Below are positions 1-64,000 of a stretch of DNA of 64,000 bases, in pieces. The translations under genes were made by a program, and so were the position numbers. This DNA comes from Lysobacteraceae bacterium (GTDB lineage Bacteria; Pseudomonadota; Gammaproteobacteria; Nitrococcales; AK92). Location: positions 1 to 64,000 of the forward strand of contig JAAYIK010000003.1 of NCBI GenBank assembly GCA_012523465.1, written 5' to 3'. Position 1 is the stretch's first letter. Every line of letters begins with the position of its first letter. The notes under the pieces are model-generated. The model saw only the letters and a program-made list of their open reading frames with translations. It was not told the DNA's origin and made no database searches.

Positions 1-1
1 C

Positions 2-1735
2 AGCGTCACCTCCAGCTTCCCCCCGGTCGAGGAAGCCTTCCCGCTCAGCGTCGAGCTGGCGGCGCCGCAGGAGGTCCTGGCCCGCTGGGACACCCGCGAC
101 GGCTTCTATCTCTACCGCGACAAGATCGCCTTTGCCCTGCCCAACGGCGAGGCCCGGATCATCGAGCTGACGCTGCCGGAAGGCAAGCTGCTGGACGATC
201 CTTACTTCGGCCCCATGCAGGTATTGTACGGCCCGATAGAAGCCCGCCTGCGGCTGGATCGGCCGCTGACGCGGCAGGCCTTGCTGCAGATCGAATACCA
301 GGGTTGCGCCGAGGCCGGGCTTTGCTATCCACCGCAAACCGTGCACTGGACGCTGACCGCCGGCACGGCCTCGGCCGCGCCGGCGACGGCAACCAGCCCG
401 CCCCCGCCGCTCGATGAGGGCAGCCGCCTGCAGTCACTGCTGGCCGGCGGCAACCTGCCGCTGATCCTGGGAGCCTTCTTCGTCGCTGGCCTGCTGCTGG
501 CCTTCACTGCCTGCATGTACCCGATGATCCCAATCCTCTCCGGGATCATCGCCGGCGACCGCCACCGCGGCAGCGGCCTGCGCTCCTTCCTGCTGTCGCT
601 GACCTATGTCGAGGCCACAGCCGTCACCTACGCCCTGGCCGGGGTCGCTGCCGGCTTCTCCGGCATCGCCATCCAAGCCAATCTGCAAAATCCCTGGATC
701 CTGGGCAGCTTCGCCGGCCTGTTCGTGCTGCTGTCGCTGTCCATGTTCGGCGTCTTCAACCTGCAAATGCCAGCCGCCGTGCAAACCCGCCTCTCCGCGC
801 TGTCCGCTGCCCAGAAAGGCGGCACCTTCATCGGCGCAGCGGTCATGGGCGTGCTGTCGGCGCTCATCGTTGGCGCCTGCTCCGGTCCGGCCCTGATCGC
901 AGCCCTCGCCTTTATCAGCACCACCGGCGACTATGCGCTCGGCGGCCTTGCGCTGTTCACACTCGCCAATGGCATGGGCCTACCGCTGCTGCTGATCGGC
1001 ACTGCCGCCGGGCGCTTCTTGCCCCGCTCTGGCCCCTGGATGGAGCGGATCCGCCAATTGTTCGGGATCGCCTTCCTGGTGGTTGCCGTCTGGCTGCTGG
1101 AGCGGCTGCTGCCGGGGCATCTGGCGCTGGCGCTGTGGGGCGCCCTGCTGCTGGGGATCGCAGTTTTCTTGGGCGCCTGCGACCAAATCACCCGCGACGC
1201 CGGCAGCCTGCTGCGGCTGCGCAAGTTCGCCGGCGTGCTGCTGCTGATCTGGGGCAGCCTGCTGCTCCTGGGGGCTGCAGGCGGCAGCTCGGATTTCTGG
1301 CGCCCCCTGGCCGGCTTCACCGCCGCGACCGTCCCCGGCGACGGCCAAGTGACAGCGACTTCCCGCCGCGTGCATACCGTCGCCGAACTGGAGGCGGCGC
1401 TCGCCCAGGCCCGTGCCGCCCGCCGCCCGGTGATGCTGGACGTACGCGCCGATTGGTGCGTCTACTGCATCCAGCTGGAGCGGACCACCTTCCCAGCGCC
1501 CGAAGTGCAGCAGGTACTGCGTGATGCGCTGCTACTAACCGTTGACGTTACCGCCATGAGCAACGACGACAAGGCGCTGCTCAATCATCTGGACGTGTTC
1601 CTGCCCCCCGCGGTGATCTTCTACGATGCCAACGGCAACGAGCGCCGCGAGTTCCGCGTGGTGGGCTTCCTGGAGCCGGCTGCCTTCGCCGCTCGGGCGC
1701 GCCAGGCCCTGCTTGACGAGGCTCAACCGCTATGA
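2..1735 (+). CDS. dsbD: Thiol:disulfide interchange protein DsbD, 5' truncated by window edge
   Basis: Inner-membrane reductase that carries electrons from cytoplasmic thioredoxin to periplasmic partners. The frame is open from nucleotide 2, so the start and signal peptide lie upstream; 577 residues are visible. The N-terminal DsbD-alpha part has a Cys pair near visible residues 102 and 108 (motif CAEAGLC). A polytopic core follows, with the two membrane cysteines in TACMYP and GACSGP contexts that define the DsbD transmembrane domain. The C-terminal thioredoxin domain has ADWCVYC near residue 486. Cys pairs in all three modules are intact. The stop overlaps the next start (ATGA), so the TlpA-like gene is translationally coupled. 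Reading this as DsbD rather than CcdA rests on the three-domain layout. Confidence 0.95.
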   Translation, partial: SVTSSFPPVEEAFPLSVELAAPQEVLARWDTRDGFYLYRDKIAFALPNGEARIIELTLPEGKLLDDPYFGPMQVLYGPIEARLRLDRPLTRQALLQIEYQGCAEAGLCYPPQTVHWTLTAGTASAAPATATSPPPPLDEGSRLQSLLAGGNLPLILGAFFVAGLLLAFTACMYPMIPILSGIIAGDRHRGSGLRSFLLSLTYVEATAVTYALAGVAAGFSGIAIQANLQNPWILGSFAGLFVLLSLSMFGVFNLQMPAAVQTRLSALSAAQKGGTFIGAAVMGVLSALIVGACSGPALIAALAFISTTGDYALGGLALFTLANGMGLPLLLIGTAAGRFLPRSGPWMERIRQLFGIAFLVVAVWLLERLLPGHLALALWGALLLGIAVFLGACDQITRDAGSLLRLRKFAGVLLLIWGSLLLLGAAGGSSDFWRPLAGFTAATVPGDGQVTATSRRVHTVAELEAALAQARAARRPVMLDVRADWCVYCIQLERTTFPAPEVQQVLRDALLLTVDVTAMSNDDKALLNHLDVFLPPAVIFYDANGNERREFRVVGFLEPAAFAARARQALLDEAQPL

Positions 1736-2253
1736 ACGGTCGCTTGCTGGCATCGATGGTCTTGGCCGCCCTGATCGGCGCCGGTGCCGGCATCGGCGGT
1801 TACATGCTCTATGAATCCCGGCTGCAGTCGGCCGGGGCGGAGCCGCGTCCGGCATTCCAGCTGCCCGACCTCGACGACCGACTGCAGTCGGTCAACCAAT
1901 GGGACGGTAAGGTGCTGGTATTGAATTTCTGGGCCACCTGGTGCCCGCCCTGCATACGCGAGATCCCTATGCTGGTCGAGATCCAGCAAGAGCTGGGCGA
2001 GCAGGGCCTGCAAATCGTGGGGATTGCCGTCGACAAACGTGATCCAGCCCGCAGTTTCGTCCATCAGCTCAAGGTAAACTACCCGGTCCTCTACGGCGTC
2101 CAGTCGGCGCTGGAAGTCTCTCTGCTCTACGGCAACGATGCCGGAACGCTGCCGCACACGGCCATCGTCGACCGTCAAGGCTACATTCGCCACATCATCC
2201 GCGGCGAGCTGGAGCGCGAACAGCTGCTCGAGCTGGTCACGTCGCTGTTGTGA
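1732..2253 (+). CDS. TlpA/ResA-type membrane-anchored thioredoxin-like protein
   Basis: 173 residues: an N-terminal hydrophobic anchor (about residues 5-25), then a periplasmic thioredoxin fold with NFWATWCPPC (Cys71 and Cys74) and a cis-Pro region around LPHTAIVD. This is the AhpC/TSA-Redoxin-like TlpA/ResA branch, whose members reduce periplasmic disulfides, often of apocytochrome c. It overlaps dsbD by 4 nt, so DsbD is the likely electron donor. A dsbD-tlpA-aroQ order is known in other gammaproteobacteria. The specific client cannot be told from the sequence. Confidence 0.9.
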   Translation: MNGRLLASMVLAALIGAGAGIGGYMLYESRLQSAGAEPRPAFQLPDLDDRLQSVNQWDGKVLVLNFWATWCPPCIREIPMLVEIQQELGEQGLQIVGIAVDKRDPARSFVHQLKVNYPVLYGVQSALEVSLLYGNDAGTLPHTAIVDRQGYIRHIIRGELEREQLLELVTSLL

Positions 2254-2343
2254 CTTTGTCGCGAATTTGGCCTGAAAATCCGGCAAACTCCACGGAAACT
2301 GCAGCGATGTGGTGGACAACCCGCTCGGCTTCCGCCAGAATCC

Positions 2344-2372
2344 GCCTCCAGCGCACATGCTGCGCTGGAGGC
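2344..2372 (+). other. Perfect hairpin upstream of aroQ
   Basis: Twelve-base arms (2344-2355 and 2361-2372) pair perfectly around a 5-nt loop. The hairpin ends about 5 nt before the likely aroQ Shine-Dalgarno (GAGGAAA) and has no T-tract. It could end dsbD-tlpA transcription, protect an mRNA end, or modulate aroQ translation; the sequence does not decide between these. Confidence 0.55.
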
Positions 2373-2385
2373 GTACGAGGAAACG

Positions 2386-2832
2386 ATGGCGAAGCTGCTT
2401 GTACTCAACGGGCCGAATTTGAATCTGCTGGGACGGCGGGAGCCGGAAATCTACGGCAGCGACACGCTGGCGGATATCGAGGCTCGTCTGGCCAAGCTGG
2501 CGCAGGAGGCCGGCGCGGCGTTGCAGTGCTTCCAGAGCAATGCCGAGCATGCCCTGATCGAGCGAATCCACGCCGCCGCCGACGATGGCACGGACTTCAT
2601 CATCTTCAACCCCGGCGCCTACACCCACACCAGCGTGGCACTGCGCGACGCATTGCTCGGCGTCGCCATCCCCTTCATCGAGCTGCACCTTTCCAACGTG
2701 CATGCCCGGGAGGCGTTCCGGCAACGCTCTTACCTATCGGACATCGCCGTCGGGGTCATCACCGGCTTCGGCGCATTTGGCTATGAACTCGCTCTGAAGG
2801 CTGCCCTGAACCACCTTCAGAAGAACAAGTAA
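2386..2832 (+). CDS. aroQ: 3-dehydroquinate dehydratase, type II
   Basis: Converts 3-dehydroquinate to 3-dehydroshikimate in the shikimate pathway (cytoplasmic dodecamer). The 148 residues match the type II family length. Visible are the N-terminal NGPNLNLLG motif, the active-site Tyr23 in EIYG, the NPGAYTHTS segment and the catalytic His region HLSNVHARE near residue 100. The ATG follows GAGG at a suitable distance. It is followed 12 nt later by accB, the usual gammaproteobacterial aroQ-accB-accC linkage. Confidence 0.97.
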
Positions 2833-2844
2833 GGATTCACGCTG

Positions 2845-3282
2845 ATGGATATCCGCAAACTCAAACGCCTGATCGAGCTCCTGGAGGAGTCCGGGATCAA
2901 CGAAATCGAGATCAAGGAAGGCGAGGAATCGGTGCGCATCACCCGCACCCCCAGCGGCCCTGCGGTGCCCACCGTGCAGCATTACACCATCCCGGCGGCG
3001 GCGCCTGCCCAGGAGGCGGCTGCCGACCCGGCATCCGAGCTGCCGGAAGGCCACGTCGTCCGCTCCCCCATGGTCGGCACCTTCTACCGTGCGCCGGCGC
3101 CGGGCGCCAAGCCCTTCGTTGAGGTCGGAACCCGGGTCAAGGTTGGCGATCCGCTCTGCATCATCGAAGCCATGAAGATGCTGAACCAGATCGAAGCGGA
3201 CAAGGATGGGGTCATCAAGGCCATCCTGGTCGAAAACGCCCAGCCGGTCGAGTTCGACCAGCCGCTGTTCGTCATCGAATAA
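2845..3282 (+). CDS. accB: Biotin carboxyl carrier protein of acetyl-CoA carboxylase
   Basis: 145 residues. The N-terminal helical segment (about 1-35) is followed by an Ala/Pro-rich linker (about 36-65) and a biotinyl domain carrying EAMKM, with Lys111 as the biotinylation site. It carries the carboxyl group between biotin carboxylase (AccC, next gene) and the carboxyltransferase AccAD in the first step of fatty acid synthesis. The linker is somewhat short compared with E. coli AccB (156 residues). accC starts 28 nt downstream, so the two are probably co-transcribed. Confidence 0.97.
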
Positions 3283-3310
3283 CGTTCGCCAACGGGACAC
3301 GCACTCTTCC

Positions 3311-4654
<1,344 letters not shown>

Positions 4655-4663
4655 TCCTCAGCG

Positions 4664-4690
4664 CCGTCGGCGGGAGCATCCCGCCGACGG
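4664..4690 (+). terminator. Hairpin terminator candidate after accC
   Basis: A 12-bp perfect stem (4664-4675 with 4679-4690) closes a 3-nt loop 10 nt past the accC stop. No T-run follows, so it may be a weak intrinsic terminator or a 3'-end stabilising structure. Confidence 0.5.
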
Positions 4691-4871
4691 ACCCCGTCTC
4701 ATCGGCTGCGCAGCCTGCGCTCCCCACGGCCAGCCAAACCAGCCACGGCCGCCTCGGCCTTCCCGCCACGAAGCATCCGCATGCCTTAAACTATCCCTTC
4801 CACGGTCGTTGCGGATCAGACAGCTGGAAGCTTTTTCCTGCTCGTACAAGCATGAGAAGTAAGAGGCAACC

Positions 4872-5834
4872 ATGAGCAAGCGACGAATCTGCATTCTTGG
4901 TGGGTCCGGCTTCGTCGGGCGGCATCTGGCCAGCGCCCTCGGCAAGGAGAACGTATCCATCCGGGTGCTGACCCGCAACCGCGAACGCAACCGCGACCTG
5001 CTCGTCATTCCCAGCCTGGAGCTGGTGGAAGCCGACATCCACGACCCAACCGTGCTGCGCAAGCACTTCGGCGAGTCGGATGTGGTCATCAACCTGGTCG
5101 GCATCCTCAACGATCCGCATCGCGACGGCCGCACCTTCCGGCGCGTGCATGTGGAGCTGCCGCGCCAGATCGTGGACATCTGCCGCCAGACCGGCATCCG
5201 CCGCCTGCTGCACATGAGCGCTCTTGGCGCCGCCAGCGACGCACCCAGCAAGTACCAGCAGACCAAGGCTGAGGGCGAGGCGCTAGTGCTGGACGCCAAC
5301 TCCTCGCAGCTCGCCACCACCACCTTCCGGCCCTCGGTGATCTTTGGCCGGGGCGACAGCTTCTTCAATCGCTTCGCCAGGCTGCTCAGGCTAGCCCCGG
5401 GCTTCTTCCCGCTGCCGACGCCGAATGCACGCTTCAGCCCGGTGTACGTCGGCGACGTAGCCCGCGCCTTCATCAACAGCCTGGACGAGCGCGACGCCTA
5501 CGGCCGCTCCTACGAGCTGTGCGGTCCGCGCACCTATACCCTGCGCGAGCTGGTGGAATACACCACCGAGGTCACCGGCCACAAGCGCCGCATCATCGGC
5601 CTCGGCGACGGCCTCTCTCGGCTGCAAGCGCGCATCCTTGAGCGTCTGCCTGGGCAGCCATACAGCTACGACAACTACCTCTCCTCCACCCGCGACAACG
5701 TCGGCACCACGGAGGACCTGGAAAGGCTCGGCATCCGGCCGACCGCCGTGGAGGCCATTGTTCCCGGCTACCTGGGGAACTTTGGCGCCCGCAGTCGCTA
5801 CAACGAGTTTCGCAAGGAAGCGCGACGTGTCTGA
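4872..5834 (+). CDS. Complex I NDUFA9-like NAD(P)-binding epimerase-fold protein
   Basis: 320 residues of the atypical short-chain dehydrogenase (NAD-dependent epimerase) superfamily. The Rossmann motif GGSGFVG lies at the N-terminus ([13 protein letters not shown]), followed by [10 protein letters not shown] and a YQQTKAEGE segment that stands where SDRs have YxxxK. This N-terminal and YQQTKAEGE pattern is typical of the bacterial NDUFA9-like group, usually annotated as complex I NDUFA9 subunit family; an actual role in NADH dehydrogenase is not shown and no nuo genes are present. The last 8 nt overlap the GTG start of cca, implying coupled translation. Confidence 0.85.
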
Positions 5835-7083
5835 AACGGCTGGGCTGCGCGTCTACCTGGTAGGCGGTGCCGTCCGCGACAAGCTGCTGGGGCTGCCGGT
5901 CACGGAGCGCGACTGGGTGGTGGTCGGCGCCAGCCCGGAAGAGATGCTGCGGCGGGGCTTCAAGGCCGTGGGCAAAGATTTTCCGGTCTTCCTGCACCCG
6001 CGCACCAAGGAGGAGTACGCCCTGGCGCGAACCGAGCGCAAGACCGGCCCCGGCTACCGGGGCTTTGCCTTCCATGCCGCGCCGGACGTGACCCTGGAGC
6101 AAGATCTGGCGCGACGCGACCTCACCATCAACGCCATCGCGGAGACGACCGATGGCGAGCTGGTCGATCCCTTCGGCGGCAAGCGGGATCTGGAGCAGCG
6201 TCTACTGCGCCACGTCTCTCCTGCCTTCGCCGAAGACCCGGTACGCATCCTTCGGCTGGCCCGCTTCGCAGCCCGCTACCACCGGCTCGGCTTCAAGGTC
6301 GCGCCGGAAACCATGGCGCTGTGCCAGCGGATGGTAGCCGCCGGCGAGGTCGATGCGCTGGTGCCGGAGCGCGTCTGGCAGGAGCTGGCCAAGGCGTTGA
6401 TGGAGCCCTCGCCAGAAGTCTTCATCACAGTGCTGCGGGAGTGCGGCGCCTTGGCTAGGCTGATGCCAGAAGTCGACCGCCTGTTCGGCATCCCGCAGCC
6501 GCCGCAGCATCATCCCGAGATCGACACCGGCGTGCACGTGCTGCTGGCGCTGCGTCAGGCCGCCCGTCTCAGCGACGATCTCTGTGTCCGCTTCGCGGTG
6601 CTGGTACACGACCTCGGCAAGGGAACCACGCCGCCGGAGGAGCTGCCCCGCCACCGCGGCCATGAGCATCGCGGCGTGCCGCTGGTGGAGGCGCTGTGCC
6701 GGCGGCTGCGAGCTCCCAACGATTGCCGCGACCTCGGCTGCCTGGTCGCCAAGCTGCACCTGCACTGCCACACGGCCTTCCAGCTGCGGCCGCAAACCGT
6801 ACTCAAGCTGTTCGAGCAGCTCGACGCCTTTCGCCGGCCGCAGCGGCTGGAGCAGTTCGTGCGCGCTTGCGAAGCGGACGCCCGCGGCCGCACCGGCCTG
6901 GAAGATCGCCCCTACCCGCAGGCCGACTATCTACGCGAAGCCCATGCCGCCGCCATGGAGGTTAGCGGCGGCAGCTTTGCCCGCCAGGGCCTGAAAGGCA
7001 CTGCAGTCGCCGCGGCGGTGCGGCAGGAACGCATCGCCCGGATCGCTGCGATCAAGCAGCGCTGGCAGCAGCAGGGCGAGTGA
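5827..7083 (+). CDS. cca: Multifunctional CCA-adding tRNA nucleotidyltransferase
   Basis: Adds or repairs the 3' CCA of tRNAs. The GTG at 5827 ([18 protein letters not shown]) is chosen because homologues begin a few residues before YLVGGAVRD; it gives 418 residues against 412 in E. coli. The nucleotidyltransferase motif GGAVRD, the carboxylate pair in TERDWVVVG (Glu in the position of the first E. coli Asp) and [10 protein letters not shown] are present. A C-terminal HD phosphohydrolase domain has HDLGKG near residue 261, as in the enterobacterial-type multifunctional enzyme. It overlaps the upstream epimerase-like gene by 8 nt and converges on mnmC. Confidence 0.96.
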
Positions 7084-7096
7084 CGGTGCTGCCCGA

Positions 7097-8947
7097 CTAC
7101 GGCTGGCGGTAAAACCGCGCCGGCACCAGCGCCTCCTGCAGCCGCCCATCGCAAGGCAGAGGCAGCGCCAGCAGCTGCGCGGCGATGAGATCGGCGCACA
7201 GCGGCGTGCTAGTAAGCCCCCGGCTGCCGTGACCGGCGGAGATCCAGAGTCCTGGAATCGCCTGCCCCGCAGCGTCCGCTGCCGGCCCGGCCAAAGGCAG
7301 CGAATCCGCGCTGTAGCACCGCAAACCCACCCGCCTGCCGGCCAGCGTCAGCGCCACTCCCCCCAGCTCCTGCCAATACATCGGCAGCGCTGCGCGAAGG
7401 GCGACGATGTTGGCGGCGTCGTCCGCCGGGTCGGGCGCTAGGCTGTCATTGCCCCGGTTGAAGGTGGCGCCGACCACGTGCAGCCCCCCGACAGCGGGAA
7501 TCACGCTGCCACTATGGCACACTGCCTGCCGCCAGCGCTGCGAGGCAGCGGTTGCCTTGACCAGCGTGATCTGGCCGCGCAGCGTCCGCAACCGGGCCGG
7601 CCCGGTGTCCAGCAGTCGCTGCGTCTCGTGGCCGGCGCACAGCACCACCGCGTCGAATTCCTCCGTGCCAGCTTCGCTCTCGATACGCCAGCCGCCGGGC
7701 GCCGCCTGCAACGACCGCACGCGCTGCTGCAGCAGCCGTACGCCGGCATGCGTGAGCAGTCGCTGACACCAGAGCGGCGGCGACAGGTAGCCGGCATGCA
7801 CGAAGCAGGCGCCCGCGCGCCCGGCATGCGTGCCAAACTGCAGCTCCTCCGGTGGCCAATAGCCAGCCTCCTGCGCCTTGCGCATCCGCTCCAGCCGGCC
7901 CGCATCCGTCGGCAGGTGCCAGACCCCGTTGAGCCGACCCTGGGCCGGATCGGCCGGGAAGCCGAGCCGCCGCAACCAGGCCAGGGCATGGAAATAGCTG
8001 CTCTGGTAGAAGCGATTGCGGTCGCTGAAGTGCGGCGTGGCGCTGCAATAGAGTACGCCGGCCGGGTTGCCGGAGGCGCCCTGGGCCACGCCCCGACCGT
8101 CGTAAACCGTCACCCGGCAGTCCAGCTCGGCCAGCGCCCGAGCCGTGGTGCTGCCGGCAAGGCCTGCGCCGATCACCGCCACCTGCCGAGGGCGAATGCG
8201 CGCCGGCCGCCACTCGCCGGGGAAACGCGCCACCAGCATTTCCCGCTTGCCGCCGAAGCCCTTGCGCCGCTCGACCAGGAAGCGGGCCTGCTGCAGCCCA
8301 CGGCGCACGAAGCCGGCAGCGGTGAAGGTCGCCAGCGTGGCACCGGCGCTGCTGCGGCGGGCCAAGGCCTGGAACAGCTCGTCCCGCCACATGTCCGGAT
8401 TCTTGCGCGGAGCGAAACCGTCCAGGAACCAGGCGTCGCAGCGCAGCCGAGCGAGCGGCCAAAGCGCACCAGAATCGCCGTAGAGTAGGCACAGGTGGAT
8501 GCGCCCTCCGGCGAGCACCCGCTTATGGAAGCCTGGCGCAGCCGGCGCCGGGTTGGCGACAAAATCGTGCAGCAGCTCCGCAGGAATCCACGGGCGCTGC
8601 CGCTGGATGGCGGCGAATTCGGGCAACGGCAGCGGATGCTTCTCGGAGCTGTAGTAGAACAGCCGGCAGCTTGCGGGCGCCTGCTCGAGAAAGCGGGTGG
8701 CCGCACGGAAGAAGTTCAGCCCCGAGCCGAAACCGGTCTCGCCGATCACGAAGACGCTCTGCTCGGGCAGCTGGCAGAAGCGCTCGGTCAGCGCATTGCC
8801 ATCGATAAACACATAGTCGGTCTCCGCCACGCCGTCCGCGGAGGCCGGGCTGTTGGCATAGTAGTGATCGTCGAAGCGGGGGGCGTAGAGGGCAGTGCCG
8901 TCCCGCACCACAGCGGCGGGTTCGATCGGCTGGAAGACGTCGTTCAT
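7097..8947 (-). CDS. mnmC: Bifunctional tRNA 5-methylaminomethyl-2-thiouridine biosynthesis protein MnmC
   Basis: 616 residues with two domains. The N-terminal methyltransferase (about 1-240) shows GETGFGSGLNF for SAM binding and WFLDGFAPRKNPDMW. The C-terminal FAD-dependent oxidase (about 255-616) begins with the dinucleotide motif VIGAGLAGSTTA. MnmC(o) removes carboxymethyl from cmnm5(s2)U34 and MnmC(m) methylates the product to mnm5(s2)U34 in wobble-modified tRNAs. Both halves appear intact. Only 13 nt separate its stop from the convergent cca stop. Confidence 0.96.
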   Translation of the reverse strand: MNDVFQPIEPAAVVRDGTALYAPRFDDHYYANSPASADGVAETDYVFIDGNALTERFCQLPEQSVFVIGETGFGSGLNFFRAATRFLEQAPASCRLFYYSSEKHPLPLPEFAAIQRQRPWIPAELLHDFVANPAPAAPGFHKRVLAGGRIHLCLLYGDSGALWPLARLRCDAWFLDGFAPRKNPDMWRDELFQALARRSSAGATLATFTAAGFVRRGLQQARFLVERRKGFGGKREMLVARFPGEWRPARIRPRQVAVIGAGLAGSTTARALAELDCRVTVYDGRGVAQGASGNPAGVLYCSATPHFSDRNRFYQSSYFHALAWLRRLGFPADPAQGRLNGVWHLPTDAGRLERMRKAQEAGYWPPEELQFGTHAGRAGACFVHAGYLSPPLWCQRLLTHAGVRLLQQRVRSLQAAPGGWRIESEAGTEEFDAVVLCAGHETQRLLDTGPARLRTLRGQITLVKATAASQRWRQAVCHSGSVIPAVGGLHVVGATFNRGNDSLAPDPADDAANIVALRAALPMYWQELGGVALTLAGRRVGLRCYSADSLPLAGPAADAAGQAIPGLWISAGHGSRGLTSTPLCADLIAAQLLALPLPCDGRLQEALVPARFYRQP

Positions 8948-8981
8948 GAGCGGATCCGCAATTGCCAGGCTAGCGCAGCGC

Positions 8982-10040
8982 TCAGTCGGCCTGACGGCGC
9001 TCGGCCGACTCTACCCGCACCAGCCGATAGAGCCGAATGGGCTCGCGCAAGCCGCGGATGTGCGCCTGTTGCGGCTCGACGAAACGCAGCTCCGGATCGT
9101 CCCCGACCGCCTCGCGCACATGCTCGGAGACGATGATGTCGCGGGAGTGGGCGTAGCCGCATAGCCGCGCTGCCAGGTTGACCGTATTGCCGATCACCGA
9201 GAAATCGAGGTGCTCGCCGCTGCCGATGTTGCCCTCGACCACCATCCCCATGTGGATGCCGATGCCGACCGGCATCGGCGGTACGTCGTCGCTGCGCATG
9301 CTCTCGGTCAGACGCATGATCTCCAGCGCGCAATGGCAGGCGTCCCAGGCCATGCAGTCGCTGTCGAAGACAGCCATGATGCCGTCGCCGCCGAACTTGT
9401 CGACGTAGCCCCGATGACGGTAGACAGCGTCCACCTGGGTGCCTAGCTGGCGGCTGATGGTCGAGAACAGCATGGGGGCGGGGATGGTCTGCGAGAGCGC
9501 GGTAAAACCGCGGATGTCGGAGAACAGGATGCAGACCTCGCGCTCCTGCGGCGGCAGATAGCCGCTGCCATTGCTGCTCTCCTCGATCAGCCGCCGCAGC
9601 CGCGGCGAGATGTAGCGCGCTAGGTTGCGCCGCACCCGGTCCAGCTGGGCGAAGATCTCGTATTTTTGCAGCTGGCCGGTCAGGCGGGCGATGACGGCGA
9701 TGGGCTCCAGCGGCTTCTGCAAAAAATCGTCACACCCGGCGGCGAAGGCCCGCCGCAGCACAGAACCCTCTTCCAGCGCGGTCATCATGATGATGGGGGT
9801 GAAGCGGTAGCGGGGATCCTGCCGCAGGCGCTGGCACAGCTCGAAGCCGTCCATGTCGGGCATTTCGACGTCGATGATGAAGGCGTCCGGCACATCCTCG
9901 GCAGCCGCCAGCGCCTGCTCGGTGTTTTCGGCAGCCGTGACGGCAAAACCTGCCGATTCAAGAATGCGTGTCAGAGCAGCCACCGATGCCGGGTGGCTAT
10001 CCACCACCAACACCCTGTTCTGACGCTTCGTGTTACCCAT
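8982..10040 (-). CDS. Response regulator with class III adenylate cyclase output domain
   Basis: 352 residues. An N-terminal receiver domain (about 8-125) has the phospho-acceptor Asp in FIIDVEMPD, switch Thr in MMTA and Lys in LQKP; the usual acidic pair near the start is VDS, so one acidic residue is Ser. The C-terminal cyclase domain (about 175-345) has metal-binding Asp in LFSDIRGFT, DKFGGDGIMAVF (Lys in the adenine-selecting position) and SVIGNTVNLAARL. These residues point to cAMP rather than cGMP synthesis. No sensor kinase gene is adjacent. A TATAGT -10-like element lies at 10094-10089 on the minus strand, without a clear -35. Confidence 0.88.
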   Translation of the reverse strand: MGNTKRQNRVLVVDSHPASVAALTRILESAGFAVTAAENTEQALAAAEDVPDAFIIDVEMPDMDGFELCQRLRQDPRYRFTPIIMMTALEEGSVLRRAFAAGCDDFLQKPLEPIAVIARLTGQLQKYEIFAQLDRVRRNLARYISPRLRRLIEESSNGSGYLPPQEREVCILFSDIRGFTALSQTIPAPMLFSTISRQLGTQVDAVYRHRGYVDKFGGDGIMAVFDSDCMAWDACHCALEIMRLTESMRSDDVPPMPVGIGIHMGMVVEGNIGSGEHLDFSVIGNTVNLAARLCGYAHSRDIIVSEHVREAVGDDPELRFVEPQQAHIRGLREPIRLYRLVRVESAERRQAD

Positions 10041-10089
10041 ACTCGGCCATGATGATGTGCCCCAGCACTCGAGTCGGTGCCTTGCGCCA

Positions 10090-11304
10090 CTATAACCGAA
10101 AGCGCTGATCGGCGAGAGAAAATCCTCGCAACGGCGCAGCGAAATCGCGCCCGAAGGCCATAACCTTGAAGCGCTCGCCCATCTCCCCCGGCAAGGTCAG
10201 GGTCTTGACCTGCTGAGCCAGCAGCAGGCTCTCCCGCGATCCCGGCTCGGTCATCGCCTCCTGCAACAAATCGAGCAAGCCGGCCCCGAGCAGGAACTGC
10301 CCCTGTGGCGCGAACCCGAGCAGCTCCAGCCCGGCCGCGGTACCGGCATCGGCCACTGCTGTGAAGTCGACGAACGCCGTGATGTCCTGCAGCCCCGGCA
10401 GGATGAGCGGATCGGAATGCGCCCGGTGCCGGTAATGGCAGATCAAGGTACCCATGTGGCGCTGCGGATGGTAGTACTCGGCACGAGGATAGCCGTAGTC
10501 GATGAACAGCATGACGCCCCGCCGCAGCACCTCCGCCAGGCTGGCCAGCCACGGCTCGAGCCGCGGGCAGTACTCGGAGGTGTAGCCGTCCGGCAGCGGC
10601 CCGCCCAGATCCTCCTGGATCCGCGCCACCGCCCGTTGCAGCGGCTCTGGCGCCGGCCGCTCGATCCAGACCAAGCGACCATCCTCCTGCCCCACCGCCA
10701 GCTCCAGGACCTCCCCCGCCCGGATCCTGAAGAGCTGCACAGGCAAGGCATCCAGCACTTCGTTGGCCAGCACCATCCCTTCGAACGGCTGCTCCGGCAG
10801 ACGATCCAGCCATTCGATGCGCGGCAGCAGCTCCGGCACCCTGCGCTGCAGGGTTTCCTGCTGCTGCGCGCGCAGGCTGCCGCTCAGCTCCAGGATCAAG
10901 TACTTGCTCGGCAGCCGTTCCAGCGTCGCAAGCTCCGCCAGCAGCTCGGCCGCCATCTCGCCGGTGCCAGCGCCCAGCTCCAGGATCACCGGCTGCGCCA
11001 TCGCCTCCAGGCAGTCGGCGCATTGCCGGGCCAGCGTGCGCGAGAACAGCGGCGACAGCAGCGGCGCGGTGACGAAGTCGCCCCCCTTGCCGAAGCGCGC
11101 GCTGCCGCCACTGTAGTAGCCGAGCCCCGGCTCGTACAGCGCCATCCGCATGTATTCATCGAAGCCGATGGCACCGCCGGCGGCGGCGATGGCAGCCATG
11201 ATGCGCTCCACCAGCTGCAGGCTGCTCTCCACGGCGGCCTCGTCCGGCAATGGCCAGTCGCGGCGTATCTGCTCGATCAGCATGCGCGCGCGCGGCGTGC
11301 TCAC
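10090..11304 (-). CDS. SAM-dependent methyltransferase, MidA/NDUFAF7 (DUF185) family
   Basis: 404 residues from the GTG at 11304, which overlaps the folK stop (GTGA); an ATG seven codons later is the alternative. Motifs include FDEYMRMALYEPGLGYY, typical of the family N-terminus, the SAM loop ELGAGTGEMA, and LANEVLDALP. Eukaryotic NDUFAF7 methylates an arginine of a complex I subunit; the bacterial substrate is not established. Finding this family and an NDUFA9-like protein 5 kb apart is notable, but the window has no respiratory complex I genes. It appears co-transcribed with folB-folK. Confidence 0.88.
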   Translation of the reverse strand: MSTPRARMLIEQIRRDWPLPDEAAVESSLQLVERIMAAIAAAGGAIGFDEYMRMALYEPGLGYYSGGSARFGKGGDFVTAPLLSPLFSRTLARQCADCLEAMAQPVILELGAGTGEMAAELLAELATLERLPSKYLILELSGSLRAQQQETLQRRVPELLPRIEWLDRLPEQPFEGMVLANEVLDALPVQLFRIRAGEVLELAVGQEDGRLVWIERPAPEPLQRAVARIQEDLGGPLPDGYTSEYCPRLEPWLASLAEVLRRGVMLFIDYGYPRAEYYHPQRHMGTLICHYRHRAHSDPLILPGLQDITAFVDFTAVADAGTAAGLELLGFAPQGQFLLGAGLLDLLQEAMTEPGSRESLLLAQQVKTLTLPGEMGERFKVMAFGRDFAAPLRGFSLADQRFRL

Positions 11305-11777
11305 CACAGCTGCACCTCCACCGGTCTGAGCGGCTGGCCATGGGCGGGGAAAGCGGCCCACATGTCGGCGAAGCGCTGTCTCGTGACCGGGTGGCGTTGC
11401 TCGGGCGCCAGCTCCGCGAGCGGCCGCAGCACGAACGCATAGCGCTCGATGTCCGCGCGCGGCAGCCGCAAGCCGTCCTCGTCGAGGACCAGGTCGTCGT
11501 ACAGCAGAAGATCCAAATCCAGCCCCCGCGGCGTCCGCGTTTGGGAAAGCTCCTGCTCCAGCGCTTTCAAGGTCGCAACCAGCGCGCGCGGCGGGTCGGC
11601 AGCGTCGAAGCCCACCACCAGATTGAGGAAATCCGGGCCCTCGAAGCCGACCGGCGCACTGGCGTAAATGGTCGAGCAGCGCAGTGCGCCGAAGCGCTGA
11701 CGCAACGCCTGCACCGCCAGGCGCAGATGGCGCTCCGGCTCACTGTTGCTGCCGATGCCGACGAACACCCGCGCCAT
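11301..11777 (-). CDS. folK: 2-amino-4-hydroxy-6-hydroxymethyldihydropteridine pyrophosphokinase
   Basis: 158 residues starting MARVFVGIGSNSEPE. HPPK signatures are the GSN loop and RTPRGLDLDLLLYDD, which supplies the two Mg-binding Asp residues. It pyrophosphorylates the pterin ahead of dihydropteroate synthase. The ATG shares one base with the folB stop (TAATG), and its own stop overlaps the next gene, so folB-folK-methyltransferase form a tight translationally coupled set. Confidence 0.94.
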   Translation of the reverse strand: MARVFVGIGSNSEPERHLRLAVQALRQRFGALRCSTIYASAPVGFEGPDFLNLVVGFDAADPPRALVATLKALEQELSQTRTPRGLDLDLLLYDDLVLDEDGLRLPRADIERYAFVLRPLAELAPEQRHPVTRQRFADMWAAFPAHGQPLRPVEVQLW

Positions 11778-12127
11778 TAGCGCCTCCGCTCGAGATGCAC
11801 CCCTACCGCTGCGCAGTCGCGGATGGCGCCCGGCTTGGACACCGTCAGCCGCAGCCAATCGGCCGGGAACTCCGTCAGCACCATTTCGGCGACCCGCTCC
11901 GCCAAGGTCTCCACCAGCCGAAACTCGCTCGACTCGACGAACTCCCGCACCCGCACCGCAACCGCATAGTAGTCCAGCGCCTTGGCGATGTCGTCGCTAG
12001 CTGCGGCTGCCGCCACATTCGTGCCGAGCTCGAGATCAAGCAGCAGCGTCTGCCGAATGCGCCGCTCCCACTGATAGACGCCGATGACCGTGTCGACCTT
12101 GAGGCCTCGCAGAAAAACGTAATCCAT
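11777..12127 (-). CDS. folB: Dihydroneopterin aldolase
   Basis: 116 residues from MDYVFLRGLKVDTVIGVYQWE, a family-typical start and length. Cleaves 7,8-dihydroneopterin to 6-hydroxymethyl-dihydropterin and glycolaldehyde. The TLAERVAEMVL segment and C-terminal LTVSKPGAI (catalytic Lys region) are visible. It is divergent from plsY, an arrangement shared with Pseudomonas. A minus-strand TATAGT at 12173-12168 could be its -10 element, without a good -35. Confidence 0.94.
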   Translation of the reverse strand: MDYVFLRGLKVDTVIGVYQWERRIRQTLLLDLELGTNVAAAAASDDIAKALDYYAVAVRVREFVESSEFRLVETLAERVAEMVLTEFPADWLRLTVSKPGAIRDCAAVGVHLERRR

Positions 12128-12274
12128 GATCGCTCCAATCAATGCGGCCCGACCGCAGGTGTGGCGGACTATAGCAAAGCCGGGCCGGCGCCCACGAGTT
12201 GAGCCCCGCCGACAGGACGCGGATTGCTTTTCGCCCCCTTGACCGCGGCCCTGCCAGCCAGTCCAATAGCGCCC

Positions 12275-12865
12275 ATGAGCACCTTCGTCCTTACCCTGCT
12301 TGGCTATTTGTTCGGCTCGGTTTCCGCGGCCATCATCGTCTGCCGTCTGATGCGCCTGCCGGATCCGCGCACCGAGGGCTCCGGCAACCCCGGCGCCACC
12401 AACGTGCTGCGCGTCGGCGGCAAGAAGGCAGCCGCCCTCACGCTGCTGGGCGACCTGCTGAAAGGCACCATACCGCTGTTGATCGCGCGGGCCATCGAGC
12501 CTGAGCCGCTCACCCTCGCCCTGGTCGGCATGGCTGCCTTCTTCGGCCATCTTTACCCGATCTTCTTCGGTTTCAAGGGAGGCAAAGGGGTCGCCACCGG
12601 GCTGGGCGTACTGCTGGGCTGGCACTGGGCGGCCTTTGTGGCGACGGCGCTGACCTGGCTGATCGTGGCCCGCGTCGGCAAGATCTCCTCGCTGGCGGCG
12701 CTCACCGCCTTTCTGCTGGCTCCGCTCTATGTCTGGTTCTCCACCGGCTCCACGGAGCTGATCGGGGCCACCGTCGTCCTTACCATCGTCACCTACTGGC
12801 GGCATCGCAGCAACATCAGCAAGCTGCTGGCCGGCACGGAAAGCCGCATCGGCGAAAAGAACTGA
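12275..12865 (+). CDS. plsY: Glycerol-3-phosphate acyltransferase PlsY
   Basis: 196 residues from MSTFVLTLLGYLFGSVS; an upstream in-frame Met would add an atypical extension. This integral membrane protein of several helices has the conserved motifs EGSGNPGATN, GFKGGKGVAT and a C-terminal RHRSNISKLLAGTE. It transfers acyl groups from acyl-phosphate to glycerol-3-phosphate, the first membrane step of phospholipid synthesis. It converges with tsaD 14 nt away. Confidence 0.95.
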   Translation: MSTFVLTLLGYLFGSVSAAIIVCRLMRLPDPRTEGSGNPGATNVLRVGGKKAAALTLLGDLLKGTIPLLIARAIEPEPLTLALVGMAAFFGHLYPIFFGFKGGKGVATGLGVLLGWHWAAFVATALTWLIVARVGKISSLAALTAFLLAPLYVWFSTGSTELIGATVVLTIVTYWRHRSNISKLLAGTESRIGEKN

Positions 12866-12879
12866 CCGTTGCAGGCAAC

Positions 12880-13899
12880 TCAGGCGCCGCCGCCCGGCTC
12901 GCGCAGCTGCTCCAGCGGCCAGCGCGCGGTCGGCGAGAAGTCCAGCCCGCTGCGCTCGCCGGCCCGCAGCCGGCAAAAGCCAGCGTAGGCGACCATGGCG
13001 CCGTTGTCGGTGCACAGCTCGAGGCGCGGATAGTACACCGCGGCGCCCAGCGACTGCGCCTCCTGCCGCAGCCGCTCCCGCAGCGCCTTGTTGGCGCCCA
13101 CACCGCCGGCCACGACCAAGCGCCGAATCCCGGTCTGCTCCAGCGCCCGGCGGCACTTGATGGCCAGCGTATCCACCACCGCATCCTGGAAGGCGCGCGC
13201 GATGTCGGCCCGCGCCTCTCGATCGTGGGCGCGGATGGTGTTGAGGGCATAGGTCTTGAGGCCGCTGAAGCTGAAATCCAGGCCAGGCCGGTCGGTCATG
13301 GGACGGGGGAACTGGAAGCGGCCAGGGTCACCCTGGGCGGCCAAGGCCTCCAGCGCCGGCCCGCCGGGGTATGGCAATTCGAGCAGCTTGGCGGTCTTGT
13401 CGAAGGCCTCGCCGGCAGCATCGTCCAGCGACTCTCCCAGCAGCCGGTAGCGGCCGATGCCGGCCACCTGCACCAGCATGGTATGGCCGCCCGAGACCAA
13501 CAAGGCGACGAAGGGAAACTCCGGCGCCGGCTGGTCCAGCATGGGTGCCAGCAGGTGCGCCTCCATGTGGTGCACGCCGACGGCCGGGATCTGCAGCGTC
13601 CAAGCCAGGCTGCGGGCTAAAGCGGCCCCCACCATGAGCGCGCCGATCAAGCCGGGACCGCGGGTATAGGCTACCCCGTCCAGCTCATGGCGCTGCATAC
13701 CGGCATCCTCTAGCACGGCGTCCACCAGCGGCAGTAGCCGCCGCACATGGTCGCGGGAAGCCAGTTCCGGCACCACGCCGCCATAACGGGCGTGCAGCGC
13801 GATCTGGCTGTGCACCCGATGTGCCAGCAGTCCGCCGGGCTCGCCATAGATGGCCACGCCGGTCTCGTCGCAGGAGGTCTCTATGCCCAGTACTCGCAC
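12880..13899 (-). CDS. tsaD: tRNA N6-threonylcarbamoyladenosine transferase TsaD
   Basis: 339 residues, the usual length, starting [14 protein letters not shown]. Metal-binding His residues occur in GVHHMEAHL, and the ASKHA-type loops VSGGHTM and [12 protein letters not shown] are present. TsaD, with TsaB and TsaE, transfers threonylcarbamoyl to A37 of ANN-decoding tRNAs. It is divergent from rpsU, the conserved tsaD/rpsU arrangement. Confidence 0.97.
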
Positions 13900-13919
13900 G
13901 CTGCAACTAGCTCCTGATT

Positions 13920-13948
13920 TTGCAATTGTCTCTCGGGCCGCTTAGAAT
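13920..13948 (+). promoter_or_regulatory. Sigma-70 promoter of rpsU-dnaG operon
   Basis: A -35 TTGCAA (13920-13925), 17-bp spacer and -10 TAGAAT (13943-13948) lie 79 bp before the rpsU start. The expected transcript start is near 13955. Confidence 0.75.
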
Positions 13949-14026
13949 ACGGCGCCCGCCGAAAGTTTTGTTCGGCAACGGATTCGTCATCAAAGCCCAT
14001 TCAAGTCAAAGGAAGTGTGATTTTAC

Positions 14027-14242
14027 ATGCCCAGCGTTAAGGTACGGGAAAACGAGCCGTTCGAGGTCGCTCTGCGTCGCTTCAAGCGTTCTTGCGAGAA
14101 GGCCGGCGTTCTCTCCGAGGTTCGCCGCCGCGAGTATTACGAAAAGCCGACCCAGGAGCGCAAGCGCAAGGCTGCCGCCGCCATCAAGCGTCACCTCAAG
14201 CGCCTTGCCCGCGAACAGGCTCGCCGCACTCGCCTGTACTGA
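14027..14242 (+). CDS. rpsU: 30S ribosomal protein S21
   Basis: 71 residues, [20 protein letters not shown], strongly basic, with the family's [15 protein letters not shown] segment. First gene of the macromolecular synthesis operon that joins translation (S21), replication (DnaG) and transcription (RpoD). AGGAAG precedes the ATG. The downstream yqeY-like gene starts 24 nt after its stop. Confidence 0.98.
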
Positions 14243-14266
14243 GACTGAGCCTGGGGCTTTCGCTCG

Positions 14267-14716
14267 ATGAGCGAACTCAAGGCCAAAATCAACGAGTCTG
14301 TCAAAGCCGCCATGCGTGCCGGCGACAAGGCGCGCCTCGGCACGCTGCGGCTGATCTCTGCCGCGCTCAAGCAGCGCGAGATCGACGAGCGGATCGAGCT
14401 GACCGATGCCGACGTCCTGGAAATCCTCTCCAGGATGGTCAAGCAGCGGCGCGAGTCGATCAGTCACTACGAGCAAGCCGGTCGTCACGAGCTGGCGGCT
14501 CGCGAGCAAGCGGAAATCGACATCATCAGCGAGTTCCTGCCCGAGCCACTGAGCGCGGCGGAGCTCGATGCCCTCATCGATCAGGCGATCGCCGACACTG
14601 GCGCCGCCAGCATGCGCGACATGGGCAAGGTGATGGGCCACCTGCGCCCCAGGATCCAGGGACGCGCCGATCCCGCAGTGGTCAGCGCCCGCGTCAAGCA
14701 GCGCCTGAGCGGCTGA
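14267..14716 (+). CDS. GatB/YqeY domain-containing protein
   Basis: 149 residues of the YqeY family, related to the C-terminal tRNA-binding tail of GatB/GatE. Visible are KAAMRAGDKARLGTLRL, the ILSRMVKQRRES segment and the C-terminal DMGKVMGHLRPRIQGRADP. The molecular role is unclear; a tRNA or amidotransferase link is inferred from the domain. Its place between rpsU and dnaG is common in proteobacteria. Confidence 0.92.
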   Translation: MSELKAKINESVKAAMRAGDKARLGTLRLISAALKQREIDERIELTDADVLEILSRMVKQRRESISHYEQAGRHELAAREQAEIDIISEFLPEPLSAAELDALIDQAIADTGAASMRDMGKVMGHLRPRIQGRADPAVVSARVKQRLSG

Positions 14717-14836
14717 GCTGCGCCGCCCGCTCCGTCGGGCCATTCCTGGCACCGGCCTCACAGGCTGCCTGCCGCGTGTAGGCTATGCTGGTAGCTGCCG
14801 CAGCCGGCGGCGGACATCGACAATAACGCGCACGGT

Positions 14837-16594
14837 ATGGCTGGCCGCATTCCCGACCAATTCATCGATGAGCTCATGCACCGGGTCGACATCGTCGACA
14901 TCATCGGCGAGCGACTCGAGCTGCGGCGGGTCGGCAGCAACCTTCATGCGCGCTGTCCGTTTCACGCGGAAAAGACGCCGTCCTTCACCGTCAGCCCGAG
15001 CAAGCAGTTCTATCACTGCTTCGGCTGCGGCGCACACGGCACCGCCATCCGCTTCCTCATGGAATACGACCGGATGGATTTCCGGGAAGCGGTGGAATAC
15101 CTCGCCCAGCGGGTCGGAATGGAGCTGCCCAGGACGGCGCAGGATACCGCCGGGCAGCGGCTGGAGCTGCTCTACGAAGTACTGAAGCGGGCCATGCAGC
15201 AGTTTCAGCACTGGCTGCGCCAGCACCCCGAGCGGAACCTGGCGGTGGACTATCTACGCCAGCGCGGCGTGAGCGGGGAAATCGCCGCCGAGTACGGACT
15301 GGGCTTCGCTCCCGGCGGCGGCAGCAATCTGCTGCGGGCCCTGCGTAACGAGCAGCTGCTGCTGGCCGCCGGTCTGGCCGCGCGCAGCGAACGCGGCCTT
15401 TATGACCGCTTCCGGCAGCGCATCATGTTTCCCATCCGCGACCGCCGCGGCCGAGTATTGGGTTTTGGCGGCCGGGTGCTGGGAGACGGCCAGCCCAAGT
15501 ATTTGAACTCGCCCGAGACAGCCGTGTTTCACAAGGGCCGGGAACTCTACGGGCTGTACGAGTGTCTGCGGATGGATCCGCGGCCGAAACGGCTGATCGT
15601 GGTCGAAGGCTACATGGACGTGGTAGCTCTCGCCCAGTTCGGCCTGCGCGAGGCAGTCGCCACGCTGGGCACGGCCACCTCGACGCGCCAAGTGGAGCGC
15701 CTGTTCCAGCACACGTCCACCGTGGTGTTCTGCTTCGATGGCGACCAAGCCGGCCGGCAAGCGGCCTGGCGCGCCCTGGAAGCTGCCCTGCCCGCCATGC
15801 GGGATGGCCGGCAGGCCTTTTTCCTGTTCCTGCAGGAAGGCCACGACCCGGACTCGCTGATCCGGAGCGAAGGCGTCGCCGCCTTCGAGCAACGGCTGCA
15901 GCAGGCGCAGCCGCTGTCGCAAGTATTCTTTGCGCAAGTCGCCGAGGACATCGACATCAGCAGCGTGGACGGCCGTGCCCGGCTGGTCGAGCGGGCCATG
16001 CCAGGGCTGCGGCGGCTGCCGCCTGGCATTTTTCGCGGCATGATGCTTGAGCAGCTGGCCGAGTTGGCCAAGGTGCACGTCGCCCGCCTGGAAGCCATGC
16101 TGGAGGACGGCACCCCCCCGAGGCCGGCGTTAGCGCCCGCGGCGCGGCCAGCCGCGCAGGGGCTAACCCGCCGGCCGATCAGGCTTGCCATCGCCCTGCT
16201 GCTGCAGCGGCCGCAGCTTGCCAAGCTGGTCACGAATCCGCAGCGCCTGGCGGAACTGAATGTGCCCGGCATGGATCTATTTATCGACATGGTCAGGCTC
16301 GCCGGCGCCGAGCCGAGCCTGAACACGGCAGGAATTCTTGAGCGCTTCAGGGACAGCCCTCATGCAGCAGCGCTCGGGAAGCTGGCCGCCTGGGAGCATG
16401 CCGTTCCCGACGAAGGCATGGAGGCCGAGTTCAAGGGCGCGCTTGCATGGATGGAAAGATTGCTAGACGAGAAACGCCTGCAATACTTGGATGAAAGGCT
16501 ACGGCAAGGCGACTTGTCGGAAGCCGAACTGCGGGAATGGCAGGAACTGCTCAGGCGACGGCATACCGCCCCGTCCGGGGCTAACACATTGTAA
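14837..16594 (+). CDS. dnaG: DNA primase
   Basis: 585 residues. The N-terminal CHC2 zinc-binding domain (about residues 38-66) shows CPFHAEKTPSF and FGCGAHG. The TOPRIM catalytic core (about 255-345) has VVEGYMDVVAL and FDGDQAG. The C-terminal part is the DnaB-interacting region. It makes RNA primers for replication. The stop codon overlaps the -35 element of the rpoD promoter. Confidence 0.98.
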   Translation: MAGRIPDQFIDELMHRVDIVDIIGERLELRRVGSNLHARCPFHAEKTPSFTVSPSKQFYHCFGCGAHGTAIRFLMEYDRMDFREAVEYLAQRVGMELPRTAQDTAGQRLELLYEVLKRAMQQFQHWLRQHPERNLAVDYLRQRGVSGEIAAEYGLGFAPGGGSNLLRALRNEQLLLAAGLAARSERGLYDRFRQRIMFPIRDRRGRVLGFGGRVLGDGQPKYLNSPETAVFHKGRELYGLYECLRMDPRPKRLIVVEGYMDVVALAQFGLREAVATLGTATSTRQVERLFQHTSTVVFCFDGDQAGRQAAWRALEAALPAMRDGRQAFFLFLQEGHDPDSLIRSEGVAAFEQRLQQAQPLSQVFFAQVAEDIDISSVDGRARLVERAMPGLRRLPPGIFRGMMLEQLAELAKVHVARLEAMLEDGTPPRPALAPAARPAAQGLTRRPIRLAIALLLQRPQLAKLVTNPQRLAELNVPGMDLFIDMVRLAGAEPSLNTAGILERFRDSPHAAALGKLAAWEHAVPDEGMEAEFKGALAWMERLLDEKRLQYLDERLRQGDLSEAELREWQELLRRRHTAPSGANTL

Positions 16595-16616
16595 GGCCGC
16601 AATTCAGCGCTATAAT
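16589..16616 (+). promoter_or_regulatory. rpoD proximal promoter, -35 overlapping the dnaG stop
   Basis: TTGTAA (16589-16594, including the dnaG TAA), 16-bp spacer, consensus TATAAT (16611-16616), then a GC-rich discriminator GCGCGGT. Such discriminators are typical of promoters inhibited by ppGpp/DksA; that control is inferred. The 15-mer 16609-16623 recurs in the tRNA promoter at 19109-19123. Confidence 0.78.
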
Positions 16617-16666
16617 GCGCGGTTCGTTTTGCGCCACCAACTCACAGCAGCGGTATCCGACTTGTT

Positions 16667-18505
16667 ATGACAGATCAACAGTCACAAATCAAGGATCTCA
16701 TCGCCAAAGGGAAGGAGCAAGGCTACCTGACCTACGCCGAGGTCAACGATCATCTGCCTGATGACATCGTCGATCCCGAGCAGATCGAGGATATCATCAG
16801 CATGATCAACGACATGGGCATTCCCGTCCATGAGGTCGCGCCGGATCCGGATACTCTGTTGCTGACCGATGCCGCCGCCACGGCCGACGACGAGGAAGCC
16901 GAAGAAGCCGCCGCCGCCCTAGCCGCCGTGGACTCCGAGTTCGGCCGCACCACTGACCCGGTCCGCATGTACATGCGGGAGATGGGCACGGTGGAGCTGC
17001 TGACCCGGGAAGGCGAGATCGAACTCGCCAAGCGCATCGAGGAAGGACTGGACCAGGCGCTGTCCGCCGTTTCCGCCTACCCGGCCTCGGTCGCCATCCT
17101 GCTGGATGCCTACAACAAATTCACCGAAGGCGAAGGCCGCCTGACCGACATCATCTCCGGCTTCCGCGATAACAACATGGAAGCCGCGATGCCGGAGGAA
17201 AGCCTGGAGTCCGAGCTGCTGGCTGAGGATGACGACATCCCGGCCGACGACGAGGACGAGGACCTCGATGACGAGGATGCGGCGCCGCCGACCGACACCG
17301 GCCCGGACCCAGCCATTGCCGCCGAGATGTTCGAGCGCCTGAAGACCCTCCACCAGAACATGGAGGAGGCGCTGGCGGCCGAAGACCAGGAACGCATCAA
17401 GACGGTGCGCGAAGAAATCAGCAACATGTTCCTGGCCTTCAAGTTCAATCCCAAGATCGTCGACGAGATGGTCGCCAATCTGCGGGCCGACATCGACCGG
17501 ATCCGCAGCAATGAACGCGACATCATGCGCGCCTGCGTGCGCAAGGCCGGCATGCCGCGCAAGGTGTTCCTGGAGAGCTTCCCGGGCCGCGAGACCGATC
17601 CCAACTGGGTGGACGAGCACGCCAACAGCGGTGCCGAGTATGCCGCCAAGCTGGCCGAGGTGGCCGACGAGATCCGGGCGGCCCAGGCCGAGCTGCGCAA
17701 GATCGAGCGTGCCAGCGGGCTGAGCATCAGCGAGATCAAGGAAATCAACCGCCGCATGTCCATCGGCGAGGCCAAGGCCATGCGTGCTAAGAAGGAAATG
17801 GTCGAGGCCAACCTGCGGCTGGTGATTTCCATCGCCAAGCGCTACACCAACCGCGGCCTGCAGTTCCTGGACCTGATCCAGGAAGGCAACATCGGCCTGA
17901 TGAAGGCGGTGGACAAGTTCGAGTACCGCCGCGGCTACAAGTTCTCCACCTACGCCACCTGGTGGATCCGGCAGGCTATCACGCGTTCCATCGCCGACCA
18001 GGCGCGGACCATCCGCATCCCGGTCCACATGATCGAAACCATCAACAAGCTCAATCGGGTGTCCCGGCAGATGCTGCAGGAGATGGGCCGCGAACCCACC
18101 CCGGAGGAGCTGGCCAAGCGCATGGACATGCCGGAAGACCGGGTCCGCAAGGTCCTCAAGATCGCTCGCGAGCCGATCTCCCTGGAGACCCCCATCGGCG
18201 ATGACGAGGATTCGCATCTCGGCGACTTCATCGAGGACGTCAATGCGATCTCGCCGGTGGATGCTGCCACCAGCGAAGGCCTGCGCGAGGCCATCCACGA
18301 GGTCCTGGCTGGTCTGACGCCGCGCGAAGCCAAAGTGCTGCGCATGCGCTTCGGCATCGACATGAACACCGACCACACCCTTGAGGAGGTCGGCAAGCAG
18401 TTCGACGTCACCCGCGAGCGCATCCGCCAGATCGAGGCGAAGGCGCTACGCAAGCTGCGTCATCCGTCCCGCTCGGATTCGCTGCGCAGCTTCCTGGAAG
18501 ACTAA
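16667..18505 (+). CDS. rpoD: RNA polymerase primary sigma factor RpoD (sigma-70)
   Basis: 612 residues, primary sigma architecture: region 1.1 at the N-terminus, an acidic non-conserved insert (about 190-215, with [12 protein letters not shown]), region 2 with [13 protein letters not shown] and regions 3 and 4 ending in the helix-turn-helix [20 protein letters not shown]. Directs RNA polymerase to housekeeping promoters, consistent with the consensus-like promoters seen in this window. Followed by a strong intrinsic terminator. Confidence 0.99.
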
Positions 18506-18519
18506 GCCTCTTGCCCCAC

Positions 18520-18551
18520 GAAGCCCCGGCTCCGTCCGGGGCTTCCGTTTT
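18520..18551 (+). terminator. Intrinsic terminator after rpoD
   Basis: Perfect 10-bp GC-rich stem (18520-18529 with 18536-18545), 6-nt loop, then CGTTTT. It lies 15 nt past the rpoD stop and closes the macromolecular synthesis operon. Confidence 0.87.
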
Positions 18552-18577
18552 CAGGCCCACTGGCACCGAATCGACAC

Positions 18578-19081
18578 ATGGACAAGCTGTTCATCTTCCT
18601 GCTGGGTGGTAAGCATCCGTGCGCCCGCATTGAGGTCCATGACATCGTCCCTGCCATCGCCAGGCATTACCGCGAGGCCTTTCCGCAACTGCTCCGGCAG
18701 TGGTTCGGCACCCCGGAAGGGGCCCACGTCGATGGCTGGTTCTGTCTCGACGGGCTCGAAGGATACCGCCTGGAGTTCTCCGCTGAGCCTCCCGCGTCCG
18801 ACGCGCCTCGCCTCTACCTGATCAACCTGGGCGGCTACCTGGCGCACGCGTTCGGCGAGCAGCACAAATACGTCCCCGTGGTCGCCCACGACGCCGCCGA
18901 GGCCAAGCGCAAAGGCAAGCAACAGGCGGAGCGCGAGTGGCTGTTGCCACATGCCGACGCAGTCATCGACGTCGACGACTGCCTGCTGATCGACCGGGTC
19001 GATGGCCGCCACATCCGGCTACGGCCGGGCGAGCACAGCCCCCCGAGCTGGACCAACCATTACGAGCTGCTGGACGGCTGA
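18578..19081 (+). CDS. DUF1543 domain-containing protein
   Basis: 167 residues beginning [22 protein letters not shown], the hallmark N-terminus of DUF1543 (LGG followed by an IExHD motif), with a second related segment in the C-terminal half ([13 protein letters not shown]). No catalytic residues are recognised and the biochemical role is unknown. It sits alone between the rpoD terminator and a tRNA promoter. Confidence 0.85.
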
Positions 19082-19087
19082 GGCGCA

Positions 19088-19116
19088 TTGGCTCCACCTG
19101 GCGGCGCCGCTATAAT
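19088..19116 (+). promoter_or_regulatory. Sigma-70 promoter of the CAT tRNA gene
   Basis: TTGGCT (19088-19093), 17-bp spacer, consensus TATAAT (19111-19116) and GC-rich discriminator, 79 bp before the tRNA. The -35 begins 7 bp after the DUF1543 stop. Confidence 0.78.
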
Positions 19117-19194
19117 GCGCGGTGCTCGGCAAGGGAGCGCTTGTCAGGACAGCCCCACGCAAGCCGCCGCTCCCGCTCGGCATGATCTCGCGAT

Positions 19195-19270
19195 GGGCCT
19201 ATAGCTCAACGGTTAGAGCAGAGGACTCATAATCCTTTGGTTCCAGGTTCGAATCCTGGTGGGCCCACCA
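19195..19270 (+). tRNA. tRNA with CAT anticodon, probably tRNA-Ile2 (lysidine-modified)
   Basis: 76 nt with encoded CCA. The acceptor stem pairs 19195-19201 with the bases before ACCA (one G-U); the anticodon stem-loop spans 19221-19237 with CAT at 19228-19230; the T-arm has GTTCGAAT. The short D-loop (one base less than elongator tRNA-Met) and the sequence around the anticodon resemble E. coli ileX, so AUA-decoding tRNA-Ile2 modified by TilS is favoured. Elongator tRNA-Met is the alternative. Confidence 0.9.
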
Positions 19271-19599
19271 ATCTAAGCCGCTAGCCAACCACCAAGGCCA
19301 AGCGCCACCAGAGCCGGCAGGCTCTGGTCGCAACCTTTCCTCAATGGCTCCCTCGCTGCATAACCCAAAAGCTCGCGAACCTTGCTGACTTGACCCATCG
19401 GTTCGGCAATAGCGGGAGCCCATCGCGCCATCGCATGACAGCATTGCCGCGCTGACGACAGTGCGTGAGAGCCTGGCATGCAGACCGGCACGGCCTTGGG
19501 AGCGCCCCGAGCCGCCGGCCGCAGCGGCCATTCCTGGCAAGCACGCGCTTCAGCGATCACGCCAGACCCCTCCGGTGACGTTGGGTTGGCCGCCCCTCT

Positions 19600-19636
19600 G
19601 TTATCCACATTTTCCGTGGACAAGCTTGTGGATAAC
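19600..19636. promoter_or_regulatory. Inverted pair of consensus DnaA boxes
   Basis: TTATCCACA (19601-19609) and its exact reverse complement TGTGGATAA (19627-19635) face each other; with one flanking base the arms are 10 bp around a 17-bp spacer. Both match the strict DnaA-box consensus. This could be a DnaA-binding or titration site, or part of an origin-like region. No dnaA, AT-rich unwinding element or further consensus boxes were seen nearby. Confidence 0.55.
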
Positions 19637-19847
19637 TTCGCCTGAGCCGCACCCGATCAGGCCTGCCCGCACCTGACGAAATTTTCGCCGCTTCGGCTCG
19701 GGCGACTCGCTCGGGCCCGTTTGATCGCCCGAACGCTGTCCGCCAGCAGCTGCACAGCGTTTCGTATGCGGCAGTATCTTCTGCGGGAAGCTCGCGGTCG
19801 GCTTTCTGACGAGACCGTTGGGAGGACTTGGCTGCGGCTGCAGCGAC

Positions 19848-19883
19848 GACTCCGGCCCTGCCGAAGCGGGAGGGCCGAAAGTC
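19848..19883 (-). terminator. Candidate terminator hairpin of the CoA ligase transcript
   Basis: Arms 19848-19859 and 19871-19883 pair over about 12 bp with one bulge, starting 7 nt beyond the ligase stop on the minus strand. No T-run follows. Confidence 0.38.
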
Positions 19884-19889
19884 TTGTTC

Positions 19890-21506
19890 TCACGCGCTCT
19901 GGCGTTGCTTTTCCATCCGCTCGATGTAGGCCTGGCGCAGCTCGCGCTTGAGCACCTTGCCGATGGTCGAGCGCGGCAGGTCATCGCGGAACTCGATGCC
20001 GGACAGGCGCTGGGCCTTGCCGAGCCGGCTGTTGGCCCACTCGAGCAACTCGACCTCGGTGACCTTGGCGCCAGGGCGCGGCACGACGAGACCCAGGGGC
20101 GTCTCGCCCCACTGCTCGCTGGGGATGCCGATGACGGCGGCATCGGCCACCTCTGGATGCTGGAGCAGCACCTGCTCCAGGTCGCTGGCGTAGATGTTGA
20201 AGCCGCCGGAGATGATCATGTCCTTGCGGCGATCGAGCACGTAGAGGAAGCCGTCCTCGTCCAAGCGCCCCATGTCGCCAGTGCGGAAAAACCACTCGCC
20301 TTCCGGGCTCTTCCAAAGCATTTCCCGGGTCAGGTCGTCGCGGTTGAGATAGCCGCGCATCATGGTGCCGGCACGCCCGACGATCTCGCCGATCTCGCCC
20401 ACCGGCAGCTCGCGGCCCTCCTCGTCGATGATCCGCACCTCCACGCCTTCGGCTGGCTTGCCCACCGAATCCAGCTTGTCCGGATAGCTGGCCGCATCCA
20501 GGGAGGTGCTGATACCGCCTTCGGTCAGGCCGTAGATCTCGTACAACTTGCCCGGCCAGCGGTCCAACGCCTCGCGGATCACCGCGGCACGCAGCGGCGC
20601 CGAGGTCGACAGCTTGACCTTGAAGCTGGAGAGGTCGAACTGGTCGAAATCGGGCACGGCCAGGATGCGCTGGTACTGCACCGGCACCAGCATGGCGTGG
20701 GTGACCTTGTGCCGCTGCGCGAGCTCGAGGAAATGACGGGCATCAAACTTGCGCATCAGCACCAGCGTGCCGCCAAAAACCAGGGTGGGCAGCACGCTGA
20801 CCAGGGTGGTGTTGGAGTACAGCGGGGTAGACACCAGGGTGATGGCGTCGCCGTTCAGTCCGTAGGCGGCGCAGAGCCGGTTGATCTGGCGACTGCGCAT
20901 GCGATGGTCGTGCACGATGCCCTTGGGCGTGCCTGTGGTGCCGGAGCTGTAGATGACGTTGAAGGGATGGTCGGGCGTGATCTCCACCTCCGGCGCGCTG
21001 GTGGGGGCCCCGGCCAGCCACTCCGCGAAACCTTGCCAGCCTTCGTCGCTGAAATCCAGCCCGATCATACGCTCGGACGCGACGTTCTTGAGCTTGCCGC
21101 GCAGCGGCTCGGCCAGCTCGCGGTTACGCGCGGAGACGAACAGCCAGCGCGAGCCGCAGTCATCGATCATCAGCTGCAGGGTTTCCCCCGTCGCCATGCC
21201 GGACAGCGGCACCATGCAGGCGCCGGCGGACAGCACGCCGAGGAAGAGCGCGACGTACTCGGCCGTGTTCTCCGACAGCCCGGCCACCATATCGCCCGGC
21301 CTGACGCCGGCGGCGATGAGCGCGTTGGCAATCTGGTTCACTTGCCGCCCCAGCTCGCCCCAGCGAACACAGCGCTCGCCGTCGTAGATGGCCGGCTTGT
21401 CGGGCTGGGTAGCGGCCGTCTGCCGGATCATTTGCGGCACCGGCAGAAAGGTTTCGCCTTCTATCACCGGCTTGGCATACACCGGCATGGACAAGACAGA
21501 TGTCAT
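19890..21506 (-). CDS. AMP-forming fatty-acid/acyl-CoA synthetase
   Basis: 538 residues from the ATG at 21506, preceded by AGGAGAGGAAG; the longer open frame upstream is not used. ANL-superfamily motifs are intact: the P-loop YSSGTTGTPKG near residue 186, YGLTEGG, the hinge region RTGDMGRLDEDGF, GGFNIYASDLE, and the C-terminal catalytic Lys in STIGKVLKRELR. It activates a carboxylic acid to its CoA thioester via acyl-AMP. The size fits medium-chain, cyclohexane-carboxylate or methylmercaptopropionate (DmdB-like) ligases; the substrate cannot be read. Neighbouring dehydrogenase and hydratase genes suggest a shared acyl-CoA degradation route. Confidence 0.88.
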   Translation of the reverse strand: MTSVLSMPVYAKPVIEGETFLPVPQMIRQTAATQPDKPAIYDGERCVRWGELGRQVNQIANALIAAGVRPGDMVAGLSENTAEYVALFLGVLSAGACMVPLSGMATGETLQLMIDDCGSRWLFVSARNRELAEPLRGKLKNVASERMIGLDFSDEGWQGFAEWLAGAPTSAPEVEITPDHPFNVIYSSGTTGTPKGIVHDHRMRSRQINRLCAAYGLNGDAITLVSTPLYSNTTLVSVLPTLVFGGTLVLMRKFDARHFLELAQRHKVTHAMLVPVQYQRILAVPDFDQFDLSSFKVKLSTSAPLRAAVIREALDRWPGKLYEIYGLTEGGISTSLDAASYPDKLDSVGKPAEGVEVRIIDEEGRELPVGEIGEIVGRAGTMMRGYLNRDDLTREMLWKSPEGEWFFRTGDMGRLDEDGFLYVLDRRKDMIISGGFNIYASDLEQVLLQHPEVADAAVIGIPSEQWGETPLGLVVPRPGAKVTEVELLEWANSRLGKAQRLSGIEFRDDLPRSTIGKVLKRELRQAYIERMEKQRQSA

Positions 21507-21618
21507 TCTTCCTCTCCTCAGATTCAGCGAAAGGGGGGGATATAGTCGAGTCGGCGAATAACTATATTCGGTTTGCCGGCAGCATACAGCCGATCCACGT
21601 CTCGAAAAAACGCCCCGC

Positions 21619-21644
21619 AAACAAAAACGGCGCCCGAAGCGCCG
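21619..21644 (-). terminator. Intrinsic terminator after the first binding-protein gene
   Basis: On the minus strand a CGGCGC/GCGCCG stem with a 5-nt loop is followed by TTTTTGTTT, 19 nt past the stop of the binding-protein gene at 21664. Confidence 0.85.
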
Positions 21645-21663
21645 CGCACTGTGCCGTGCCGGT

Positions 21664-22872
21664 TCAGTCTGCCAGATAAGGACAGCCGCCGTCAGCCAGC
21701 GGCCGAAAGGCCTCCTCACCGGGGATGACCCGCACCACCTTGTAGTAGTCGCCCAGCTCGCCGACCTCGGTCGGCCTTTTCACTTCCAGCAGATACATAT
21801 CGTGGACCATGCGCCCGTCCTCGCGCAGCCGGCCGTTGCGGGCGAAGAAGTCGTTGATCGGCAGCTCCCGCATCTTGGCGATCACCGTCCGCGGATCGTC
21901 CGAGCCGGTCGCCTCCACCGCCTTAAAGTAGTGCATCAGCGCCGAGTAGACGCCGGCATGGTACATGGCCGGGTTGTAGCCGGCGCGGGCGCGGAAGCGC
22001 TCGCTCCAGGCCCGGGTCTGCTCATCAAAGTTCCAGTAGAAGGCCACCGTGGTCCTGAGGCCCTGGATCGCGTACTGCCCCAGCTCGCCCAGCGCCGACT
22101 CCATCAGCTGCAGCGGAACCAACATCTGGCGGCCATCCTGTCTCATGCCCAGCTCGTAGGCCTGGAGCAGAGCCAGATTGGTGTCGCGACCGGAACTAGC
22201 AAAGGCGATTGCCTTGGCACCGGACTGCGCCGCCTCGGCCAGCTGACGGCTGAAGTCGGCCGCTCGCAGCGGATGTGGGGAGCTGCCCAGCACGCGGCCG
22301 CCATGACGCTCGATCACGGCGGTAGCGTCAGCTTGCAGCGTGTGGCCGTAGGTGTAGTCGACGGTGATGAAATACCAGCTGTCCGCCCCCTCCGCGAGAG
22401 CCGCCGCCACGGTGCCGCCGGCCAGGGCATAGGTATCGTAGACCCAGTGAATTCCCAGCGGAGAGCACTCCGCACCGGTCAGGATGGAGCTGGCGGTGCC
22501 GGTGTGGATGGCCAGGATGTCGTTCTCCCGGGCATAGCGCTGCATGGCGATGGAGATGTCCGTGCCCGCCATGTCGAGGAACACATCGACGCGGTGGTTC
22601 TCGTGCAGATCACGGGCATGCCGCATGGCCCGCTCGGTATCCACGGCATGATCCCGCACCAGGAGGCGGATTTTCTTGCCGCGCACCGTGCCGCCGAAGT
22701 CCTCGATCGCCATCTCGGCGGCGATCTCGGACCCCCAGCCGATTTCCCGATAAACGCTGGAAAAGTCGCTGACCAAGCCGATCCGGATCTCGTTGTCGGA
22801 AATGGTGGCCTGCGCACTGCCAAGCCCTGCCCCCAGCAGCAAGCCCATGAGCCAGTTGCCCGCTTTCCTCAC
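21664..22872 (-). CDS. ABC transporter substrate-binding protein, branched-chain amino acid type (paralogue 1)
   Basis: 402 residues from GTG at 22872, preceded by AGGAGAAGG. The start gives a normal signal peptide (about 1-22, ending GSAQA) and the same length as the tandem paralogue at 23037. The mature part is a type I periplasmic binding fold (Peripla_BP_6/LivJ-like) beginning with DNEIRIGLVSDFSS. Single cysteines in AECSP and GGCPYL may form a disulfide. The ligand is unknown. No permease or ATPase gene is adjacent, so it either serves a distant transporter or works as a sensor. An FNR/ANR-like box with a suitably placed -10 lies upstream. Confidence 0.88.
   Translation of the reverse strand: MRKAGNWLMGLLLGAGLGSAQATISDNEIRIGLVSDFSSVYREIGWGSEIAAEMAIEDFGGTVRGKKIRLLVRDHAVDTERAMRHARDLHENHRVDVFLDMAGTDISIAMQRYARENDILAIHTGTASSILTGAECSPLGIHWVYDTYALAGGTVAAALAEGADSWYFITVDYTYGHTLQADATAVIERHGGRVLGSSPHPLRAADFSRQLAEAAQSGAKAIAFASSGRDTNLALLQAYELGMRQDGRQMLVPLQLMESALGELGQYAIQGLRTTVAFYWNFDEQTRAWSERFRARAGYNPAMYHAGVYSALMHYFKAVEATGSDDPRTVIAKMRELPINDFFARNGRLREDGRMVHDMYLLEVKRPTEVGELGDYYKVVRVIPGEEAFRPLADGGCPYLAD
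21794..21953. repeat. Near-identical 160-bp tract, copy 1
   Basis: Differs from 23170-23329 at only three positions by eye, while the flanking parts of the two paralogous genes are clearly more diverged. Same orientation; encodes the shared segment including KAVEATGSDDPRT and NDFFARNGRLRED. Confidence 0.85.
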
Positions 22873-22909
22873 GCCCTTCTCCTCCTGTCGGGGTGATCGT
22901 CCGCAGGGC

Positions 22910-22950
22910 AGTCTAGCAACCGGCTCCTGTCCCCCATTGACCTGCATCAA
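22910..22950 (-). promoter_or_regulatory. FNR/ANR-like box with -10 for paralogue 1
   Basis: TTGACCTGCATCAA (22937-22950) matches the FNR/ANR consensus TTGAT-N4-ATCAA at 9 of 10 defined bases. On the minus strand TAGACT (22915-22910) is a reasonable -10; a transcript start near 22902 places the box centre near -41.5, the class II activator position. The start codon is 30 nt beyond. Anaerobic activation is inferred. Confidence 0.6.
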
Positions 22951-23036
22951 TCGAAAGGCGCAACCGCACGCAGCAGGCCGGCCTGAGGCGGCGGCCGGCT
23001 GCACGATGACGCTGCGGCATCTGCCGCGCGGGCAGC

Positions 23037-24248
23037 TCAGCTGCCTTTCAGGTACGGGCAGTTGCCCTCTTCCAGCGGCCGGAAGGCCTGGTCGCCGGGG
23101 ATGACCTGAAGAATCTCGTAGTAGTCGCCGTAGCTTTGCGCTTCCGAAGGAGCCTTGACCCGCGCCAGGTACATATCGTGGACCATGCGCCCGTCCTCAC
23201 GCAGCCGGCCGTTGCGGGCAAAGAAGTCGTTGATCGGCAGCTCCCGCATCTTGGCGATCACCGTCCGCGGATCGTCCGAGCCGGTCGCCTCCACCGCCTT
23301 GAAGTAGTGCATCAGCGCCGAGTAGACGCTGGCAGTGAACATGGAGGAATTCTGGCCGGACCGGGCCCGGAAGCGCTCTCCCCAGCGTGTGGTCTGCTCG
23401 TCGTAGTACTGGTAGTAGGCGGTCGTCAGCAGCAGGTTCTGCGCCACGTACGGCCCCAGGTCGCGCACCGTGCCCTCGGTGACCAGCAGACCGACCAGCT
23501 TTTGATCGCCGCTGCGGCCGATGCCGAACTCGTAGGCCTGCTGGATGGCACGGATGGTGTCATGGCCGGCATTGGCCAGCGCGATCACCTTGGCGCCGGA
23601 CTGCACCGCCTCGGCCAGCTGGCTGGTGAAGTCGACCGCCTTGAGCGGATGGTAGGCGGTGCCGATCACCTTGCCGCCGTGCCGCTCTATCACCGCTGTG
23701 GCCTCGGCCTGCAGCACCTTGCCGAAGAGGTAGTCAGCGGTGATGAAGAACCAGGTGTCCGCGCCCTCCTTGATGATGGCAGCCGCCGTACCGCCGGCCA
23801 GGGCATAGGTGTCGTATGACCAATGGACGCCGGTCGGCGAGCACTCTTCGCTGGTCAGAATGGAGCTGCCGGTACCGGTGTGGATGGCCAGGATGTTGTT
23901 TTCTCTGGCGTAGCGCTGCAAGGGGATGGCAACGTTGGTGCCGACCATCTCGATGAACACGTCGACGTTCTTTTCCTGGTGCAGCTCCTTGGCGTGGGCC
24001 ATGGCCACTTCCGGATCCAGGCGGTGGTCGCGCACGTAAAGCCGGATCGGCTTGCCGTTGATCTTGCCGCCGAAGTCCTCGATCGCCATCTCGGCGGCGA
24101 CTTCGGCGCCCAGGCCGACGTCGCGATAAACGCTGGTCATGTCGGTGATCAGGCCGATGCGGATCTCGCCGTCCGAGATCGCCGCCTGGACGACGGCCAG
24201 CGGCAAGGCCAGTCCCAGGCCGCACAACCATTTGCTCAAGCCCTTCAT
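23037..24248 (-). CDS. ABC transporter substrate-binding protein, branched-chain amino acid type (paralogue 2)
   Basis: 403 residues with a signal peptide (about 1-22, ending VVQA) and a mature start SDGEIRIGLITDMTS. It is clearly paralogous to the protein at 21664 over its whole length (shared RYAREN, HTGT, NDFFARNGRLRED, final CPYL). It has the same two cysteines (SEECSP and GNCPYL). Genes of this group often bind short amides, branched-chain or aromatic compounds; the actual ligand is not readable. No transporter membrane genes are near. It seems to have its own 5' region (24249-24519). Confidence 0.88.
   Translation of the reverse strand: MKGLSKWLCGLGLALPLAVVQAAISDGEIRIGLITDMTSVYRDVGLGAEVAAEMAIEDFGGKINGKPIRLYVRDHRLDPEVAMAHAKELHQEKNVDVFIEMVGTNVAIPLQRYARENNILAIHTGTGSSILTSEECSPTGVHWSYDTYALAGGTAAAIIKEGADTWFFITADYLFGKVLQAEATAVIERHGGKVIGTAYHPLKAVDFTSQLAEAVQSGAKVIALANAGHDTIRAIQQAYEFGIGRSGDQKLVGLLVTEGTVRDLGPYVAQNLLLTTAYYQYYDEQTTRWGERFRARSGQNSSMFTASVYSALMHYFKAVEATGSDDPRTVIAKMRELPINDFFARNGRLREDGRMVHDMYLARVKAPSEAQSYGDYYEILQVIPGDQAFRPLEEGNCPYLKGS
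23170..23329. repeat. Near-identical 160-bp tract, copy 2
   Basis: Partner of 21794-21953; three mismatches in 160 bp, with both edges sharp. Suggests recent gene conversion between the tandem binding-protein genes. Confidence 0.85.
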
Positions 24249-24475
24249 GCATCTACCCCCCTTGTTGTTTTGCAGTCCGGTCGATGCAGCAAACCGAACC
24301 CGTTGGCTTTGTTATATCCTCTCCCTCCGCGCCCGCTGCCAACAATCGCGCGCCGGCAGCGCCCATCCCCCCGCACGACCAGGGACTCCTGGCTCCATCT
24401 TGGCGCACTCTGCGGCGATGGGTAAAGATGCCTGCCTCCCGCCACCCGCCGGGCCCAGGCAGGGCGGCGGTGCAA

Positions 24476-24513
24476 CGACCGCCGCCGCGAGCGCGTCCCT
24501 GCGGCGGCGGTCG
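24476..24513 (-). terminator. GC-rich hairpin after the acyl-CoA dehydrogenase gene
   Basis: Perfect 13-bp arms (24476-24488 with 24501-24513) around a 12-nt loop, 6 nt past the dehydrogenase stop on the minus strand. Only a short TT follows, so termination strength is uncertain. Confidence 0.5.
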
Positions 24514-24519
24514 CGGCGG

Positions 24520-26289
24520 TCAAAACTGCTCGACATCCAGCTCCAGCACCGCATCGGCGCCGGCCAGCACGGCAGCGGCATGCGCCTGCGCACGCGGCAG
24601 CAACTGCTGCATGTAGAAGCGGGCCAGCGCGATCTTGTTGTGATAGAACACGTCGTCGCTACCGCTCTCCAACGCCGTGTCAGCAATGGTCGCCGCCCGC
24701 GCCATGAGCGCGCCGCCGATGATGTAGCCGGTGAGCATCAAGTAGTGATGGCTATTGGCTTGGGCCGCCGCCGGATCGGCCGCGCCGTGCTCAAGCAGCC
24801 AATCGGTGGCCTGGCGCAGCTGGGCTATGGCTTCCCGCAGCGGCGCCTGCAGCGCATTCGAGGCGTTGCCGGCGATGCCGTCCAGCTCGGCCAGCAGGCC
24901 TTGCATGGCCTCGCCGCGGTCGCGCAGCACCTTGCGACCGACCAGGTCGTTGGCCTGGATTCCATTGGTACCTTCGTAGATGGGCGCGATGCGGGCATCG
25001 CGCAGATGCTGCGCGGCGCCGGTTTCCTCGATGAAGCCCATGCCGCCATGGACCTGCACGCCGATCGAGGCCATCTCCACCCCCAGCTCGGTGCACCAGC
25101 CCTTGACCACCGGAATCAGCAGGTCGGCCCGGGCCTGGTGCGCTCGCCGCACGTCGACATCCGGATGCCGGTGAGCGAAGTCGAAGTGCGCGGCGGCCTG
25201 ATAGGCCAGTCCTCGCATCGCCTCGATGGCGGCGCGCATGGTAAGCAGCATGCGGCGCACGTCGGGGTGATGGATGATGGGCCCCCGCCCGCCGCCCGGA
25301 TAGCCGGCCGGGCGCCCCTGGACCCGCTCGCGGGCGTAGGCGCGGGCCTGCTGGTAGGCACGCTCGGCAATGGCCAGCCCCTGGATGCCGACTTTGTGGC
25401 GGGCTTCGTTCATCATGGTGAACATGTACTCCAGGCCGCGGCCTTCCTCGCCCACCAGATAGCCGATCGCGCCGCCGGCATCGCCGAAAGCCATGGTACA
25501 GGTGGGGCTACCGTGGATGCCCAGCTTGTGCTCAATGGACACGCACCGCAGGTCGTTGCGCTGACCCGGGTTGCCGTTCTCATCCAGCAGGAACTTGGGC
25601 ACGATAAATAGCGAGATGCCCTTCACGCCTTCCGGCGCATCGGGGGTACGCGCCAGCACCAGATGGATGATGTTCTCCGCCATCCGATGCTCGCCCCAGG
25701 TGATGAAAATCTTCTGCCCGCTGATGCGGTAATGGTCGCCCTCGGGCACCGCCCGGGTGCGCACCACCGACAGGTCGGAGCCGGCCTGCGGCTCGGTGAG
25801 GTTCATGGTGCCAGTCCACTCGCCGGAAACCAGCTTGGGCAGGTACAGCGCCTTCTGCTCCTCGCTGCCATGCAGGGTGAGCGCCTGCACCGCACCAGCG
25901 GTCAGCAGCGGGCACAGGGCCCAGGCCATGTTGGCCGACTGCCACATCTCCTGGGTCGCCGCCGCCAGCAGCTGCGGCAGGCCCATGCCGCCGAACGCCG
26001 GGTCCGAGGACACGCCATTCCAGCCGCCTTCCACAAACTTCCGGTAGGCGTCGATGAAGCCCTGTGGCACGCGGACCTCGCCATCTTCCCAGACCGCACC
26101 CTCGCGGTCGCCAATCACGTTCAGCGGGGCCAGCTCCTGGCCGCTGAAGCGCTGCGCCTCGGCGAGGATGGCATCAACCATGTCCTCGCTCACTTCCTCG
26201 AAGCCGGGCAGCGCCTTGAGCGCCGCAAAATCCATCAATTCGGTAATGACGAACCGCATGTCGCGGACAGGGGCGGAATAGCCGTTCAC
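24520..26289 (-). CDS. Acyl-CoA dehydrogenase with DmdC-type C-terminal domain
   Basis: 589 residues from a GTG preceded by AGGAGAG. Long-form acyl-CoA dehydrogenase: N-terminal helical domain, FAD/substrate middle domain with MNLTEPQAGSDLS and ISGQKIFITWGEH, then the catalytic Glu in PIYEGTNGIQ. A further C-terminal extension (about 460-589) ends with FYHNKIALARFYMQQLLP, as in 3-methylmercaptopropionyl-CoA dehydrogenase (DmdC) and related enzymes. The reaction is FAD-dependent alpha,beta-desaturation of an acyl-CoA. Substrates in this branch vary, so DmdC function is a hypothesis. The hydratase gene lies 95 nt upstream on the same strand. Confidence 0.9.
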   Translation of the reverse strand: MNGYSAPVRDMRFVITELMDFAALKALPGFEEVSEDMVDAILAEAQRFSGQELAPLNVIGDREGAVWEDGEVRVPQGFIDAYRKFVEGGWNGVSSDPAFGGMGLPQLLAAATQEMWQSANMAWALCPLLTAGAVQALTLHGSEEQKALYLPKLVSGEWTGTMNLTEPQAGSDLSVVRTRAVPEGDHYRISGQKIFITWGEHRMAENIIHLVLARTPDAPEGVKGISLFIVPKFLLDENGNPGQRNDLRCVSIEHKLGIHGSPTCTMAFGDAGGAIGYLVGEEGRGLEYMFTMMNEARHKVGIQGLAIAERAYQQARAYARERVQGRPAGYPGGGRGPIIHHPDVRRMLLTMRAAIEAMRGLAYQAAAHFDFAHRHPDVDVRRAHQARADLLIPVVKGWCTELGVEMASIGVQVHGGMGFIEETGAAQHLRDARIAPIYEGTNGIQANDLVGRKVLRDRGEAMQGLLAELDGIAGNASNALQAPLREAIAQLRQATDWLLEHGAADPAAAQANSHHYLMLTGYIIGGALMARAATIADTALESGSDDVFYHNKIALARFYMQQLLPRAQAHAAAVLAGADAVLELDVEQF

Positions 26290-26384
26290 AAAAGCTCTCC
26301 TCTGTCAGTCGGATCCAGCGCCTGGTCCTGACGCATAATTTGCAGTCATCCGGCAGGACTGCTCAACAGTTTCCTGAATTTCCT

Positions 26385-27182
26385 CTACGCGCTGCGCCAG
26401 GCCGGCCGGCGCTTTTCTAGAAAGGCGCTCAGTCCTTCGCGTCCCTCCTCGGAAGCGCGCGCTTCGGCGATTCGCCGGGCGGTCGCTTCGATGATGGTCC
26501 GATCAATGGGCCGCCCGGCGACGTCGCGCACCAGGCGCTTGGCCCTGACCATGGCGCCGGGTGCATTGCGCGCCATCTCCTGCAGCAGCGCCTCAATACG
26601 GGCATCGAGCTGCTCCGGCGGAACCACCTCGTGCACCAGCCCGATCCGCCGCGCCTCCTCGGCGTCGATGCGCTCGGCGCTCATGAAATAGCGCGTTGCC
26701 TGGCGCGGTCCGATCGCGGCGATGACAAAAGGGCTGATGGCGCCGGGGATGATGCCCAACCGCACTTCCGATAAGGTGAAGCTGGCGGCGGTACTGGCGA
26801 TGGCGATGTCGCAGCAGGCCACCACGCCCACACCGCCACCGTAGGCCGGCCCCTGCACGCGGGCGATGGTCGGCTTGTTGAGCTGGTAGATGGTCTCCAT
26901 CAAGCCACTGAGCGCCAGCGCGTCCTCGAAGTTCTCCTGCTCTGTGTAATTGGCGGAGCGACGCATCCAGTTGAGATCGCCGCCGGCGCAGAAGCTCTGA
27001 CCAACCGCCGCGATCACCACCACCCGGACCGTCGGATCGGCTTCCAGGCGCTTGAGCTCCTGGGTCAGCGCGGCGATCAGGCGATCGTCGAAGGCGTTGT
27101 GGACTTCGGGACGGTTCAGGGTAAGCGTTGCGACGCCGCGGGAATCGGTTTCGATCAGATAATGCTGTTCCGTTTTGCTCAT
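26385..27182 (-). CDS. Enoyl-CoA hydratase/isomerase family protein, LiuC-like
   Basis: 265 residues from the ATG at 27182. Crotonase fold with oxyanion-hole segments FCAGGDLNWMR and GPAYGGGVGVVACCD. The first catalytic Glu of rat crotonase is replaced by Gly, while the second is present in LSEVRLG. This pattern, and the ending EGREGLSAFLEKRRPAW, resemble methylglutaconyl-CoA hydratase LiuC and relatives rather than classical crotonase or DmdD. It probably acts with the adjacent acyl-CoA dehydrogenase. No liuA, liuB, liuD or liuE genes are present, so leucine degradation is not supported. Confidence 0.86.
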   Translation of the reverse strand: MSKTEQHYLIETDSRGVATLTLNRPEVHNAFDDRLIAALTQELKRLEADPTVRVVVIAAVGQSFCAGGDLNWMRRSANYTEQENFEDALALSGLMETIYQLNKPTIARVQGPAYGGGVGVVACCDIAIASTAASFTLSEVRLGIIPGAISPFVIAAIGPRQATRYFMSAERIDAEEARRIGLVHEVVPPEQLDARIEALLQEMARNAPGAMVRAKRLVRDVAGRPIDRTIIEATARRIAEARASEEGREGLSAFLEKRRPAWRSA

Positions 27183-27316
27183 GACCGTACGAAATTGCTC
27201 AAAAATTTCCCCGCCCACCTTAGACCGAATTCGTCGCAGCGGGAAGCCGTTTTCGCCGGGCGGGCCGGCCATGGCTTATCCTGAGCGGCAATGCGAGCAA
27301 CCGGAAGATCCGACCG

Positions 27317-27829
27317 ATGCAGAAAGTGATTTATTTCGCCCACGGCAAGGAAAGCGGTCCCTGGGGCCGCAAGATCCAGGCCCTGGCCGCCGTCGGCCGA
27401 GATTGCGGCTATGCCGTCGAGAGCCCGGACTACAGCTTCACCCACGATCCCGACCGGCGGGTTCGCCATCTGCTGGAGCTGGCGCCGGCAGCGGACTGCC
27501 TGGTGCTGGTTGGCTCCAGCATGGGCGGCTACGTCTCCGCCGTCGCCAGCCGGACCCTCAGGCCCAACGGCCTGTTTCTCCTGGCCCCGGCGGTCTACAT
27601 GCCCGGCTACGAGGCCGAACCGGACCCCCGCGCCGATCTCATCGAAATCGTCCATGGCTGGCACGATCCGGTCATCCCAGTCGACAACGCCATCCGCCTG
27701 GCCTGTCGCCACCACGCCCGGCTGCATCTTCTCGACAGCCAGCACACGCTAAACGACCAGATCCCCTATCTGGAATTCCTGTTCCGCCGTTTCCTGGCGG
27801 ATGTCGAGGCGGCGATGCAGCCGGCCTAG
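27317..27829 (+). CDS. YqiA/YcfP-type alpha/beta-hydrolase fold protein
   Basis: 170 residues, a compact esterase-like alpha/beta hydrolase. It has the N-terminal YFAHGKESGP (HG oxyanion motif), nucleophile elbow GSSMGG, acid in GWHDPVIP and a late His in DSQHTLND, so the triad is complete. Relatives are annotated YqiA/YcfP; physiological substrates are unknown. Its TAG overlaps the TAG of the convergent OmpA-family gene in a shared CTAG. Confidence 0.85.
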   Translation: MQKVIYFAHGKESGPWGRKIQALAAVGRDCGYAVESPDYSFTHDPDRRVRHLLELAPAADCLVLVGSSMGGYVSAVASRTLRPNGLFLLAPAVYMPGYEAEPDPRADLIEIVHGWHDPVIPVDNAIRLACRHHARLHLLDSQHTLNDQIPYLEFLFRRFLADVEAAMQPA

Positions 27830-28977
27830 CGGCTGGTGAGGCGCAGCTCGATGCGCCGATTGCGCCGGAACGCTTCCTCGCTGCGGCCGGGGGCGACCGG
27901 CTGGAACTCGGCAAAGCCTGCCGCGGCCAGGCGCTGCGGCGGGATGCCCTGCTGGATGAGGAAGTGGACGATGGAGTTGGCCCGCGCCGTCGACAGCTCC
28001 CAGTTGGAGGGAAACTCCGGCGTGCGTATGGGACGGATGTCGGTGTGCCCTTCCACCTGCAGCACCCAGTCGATGTCAGGCGGAATCTGGGCGGCCAGCT
28101 CTTTCAACGTCGCCGCCACCTGCTGTAGCTGTCGGCGGCCAGCCGGTCCGATCTCGGCGGAAGCGGTCTCGAAGAACAGCTCCGACTGGAACACGAAGCG
28201 GTCGCCGACGATGCGGATGTCCTCCCGCTCGCCCAACACTTCCCGCAGCCGGCCGAAGAACTCGGAGCGATAACGCTGCAGCTCCTGCACCTTGGCGGCC
28301 AGGGCCACGTTGAGTTGCCGCCCCAGCTCCTCGATTTCCAGCCGTTGCCGCGCCACCGTGCCCTCGGCCAGCTCGAGGGCCTGCGCCAATTGCGCTAGCT
28401 GCTCGCGCAGCGCCGCCAGCTGGCGATTGAGTAGCGCCACCTGCTCGGCGGCCGCGCCGGCCCGCTCCTCGGCTTGCGCCAGCGCCGCCCCCTGCGCCGC
28501 CAGCCGGGCCTGCAGCCCCTGCTCCCGTTCCGCAGCCGCTGTCAGCTGCGCCTGCCGTCGCTCCAGCTCCTCGGCCGCCATCTCCAGCTGCCGCTGGCGC
28601 CGCTCCAGCTCTTCTTCCGCAGCCGCAAGCTCGGCGGCCAGAGCGCTTGCGCGGGCCGCCTGTTCCGCCAGCTGCTGCCGGGCTTGGTCGCGCTCCCCTA
28701 GCGTCGCCACCAGCTCCGCACTGAGCCGTTCCACCTCGCTGGCCAGCTCCGCGCTGCGCGCTCGCTCCAGGCTGAGCACCTCCGCCAGCGCCTCGATCTC
28801 CGCCTGCAGCCGTTGCAAGGCGCTGGTGCGACCGCTGAGCGTGACGCTCAGGTAGTGCTGCGAGACCATGAAGATGGTCAGCACGAAGATGAACATCAGC
28901 AGCAGGGTGGACAGGATGTCGACAAACCCTGGCCAGATGTTGATGCCGCTGCGGCCGCGACGACGCCCTTCGAACAT
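27826..28977 (-). CDS. MotB/ZorB-like peptidoglycan-binding protein with long coiled coil
   Basis: 383 residues. A single N-terminal transmembrane helix (about 13-40) carries a buried acidic residue, Asp20 in WPGFVDILSTLLL, as in the proton-conducting helix of MotB and ZorB. A very long Ala/Glu/Gln/Arg-rich coiled coil spans about 50-245. The C-terminal OmpA domain (about 250-383) has VEGHTD, NWELSTARA and RRNRRIEL, the peptidoglycan-binding signature. It pairs with the MotA/TolQ-like gene 3 nt upstream, so the two probably form a stator-like complex reaching from inner membrane to cell wall. Flagellar MotB is unlikely: the coiled coil is far longer and no flagellar genes are near. Confidence 0.88.
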   Translation of the reverse strand: MFEGRRRGRSGINIWPGFVDILSTLLLMFIFVLTIFMVSQHYLSVTLSGRTSALQRLQAEIEALAEVLSLERARSAELASEVERLSAELVATLGERDQARQQLAEQAARASALAAELAAAEEELERRQRQLEMAAEELERRQAQLTAAAEREQGLQARLAAQGAALAQAEERAGAAAEQVALLNRQLAALREQLAQLAQALELAEGTVARQRLEIEELGRQLNVALAAKVQELQRYRSEFFGRLREVLGEREDIRIVGDRFVFQSELFFETASAEIGPAGRRQLQQVAATLKELAAQIPPDIDWVLQVEGHTDIRPIRTPEFPSNWELSTARANSIVHFLIQQGIPPQRLAAAGFAEFQPVAPGRSEEAFRRNRRIELRLTSR

Positions 28978-28980
28978 GGC

Positions 28981-30087
28981 TCAACCCACCTGCCGCCCAA
29001 TCGCCTTCGCCAGCAGACGCAGCTCGGCCCGCAGCTCTTCCAGGGCCTTGCCCCCGTGCAAATTGATGTCGCCCAAGAGCGTGGTAACGCCAACTTCGAT
29101 GTTGCCGAGATGGCGAATCAGCACCTCGTTCTGCTCCCGCAGCACATCGACATCCCGGCACAACCGCTGCAGCAGCTCCGGCAGCTCCGCCACCTGCCGC
29201 TGCCCGCCCTGCATCTGCTCCGCCAGCGCCGCCAGCTGGGCCGTCAGCGCCATGACCCGGTTGTTGAGGGCACGCCGGTCGTCCTCCCCTTGCGCCAGGC
29301 TGCGTTGCAGCTTGTCCAGGCCGTCCGCCGCTTGCTCCAGCAGCGCCTGAATGTAGCTGGGCAGGGCCGGCTCGCCTTCCATGCCCAGCGGCCCGCCGAC
29401 CTGCGTCACGCTCGCCAGCCACTCCTCCAGGTCGTTGAAGAAGCGGTTTTGCGCGTGTCCCGCCTGCAGATCGCAGAAGCCCAGCACTAGCGCTCCGGCC
29501 AAACCGAACAGGGAAGAACTGAAGGCCGTGCCCATCCCCCGCAGCGGCTCCTCCAGGCCGCTTTTGAGGGCGCCGAACATCGCCCCAGCGTCGTCGCTGT
29601 CGACCTCCAGGCTGCCGAGCACGGCGCTGACAGAGGTCAGGGTATCCAGCAGTCCCCAGAAGGTTCCGAGCAGCCCGAGGAAGATCAGCAGGCCGATCAG
29701 ATAGCGGGCGACGTCGCGCGATTCGTCGAGGCGGGCGCGGATGCCGTCCAGCAGCACCCGCATGGTCGACGGCGATAGCACCAGCCGCTGTCGCTGGCGG
29801 GCGATCAGCATCTGCGCCATGGAGGCCATCAGGCCGCGCCGCGGCGGCTCCAGCTCGCGGCTATCGCCGCGCCGGTATTCGTCCAGCCAGCGGATTTCCG
29901 GCCACAACCGCAGGATTTGGCGTACGTGGACCAGGATGCCGATGACGAGCACGCTCAAGATCAGGGTGTTGAAAAACGGATTGGCCAGGTAGGCGCGCTG
30001 CAGCGGTGCCGCCAGCAGCGTCGCCACCACGGCCACCAGCAGCAGAAACAGGCTCATCCAGATGAGCTCGCGGACAGGGAAGCGCAC
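28981..30087 (-). CDS. MotA/TolQ/ExbB-type proton channel family protein
   Basis: 368 residues from the GTG at 30087, preceded by GAAGGAGA; the upstream open frame lacks features. Four transmembrane helices are predicted by eye at about 8-27, 39-56, 129-150 and 186-206. The third contains the family segment IFLGLLGTFWGLL and the fourth GMGTAFSSSLFGLAGAL. A Gln/Leu/Glu-rich C-terminal coiled coil follows from about 245. It probably conducts protons with the MotB-like partner downstream (3-nt gap) and transmits force along the coiled coils. This two-gene arrangement recurs in proteobacteria without a settled function and resembles ZorA-ZorB. Confidence 0.88.
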   Translation of the reverse strand: MRFPVRELIWMSLFLLLVAVVATLLAAPLQRAYLANPFFNTLILSVLVIGILVHVRQILRLWPEIRWLDEYRRGDSRELEPPRRGLMASMAQMLIARQRQRLVLSPSTMRVLLDGIRARLDESRDVARYLIGLLIFLGLLGTFWGLLDTLTSVSAVLGSLEVDSDDAGAMFGALKSGLEEPLRGMGTAFSSSLFGLAGALVLGFCDLQAGHAQNRFFNDLEEWLASVTQVGGPLGMEGEPALPSYIQALLEQAADGLDKLQRSLAQGEDDRRALNNRVMALTAQLAALAEQMQGGQRQVAELPELLQRLCRDVDVLREQNEVLIRHLGNIEVGVTTLLGDINLHGGKALEELRAELRLLAKAIGRQVG

Positions 30088-30240
30088 GACGCCGTCTCCT
30101 TCTTTTGTCTCAGTCCACGCTTGTTGGCAAAGCTTAGCACCAAGCCCGTCGAACCGAATCGCCCTGGCGCCGGCACGGATACGCATTTCAGCTAGTTCAG
30201 AAAATCTTGATTTTCCTTTTTGCCAGACCGACTTGATTCC

Positions 30241-30256
30241 TGTGCGCTGTTTCACA
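30241..30256. promoter_or_regulatory. CRP/Vfr-like palindrome in the divergent envelope-module promoter region
   Basis: TGTGC-GCTGTT-TCACA matches the CRP consensus TGTGA-N6-TCACA at 9 of 10 bases, centred 85 bp before the lipoprotein start. The same bases also form a GCGCTGT/ACAGCGC hairpin, so a structural role is equally possible. Confidence 0.35.
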
Positions 30257-30333
30257 GCGCGTAGCTGCGATGCAGCTGCCGCGCTCCGCGAACAACGCTG
30301 TATCAGCTTCATGGACGCAGAGGAGGACGACCC

Positions 30334-30714
30334 ATGCGCAGCAGCACACGCGGCTGGCTGGCGGCGACAGCCGCAGCCGCTGCCCTGGCAGGCTGTGCGT
30401 CGCAAGACGTACCCCCGCCACGGGCAGAGTTCGCCCGTGCCGATCTGGCGATCGAGCAGGCGGTATCAACCGGCGCCACCCAGCACGCGCCGCTCGCCCT
30501 GCGGGAGGCGCGGCAGAAAATGGAGCAGGCACGCCAGGCCCTGTACGAGGAGAATTTCCTGGAAGCGCGCCGCCTGGCTGCCGAGGCGCAGGCCAGCGCC
30601 CAGCTGGCGTTGGCCGAATCCGAGACCGCCCGCGCCGAGCAGCTGGCCGAGGAGAACCAGCGCAGCCTGCAAGTCCTGCGCGATGAGCTCGAACGCCAGG
30701 AGGTGCGGCAATGA
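30334..30714 (+). CDS. DUF4398-type lipoprotein
   Basis: 126 residues. The signal peptide ends in a lipobox ALAGC (Cys21), so it should be lipidated and, lacking Asp at +2, sorted to the outer membrane. The rest is helical with an APLALREARQKMEQARQAL segment characteristic of DUF4398, followed by a Glu/Ala-rich coiled coil. AGGAGG precedes the ATG. It overlaps the next gene by 4 nt (ATGA); both probably act together in the envelope. Confidence 0.83.
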   Translation: MRSSTRGWLAATAAAAALAGCASQDVPPPRAEFARADLAIEQAVSTGATQHAPLALREARQKMEQARQALYEENFLEARRLAAEAQASAQLALAESETARAEQLAEENQRSLQVLRDELERQEVRQ

Positions 30715-31598
30715 CACGGCTGAGACTCGCCTTCCCCGTCCTGATCATGCTGCTGCTCGGCGCCTGCGCCACCCAGCAGCCTACCGAAAGCAACATGCTG
30801 GCGCAGGCTCGCCAGGCCGTCGACGAGATTGAAAACAACCCCGATGTGGTGCGGCATGCCCCGGTCGCGCTGCGCGAAGCGCAGGAGAGTCTGCGCCAAG
30901 CCGAGCAGTCGGCCCAGCAGGGCGACGATCCCAGAGCAACCGACCACTACGCCTATCTCGCGCTCAAGCGCGCCCAGACGGCCCAGGCTCAGGCCCGCCG
31001 CGAGGTGCTGGCGCAGTCGGTCCGCGAAGCCGAGCAGGAGCGTGCCCGCATCCAGCTGGAGGCCAGGGAGCGTGCCGTCGCCCGGGCACAGCGCGAGGCC
31101 GAGGAAAGCCGCCAGGCGCTGGAGGAAGCGCAGCGCCAGTTGGCCGACCTGCAACCGCAGCAAACCGAACGCGGCATCGTGCTGACCCTGGGTGAAGTGC
31201 TCTTCCCCTTCGACAGCGCCGAGCTACAGCCGGGCGCCCACCGCGCCCTGGACCGGCTGGCAAGCTATCTCCAGGCCCATCCCGATCACAACATCCTGGT
31301 CGAAGGCCACACCGACGCCACCGGCGACGCCGACTACAACCAGCGGCTGTCGGAGCGACGGGCCGAGACGGTCTATCGGGCCCTGGTGCAGCGCGGGGTC
31401 GATCCCTCCCGCCTGCGCATCGCGGGCCTCGGCAAGGACTTCCCGGTCGCCGACAACAGCACTCCCTCCGGCCGCAGCCAGAACCGGCGCGTGGAAGTGG
31501 TGGTCGCGGAAGGAAACACGCCGCCCACCCGGCGCGAGATGCAGCAAGCCACACGTCCTGCACCGGCTGGCGACGTCACGCGCCAGCCGCGCGGCTAA
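30711..31598 (+). CDS. OmpA-family lipoprotein with DUF4398-like N-terminal domain
   Basis: 295 residues: lipobox LLGAC (Cys19), a DUF4398-like helical region (APVALREAQESLRQAEQ, paralogous to the preceding protein), a coiled coil (about 90-155), then an OmpA peptidoglycan-binding domain (about 160-270) with LFPFDSAEL, VEGHTDATG and SQNRRVEVVV. It would tether the outer membrane to peptidoglycan. A Pro/Thr-rich tail ends the protein. Divergent from the proton-channel pair, which also ends in an OmpA domain, suggesting one envelope system. Confidence 0.9.
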   Translation: MTRLRLAFPVLIMLLLGACATQQPTESNMLAQARQAVDEIENNPDVVRHAPVALREAQESLRQAEQSAQQGDDPRATDHYAYLALKRAQTAQAQARREVLAQSVREAEQERARIQLEARERAVARAQREAEESRQALEEAQRQLADLQPQQTERGIVLTLGEVLFPFDSAELQPGAHRALDRLASYLQAHPDHNILVEGHTDATGDADYNQRLSERRAETVYRALVQRGVDPSRLRIAGLGKDFPVADNSTPSGRSQNRRVEVVVAEGNTPPTRREMQQATRPAPAGDVTRQPRG

Positions 31599-31613
31599 GC
31601 ATGACCTGCTCGC

Positions 31614-31637
31614 CCCCTCTCCCCGGCGGGAGAGGGG
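31614..31637. terminator. Bidirectional hairpin between OmpA lipoprotein and dksA-like gene
   Basis: CCCCTCTCCC (31614-31623) pairs perfectly with 31628-31637 around a CGGC tetraloop. It lies between convergent stops and resembles the dispersed intergenic C/T-rich palindromes seen in GC-rich proteobacteria. No T-run. Confidence 0.45.
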
Positions 31638-31658
31638 CGGCCGCGGATCGGCGCCGCG

Positions 31659-32057
31659 CTAGTGTGCCGACGGGACGCTTCGGGTGAAGTCGCGCTCGTA
31701 GCGGCTCTGGCAATCGATGCAGCGGATGGCGGTTGGTATCGCTCGCAGCCGCTCGATGCGGATCTCGCGGCCGCAGTCGGCGCAGATGCCGTAGCTGCCA
31801 TTGCGCTGGCGCGCCAGCGCCGACTCCACGGCATGCAGCTCCTGCACCTGCTGGTCGAGCTGGCGGATGTTGAGATCGGTGATCAAGTCCGCCACCGACT
31901 CATCGCCTGGATCGTGCACCCGGCCGGCCAGCTCCTGCCAGTGGATGTCGTCGCTTTCCATCAGTGTCTGATGGATTTCCTGGCGCAGCTGCCAATGGCG
32001 CTGGCGCAACAGCGCTTCGAACTCTCGAAGCTCTTCCGCGGATAACCGCTCCGCCAT
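31659..32057 (-). CDS. DksA/TraR family zinc-finger protein
   Basis: 132 residues from MAERLSAEELREFE. An N-terminal coiled coil (about 5-85) is followed by a four-Cys zinc finger: Cys92, Cys95, Cys113 and Cys116 (CADC and CIDC). The coiled-coil tip lacks the clear DxxA motif of true DksA, so this is better read as a DksA-like paralogue (YbiI/TraR-related class) that may bind RNA polymerase. The true DksA would be elsewhere. Confidence 0.85.
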   Translation of the reverse strand: MAERLSAEELREFEALLRQRHWQLRQEIHQTLMESDDIHWQELAGRVHDPGDESVADLITDLNIRQLDQQVQELHAVESALARQRNGSYGICADCGREIRIERLRAIPTAIRCIDCQSRYERDFTRSVPSAH

Positions 32058-32191
32058 CGATTGGTCTCCTGGCCTGTGACAGCAGACGCCCTGCCGGGGA
32101 ACCGGCAAAGGTACAATGGGCTCGAATGGAGAGATTGCGGCGCCGCGGCCGGAATCAAAGCAAGGCGCCGCTCAGCAATACAGGTCCAGGC

Positions 32192-32377
32192 ATGTCGAAT
32201 CCATCACCCCCGCGCGATCCCCGCCCCCTCCCCCCCGATCCGTCGGCCTGCTGCGGGAGCGGTTGCGACCCCTGCATACTCGACGTCTATTACGAGGAGC
32301 TAGCCGCCTGGGAGGAACGGCAACGCCAGCGCCAGCAGCAGAACGCGCAAGGCGCGCAGGCGGACACCGAACGCTGA
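32192..32377 (+). CDS. Small oxidoreductase-like domain protein
   Basis: 61 residues starting [15 protein letters not shown], Pro-rich, then [19 protein letters not shown], the short Cys motif of the oxidoreductase-like (N-terminal) domain also found in small mitochondrial proteins. Function is unknown; the Cys cluster suggests metal or redox chemistry. Too short for many gene finders but the motif is distinctive. The next gene (tex) starts 59 nt later. Confidence 0.75.
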
Positions 32378-32436
32378 ATGGCGGCGCGTTTTCTGGCAGG
32401 ATTGCCGGCTTCGCAGTCACACAGCAACGGACCGAC

Positions 32437-34710
32437 ATGAGCTCCGAGAAGATCCTGCAGACCATCGCCACCGAACTGAACGTCCGACCGCAGCAGGTGG
32501 CGGCCGCCATCGCCCTGCTGGACGAAGGCGCCACCGTGCCCTTCATCGCCCGCTACCGCAAAGAGGCGACCGGCGGCCTGGACGACACGCAGCTGCGCGC
32601 GCTGGAAGAGCGGCTCGCCTACCTGCGCGAGCTGGAGGAACGGCGCGAAGCCATCCTCAAGCTGATCGCCGAACAGGGCAAGCTCACCCCGGAGCTGGAA
32701 CGCGAGATCCGCGCCGCCAACACCAAGCAGCGCCTGGAGGACCTTTACCTGCCCTATCGGCAAAAGCGCCGCACCAAGGGCCAGATCGCCATCGAGGCCG
32801 GGCTGGAGCCGCTGGCGCGCGCGCTGCTGGCCGACCCCGGCCAGGATCCCCAGGCACTGGCAGCGCAGTACGTCGCCCCTGACAAGAACGTCCTCGACGC
32901 CGCGGCGGCCCTGGAAGGCGCCCGCGCCATTCTGGCGGAAGAGTTCAGCGAGGATCCCAACCTGGTCGGCCAGCTGCGCGACTATCTCTGGCAACACGGC
33001 CTGCTGTACTCGGAGGTAGTCAGCGGTCAGGAGGAGGCCGGCGCCAAGTTCTCCGACTACTTCGCCCATGCGGAGCCGATCCGCGGCATTCCCTCGCACC
33101 GAGCGCTGGCGCTGTTCCGCGGCCGCAAGGAAAAAGTCCTGCGCCTGCGGCTGGACCTGCCCGCTGAGCTCACCCAGGAGAACCACCCCTGCATCGGCAT
33201 GGTGGCGGCTCGCTTCGGCATCCAGAACCTGGGCCGTCCCGCCGACGGCTGGCTGTGGGACGTCTGCCGCTACACCTGGCAAGTCAAGCTGCTGACCCGG
33301 CTGGAGACCGATCTGTTCATGCAGCTGCGGGAGGCGGCGGAAACCGAAGCGATCAAGGTCTTCGCCCGCAACCTGAAGGATTTGCTGCTGGCCGCGCCGG
33401 CCGGCCAGAAGGTGGTGATGGGCATCGACCCCGGCATTCGCACCGGCTGCAAGGTCGCGGTCGTCGACGCCACCGGCAAGCTGCTGCACACCGACACCAT
33501 CTACCCGCACGAACCCAAGCGCGACTGGGACGGTTCCATCGCGACCCTGGCCGCAGCCTGCCAGCGGTTCGGCGTCGAGCTAATCGCCATCGGCAACGGC
33601 ACCGCCTCGCGCGAGACCGAGCGCCTGGTGGCCGACCTGCTCGCCCGCCATCCGGAGCTCAAGGCGCAGAAGGTGATCGTTTCCGAGGCCGGCGCCTCGG
33701 TGTACTCCGCCTCGCCGCTGGCCGCCAAGGAATTCCCCGAGCTGGACGTCTCGCTGCGCAGCGCGGTCTCCATCGCCCGCCGGCTGCAGGACCCGCTGGC
33801 CGAGCTAGTCAAGATCGAGCCCAAGTCCATCGGCGTCGGCCAGTACCAGCACGACGTGTCCCAAACGCAGCTCGCCCGCACCCTGGACGCGGTGGTCGAG
33901 GACTGCGTGAATGCCGTCGGGGTCGATCTCAACACCGCCTCGGCAGCGCTGCTGGCGCGGGTGTCGGGACTATCGCCCAGCCTGGCGGAGAAAATCGTCG
34001 AGTACCGCGACCAGCACGGCCCCTTCCCCAGCCGCGCCGCGCTGCGCAACGTGCCCCGCTTCGGCGAGAAGACCATCGAGCAGGCGGCCGGCTTTCTGCG
34101 CATCCGCAACGGCGAGGAGCCGCTGGACGCTTCCGCCGTGCACCCGGAAGCCTATCCGCTGGTGCAGCGGATCCTGGCCAAGCTGCAGCGGCCGGTGGAG
34201 GAAGTGATCGGCAACACCACCTTACTCAAGCAGGTGCGGCCGGAGGACTTCACCGACGAACGCTTCGGCCTGCCGACGGTCACCGACATCCTCAGGGAGC
34301 TGGAGAAGCCCGGCCGCGACCCCCGCCCTGCCTTCAAGACCGCGACCTTCCGCGACGACGTGCACACGCTGGAGGATCTGCGCGAAGGCATGCAGCTGGA
34401 GGGAGTGGTCACCAACGTCACCAACTTCGGCGCCTTCGTCGACATCGGCGTCCACCAGGACGGCCTAGTGCACATCTCGGAGCTGGCTGACCGCTTCGTT
34501 AAGGATCCGCGCGAGGTAGTCAAACCCGGCGACATCGTCAAGGTGCGGGTGTTGGAAGTGGACCTGAAGCGCCGCCGTATCGCGCTCAGCATGCGCAGCC
34601 CCGACGCACCGGGCGGCAAAAGCCGCAGCGGCGAACGCCCGATCCGGCGGCAACCGGCGCAGCCGCAGACCGCCATGGCCGCCGCCTTCGCCAAGCTCAA
34701 GCAGCGCTGA
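32437..34710 (+). CDS. tex: RNA-binding transcriptional accessory protein Tex
   Basis: 757 residues from the ATG at 32437, the family N-terminus ([15 protein letters not shown]). Domain order: Tex N-terminal helical region with [15 protein letters not shown], a YqgF/RuvC-like fold (about 320-450, [16 protein letters not shown]), helix-hairpin-helix motifs ([15 protein letters not shown]), and a C-terminal S1 RNA-binding domain (about 650-720, [16 protein letters not shown]). Tex binds nucleic acids and affects transcription and stress survival in several pathogens. Confidence 0.96.
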
Positions 34711-34789
34711 CCTGCTCGCGGCTTGCCATGCCGCGGCCCACGCCCCAGGTTGAAAGAAGCCGCCAGGCATGGATCGAGGAGGCAAGCCG

Positions 34790-35035
34790 ATGAAGAATAA
34801 CGCCATGCTTCCGCTGCCGGAGGCGAGCCGCCTTCCGCAGCCCCGCGAGCGGATCAGCCTTTTCGAGTGCGCTGCCGGTCACCGGCCCTTCGACCGGCGC
34901 CAGCGCCGCTTGCCCGTGCCGTTCGACATGCGGGCCAACAGCGGTGAGCGCCGCCGCCGGCAGCGCCGCGCCGTCTATGACCCGGGCCGGCGGCGCTGGC
35001 CCGAGCCGCCCCTTGGTATCGACGTCTGGGCCTGA
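34790..35035 (+). CDS. Small Arg/Pro-rich hypothetical protein
   Basis: 81 residues from MKNNAMLPLPEASRL, chosen because GAGGAGG lies 7 nt before this ATG. It is very rich in Arg and Pro, with a basic cluster (ERRRRQRR) and no signal peptide, membrane segment or recognised domain. The strong ribosome site argues for a real gene; the lack of any family argues against. A perfect 14-bp hairpin follows. Confidence 0.45.
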   Translation: MKNNAMLPLPEASRLPQPRERISLFECAAGHRPFDRRQRRLPVPFDMRANSGERRRRQRRAVYDPGRRRWPEPPLGIDVWA

Positions 35036-35100
35036 GGCCCTGTCGGCCGGTCCGCAGTGGTGAGTCGCGCCCATCTTCGGTAGAGTTGCCGAGGCCGCGG

Positions 35101-35133
35101 CCGGTTGCGCTGCCTTTGGGGCAGCGCAACCGG
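35101..35133 (+). terminator. Perfect 14-bp hairpin upstream of the oxoprolinase gene
   Basis: Arms 35101-35114 and 35120-35133 with a TTTGG loop. No T-run. It may terminate the small upstream gene or act in the leader of the oxoprolinase gene 66 nt downstream. Confidence 0.45.
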
Positions 35134-35199
35134 TCCCACAGCCTTGCTCCTGGCCGTAACCGTTGCTGAACCGTCACCCGTTGCACAAGGACCACGCCC

Positions 35200-38814
<3,615 letters not shown>

Positions 38815-38876
38815 GCCGCCTTTCCAGGCTGATATACTTGCCGGTCGTCTGTCGCAACGGAGCATCCGCCCCCAGC

Positions 38877-40133
38877 ATGTCCGCCAACGCCGCCTCGACT
38901 TTCCGTACCGACGCCGCGGTCATCGGCCTGGTCGGCCTGGCGCATGGCGTCTCCCACTTCTTCCAGCTGCTGCTGCCGCCACTGTTCCCCTGGATCAGGG
39001 CCGAGCTGGAACTCAGCTACGTGGAACTGGGTTCGCTGATGACGGTGTTCTTCGTCATCTCCGGTGTCGGTCAAGCCCTAGCCGGATTCGTGGTCGACCG
39101 CGTCGGCGCCCGGCGCGTGCTGTTCTTCGGCCTGGCCGCCCTGGTCGCCTCCGGGGTGGTGGTGGCCGGCAGCTCCGGCCATGCCGGCCTGGCGCTCGGC
39201 GCGGCCCTAGCGGGACTGGGCAATTGCGTATTCCATCCCGTCGACTTCACCCTGCTCAACCGACGGGTGTCGCCGGGGCGGCTGGCGCATGCTTTCTCCG
39301 CGCATGGCATTAGCGGCAATCTGGGCTATGCGGCAGCCCCGGTCTTTCTCGTCGCCCTCGCCCAGCTCAGCGGCTCCTGGCGGACCGCGGCCTTGGCGGC
39401 GGCCGGCATCGGCCTGACGGTGCTGCTCCTGGTCTGGCTGTGTCGCGGCCTGCTGGACGACCGTCCTGCTGCGGCTGGCCAGGCCCGCCCTGCTGCCGAC
39501 GCCACTGCTGGCTCCAGTACTGGCTCCAGCCTGGATTTCCTGAAGCTACCCCAGGTCTGGGCCTGCTTCGCCTTCTTCTTCGTCGCCAGCGTTACCATCG
39601 GTGGCATCCAAAGCTTCGCTCCCGCCGCGCTGGTGCAGCTCTACGGGCTGCCGCTGACCCTGGCGGCGCTGGCCTACACTGTGTTCATGCTGGCAAGCGC
39701 CGGTGGCATGCTGGTCGGCGGCTTCGCCGCCGCCCGCACCAGCGATCATGACCGCCTGATCGCTGCCTGCTTCACCGTCTCCGGTACCCTGCTCATCCTA
39801 CTGGGGCTCGACGTCGTCCCCGCCGCCGCCGTTCTGCCCATCATGGCGCTGGCCGGCTTCGGCACCGGGGTGGCCAACCCATCGCGGGATCTGCTGGTGC
39901 GGGCAGCCGCTCCCGAAGGCGCCACCGGCCTGGTCTACGGCACGGTCTACTCCGGCCTGGATGCCGGTATGGCCACGGCGCCGCTCGTTTGCGGCGCCAT
40001 CATGGACCTGAGCCAGCCGGGCTGGCTGTTCGCTGCCGCCGGTGCCTGCCAGTTCCTCGCCATCGCCACCGCCATTGGCGTCGGCAGTGGCTCTCGCCGC
40101 CTGCGGCAGGCAGCTGCGCAGGCCAGCGTCTGA
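38877..40133 (+). CDS. MFS transporter
   Basis: 418 residues from MSANAASTFRTD with about 12 hydrophobic helices in two six-helix halves split by a Pro/Ala-rich loop (about 195-215). The cytoplasmic loop FVVDRVGARRV between helices 2 and 3 is the MFS signature. Substrate is not evident; the position after the oxoprolinase suggests 5-oxoproline, a hydantoin or a related acid. TATACT near 38832 could be a -10, so it may also have its own promoter. Confidence 0.88.
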   Translation: MSANAASTFRTDAAVIGLVGLAHGVSHFFQLLLPPLFPWIRAELELSYVELGSLMTVFFVISGVGQALAGFVVDRVGARRVLFFGLAALVASGVVVAGSSGHAGLALGAALAGLGNCVFHPVDFTLLNRRVSPGRLAHAFSAHGISGNLGYAAAPVFLVALAQLSGSWRTAALAAAGIGLTVLLLVWLCRGLLDDRPAAAGQARPAADATAGSSTGSSLDFLKLPQVWACFAFFFVASVTIGGIQSFAPAALVQLYGLPLTLAALAYTVFMLASAGGMLVGGFAAARTSDHDRLIAACFTVSGTLLILLGLDVVPAAAVLPIMALAGFGTGVANPSRDLLVRAAAPEGATGLVYGTVYSGLDAGMATAPLVCGAIMDLSQPGWLFAAAGACQFLAIATAIGVGSGSRRLRQAAAQASV

Positions 40134-40262
40134 GTCGCCCGGCGGTGCCGCTTTCGGCTATGCTGGCCATCCCGGGGGCTGCGGCATTCCGCTCGCAGGC
40201 CTGCTTGCCCTTGATCCCGCCCAGGGAAGCGCGTCGGGGAGTCGTGGGGCGGGGTTTCCAGC

Positions 40263-41294
40263 ATGGAGGCATGGCTCATGGCCGATCCGGCCGTCACCAT
40301 CCGCAACATGGCCGTGTTCTGCGACTTCGAGAACATCGCCCTCGGCGTGCGCGACGCCAAGTACGACAAGTTCGACATCACCCGCGTGCTTGAGCGCCTG
40401 CTGCTCAAGGGCAACATCGTCGTCAAGAAAGCCTATTGCGACTGGGACCGCTACAAGGAATTCAAGAAGGACATGCACGAAGCCTCCTTCGAGCTGATCG
40501 AAATCCCCCATTTGCGCCAATCCGGAAAGAACTCGGCCGACATCCGCATGGTGGTCGACGCCCTCGACCTCTGCTACACCAAAGCCCACGTCGACACCTT
40601 CGTCATCATCAGCGGCGACTCCGACTTCTCCCCGCTGGTGAGTAAGTTGCGCGAGAACAACAAGGTCGTCATCGGGGTAGGGGTCAAAAGCTCGACCTCG
40701 GATTTGCTGATGAACAACTGCGACGAGTTCATCCTTTACGACGACCTCGCCCGCGACCAGGAGAACAGGCGCCGGGCGGCCGCCCGCTCGGCCCGCAAAG
40801 CCCCCAAGGCCACCGAACCCAAGGAAACCGACAAGGCCCAGGAAGCCATCGCGCTGGTGCTAGAGACGGTAGAGGCGCTCTACGCCGAACGGGGCGAGGA
40901 AGGCAAGATCTGGTCATCCATGGTCAAGCAGGCGCTGAAGCGCCGCAAACCAAGCTTCAACGAGTCCTATTACGGCTTTCGCTCCTTCAGTCAATTGCTG
41001 CTGGAAGCCCAGAAACGCAAGCTGCTGCAGCTTGAACTGGACGAGAAATCCGGTAATTACTTGGTGCTCGGCTACCATGCCGACTGCGTTGCGCCCAGCC
41101 AGGCCGCAACGCGCGCGTCTGCTGCTGCAGGCGCAGCAAAGCTTCGCTTCCTGCCGCCCGTGCACGGCAGCAGGCCATCGACGGGGAGGTTCGATGAAGA
41201 CCAGGCCAGAGCCCGAGAAGCGCTCGGCGTTTCCGCATTTCTGCCCGATTGCCATCCGCTGGATGGATGTCGACGCTTATCGGCATGTCAATAA
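40263..41294 (+). CDS. NYN domain nuclease with OST-HTH/LOTUS domain
   Basis: 343 residues as read; the start could also be the Met at codon 6. The NYN (PIN-like) domain (about 15-160) has the acidic residues in FCDFEN, SADIRM and ISGDSDFSPL, consistent with a metal-dependent RNase. A basic linker with KETDKAQ is followed by an OST-HTH/LOTUS RNA-binding domain (about 195-270, IWSSMVKQALKRRKPSFNE to SGNYLV). The last 70 or so residues have no family features and the frame overlaps the thioesterase gene by 101 nt, suggesting a displaced stop codon. This family is related to human MARF1/LIMKAIN-type proteins. Confidence 0.85.
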   Translation: MEAWLMADPAVTIRNMAVFCDFENIALGVRDAKYDKFDITRVLERLLLKGNIVVKKAYCDWDRYKEFKKDMHEASFELIEIPHLRQSGKNSADIRMVVDALDLCYTKAHVDTFVIISGDSDFSPLVSKLRENNKVVIGVGVKSSTSDLLMNNCDEFILYDDLARDQENRRRAAARSARKAPKATEPKETDKAQEAIALVLETVEALYAERGEEGKIWSSMVKQALKRRKPSFNESYYGFRSFSQLLLEAQKRKLLQLELDEKSGNYLVLGYHADCVAPSQAATRASAAAGAAKLRFLPPVHGSRPSTGRFDEDQARAREALGVSAFLPDCHPLDGCRRLSACQ

Positions 41295-41637
41295 TGTTGT
41301 TTATTATTCTTATTTCGACACGGCAGTAAATGAATATCTCATTCAGCAAGGCGTGCTCGATGTTGACAAAGGCGAAGTAATCGGCCTCGTTGTTGAGACT
41401 CAATGCCAGTATTTTCGACCCATTGAATTCCCGGGCCAAGTACAAGTCGGGCTAAGAGTGCGGCACATCGGCAACAGCAGTGTCCGCTACGAGCTGGCGG
41501 TTTTCCGCGACGGCGACGACACGGCCTCGGCTCAGGGCCATTTCGTCCACGTCTACGTCAACCGGGCCAGCATGCGGCCCACCCCGCTGCCGCCGCCGCT
41601 GCGCCAGGCGGTGACGGCCTTGTTGGTTGCCGGCTGA
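41194..41637 (+). CDS. Hotdog-fold acyl-CoA thioesterase (4HBT family)
   Basis: 147 residues from an ATG preceded by GGGGAGG. The motif MDVDAYRHVNNVVYYSYFDT supplies the catalytic Asp of 4-hydroxybenzoyl-CoA-type thioesterases (YbgC/FadM group), and the C-terminal part matches the fold. It hydrolyses acyl-CoA thioesters; chain preference unknown. It starts inside the NYN gene. The region 41275-41440 is clearly AT-richer than the 3' half and neighbouring genes, with codons such as AAT, TTA and TAT clustered, suggesting a mosaic or transferred segment. Confidence 0.85.
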   Translation: MKTRPEPEKRSAFPHFCPIAIRWMDVDAYRHVNNVVYYSYFDTAVNEYLIQQGVLDVDKGEVIGLVVETQCQYFRPIEFPGQVQVGLRVRHIGNSSVRYELAVFRDGDDTASAQGHFVHVYVNRASMRPTPLPPPLRQAVTALLVAG

Positions 41638-41704
41638 CCCTGCCCGCGGCGGCCGCCTGCCGCCGCCCTGTCCCGCCCTCCTATCCCAAATAAAAACCGC
41701 ATTC

Positions 41705-41730
41705 TCACTATTGATACAAATCAATAGTGA
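41705..41730. promoter_or_regulatory. Perfect FNR/ANR box within an 11-bp-arm palindrome
   Basis: TTGATACAAATCAA (41711-41724) is a perfect match to TTGAT-N4-ATCAA; symmetry extends to 41705-41730. It lies in an AT-rich intergenic stretch (41638-41852) upstream of the DUF6351 locus. A TATTCT (41777-41782) would place the box near -71.5, a class I distance. The palindrome could also be a hairpin after the thioesterase gene. Confidence 0.65.
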
Positions 41731-41852
41731 AAAAAAGATAAACAAAACCCGTATTTTTAACCCCATTCTCCTGCACTATTCTAGAAATGCACAAGCAATA
41801 AGGACAAAAGCGTCCTCGTTTACGCGAGGCGCCGCACTCAAGGAGGAGTGAA

Positions 41853-44139
41853 ATGGGGACCATCCGAGGGGACACCGGCCGGCTGGTGCTGACCACCTTA
41901 CTGGCATGTGCCTTGCTGACCGCCTGCGGCGGCGGGGGCAAGAGCAAGAACGCCGGGACCGAGCCGCCGCCCGGCATCACCGACCCCAGCGGCAATCAGC
42001 CGCCTGCCGACGGAACCGACCCCGGTGCTGGCAATCCGCCCGGAGGCACCAATCCCGACGACGGCCAACCGCCCGATGTTTCGGACAGCTTCCCGATCCC
42101 CATCGGCAAGGTAGGGCCGATCGCCAAGGACAATCCGCGCCAGCAGCCCTTCGGCTGTCAGACGTTCAAGACCGCGCTGGGGCAACCGCTGGTGGACAAT
42201 CACGACGGCATCGGCTATCCGGTGACCCAGGAAGGCGGGCCGCCACCGGCTAACCACGGTGCAATCGACCCGGCGGACATCATCGGCTACAGCGCCGATT
42301 GCGGGGCGCCGACCATGGTGCAGTACTGGTACCGCTCGACCGAGGGCGGCAGCCTCAAGCCACTACCAGACCCGCATCAGCTGCCTGCCGACCTGGCCAC
42401 GGTGAAGATCGGCGGCAAGGAGGTGAATTACATCGTCCGCCACGAGCTCGGCACGATCAACCGCTTCATTTACGCCATCTTCGTGCTCGAGCCCAATCCG
42501 AGCAAAAAGCCTGACAAGCCCAATCTTTCCGCCTGGAACGGCAACCTAGTGTACCACTTCGGCGGCGGCGTCGGAGTGGGATTCTCGCAATCGAACGGCT
42601 TCGCCATCAGCTACGTGGACCGCCCCGACGGCCGTAGGCTCAATGTGCCGCTGCTGGAACGCGGCTATGCGGTGGTGAGTTCCACCGGCACCACCACCAA
42701 CACCACCTATAACCTGCGCCTCGGCGGCCAGACGGCGCAGATGGTGAAAAAACAGTTCGTGACGGCCTACGCCAAGCCGCGCTTCACCTTCGGCCTGGGA
42801 GAGTCCGGCGGCGCCATCCAGCAGCTGATCTACGAGCAGAACATCCCAGATCTGCTGGACGGTCTGATGGCGATCGAGAATTACACCGACATGATCACCC
42901 AGATCAATCCGGTCGGCGACTGCGAGCTGCTGGAGTACTACTTCGATGTGGTCGACGCCAAGGTCAACGGCAGCGGGCAGATGAACCCCAAATGGGCCAG
43001 CTGGGAAGGCCGCCGCCTGATTTCCGGCGTGAACGGCTACGACGGCGCGGCGGCGGATTGGGACGACGGCAGCGGACGACCGATCGGCTCGCAGGCCAAC
43101 CCTGGCTCCACCGAGTGCATCGAAGGCTGGCGCGGGCTGACCCCGCTGGCGCTCAACCCCAACTTCGTCGTCGGCGACACCTACGAGATGATGCGGCAAA
43201 CCCAGCCGGAGGTGTTCGCTCAAACGCGCTTTAGCTACTTCGAGGACCTCAAGGACATCTTCGGCGTCGATCCAATGACCGGCTACGCCCGCACTACCTT
43301 CGACAACGTCGGCGTCCAGTATGGCCTGAGGGCGCTCAAGCACGGCAAGATCACGGTGGACGAGTTCCTGCTGCTCAACGCCCACGTCGGCGGCTGGAAG
43401 AAGCCGTCCGCGATGGTGGAAGAGGGCTATCCGTTCGGGCCGCCTAGCGCCGGCCTCGACCCCTGGAGCGCGCGCCAGGCCACCGCCGCCGACCCACGCC
43501 GTGCCGGGCGCGGTGGCGCCGCGCACGGAAGGCGACCTGGAAGCGATGCAGGCAGCCTACGAGGCGGGTCTGGTGTTCAGAGGCGACATTGAGGCGCCCA
43601 CGATACTCCTTGATGCCTACCTCGAACCCGAACTCGACATGCACAACTCGCGGCAGAAGTTCGCCATCCGCCAGCGCATGCTGGACCACGATGGCGATGC
43701 TAGCAATCTGGTGCTCTGGGCGCTAGACGGCGACGACGACACAGCCATGGCCAAGCTGGTGCTAAAGGGCCTTGAGCTTCTGGAAGAATGGCTGGAGCGC
43801 AAAGCCAAGTCGATCGAGGCGGAAGACGCCTGCTTCGACGCCGGGGGCCGGCTCATGGCGCGCGGCCAGAACGTATGGGACAGCTGGGAAGGCGTGCCGC
43901 TGGGGCACTGCGCGGCGTTCTTCCGCCACTATGCCAGTCCCCGCATCGTCGCCGGCGAGGATCTCACCGGCTTCACCTTCAAATGCCACACCAAACCGGT
44001 CGAGGTGGCGCTGCGCGACGGTACCTACGGTATCGTCCACTTCAACGAAGAACAAAGAAAACGGCTGCGGAAGATCTTCGGCGCGACGGGCGTGTGCGAC
44101 TACAGCCTGGGCGATGCCGCCCGGCCGGCGAACTGGTAG
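41853..44139 (+). pseudogene. DUF6351-type lipoprotein alpha/beta hydrolase, frameshifted
   Basis: Two frames together make one DUF6351-like protein. The first runs 41853-43592 and begins with a signal peptide and lipobox LLTAC, a Gly/Pro linker, then QQPFGCQT, EVNYIVRHELGTINRF and the nucleophile elbow GLGESGGA. Homology continues to DPWSARQATAADP near 43491. The C-terminal part continues in the next frame (open 43501-44139) with VAPRTEGDLEAMQAAYEAG and LELLEEWL. A one-base shift within about 43490-43510, in a GC-rich run, would restore one product of about 760 residues. This may be a sequencing error, a true pseudogene or frameshifting. A substrate such as an ester or hydroxybutyrate oligomer is only a guess. 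AAGGAGGAG precedes the ATG. Confidence 0.78.
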
Positions 44140-44161
44140 CACCCCGGGCCTGTGACCTGGA

Positions 44162-44199
44162 CGACGCAGCAGGGGAGCCTCGGCTCCCCTGCTGCGTCG
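44162..44199. terminator. 17-bp perfect-stem bidirectional terminator
   Basis: Positions 44162-44178 pair with 44183-44199 around a CTCG tetraloop, between the convergent DUF6351 and thiG stops. The T-tract is weak on both sides. Confidence 0.62.
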
Positions 44200-44212
44200 G
44201 TTCCGGCTAGGG

Positions 44213-45001
<789 letters not shown>

Positions 45002-45053
45002 AGCGGCTCCTGCGAGCTGTTGGGGCATGGAACGGATGCAGGGGCGGCCAACC

Positions 45054-45254
45054 TCAGCCACCCCCGATCGCATGAACAATTTCGACCTTGTCGCCAGCCG
45101 AAAGCTGGTACTCAGCGTAGCGGCTGCGCGGCACGATGACCTCATTGACTTCCAGCGCAATGCGCCGCCCGGTCAGCTCGAGCTCCTCGAGCAAATCGGC
45201 GACGGAACTGCCACGGGAAAGAATGAAGGGTTCTCCGTTGACGATGATTTCCAT
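45054..45254 (-). CDS. thiS: Sulfur carrier protein ThiS
   Basis: 66 residues with ubiquitin-like fold, starting [10 protein letters not shown] and ending in the diagnostic HAIGGG, whose terminal Gly is adenylated and thiocarboxylated. It donates sulfur to ThiG, encoded next. The short upstream gap contains the divergent tRNA-Gly promoter. Confidence 0.95.
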
Positions 45255-45311
45255 ACAAATATTTTACCGCAACTGCACATAGTCTTGCTGCAGCAAATGC
45301 GCGCTGCCGCT

Positions 45312-45339
45312 TTGCAGCTGCGCAAGAAGGCGCCATAAT
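45312..45339 (+). promoter_or_regulatory. Promoter of tRNA-Gly
   Basis: TTGCAG (45312-45317), 16-bp spacer, CATAAT (45334-45339), 22 bp before the tRNA 5' end. Confidence 0.6.
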
Positions 45340-45361
45340 ATGAGGGCAACGCACTCCGAGC

Positions 45362-45435
45362 GCGGGCGTAGTTCAATGGTAGAACTTCGGCTTCCCAAGC
45401 CGACAGTGTGGGTTCGATTCCCATCGCCCGCTCCA
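45362..45435 (+). tRNA. tRNA-Gly, anticodon CCC
   Basis: 74 nt with encoded CCA. The acceptor stem GCGGGCG pairs with CGCCCGC; the anticodon stem 45387-45391/45399-45403 encloses TTCCCAA with CCC at 45394-45396; the T-arm is GGGTTCGATTCCC-like. It closely resembles E. coli glyU. Confidence 0.95.
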
Positions 45436-45476
45436 AATTCCCCGCAGCAGCGCCGCCCCCGGCGCTGCTTTCGCAT

Positions 45477-46031
45477 TCAGCGCCGCAGCACAAGCCCTGT
45501 CCCCGCACCGATCAGCCCGCCCAGCAATTGCGCCAGCTGCGCTAGGCTGCCATCGCGAAGGATCAGCATGACCTCATGGCCCAGAAAAATGACAGCCAGC
45601 AGCAAAAAGCTCAACGGCAGACTGCCGGCGCGGACATCCGCCATGGCGGACAGCAGGATCAGCATGAGCACGACGCCGTCCGCGCCCATCAGCCCGGTCC
45701 TGAACAAGAGCAGATTGATGAGCCCGGTGGCGAGCGCGGTCACCAGGATGAGCAGCAGCATGCGCCCGCTGCCATAGCGCGTCTCCAGCAGCGGCCCCAG
45801 CAACAGGATGAAAGGCAGCTGGGCAGCCAGCTGGCTCCAGCCGCCGTGCCCCAGCACGTGGCTGAACAGGCGGAACCAGTCGCCGACGCTGCTCCAGTTC
45901 ATGCCCCCGCCGGCGGCGAAGTACTGCAGATTGAGACGCGGCATCAGCGTCGCGCTGAGCACCACCACCGCGATGGCGAGCAGCGAGAAGGTCAGCACGA
46001 CCGGCGCGTTGTAGTGGATTCTTATCGCCAT
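45477..46031 (-). CDS. Rhomboid-family membrane protein lacking catalytic residues (pseudo-rhomboid)
   Basis: 184 residues, about six membrane helices, closest in layout to small bacterial rhomboids that begin IRYNAPV and contain HVLGHxxWxHL. Here the nucleophile motif GASG reads GADG (Asp118), the partner His in the last helix is Gln168 (LAQLLGG), and the second-helix His and oxyanion Asn are Gln67 and Gln71 (WSQLAAQ). All four positions were checked in the DNA. The fold motifs GPLLETRYG and LLGGLIGAG are preserved, so the protein looks maintained but proteolytically dead. AGGAGC precedes the ATG. Function unknown; pseudo-rhomboids elsewhere act in membrane protein sorting. Confidence 0.8.
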   Translation of the reverse strand: MAIRIHYNAPVVLTFSLLAIAVVVLSATLMPRLNLQYFAAGGGMNWSSVGDWFRLFSHVLGHGGWSQLAAQLPFILLLGPLLETRYGSGRMLLLILVTALATGLINLLLFRTGLMGADGVVLMLILLSAMADVRAGSLPLSFLLLAVIFLGHEVMLILRDGSLAQLAQLLGGLIGAGTGLVLRR

Positions 46032-46214
46032 GCTCCTTCACCGAAGTTTTCCTTCCCACAGCATACGCCAGCCCCGGCCACGCCGCAGCGCGCGGAATGA
46101 GCGCAGGCGGTGGATGCGCCCTGGCCGCGGCATCGGCTAGGATTGACGACACGGCGTCCGTCTCGCGCGGCCCGTCCAACCACAATGATAATGAACACGA
46201 GGAAGGAGAACGCG

Positions 46215-46742
46215 ATGAAACAATGGGCCCTCGGCTGCATCTTGGCGCTGCTGCCCGTCCTTGCCTTGGCCGCCCCTCCGCTGGGCCAGCCGCTCCCGGA
46301 AGTCACCCTGGCCGACAAGGATGGCGGCCGCGTCACCGGCGAGGCCTGGAGCAGTAGTGAGCTCAGCGGCAAGGTCCATGTGATGTTCTACGTCGACCCC
46401 GACGAGCGGGACATCAACGATCACGTCACCGAGGCACTCAAGGCGGAAGGCTTCCCCCGGGACAAGTACGGCTCTGTCGCGGTCATCAACATGGCGGCGA
46501 CAGGGCTGCCCAATTTCCTCATCAACCGCTCACTGAAGAGCAAGCAAAAGGAATTCCCCGACACTGTCTATGTCAAGGACCTGCGCAAGGTTCTGGTGCA
46601 GGCCTGGGACGTCGACGACGATAACAACGACGTCCTGGTGTTCGCGCCCGACGGCGCGCTGGTGTTCTACCGCGCCGGCAAGTTGAGCGATGAGGACGTG
46701 CAGGAGCTGATCGCGACCATCCGGGAGTATCTGCCGGACTAG
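46215..46742 (+). CDS. YtfJ family periplasmic protein
   Basis: 175 residues from an ATG after AAGGAGAA. Signal peptide (about 1-19, ending ALA), then a thioredoxin-like YtfJ fold with LGQPLPEVTLADKDGG, SELSGKVHVMFYVDPDERD and DVLVFAPDGALVFYRAGKLS. Thioredoxin-type active cysteines are absent (the only Cys is in the signal peptide), so it is not a disulfide reductase. Role unknown; E. coli YtfJ is periplasmic. Confidence 0.85.
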   Translation: MKQWALGCILALLPVLALAAPPLGQPLPEVTLADKDGGRVTGEAWSSSELSGKVHVMFYVDPDERDINDHVTEALKAEGFPRDKYGSVAVINMAATGLPNFLINRSLKSKQKEFPDTVYVKDLRKVLVQAWDVDDDNNDVLVFAPDGALVFYRAGKLSDEDVQELIATIREYLPD

Positions 46743-46776
46743 GCAGGCCTCTGTCCGGGCCTGCCCGTGGCAGGCC
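46742..46776. terminator. Alternative overlapping hairpins between ytfJ-like gene and prpD
   Basis: GGCCTGCC (46758-46765) can pair either with GGCAGGCC at 46742-46749 or with GGCAGGCC at 46769-46776, giving two mutually exclusive 8-bp stems between convergent stops. No T-run. Confidence 0.4.
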
Positions 46777-46785
46777 CCGCGCCGG

Positions 46786-48234
46786 CTAGAGGTGCCACAG
46801 ATCCATGAACTCGTGCACCGGCATGGGCAGCAGATCGCTTTGCTCCATGCAGGCGGCTTTGATGGCGGCGACCTGCTTGGGCGCGAAATGCTCGCTCAGT
46901 GCGCGCTCGAATTTCTCCAGCAGCAACGGAATTCCCTCCGCACGGCGGCGGCGATGACCGATGGGATATTCCACCGCAATGCGCTGCGTCCTGCTGCCGT
47001 CGCGGAAGAACACTTGCACCGCGTTGCCGATGGAGCGCTTGTCCGGATCCAGGTAGTCGCGCGAGAACTGCGCGTTCTCCCGGACCTCCATCTTGGCGCG
47101 CAGGGCATCGATGCGCGGATCGGCGGCGATATGGTCTTCGTAGTGCTCGGCGGCCAGCGTGCCGTAAATTAGGGGCACAGCGACCATGTACTGCAGACAG
47201 TGATCGCGGGCGGCCGGGTTGGCGAGCGGACCGGTCTTGTCGATGATGCGGATGCCGGCCTCCTGGGTCTCGATGACGATCCTGTCGATCTCATCCAGCC
47301 TATCCTTGACCTCGGGGTGTAACTGGACCGCGCATTCCACCGCGGTCTGGGCATGGAACTCGGCTGGGTAGGAAATCTTGAACAGCACGTTCTCCATGAC
47401 ATAGCTTCCAAAGGATCTGGCCAGCCTGATCTCGCTGCCTCTGAACAGCGCATCCTGGAATCCCCACACCGGCGCCGACAGCGCTGCCGGATACCCCAGC
47501 TCGCCTCTCAACGCGATCAGTGCCAGCCGCCCCCCGCGCGAGGTGGCGTCCCCTGCCGCCCAGCTCTTGCGCGGCCCGGCCTGCGGCGCATGGCGGTAGG
47601 CCCGCAGCGCACCACCGTCGATCCAGGCGTGCGATACCGCGCTGATCACCTCCTCCAGCGTGCCGTCCAGCATGGCGGCGGCGACCGCCGTGGAGGCCAC
47701 CCGCACCAGCAGCACATGGTCCAGCCCGACCCGGTTGAAGGCGTTCTCCAGCGCCAGCACGCCCTGGATCTCATGCGCCTTGATCATGTAGGTCAGCACA
47801 TCGTGCATAGTCAGCGGCGCCTTGCCGGCGGCGACGCGGCGCCGCGACAGCCAGTCCGCCACCGCCAGGATGGCGCCCAAGTTGTCGGAAGGATGCCCCC
47901 ACTCGGCGGCCAGCCAGGTGTCGTTGAAGTCCAGCCAGCGCACCATGGCACCGATGTTCCAGGCCGCCGTCACCGGATCGAGCCGGTAGTGGGTGCCAGG
48001 AATCTTGACCCCGTCCGGCATATCCGCGCCTTCCACCACCGGTCCCAGCAGCTTGGTGCAGGCAGGGTAGCGTAGCGCCATGATGCCGCAGGCCAGCGTG
48101 TCCATGAGGCAGTAGCGCGCGGTGTCGTAGGCTTCCTTGCTGTCGATTTGATGCTCGACGGCGTAGCGAGCGATCTCGACCAGCACCTGGTCGGGCGCCG
48201 GTCGTTCGGCGCTGCGGGTTCCCTGGACTGTCAT
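46786..48234 (-). CDS. prpD: 2-methylcitrate dehydratase, MmgE/PrpD family
   Basis: 482 residues from [15 protein letters not shown], preceded by AGGAGG; E. coli PrpD has 483. Family segments include [33 protein letters not shown] and [24 protein letters not shown]. It dehydrates (2S,3S)-2-methylcitrate to cis-2-methylaconitate, without an iron-sulfur cluster. Divergent from gntR-acnD-prpF, so two alternative dehydratase routes share one control region. Confidence 0.95.
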
Positions 48235-48409
48235 GGCGGCCCTCCTGATTGATCGACGTTGGCGGCGCGAGGCGACCGCTTGCGCCTTGCGGCTTCCTTT
48301 TTTCTGGGGAGGATCCCTCGCCAGGCAAGCAGCGGATGGCGGGGGCCTGGCCCCGCCCACCCCGCCAGCGCTCGGCGGCGACGGCACTGCGCGATCACGC
48401 TTCCCGGAA

Positions 48410-48419
48410 TTGTCGACAA
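48410..48419. promoter_or_regulatory. GntR-type operator palindrome O1
   Basis: TTGTCGACAA, perfect palindrome, directly upstream of the -35 of the gntR promoter. Sequence-identical to O2 and centred exactly 63 bp from it. Confidence 0.72.
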
Positions 48420-48426
48420 AAATACC

Positions 48427-48454
48427 TTGAATTCAGCCCGACCTGGCTTACAAT
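48427..48454 (+). promoter_or_regulatory. gntR-acnD-prpF promoter
   Basis: TTGAAT (48427-48432), 16-bp spacer, TACAAT (48449-48454); transcript start expected near 48461. It lies between the two TTGTCGACAA operators. Confidence 0.72.
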
Positions 48455-48471
48455 GGCAAATCATCAAGAAT

Positions 48472-48483
48472 ATTGTCGACAAT
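48472..48483. promoter_or_regulatory. GntR-type operator palindrome O2
   Basis: ATTGTCGACAAT, perfect 12-bp palindrome just downstream of the predicted transcript start and 10 bp before the gntR ATG. Binding would block transcription initiation or elongation. Confidence 0.75.
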
Positions 48484-48493
48484 TCAGCAACCA

Positions 48494-49177
48494 ATGACCG
48501 CCCCCCTCCAGGACGCACACCAGGACAGCCGCACGCTTGCCGACCAGGTCGTGGAGCGGCTGCAGGATGACATCGTGCTCGGCGTGCTGCCGCCCGGCAC
48601 CAAGCTGGGCGAGGCGGAGCTGGCCGCCCGCTACGGGGTAAGCCGCGGCCCGCTGCGTGAGGCCATCCGGCGGCTGGAATCCCGCAAGCTGCTAGAGCGT
48701 ATTCCCCACGTCGGCACCCGGGTCGCCACGCTGAAGCTAGAGGACTTGATCGAGATCTACCGGGTGCGCGAGGCCCTGGAAGGAATGGCGGCGCGGCAGG
48801 CGGCCGAGAACATGAGCCAGGCCGAGATCGCTGGCTTGTGGGAATTGCTGGCCCTGCACGAGCAGCAGCAGGATCTGCAGGAGGATACGGCCTACTTCCA
48901 GCGCGCCGGCGACCTGGATTTCCATTACCGCGTTATCCAGGGCAGCCACAACCGCACCCTCATCGACCTACTAATCGACGAGATTTACCACCGGGTACGC
49001 ATGTACCGCTATCAGTTCTCCATGACCGCCAACCGGCCACGCAAGGCGCTGGCCGAGCACCGCCACATCGTGGAAGCGATAGAGGCGCGCGACGGCGAGA
49101 TGGCCGAGTTGCTGATGCGCCGTCACATCAGCCGGGCCCGCCAGTACCTGGAGGAACGGCAACGACGGGAACGTTGA
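48494..49177 (+). CDS. GntR family (FCD/FadR-type) transcriptional regulator of the methylcitrate cluster
   Basis: 227 residues from the ATG at 48494; a TTG at 48473 inside the operator is less likely. The N-terminal winged helix has LGEAELAARYGVSRGPLREAIRRLESRKLLE. The C-terminal FCD helical domain (about 85-215) has the metal/ligand residues in DLDFHYRVIQGSH and ALAEHRHIVEAIEARD. It probably autoregulates and controls prpD and acnD-prpF through the two TTGTCGACAA sites, with 2-methylcitrate or a similar acid as the likely effector (inferred). Confidence 0.9.
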   Translation: MTAPLQDAHQDSRTLADQVVERLQDDIVLGVLPPGTKLGEAELAARYGVSRGPLREAIRRLESRKLLERIPHVGTRVATLKLEDLIEIYRVREALEGMAARQAAENMSQAEIAGLWELLALHEQQQDLQEDTAYFQRAGDLDFHYRVIQGSHNRTLIDLLIDEIYHRVRMYRYQFSMTANRPRKALAEHRHIVEAIEARDGEMAELLMRRHISRARQYLEERQRRER

Positions 49178-49268
49178 GCCAGTCGGCCGCAACGGCGGCG
49201 AGCGACGGCACCGAGCCGCCGGCACGGGCGGCAGCCACTTCCATCGACAGCTTCAGGAGTCCGACTGC

Positions 49269-51872
49269 ATGAATACCGAATATCGCAAGCTCTTGCCGGG
49301 CACTCAGCTGGAGTACTACGACGCCCGCGCCGCGGTGGAGGAAATCCAGCCCGGCGCCTGGGACAAGCTGCCCTATACCGCCCGCGTGCACGCCGAAAAC
49401 ATCGTGCGCCGGGCCGAGCCGGCGATCGTCAGGGAGTGCCTGGAGCAGATCGTCTATCGCCGGCGCGATCGCGACTTCCCCTGGTATCCGGCGCGAGTGG
49501 TCTGCCATGACATTCTCGGGCAGACCGCGCTGGTCGACCTGGCCGGCCTGCGCGACGCCATTGCCGAGCGAGGCGGCGATCCGGCTAAGGTCAATCCGGT
49601 GGTGCCGGTGCAGCTGATCGTCGACCATTCGCTGGCGGTGGAGCACGCCGGCTACGACCCCGAGGCTTTCGAAAAGAACCGCGCCATCGAAGAGCGGCGC
49701 AACGAGGATCGCTTTCATTTCATTAACTGGTGCAAGAAGGCCTTCAAGAACGTCGACGTCATCCCGCCCGGTAACGGCATCATGCACCAGATCAACCTGG
49801 AGAAGATGTCGCCGGTCATCCAGGTGCAGGACGGCGTGGCCTTCCCCGACACCTGCGTCGGCACCGACAGCCACACGCCACATGTCAACGCGCTCGGCGT
49901 GATCGCTGTCGGCGTCGGCGGACTGGAGGCCGAGAACGTGATGCTGGGCCGGGCCTCCTGGATGCGGCTGCCGGAGATCGTCGGCGTCGAGCTGGCCGGC
50001 AAGCCCGGACCGGGCATCACCGCCACCGACATCGTGCTGGCGCTGACCGAGTTCCTGCGCAAGGAGCGGGTGGTGGGCGCCTATCTCGAGTTCTACGGCG
50101 AGGGCGCCGCCAGCCTGACGCTGGGCGACCGTGCCACCATCTCCAACATGGCTCCGGAGTACGGCGCCACCACCGGCATGTTCTACATTGATGAGCAGAC
50201 CATCGAGTATCTGAAGCTGACCGGTCGCGACGAGCAACAGGTCAGGCTAGTGGAAATCTACGCCAAGCAGGCCGGCCTGTGGGCGGACAGCCTCAAGAAC
50301 GCACACTACGAGCGGGTGCTCAAGTTCGACCTATCCTCCGTGGTGCGCAATGTCGCTGGCCCCAGCAACCCGCACCGCCGCGTCGCCACCACCGAGCTGG
50401 CCGAGCGTGGCATCGCCGGCCCCTGGGAAGAGGTGCCGGGGCAAATGCCGGACGGCGCCATCATCATTGCCGCCATCACCAGCTGCACCAACACCTCCAA
50501 CCCACGCAACGTCATCGCCGCGGGGCTTCTGGCGCGCAATGCCAATCGCCTGGGGCTGACCCGCAAGCCGTGGGTGAAGACCTCGCTAGCGCCGGGCTCG
50601 GTAGCGGTGAAGCTGTATCTGGAAGAAGCCGGCCTGCTGCCGGAGCTGGAAAGGCTCGGCTTCGGCATCGTCGGCTTCGCCTGCACTACCTGCAACGGCA
50701 TGTCCGGAGCGCTGGACCCCAAGATCCAGCAAGAGATCATCGCCCGCGACTTGTACACGGTGGCGGTGCTGTCCGGCAACCGCAACTTCGACGGCCGCAT
50801 CCACCCCTATGCCAAGCAGGCCTTCCTGGCCTCGCCGCCGCTGGTGGTCGCCTACGCCATCGCCGGCACCATTCGCTTCGACATCGAGCGCGACCCGCTG
50901 GGCCACGACGCCGCTGGCAAGCCGATCACCCTCAAGGACCTGTGGCCATCGGACGAGGAAATCGACACCATGGTCGCCAAGTTCGTAAAGCCGGAGCACT
51001 TCCGCAAGGTCTACGAGCCCATGTTCACCATCAGGGCCGAGCAGGGCGAGCAGGTGAGCCCGCTGTACGACTGGCGGCCCATGAGCACCTACATCCGCCG
51101 CCCACCCTACTGGGAGGGCGCCTTGGCCGGCGAGCGCACCCTCAAGGGCATGCGGCCCCTAGCCATCCTGGGCGACAACATCACCACCGACCACATCTCT
51201 CCCTCCAACGCCATCCTGCCGGATAGCGCGGCGGGCGAATACCTGGCCAAGATGGGCCTGCCGGAAGAGGACTTTAATACCTATGCCACGCACCGCGGCG
51301 ACCACCTCACCGCGCAGCGCGCCACCTTCGCCAATCCCAAGCTGCTGAACGAGATGGTGCGGGACGAGAAGGGCCAGATCATCCAGGGCTCGCTGGCGCG
51401 GGTGGAGCCGGACGGCAAGGTGATGCGGATGTGGGAGGCCATCGAGACCTACATGGAACGCAGGCAGCCGCTCATCATCATCGCCGGCGCCGACTACGGC
51501 CAGGGCTCGTCGCGCGACTGGGCCGCCAAGGGCGTGCGGCTGGCGGGTGTGGAAGCTATCGTCGCCGAAGGCTTCGAGCGCATCCACCGCACCAACCTGA
51601 TCGGCATGGGCGTGCTGCCGCTGCAGTTCATGCCCGGCACCAATCGCAAGACGCTGGAGCTGGACGGCACCGAGACCTACGACGTGATCGGCGAGCGCCG
51701 GCCCGGGGCCACGCTGACGCTGGTCATCAACCGGCGCAACGGCGAACGGGTGGAAGTGCCGGTCCTCTGCCGCCTGGACAGCGACGAGGAGGTCTCGATC
51801 TACGAAGCCGGCGGCGTGCTGCAGCGCTTCGCCCAGGACTTCCTGGAAGCGGAGGCGGCATCACGCGCCTAA
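49269..51872 (+). CDS. acnD: Fe/S-dependent 2-methylisocitrate dehydratase AcnD
   Basis: 867 residues of the aconitase superfamily, the AcnD length. Iron-sulfur ligands are in SCTNTSNPRN and GFACTTCNGMSG; VGTDSHTPH and GSSRDWAAKG are substrate-binding segments. AcnD dehydrates 2-methylcitrate to an isomer of 2-methylaconitate that requires PrpF. The adjacent prpF distinguishes it from housekeeping AcnA. GntR ends 91 nt upstream. Confidence 0.95.
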   Translation: MNTEYRKLLPGTQLEYYDARAAVEEIQPGAWDKLPYTARVHAENIVRRAEPAIVRECLEQIVYRRRDRDFPWYPARVVCHDILGQTALVDLAGLRDAIAERGGDPAKVNPVVPVQLIVDHSLAVEHAGYDPEAFEKNRAIEERRNEDRFHFINWCKKAFKNVDVIPPGNGIMHQINLEKMSPVIQVQDGVAFPDTCVGTDSHTPHVNALGVIAVGVGGLEAENVMLGRASWMRLPEIVGVELAGKPGPGITATDIVLALTEFLRKERVVGAYLEFYGEGAASLTLGDRATISNMAPEYGATTGMFYIDEQTIEYLKLTGRDEQQVRLVEIYAKQAGLWADSLKNAHYERVLKFDLSSVVRNVAGPSNPHRRVATTELAERGIAGPWEEVPGQMPDGAIIIAAITSCTNTSNPRNVIAAGLLARNANRLGLTRKPWVKTSLAPGSVAVKLYLEEAGLLPELERLGFGIVGFACTTCNGMSGALDPKIQQEIIARDLYTVAVLSGNRNFDGRIHPYAKQAFLASPPLVVAYAIAGTIRFDIERDPLGHDAAGKPITLKDLWPSDEEIDTMVAKFVKPEHFRKVYEPMFTIRAEQGEQVSPLYDWRPMSTYIRRPPYWEGALAGERTLKGMRPLAILGDNITTDHISPSNAILPDSAAGEYLAKMGLPEEDFNTYATHRGDHLTAQRATFANPKLLNEMVRDEKGQIIQGSLARVEPDGKVMRMWEAIETYMERRQPLIIIAGADYGQGSSRDWAAKGVRLAGVEAIVAEGFERIHRTNLIGMGVLPLQFMPGTNRKTLELDGTETYDVIGERRPGATLTLVINRRNGERVEVPVLCRLDSDEEVSIYEAGGVLQRFAQDFLEAEAASRA

Positions 51873-51991
51873 ACAGGCACGGCTGCGGCGCCGGTGGTGA
51901 GCCTTGCAGCCTGCCGCCGGCGCCGCACCGGGGACGCTGCGAGGCGCGAACAAGGCAAGCTCAATTAACATCAATGCCGAGCGAGTACACC

Positions 51992-53170
51992 ATGACGCAT
52001 TCCCCCCAGCTTCGCATCCCAGCCACCTACATGCGCGGCGGCACCAGCAAGGGCGTCTTTTTCCGCCTGCAGGACTTGCCAGAGCCGGCGCAGGTGCCGG
52101 GCCCCGCCCGCGATGCCTTGCTGCTGCGGGTCATCGGCAGCCCCGATCCTTACGGCAAGCAGATTGACGGCATGGGCGGCGGCTTCTCCAGTACCAGCAA
52201 GGTGGTCATCCTGTCCAAGAGTCAGCGGCCGGATCACGACGTCGATTATCTGTTCGGCCAGGTAGCCATTGATCAACCGGTCATCGACTGGAGCGGCAAT
52301 TGCGGCAACCTGACCGCCGCAGTCGGCGCCTTCGCCATCAACGCCGGCCTGGTCGAGCGCAGCCGCATCCCTGCCAACGGCCACTGCACCGTGCGCATCT
52401 GGCAGGCCAACATCGGCAAGACCATCATCGCCCACATTCCCATCCGCAACTGCGAGGTCCAGGAGACCGGCGATTTCGAGCTGGACGGTGTCACCTTCCC
52501 TGCCGCCGAAGTGAAGATCGAGTTCCTGGATCCGGCCGAGGACGCCGGCTCCATGTACCCCACCGGCAACGTGGTCGATGAGCTGGACGTGCCCGGCATC
52601 GGCAGGCTACCGGCCACACTGATCAATGCCGGCATCCCCACCATATTCGTCAACGCAGCCGACATCGGCTACAGCGGCACTGAGCTGCAGCCGGACATCA
52701 ACGAGGACGCCGAGGCGCTGGCGCGCTTCGAGACCATCCGCGCCCACGGAGCACTGCGCATGGGCCTGATCCAGGACCTGGCCGAAGCCGCCAGTCGGCA
52801 GCACACCCCCAAGATCGCCTTCGTCGCCCCTCCCAAGAGCTATACCGCTTCCAGCGGTAAGCAGGTACGGGCCGAGGACGTCGATCTGCTGGTGCGGGCG
52901 CTATCCATGGGCAGGCTGCATCACGCCATGATGGGCACCGCCGCGGTCGCTATCGCCGCCGCGGCCGCCACGCCAGGCACGCTGGTGAACCTCGCCGCCG
53001 GCGGCGGCGAGCGCACTTCGGTCTGCTTCGGCCATCCCAGCGGCACCCTGCGGGTTGGCGCCGAGGTGGCCCGCGGCGAGCACGGCTGGACCATCACCAA
53101 AGCCATCATGTCGCGCTCGGCGCGGGTGCTGATGGAAGGCTGGGTGCGGGTGCCGAACGTGCTGGGCTGA
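51992..53170 (+). CDS. prpF: 2-methylaconitate cis-trans isomerase PrpF
   Basis: 392 residues from MTHSPQLRIPATYMRGGTSK, matching the family N-terminus; an in-frame ATG 18 nt upstream is an alternative. Two-domain diaminopimelate-epimerase-like fold with MRGGTSKGVFF, SGNCGNLTAA and CFGHPSGTLRV. It isomerises the AcnD product to cis-2-methylaconitate. It is the last gene of gntR-acnD-prpF and is followed by a strong hairpin. Confidence 0.95.
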   Translation: MTHSPQLRIPATYMRGGTSKGVFFRLQDLPEPAQVPGPARDALLLRVIGSPDPYGKQIDGMGGGFSSTSKVVILSKSQRPDHDVDYLFGQVAIDQPVIDWSGNCGNLTAAVGAFAINAGLVERSRIPANGHCTVRIWQANIGKTIIAHIPIRNCEVQETGDFELDGVTFPAAEVKIEFLDPAEDAGSMYPTGNVVDELDVPGIGRLPATLINAGIPTIFVNAADIGYSGTELQPDINEDAEALARFETIRAHGALRMGLIQDLAEAASRQHTPKIAFVAPPKSYTASSGKQVRAEDVDLLVRALSMGRLHHAMMGTAAVAIAAAAATPGTLVNLAAGGGERTSVCFGHPSGTLRVGAEVARGEHGWTITKAIMSRSARVLMEGWVRVPNVLG

Positions 53171-53255
53171 CCGGCCCGCGTTCACCACTCCGCCGGCACG
53201 GGCAACTTCATGGGACATGCCGGCAACATAGGCGGGAAGTTTCATCCTTCAGCAA

Positions 53256-53284
53256 CGAAGGCGCAGCCGCAGGCTGCGCCTTCG
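53256..53284. terminator. Bidirectional terminator between prpF and prpC
   Basis: 13-bp perfect stem (53256-53268 with 53272-53284) and GCA loop between convergent genes; followed by TCTCGTTCG on the plus strand. Confidence 0.65.
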
Positions 53285-53341
53285 TCTCGTTCGCTGCTAT
53301 GATCGCCGCCAGGCCAGCCGGCCTGGTGGGTTGAAAGCGCG

Positions 53342-54472
53342 TCAGCCGCGCTGCTCGATCGGCACCACCTTGCGCAGGTCCGGGCCGATGTACTCGGCGC
53401 TGGGGCGGATGATGCGGTTATTGGCCCGCTGCTCCATCACGTGCGCCGCCCAGCCAGTCACCCGGCTCATCACGAAGATGGGCGTGAACAGCTTGGTGGG
53501 GATGCCCATGAAGTGGTAGGCGCTGGCGTGATAGAAGTCGGCATTCGGGAACAGCCGCTTCTCCCGCCACATGACCTGATCCACCCGCTCCGACACCGGG
53601 AACAGGGTCTTGTCGCCGACCTCCTCGGCCAGCTTCTTGGCCCAGCCCTTAATGATCTCGTTGCGGGGATCGGACTCGCGATAGATGGCGTGGCCGAAGC
53701 CCATGATCTTTTCCTTACGAGCCAGCATCTCCAGCACGCCGCGCTCGGCCTCGTCCGGATCGCTCCAGCGCTCCAGCATCTCCATGGCCGCCTCGTTGGC
53801 GCCGCCATGCAGCGGACCGCGCAGCGAGCCGATGGCACCGGTAATGCAGGAGTACATGTCGGACAGGGTGGAGGCGCACACCCGCGCGGTGAAGGTGGAG
53901 GCGTTAAATTCGTGCTCGGCGTAGAGGATGAGCGAGGTGTTCATCACCTTGGCATGCAGCTCGCTCGGCTCCTTGCCGTGCAGGCAGCGGAGGAAGTGCG
54001 CGCCGATACTGTCATCGTCGGTCTCGGTATCGATACGCACGCCGTCGTGGGAGTAGCGATACCAGTAGGTGATGATGGACGGGAACACTGCCAGCAGCCG
54101 GTCGGCGACGTCCTGCTGCTGAGAGAAGTCCTCCTCCGGCTCCAGGGTGCCAAGCACGGAGCAGCCGGTGCGCATGACGTCCATGGGATGCGCGCTCTTG
54201 GGAATCCGCTCCAGCACTTCCTTAAGCGGCTGCGGCAAGCCACGCCGGCTCTTAAGCTTTTGCAGGTAGGCATCCAGCTGCGCCTGGGTCGGCAGCTCGC
54301 CGTACAGCAGCAGATAGGCGACCTCCTCGAAACGGACGTTCTCGGCCAGGTCGCGGACGTCGTAGCCGCGGTAGGTCAGGCCGGTGCCTTCCTTGCCAAC
54401 CGTGCACAGAGCTGTCTGGCCGGCGGTCTGCCCACGCAGCCCGGCACCACCGAGTTTCTTGGCCTCAGCCAT
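53342..54472 (-). CDS. prpC: 2-methylcitrate synthase
   Basis: 376 residues of the citrate synthase family. It has the short-form start with AGLRGQTAGQTALCTVG and GTGLTYRGYDV, and the catalytic His/Asp segments GPLHGGANEAAM, GFGHAIYRESDPRN and FPNADFY. Condenses propionyl-CoA with oxaloacetate. The leading TAGQTALCTVG is typical of PrpC rather than TCA citrate synthase. It follows prpB by 21 nt in the acuI-prpB-prpC operon. Confidence 0.95.
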   Translation of the reverse strand: MAEAKKLGGAGLRGQTAGQTALCTVGKEGTGLTYRGYDVRDLAENVRFEEVAYLLLYGELPTQAQLDAYLQKLKSRRGLPQPLKEVLERIPKSAHPMDVMRTGCSVLGTLEPEEDFSQQQDVADRLLAVFPSIITYWYRYSHDGVRIDTETDDDSIGAHFLRCLHGKEPSELHAKVMNTSLILYAEHEFNASTFTARVCASTLSDMYSCITGAIGSLRGPLHGGANEAAMEMLERWSDPDEAERGVLEMLARKEKIMGFGHAIYRESDPRNEIIKGWAKKLAEEVGDKTLFPVSERVDQVMWREKRLFPNADFYHASAYHFMGIPTKLFTPIFVMSRVTGWAAHVMEQRANNRIIRPSAEYIGPDLRKVVPIEQRG

Positions 54473-54493
54473 TTCTCCAACTCCTCTCGTTGC

Positions 54494-55381
54494 TTAGCTT
54501 CGTTCTTTGGAAAAGAGTTCGTCCAGCTTCTGCTCGTAGCTGTGGTAGTCGAGCACTTCGTACAGTTCGGCCCGCGTCTGCATGCTGTCGAGCACGGCCT
54601 GCTGGGTGCCGTCGCGCCGGATGGCGCCATAGACCATCTCCGCCGCCCGGCTCATGGCGCGAAACGCCGACAGCGGGTAAAGCGCCATGGCGACGCCCGC
54701 CTCGCGCAACTCGTCGACGGTAAGCATCGGCGTCTGGCCGAATTCGGTGATGTTGGCCAGCACCGGCACCGGCACCGCCTTGGTGAAGGCAGCGAACTCT
54801 TCTTTGCTCTTCAGCGCCTCCGCGAAGATCATGTCGGCGCCGGCCTCAACATAGGCCAACGAGCGCTCGATGGCCCCCTCCAGCCCTTCCGATGCACGCG
54901 CATCGGTGCGCGCCATGATGCAGAAGCCAGGATCGAAGCGCGCATCCACCGCCGCCTTGATGCGATCCACCATCTCTTCCTTGCCGACCAGGGCCTTGCC
55001 GGGGCGGTGACCGCAACGCTTGGCCTGGACCTGGTCCTCGATGTGCACGCAGGCGACGCCGGCGCGAATCATTTCCTTGACAGTGCGGGCGATGTTGAAG
55101 GCCGTGCCCCAGCCGGTGTCCACGTCCACCAGCAGCGGCAGGTCGACGGCGCCCGTGATGCGGCGGGCGTCCTCGACCACGTCATTGAGCGTGGTGATGG
55201 CCAGGTCCGGCAGGCCGAAGGAAGCGTTGGCCACCCCGGCGCCGGAAAGATAAATGGCGCGGAAGCCGGCCCGCTGCGCCAGCAAGGCGGTATAGGCATT
55301 GATGGTGCCGACGATTTGCAGTGGCTTCTCGGCTTCCAGCGCGGCGCGGAAACGCGCGCCAGCGGATTCGATGGTTGCCAT
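54494..55381 (-). CDS. prpB: 2-methylisocitrate lyase
   Basis: 295 residues from [15 protein letters not shown]. The active-site loop KRCGHRPGK (Cys123) and Mg-binding region DVDTGWG are intact. Splits 2-methylisocitrate into pyruvate and succinate. It sits between acuI (23 nt) and prpC (21 nt); all three are probably one transcript. Confidence 0.96.
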
Positions 55382-55404
55382 AGGACCCTCTCTGGTAGTT
55401 GGGT

Positions 55405-56391
55405 TCAAAGCTTCACGATGTAGCGTCCGGTGACCTTGCGCGCCATGAGCTCCCGGCACGCCTCGGGCACATCGGCCAAAGCGATTTCCTGTCCTCCTAT
55501 GCGCTCCAGGTGGCGCGGCTTCAACTCCTGCGCCAGGCGCTGCCAGACGCGTTCGCGGATGTCGTGCGGGCAGAGCGGCGAGTCGATGCCGATGAGGCTC
55601 ACGCCGCGGATGATGAACGGCATCACCGTGGTTGTGAGCTGCACGCCGGCGGCCAGGCCGATGCTGGCAACGTTGCACCAGGGCTTGGTGCTGGCCAGGA
55701 TCCATGCCAGCACCTCGCCCCCCAGGCTGTCCACGGCTGCGCCCCAGCGCCCGCTTTCCAACGGCTTCTTGCCGAGCTCCAGCTGGTCGCTCAGCATGAC
55801 CTCGTCGGCGCCCAGCGACTTGAGGTAATCCGTCTGGTCGGCCTTGCCGGTGAGCGCGGTCACGCTGTAGCCGGCTTTGCTGAAGATGTCGATGGCCAGG
55901 CTGCCGACGCCACCGGTGGCGCCCGTCACCAGCACCGGCCCGGCGGCCGGATTGGTGCCGGCGCGTTCCAGCCGCTCCAACGCCAGCGCAGCGGTGAAGC
56001 CGGCGGTGCCGATTTGCATCGCTTCGCGTTCGCTCAGACCATCGGGGATGCGGATTAGCCAGTCGGCGTTGACGCGTACCAGCTCGCTGTAGCCGCCGTC
56101 ATGATGCTCACCGAGCCCGTAGCCGGTGACCAATACTCGCTCGCCTTCCTTATAGCGCTCATCGTCGGAATGGACGATGCGGCCGGCCACGTCGATGCCG
56201 GGCACCAGCGGATAGCGACGCACCACGCGCCCGGTGCCGGTGACGGCCATGGCGTCCTTGTAATTGATGCAGGAATAGCTGGCCTGAATGACCACGTTGC
56301 CGGGGGACAAATCGTCCAGCCCGAGCTCGTCCACGCGCGCGGCCACTCCCTCAGCCTCTTGATAGACACGCAGGGCCCTGAATCGGCTCAT
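55405..56391 (-). CDS. acuI: Acrylyl-CoA reductase (NADPH), AcuI/YhdH family
   Basis: 328 residues from the ATG at 56391, preceded by GAGGAGAGGAG. Zinc-independent medium-chain dehydrogenase/reductase: [15 protein letters not shown] at the N-terminus, the cofactor loop [12 protein letters not shown], and [18 protein letters not shown]. AcuI reduces acrylyl-CoA to propionyl-CoA. Being first in an operon with prpB and prpC strongly supports that role here over a generic quinone reductase. Confidence 0.88.
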
Positions 56392-56511
56392 CGGTTGGCT
56401 CCTCTCCTCCATGGCCTTGGCCGTCCAGCGGAATCCGCACGGCCGCGGCTCTCGGTCCGAATGGACATCGAATGATTGTTCTCTCGGCTCCGGGCAGCGC
56501 CGGCCACCCAG

Positions 56512-56582
56512 AGCCGGGGCTACAGCCCCGGCTTGGAACGAAAAGGCCGCTCCCGGCAAGGCCGGGATCGGCCTTTATCGTT
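56512..56582 (-). terminator. Tandem hairpins terminating the sucA-sucB-lpd operon
   Basis: The hairpin at 56537-56582 pairs GGCCGxTCCCGGC-type arms and, on the minus strand, is followed by a T-run (CCTTTTCGTT). A second 10-bp hairpin lies at 56512-56533. They begin 18 nt past the lpd stop. Confidence 0.75.
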
Positions 56583-56599
56583 CACTGCCCCATGGCGCC

Positions 56600-59333
<2,734 letters not shown>

Positions 59334-59384
59334 CTACTCCTCGCTTTAGGACGGTTGGCCTGGTCCTGACGGCATTGGCTGTGA

Positions 59385-62231
59385 CTACTTTTCAGTATGG
59401 TCGAGGTCGAGCGCCTGGTCGACGAGACGCCGCTGCTGCTCGAAGTGCACCTTGGAGTACCCGACCGCGGGTGAAGCCGAGGCCTCGCGCCCCGCATAGT
59501 ACAGCGTCTGGTCCTCGCGCATGCAGCGCCGGAAGTGGTGCTGGCTGGAGTACCAAGCGCCCTGGTTCTTGGGCTCCTCCTGGCACCAGACCACCTGCTT
59601 GGCGTTGGCATAACGGCGCCGCAGCAACTGAGCCAGCTCCTTCTCTGGGAACGGATAGAGCTGCTCGATGCGGATGATCGCGATATTGTCGATCTCCCGC
59701 TTGCGCCGCTCCTCCAGCAGGTCGAAGTAGACCTTGCCGCTGCACAGGATGACGCGCTCGACGTTCTTCGGCTTGATGTCGTCGATCTCGTCGATCACCA
59801 GCTGGAAGCCGCCATCGGCAAGCTCGTCCAGCGTGGAGACCGACAGCTTGTGGCGCAGCAGACTCTTCGGCGTCATGACGATCAGCGGCTTGCGGTACGG
59901 CCGCAGCTGCTGGCGCCGGATCATGTGGAAGAACTGCGCCGGCGTGGACGGAATCACGACCTGGATGTTGTGCTCGGCGCACAGCTGCAGATAGCGCTCC
60001 AGCCGCGCCGACGAATGCTCCGGCCCCTGCCCTTCGTAGCCATGCGGCAGGTACATGGTCAGCCCGCACAGACGGCCCCACTTGGCCTCACCGGAGCTGA
60101 TGAACTGGTCGATCACAACCTGGGCGCCGTTGGCGAAGTCGCCGAACTGGGCTTCCCAGATCACCAACGTGTGCGGGTCGGAGCTGGCGAAGCCGTACTC
60201 GTAGCCCAGCACGGCCTCCTCCGATAGCACCGAGTCGATGATAAGGAAATCGTTGACGTCGGCGGTCAGACTCTTCAGCGGCACGTAGGTGCTGCCGTCG
60301 ATGGCGTTATGCAGCACCGCATGGCGATGGAAGAAGGTGCCGCGGCCCGAGTCCTGGCCCGAGATGCGGATCTTGTGGCCTTCCGCCAGCAGGGTGGCAT
60401 AGGCCATGGTCTCGGCAAAGCCCCAGTCCATGGGCAGCGCCCCGGCCGCCATCTTGCGCCGGCTCTCGTAGATGGTCGCCACCCGCGGATGCAGCTCGAA
60501 GCCCTCCGGCAGCTTCTGCAGCTTCTCTTGCAACTCGCGGATTCTGGCGATCGGCACGGCGGTATCGACCGGCTCGTCCCAGCGGGTGTCGAGGTAAGGC
60601 GTCCAGTCGACCCCGTATTGGTTGTGCATGCCTTCCAGCACACCGCGGGCGACGATCTGCCCCTTGTCCAGGGCCTCGCGATAACGCTCCACCAGACGTT
60701 CGGCGTCGCCGGCGCTGTAAATCCCCTCCCGTTCCAGCTTCTCGGCGTACAGCTCCCGCACCGGGCGATGGGAACGGATCTTGCGATACATGACCGGCTG
60801 CGTGGCCGCGGGCTCGTCAGCTTCGTTGTGGCCGTGGCGGCGATAGCAGACCAGGTCGATCACCACGTCCTTCTTGAAGCGCTGCCGGAAGTCCAGGGCC
60901 AGCTCGGTGACGAACAGCACCGCCTCGGGATCGTCGCCGTTCACGTGGAAGATCGGCGCCTGCACCATCTTGGCGACCTCGGTGCAGTAGAAGGTCGAAC
61001 GAGCGTCGAGCGGGTTGGAGGTGGTGAAGCCGATCTGGTTGTTAACGATGATGTGCACCGTGCCGCCGGTGTAGAAGCCGCGCGCCTGCGACAGCTGCAG
61101 GGTCTCCATCACCACGCCCTGGCCGGCGAAGGCCGCGTCGCCGTGGATCAGGATGGGCAGCACCTGCTCGCCCAGGTAGTCCTTGCGCCGCTGCATGCGG
61201 GCGCGGGCCGAGCCGACCACCACCGGGTTGACGATCTCCAGGTGGGACGGGTTGAACGCCAGCGCCAGGTGCACCGGTCCGCCCGGAGTCTGGATGTCGG
61301 ACGAATAGCCCATGTGGTACTTCACGTCGCCCGAGCGGAAGCGCGGGTTGGCGGTCTCCTCGAACTCGGCAAACAGCTCGGTCGGCGACTTGCCGAGGAT
61401 GTTGACCAGCACGTTCAGCCGGCCGCGATGCGCCATCCCCATGGCGATCTCCTTGATCCCCTGCGCGCCGGCGCGCTGGATCAGATGGTCCAGCATGGGG
61501 ATCAGCGCCTCGCCACCCTCCAGCGAGAAGCGCTTCTGGCCGACGTACTTGCTGTTGAGATAGCGCTCCAGCCCTTCGGCGGCGGTCAGCCGTTCCAGCA
61601 GCAGGATCTTCTGCTCGGCGGAGTAATTGAAGCGACCGCGGGTGCGCTCCAGGCGCTCCTGGATCCAGCGCTTCTCCACTGTGTCGGTGATGTGCATGTA
61701 CTCCGAGCCGATGGTGCCCGCGTACACGTCCTTCAGCAGCTGGATGATCTCGCGCAGCGGCAGCTGCTCATCGGTGAACAGCGAGCCGGTGTTGAAGGAG
61801 CGGTCCATGTCCGCTTCGGTCAGATTGTGGAAGGCCGGGTCCAGATCGGGCACTTCCGGCTTCTCGCGCAGATCCAGCGGATCCAGGTTGGCGGCCTGAT
61901 GGCCGCGGTAGCGATAGGCGTTGATCAGGCGCAGCACCGCCGCCTGCTTCTCAGCCGCTTCCCGCGACAGGCCAGGCTCGGACGTGACCAGCTGCAAGGG
62001 GGCGCGGAAACCGCCCATCCGCGCGCGGGCGGCGAATTCCTCCCGGATCGGGCCGTGGGGGATGTCTCGCATGGGCTGGCCATCGCCGGCTTCCAGCCCT
62101 TGGAAATACAGTCGCCAAGCCGTAGGAACCGAATCCGGATCCTGCAGGTAGTTTTCGTAAAGCTCCTCAAGAAAGGCCGCGTTGTTGCCGCTAAGGTAAG
62201 AGCTGCGTCGAAGCTGTTCAAAAACGCTCAT
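59385..62231 (-). CDS. sucA: 2-oxoglutarate dehydrogenase E1
   Basis: 948 residues, usual length. The N-terminus SSYLSGNNAAFLEELYENY is the E2-binding segment. Thiamine diphosphate motifs include HGDAAFAGQGVV, with RRHGHNEADEP in the active site. Decarboxylates 2-oxoglutarate and succinylates the E2 lipoyl group. First gene of sucA-sucB-lpd. A long non-coding leader lies upstream. Confidence 0.98.
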   Translation of the reverse strand: MSVFEQLRRSSYLSGNNAAFLEELYENYLQDPDSVPTAWRLYFQGLEAGDGQPMRDIPHGPIREEFAARARMGGFRAPLQLVTSEPGLSREAAEKQAAVLRLINAYRYRGHQAANLDPLDLREKPEVPDLDPAFHNLTEADMDRSFNTGSLFTDEQLPLREIIQLLKDVYAGTIGSEYMHITDTVEKRWIQERLERTRGRFNYSAEQKILLLERLTAAEGLERYLNSKYVGQKRFSLEGGEALIPMLDHLIQRAGAQGIKEIAMGMAHRGRLNVLVNILGKSPTELFAEFEETANPRFRSGDVKYHMGYSSDIQTPGGPVHLALAFNPSHLEIVNPVVVGSARARMQRRKDYLGEQVLPILIHGDAAFAGQGVVMETLQLSQARGFYTGGTVHIIVNNQIGFTTSNPLDARSTFYCTEVAKMVQAPIFHVNGDDPEAVLFVTELALDFRQRFKKDVVIDLVCYRRHGHNEADEPAATQPVMYRKIRSHRPVRELYAEKLEREGIYSAGDAERLVERYREALDKGQIVARGVLEGMHNQYGVDWTPYLDTRWDEPVDTAVPIARIRELQEKLQKLPEGFELHPRVATIYESRRKMAAGALPMDWGFAETMAYATLLAEGHKIRISGQDSGRGTFFHRHAVLHNAIDGSTYVPLKSLTADVNDFLIIDSVLSEEAVLGYEYGFASSDPHTLVIWEAQFGDFANGAQVVIDQFISSGEAKWGRLCGLTMYLPHGYEGQGPEHSSARLERYLQLCAEHNIQVVIPSTPAQFFHMIRRQQLRPYRKPLIVMTPKSLLRHKLSVSTLDELADGGFQLVIDEIDDIKPKNVERVILCSGKVYFDLLEERRKREIDNIAIIRIEQLYPFPEKELAQLLRRRYANAKQVVWCQEEPKNQGAWYSSQHHFRRCMREDQTLYYAGREASASPAVGYSKVHFEQQRRLVDQALDLDHTEK

Positions 62232-62859
62232 TGATCGTCACCTGGACCCTTAAACGTTGGGATGGAAGCGCTGGATGGGTGAGGTTGAGAAGCTATTCCA
62301 AATGCGGACGTGCACGGGCGTGCCTGCCTGCCACGACGACAGGGGCTGGCAACGGCGGCTGGCCCTTGCTTTGGAATAGACTCTCGCCCGTCGAGAGCAA
62401 GCCCGCCTGCGGCGGCGCTTGGCAGAATCCGGGGCGCTGGCTCAAGGAGGACAGGAAGAAGAAATACCGTTGGCGGCAGGCGCAACGCACCTGCGGACGA
62501 CGCAAGGTTGCCAACGGCATGCAGCATGTCGAGGACAGTCTCCTTTTAAGGTGACCGGATTGCTTCGAGCGGCGCGCACCGGCCGGGTTCTTGACGCAGT
62601 TCCAGCTGCGGGCGCAAATACGGCGATGCAAGCTCTGTTCCATCGCCTCCACTCGACCGCCTGGCGGGCCCTTGTGAGGCCACCGGCAGCGCCGAATACC
62701 ATACCCGCCACGACGCTTGGAAGCAAGTTGAGGCGCGGGTTTGAGCCCCGGCTGCCGGCGCGACGCACCGGCTCGCTACGGCTCGTGCTAGTCTTTGCCA
62801 CGGTGCAGCCGCTGGCCCACAGCGAGCGGCCCTCTGCGACCAGAATAGGCTCGACTCCA
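62232..62859. other. 628-bp divergent intergenic region upstream of sucA
   Basis: No convincing gene on either strand. It should contain the sucA promoter, though no consensus -35/-10 pair stands out. An inverted repeat CTATTCCAAA (62293-62302) / TTTGGAATAG (62370-62379) with a 67-bp spacer and a small CTCTCG/CGAGAG hairpin (62381-62397) are the only structures noticed. Confidence 0.55.
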
Positions 62860-64000
62860 ATGAACCTGACGCTGCTGAAAACCCCGCCCCAGGACCGGTT
62901 CGACTCGCCCTACGCCGAGTGGCGGACACAGGATCTTGAGGCCTGGATCGAATCCCTGCCCCGCGGCGATGCCGAGGCCTTCAGTGCAGCCGTGCACGGT
63001 CTGCTGCTCTCGCTCAACCGCACCCGGCTGAAGCGGCTGCAACGCAGCGAAGTCATGGAGCGGCTGCGGCCGGTCGCCAACGATGCCTGCGCCATGCTGA
63101 TCGGCCAGTTCCGCCACAGTCCCCTGCCGCTAAGCAGCCAGCAGCAGTCTGCTGCCGACCGCGTGCAGCAGATCTACGCCGAGCTTGCCACCGGCTTCAA
63201 GATCGTCGTCAACGACGCCATTGACAGCTATGCCGCCGGCAAGGGCAACCCGGACCTGCTGCAGTTCGCCATCCAGCGTGCCCTGCTCAGTCTCGGCCGG
63301 GCGCTGCTCGGCTGCTACCGCATCTATGCGCCGGAACCGCCGCTGCTGTGGCGGGACATCCATACCCTGTTCCGCAACGGCGAGCAGGCGCGGCTGCAAA
63401 ACCTGCCCTTCTACGGCACCCCGGACACCGACGAAACGGCGCTGACCATCAAGCAGGCCTACCTACGCATCGCCGTCTTGGCGCTGGCCAATCCGTATCA
63501 CCTGATGCAGGGAGAGGCGGACGAGCTCTACCCCCGCATCGGCCGCTGGGTGCATTTCGTGCAACTGCTGCCCGCCGCGAGCCAACCGGCCGGCGTGTTC
63601 GCCATCGATCTCAACTCCGACCTCCCGGCCCGCTACCTGCCGCACCGCGCGCCGGCCACGCCCGGCAGCAGCGACCTGCGGGTGCTCGACCTGAGCCGGC
63701 TGATCGCTGCTGTCAGCGAGCAGATCGACGCCGCCAACGCACTGCTGGCCGCCCGCCGCTCGGGCGAGTCCTTGTCCACCCGCCTGCAGCGCGACATGTA
63801 CATCCGCTTTCGGGCCGCGCTCAGCGACCGCGGGGAGCGCCGCAGCGAGCGCAAGCCAACCCTGGCCCGGCTGGTGGCAGTGCGCGGTCTGACCGCTGCG
63901 CACTTCCTGCTCAACGACCGCCAGCCTTTCGCGCCCGAGGAGGACAAAGACGCCAGGCAGGATCCTACAAGCGCCAGCAGCGGCGCCACGACACTGAGCT
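62860..64000 (+). CDS. Unrecognised large protein, 3' truncated by window edge
   Basis: Open from ATG 62860 to the window end (380 residues visible). Predicted soluble and helical, rich in Leu, Ala and Arg, with no signal peptide. A segment QFAIQRALLSLGRALLGCYRIYAP followed by PLLWRDIHTLFRNGEQ recalls the N-terminal regions of some proteobacterial PilZ-domain proteins annotated as chaperone-like, but no PilZ motif is visible before the edge. No clear Shine-Dalgarno lies before the ATG. Function not assigned. Confidence 0.75.
   Translation, partial: MNLTLLKTPPQDRFDSPYAEWRTQDLEAWIESLPRGDAEAFSAAVHGLLLSLNRTRLKRLQRSEVMERLRPVANDACAMLIGQFRHSPLPLSSQQQSAADRVQQIYAELATGFKIVVNDAIDSYAAGKGNPDLLQFAIQRALLSLGRALLGCYRIYAPEPPLLWRDIHTLFRNGEQARLQNLPFYGTPDTDETALTIKQAYLRIAVLALANPYHLMQGEADELYPRIGRWVHFVQLLPAASQPAGVFAIDLNSDLPARYLPHRAPATPGSSDLRVLDLSRLIAAVSEQIDAANALLAARRSGESLSTRLQRDMYIRFRAALSDRGERRSERKPTLARLVAVRGLTAAHFLLNDRQPFAPEEDKDARQDPTSASSGATTLS

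Follow-up and report, generated by a model that had tools for sequence, protein, structure and literature searches.

A PRK09039-type channel and partner with probable ZorA kinship and a heptad-quantised stalk, beside a DUF4398 lipoprotein operon in one bacterial family

Do a stator-like channel, its wall-binding partner and two neighbouring lipoproteins form a single machine, or do two separate gene pairs share one address? The question is raised by a locus in the window, the 64,000-nucleotide stretch of DNA analysed here, which the sequence-only reading had described as a four-gene energised envelope module. The four open reading frames on which that reading was built are all present, and its description of the sequence proved correct wherever it could be checked, except for the likeness that it drew between the partner's coil and ZorB. 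The locus consists of two divergent two-gene units. On the minus strand lie the channel gene (28981..30087, 368 residues) and, starting 3 nt past the channel stop codon, the partner gene (27826..28977, 383 residues); on the plus strand lie two lipoprotein genes (30334..30714 and 30711..31598) that overlap by ATGA.

The channel starts with a GTG at 30087, a start point shared by its homologues, and contains IFLGLLGTFWGLLDT. Four hydrophobic stretches (about residues 8–26, 39–57, 129–147 and 187–205) mark it as a protein with four transmembrane (TM) helices. T142 and S192 are invariant and align with the pore residues of TolQ and ZorA. The family model PF01618 hardly recognises the protein (16.9 bits, E 0.0055, below the Pfam gathering cut-off of 22.9), and a routine search of the genome therefore misses it while listing six other stator-type channels. 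In a structural model of moderate confidence (pLDDT 73), the fold matched TolQ (Z 11.8), ExbB (11.6), ZorA (11.2; rmsd 3.5 Å over 195 residues) and MotA (10.2; aligned from the first TM helix on); Z scores of 8–12 can arise from chance matches between helical bundles, and the top rows were all stator proteins. In a profile search against solved structures, no stator protein came up, and most matches were to unrelated coiled coils. The modelled fold match of the TM core to ExbB, TolQ, ZorA and MotA thus places the channel, in all probability, in the 5:2 ion-driven stator superfamily.

The partner carries a single N-terminal TM helix whose one acidic residue, Asp20, had been singled out from the sequence and turned out to be invariant in 36 homologues, together with W15-P16-G17 and V19. 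The OmpA domain recognised in the same reading is confirmed at the C-terminus (residues 268–374, 27856..28176, minus strand; E 2e-14), and its D313 and R332, presumably the usual peptidoglycan-binding pair, are likewise invariant. With 414.5 bits against a curated equivalog cut-off of 305, the partner is a member of PRK09039/NF006543, a named and functionally uncharacterised NCBI family that all 36 aligned relatives also match and that bears the name “peptidoglycan-binding protein” only; in the literature searched, we found no biochemical or knockout data on any of its members. The judgement that the pair is neither a recognised Zorya system nor a known motor holds in so far as it is not Tol, Exb, flagellar or Zorya; the partner is recognised all the same, since it passes the cut-off of an existing family, itself none of Tol, Exb or flagellar. 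Homology and fold place channel and partner in the class of ion-driven inner-membrane stators, while a 5:2 stoichiometry and the use of protons would follow by analogy with MotAB, ExbBD, TolQR and ZorAB.

To which of these systems the channel is closest was addressed by a tree that had as references MotA, the window genome's own TolQ and ExbB, and ZorA proteins whose identity NCBI models had confirmed. The family came out as one group next to ZorA, with 97/95 support for the two together against the rest. As coiled tails might create such a grouping, the tree was repeated on the TM3–TM4 core alone (residues 125–210, 29458..29715, minus strand), the region that the ZorA models match. The core tree, which has several long branches and does not distinguish ZorA as sister to the family from ZorA inside it, still placed the family with ZorA, apart from MotA and ExbB/TolQ (98/84), and we reject an artefact of shared tails as the cause of this grouping. 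In neither tree does the family group with flagellar MotA, for which the references were few and long-branched. These comparisons support ZorA as the probable nearest known relative of the channel family, a kinship that is new here for a PRK09039-associated channel.

Kinship is not membership. All 36 channel family members match the ZorA1/ZorA3 models, yet in the ZorA profile search that the sequence-only reading had suggested, the window channel scored 9–16 bits on the NCBIfam ZorA models, against cut-offs of 100–750 and 272–275 for the true ZorA proteins in the comparison. PADLOC defence models found no match, and no Zor gene, among seven neighbouring proteins, in agreement with the earlier statement that no ZorC, ZorD or ZorE lies nearby. 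A genome-wide search for EH_Signature, DUF3348 and DUF2894 gave no match either, which for the first two, run without a positive control, leaves absence unproven. Given the low ZorA scores and the lack of Zor partners among the seven neighbours, Zorya membership is rejected. Fold, trees and scores together bear out a stator-type channel and partner that are neither Tol/Exb nor flagellar nor Zorya.

How the pair is distributed bears on what it might do. The channel is present in 44 of 59 close relatives, in 16 of 232 Gammaproteobacteria with one match per genome, and in 116 of 397 Pseudomonadota, in single copy each. Wherever the sequence suffices, the partner follows directly: at 80 loci in named genomes (most of them from Rhodospirillales, Acetobacterales or Chromatiales and a few from Desulfobacterota) and in all 33 of 33 further survey genomes. 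The genes beyond the pair differ among lineages, and since the neighbourhood changes while the pair stays constant, the pair is the functional unit. In Rhodospirillales and Acetobacterales, the gene directly upstream of the channel encodes, in 55 of 70 testable loci, a proline-rich exported protein that ends in a degenerate OmpA-like region, and in 18 of the 55 it overlaps the channel gene by 4 nt; this gene was not seen in the other alphaproteobacterial families sampled among the survey genomes.

The ZorA kinship invites the thought that the pair is a defence motor which, like ZorAB, senses phage or wall damage and whose channel tail passes the signal on to effectors encoded at other loci. 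Besides the grouping in both trees and the 36 of 36 model matches, the cytoplasmic helical tail found in most members (predicted at residues 244–367 of the window channel, 28987..29358, minus strand) would fit such signalling. The tail is, however, short or absent in some homologues, with channels of 238–243 residues lacking it, the ZorA scores are nowhere near the cut-offs, and the pair is single-copy, spread through whole families and set in differing chromosomal surroundings, with no defence genes among the neighbours examined. We consider a defence motor improbable.

The partner also has a periplasmic coiled-coil stalk (residues 45–248, 28234..28845, minus strand). Its hydrophobic residues recur with a period of 3.5, equalled in strength by none of 5,000 shuffles, which substantiates the long coiled coil noticed in the sequence; the heptad pattern is present by about residue 45, after the TM helix. 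The resemblance to ZorB that had been suggested does not hold: the ZorB proteins compared have about 234 residues and no such coil, and the long helical extension of Zorya is the cytoplasmic tail of ZorA, not ZorB (PMC11890865). Among species, the coil segment corresponding to residues 44–179 ranges from 80 to 409 residues, and the 69 residues preceding the OmpA domain have a fixed length in 35 of 36 partners.

This variation is quantised. When coil length was measured alignment-free in 59 non-redundant proteins, with the WPGFVD and RYRSEFF motifs as the two end points, 49 lengths equalled 3 modulo 7, as did 24 of the 33 distinct lengths (P about 4e-13). Other moduli up to 14 were flat; modulo 14 only echoes modulo 7, the 49 proteins splitting into classes of 30 and 19. 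On a tree inferred from the TM and OmpA parts, with the coil left out, at least 46 length changes entailed only 10 changes of modulo-7 class, and of 11 sister pairs whose lengths differ, 8 do so by exact multiples of seven. Length thus varies among species almost only by whole heptads, and 8 of the 10 exceptions are shifted by three or four residues, which corresponds to stammers and stutters, irregularities tolerated in coiled coils. A heptad-quantised coil in PRK09039 partners is new here. As a control, the channel's own helical tail was analysed and showed no heptad length rule, which rejects the view that just any helical tail encoded in these operons would obey one.

Whether the stalk runs straight through was assessed from its register. 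AlphaFold interrupts the coil at residues 173–179 with low confidence, and for this reason a hairpin stalk is conceivable. It is disfavoured because the leucine register of the window partner is unbroken over residues 45–248, with 78% and 80% hydrophobic residues at one heptad position on the two sides of the break, and because lengths change by single heptads, not by pairs. Rule and register are as expected of a continuous coiled coil that stays in phase from membrane to wall. Heptad-wise length change is a common habit of coiled coils generally, so that the rule proves a constrained coil, not torque. If straight, the 204-residue coil would measure about 30 nm and the longest in the family about 90 nm, farther than the wall usually lies. 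At about 150 residues and 22 nm, the shortest coils, too, would overreach the usual gap between inner membrane and wall, and the stalk must therefore tilt, bend or run along the wall.

We then turn to the lipoproteins. Both had been read as DUF4398 lipoproteins, one with an OmpA domain of its own, and lipoboxes (LAGC and LGAC) as well as Pfam agree (PF14346, 45.4 and 57.0 bits, gathering cut-off 27.9; OmpA domain in the second). The product of 30334..30714 (plus strand) is of the PA3691 type, PA3691 being, as we assume, the DUF4398 member of the PA3691–PA3692 pair. That of 30711..31598 (plus strand) is LptF/PA3692-like and not an LptF equivalog, as it matches NF053613 over almost its full length with 203.4 bits against a cut-off of 400. 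Both are neighbours of the motor pair, with putative membership only. In Pseudomonas aeruginosa, PA3691 and PA3692 respond together to envelope stress, and lptF is controlled by AlgU (PMC7685553, PMC8466533).

In a four-gene module, the motor would drive the DUF4398 lipoproteins and thereby connect the two membranes and the wall between them, in the manner of Tol-Pal. The divergent order is kept in three genomes, the window genome included, whose channels are 56–73% identical and whose intergenic regions (30088..30333 in the window) share a block, TCTTGA.TT..CTTT, that is compatible with co-regulation; in one of the three, a contig end falls within the first lipoprotein gene, and the second is found on another contig beside Tex, its downstream neighbour in others of the family as well. 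DUF4398 occurs in 10 of 16 channel genomes versus 79 of 216 others (one-sided Fisher P 0.04, a statistic that ignores kinship), and two different OmpA-type neighbours in separate lineages, the second being the upstream gene at the 55 of 70 loci, mean that such neighbours were gained at least twice. Against this, the context survey that had been proposed found the adjacency in these three genomes of the window's own family and nowhere else: no DUF4398 gene lies beside the channel pair outside that family at the 80 loci, in 16 relatives or in the 33 survey genomes. DUF4398 and DUF4398-OmpA genes form a stand-alone pair in many gammaproteobacterial genomes that lack the channel, and the window genome itself has a second copy. 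In related families, the side of the channel that faces the lipoproteins in the window is occupied by an AI-2E permease and Tex, and a UPF0227 esterase lies on its far side; the lipoprotein pair thus probably came in between the channel and the AI-2E/Tex genes in the ancestor of the window's family. Gene context rejects the four-gene module as a general unit, and we regard a joint machine of this kind as unlikely. The best explanation is that the lipoproteins are a separate envelope-stress operon that stands beside the motor pair in the window's family only, where co-regulation with the motor or docking to it is possible.

The only experimental hint that we found comes from Komagataeibacter hansenii, a cellulose producer without flagella that carries adjacent motA (348 residues) and motB (321 residues) genes (PMC6570709). 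Its MotA best matches a MotA/TolQ/ExbB protein of G. diazotrophicus (68% identity), GFP fusions are polar or bipolar, and overexpression lengthens the cells and leaves them in chains, speeds up spreading and loosens the cellulose (PMC6570709). The G. diazotrophicus family pair has 362 and 326 residues and is encoded away from the three PF01618 proteins of that genome; by length, annotation, context and absence of flagella, the K. hansenii genes are likely orthologues of the window pair. These phenotypes, all of them from overexpression, would by analogy favour work in late division, cell separation or the polar envelope, a Tol-Pal-like purpose served with a wall grip of its own. The increased colony spreading, together with the MotA-like four-TM topology, could also be taken to mean that a flagellar or gliding stator has been recruited for auxiliary torque. 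However, the window genome has two other MotA/MotB-type pairs, the trees separate the family from MotA, and Komagataeibacter, without flagella, is reported to have such genes (PMC6570709); we deem this reading very improbable.

Our preferred reading is a 5:2 proton motor with a parallel coiled-coil stalk on peptidoglycan that acts in late division or polar remodelling, with the lipoproteins as a separate operon, and we give it a probability of roughly 45%. In such a motor, a pentamer of the channel would enclose two partner chains, whose Asp20 would lie in the pore next to the channel residues T142 and S192. The periplasmic parts of the two chains would wind into one parallel coiled coil, its register unbroken up to paired OmpA domains that would hold peptidoglycan. 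Ion flow would turn the channel against the partner, and the phase-locked stalk would pass torque or strain on to the wall or receive it from there. Its use is most likely in energised remodelling of envelope and wall at poles and new septa, during late division or cell separation. More speculatively still, the pair might be a relative of ZorAB with housekeeping duties, widespread in Alphaproteobacteria, and represent a further class of peptidoglycan-coupled rotary motor, in which a parallel stalk in exact heptad register over 150–600 residues transmits torque between membrane motor and wall in division or polar growth; we put this forward tentatively.

Two features seem worth following up, the kinship to ZorAB without a defence system and the heptad-quantised stalk. 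The pair is common and almost unstudied, a single-copy motor without assigned function across whole alphaproteobacterial families. If it is the non-defence relative of ZorAB, it shows a possible state of the Zorya motor before its defence role, and the heptad rule predicts which coil insertions should break the machine and which it should survive, a clean test of stator action on the wall.

Among known systems, PA3691–PA3692 (LptF) of P. aeruginosa resembles the plus-strand unit in having a DUF4398 lipoprotein gene followed by a DUF4398-OmpA lipoprotein gene, whereas in the window this pair is divergent to a motor pair. TolQR-Pal and ExbBD share the channel fold and channel residues; ExbB and TolQ stand apart in the trees, the family partner has an OmpA domain and a coil, and the window genome has its own TolQ and ExbB-type genes elsewhere. 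Flagellar MotAB and PomAB likewise combine a four-TM channel with a peptidoglycan-binding partner, but the present family is a separate clade with no flagellar genes near and a partner coil of about 200 residues. Closer are ZorAB, which have a channel core that appears related in sequence and fold, a one-TM partner with Asp and OmpA domain, and a cytoplasmic channel tail. In contrast to ZorAB, the family channel has an extra N-terminal TM region and a short or absent tail, the partner bears the long coil and a WPGFVDALA motif in place of SD.MAGL, no effector genes were found among the seven neighbours, and the pair is single-copy and chromosomal across whole families. The closest match is PRK09039/NF006543 with its upstream MotA/TolQ/ExbB-like gene: wherever such loci offer enough sequence, the two-gene order is identical to that in the window, whose pair is an ordinary member that differs in nothing essential.

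Across the family, the length of the channel's cytoplasmic tail (28987-29358 in the window) correlates with that of the partner's periplasmic coil (28234-28845), with a Spearman coefficient of 0.58 that is not corrected for kinship. Convergent with the partner lies a gene for a UPF0227 (YqiA-like) esterase (27317-27829), which is kept as a neighbour of the channel/partner pair across several related families.

On the other side of the pair, the first lipoprotein gene is preceded by a short sequence block (30205-30240), TCTTGA.TT..CTTT......ACCGA, which is retained in all three genomes in which the lipoprotein genes face away from channel and partner, and represents a possible promoter. The window's own genome contains a second copy of the DUF4398/DUF4398-OmpA lipoprotein pair (locus L163:4959-6265), close to a gene resembling an RND efflux membrane-fusion protein.

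In one gammaproteobacterium, reading frames that lie roughly 1 kb upstream of the channel gene (L231:7808-9259) are made up of a repeated CDLKGIVVWLH peptide and are probably a CRISPR array in translation. The gene directly upstream of the channel in Rhodospirillales/Acetobacterales (L086:7456-7995 and 54 further loci), which frequently overlaps it by 4 nt, encodes an exported, often proline-rich protein. Its C-terminal domain is a degenerate OmpA-like domain that retains the Arg of LSLSRA and has lost the HTD motif.
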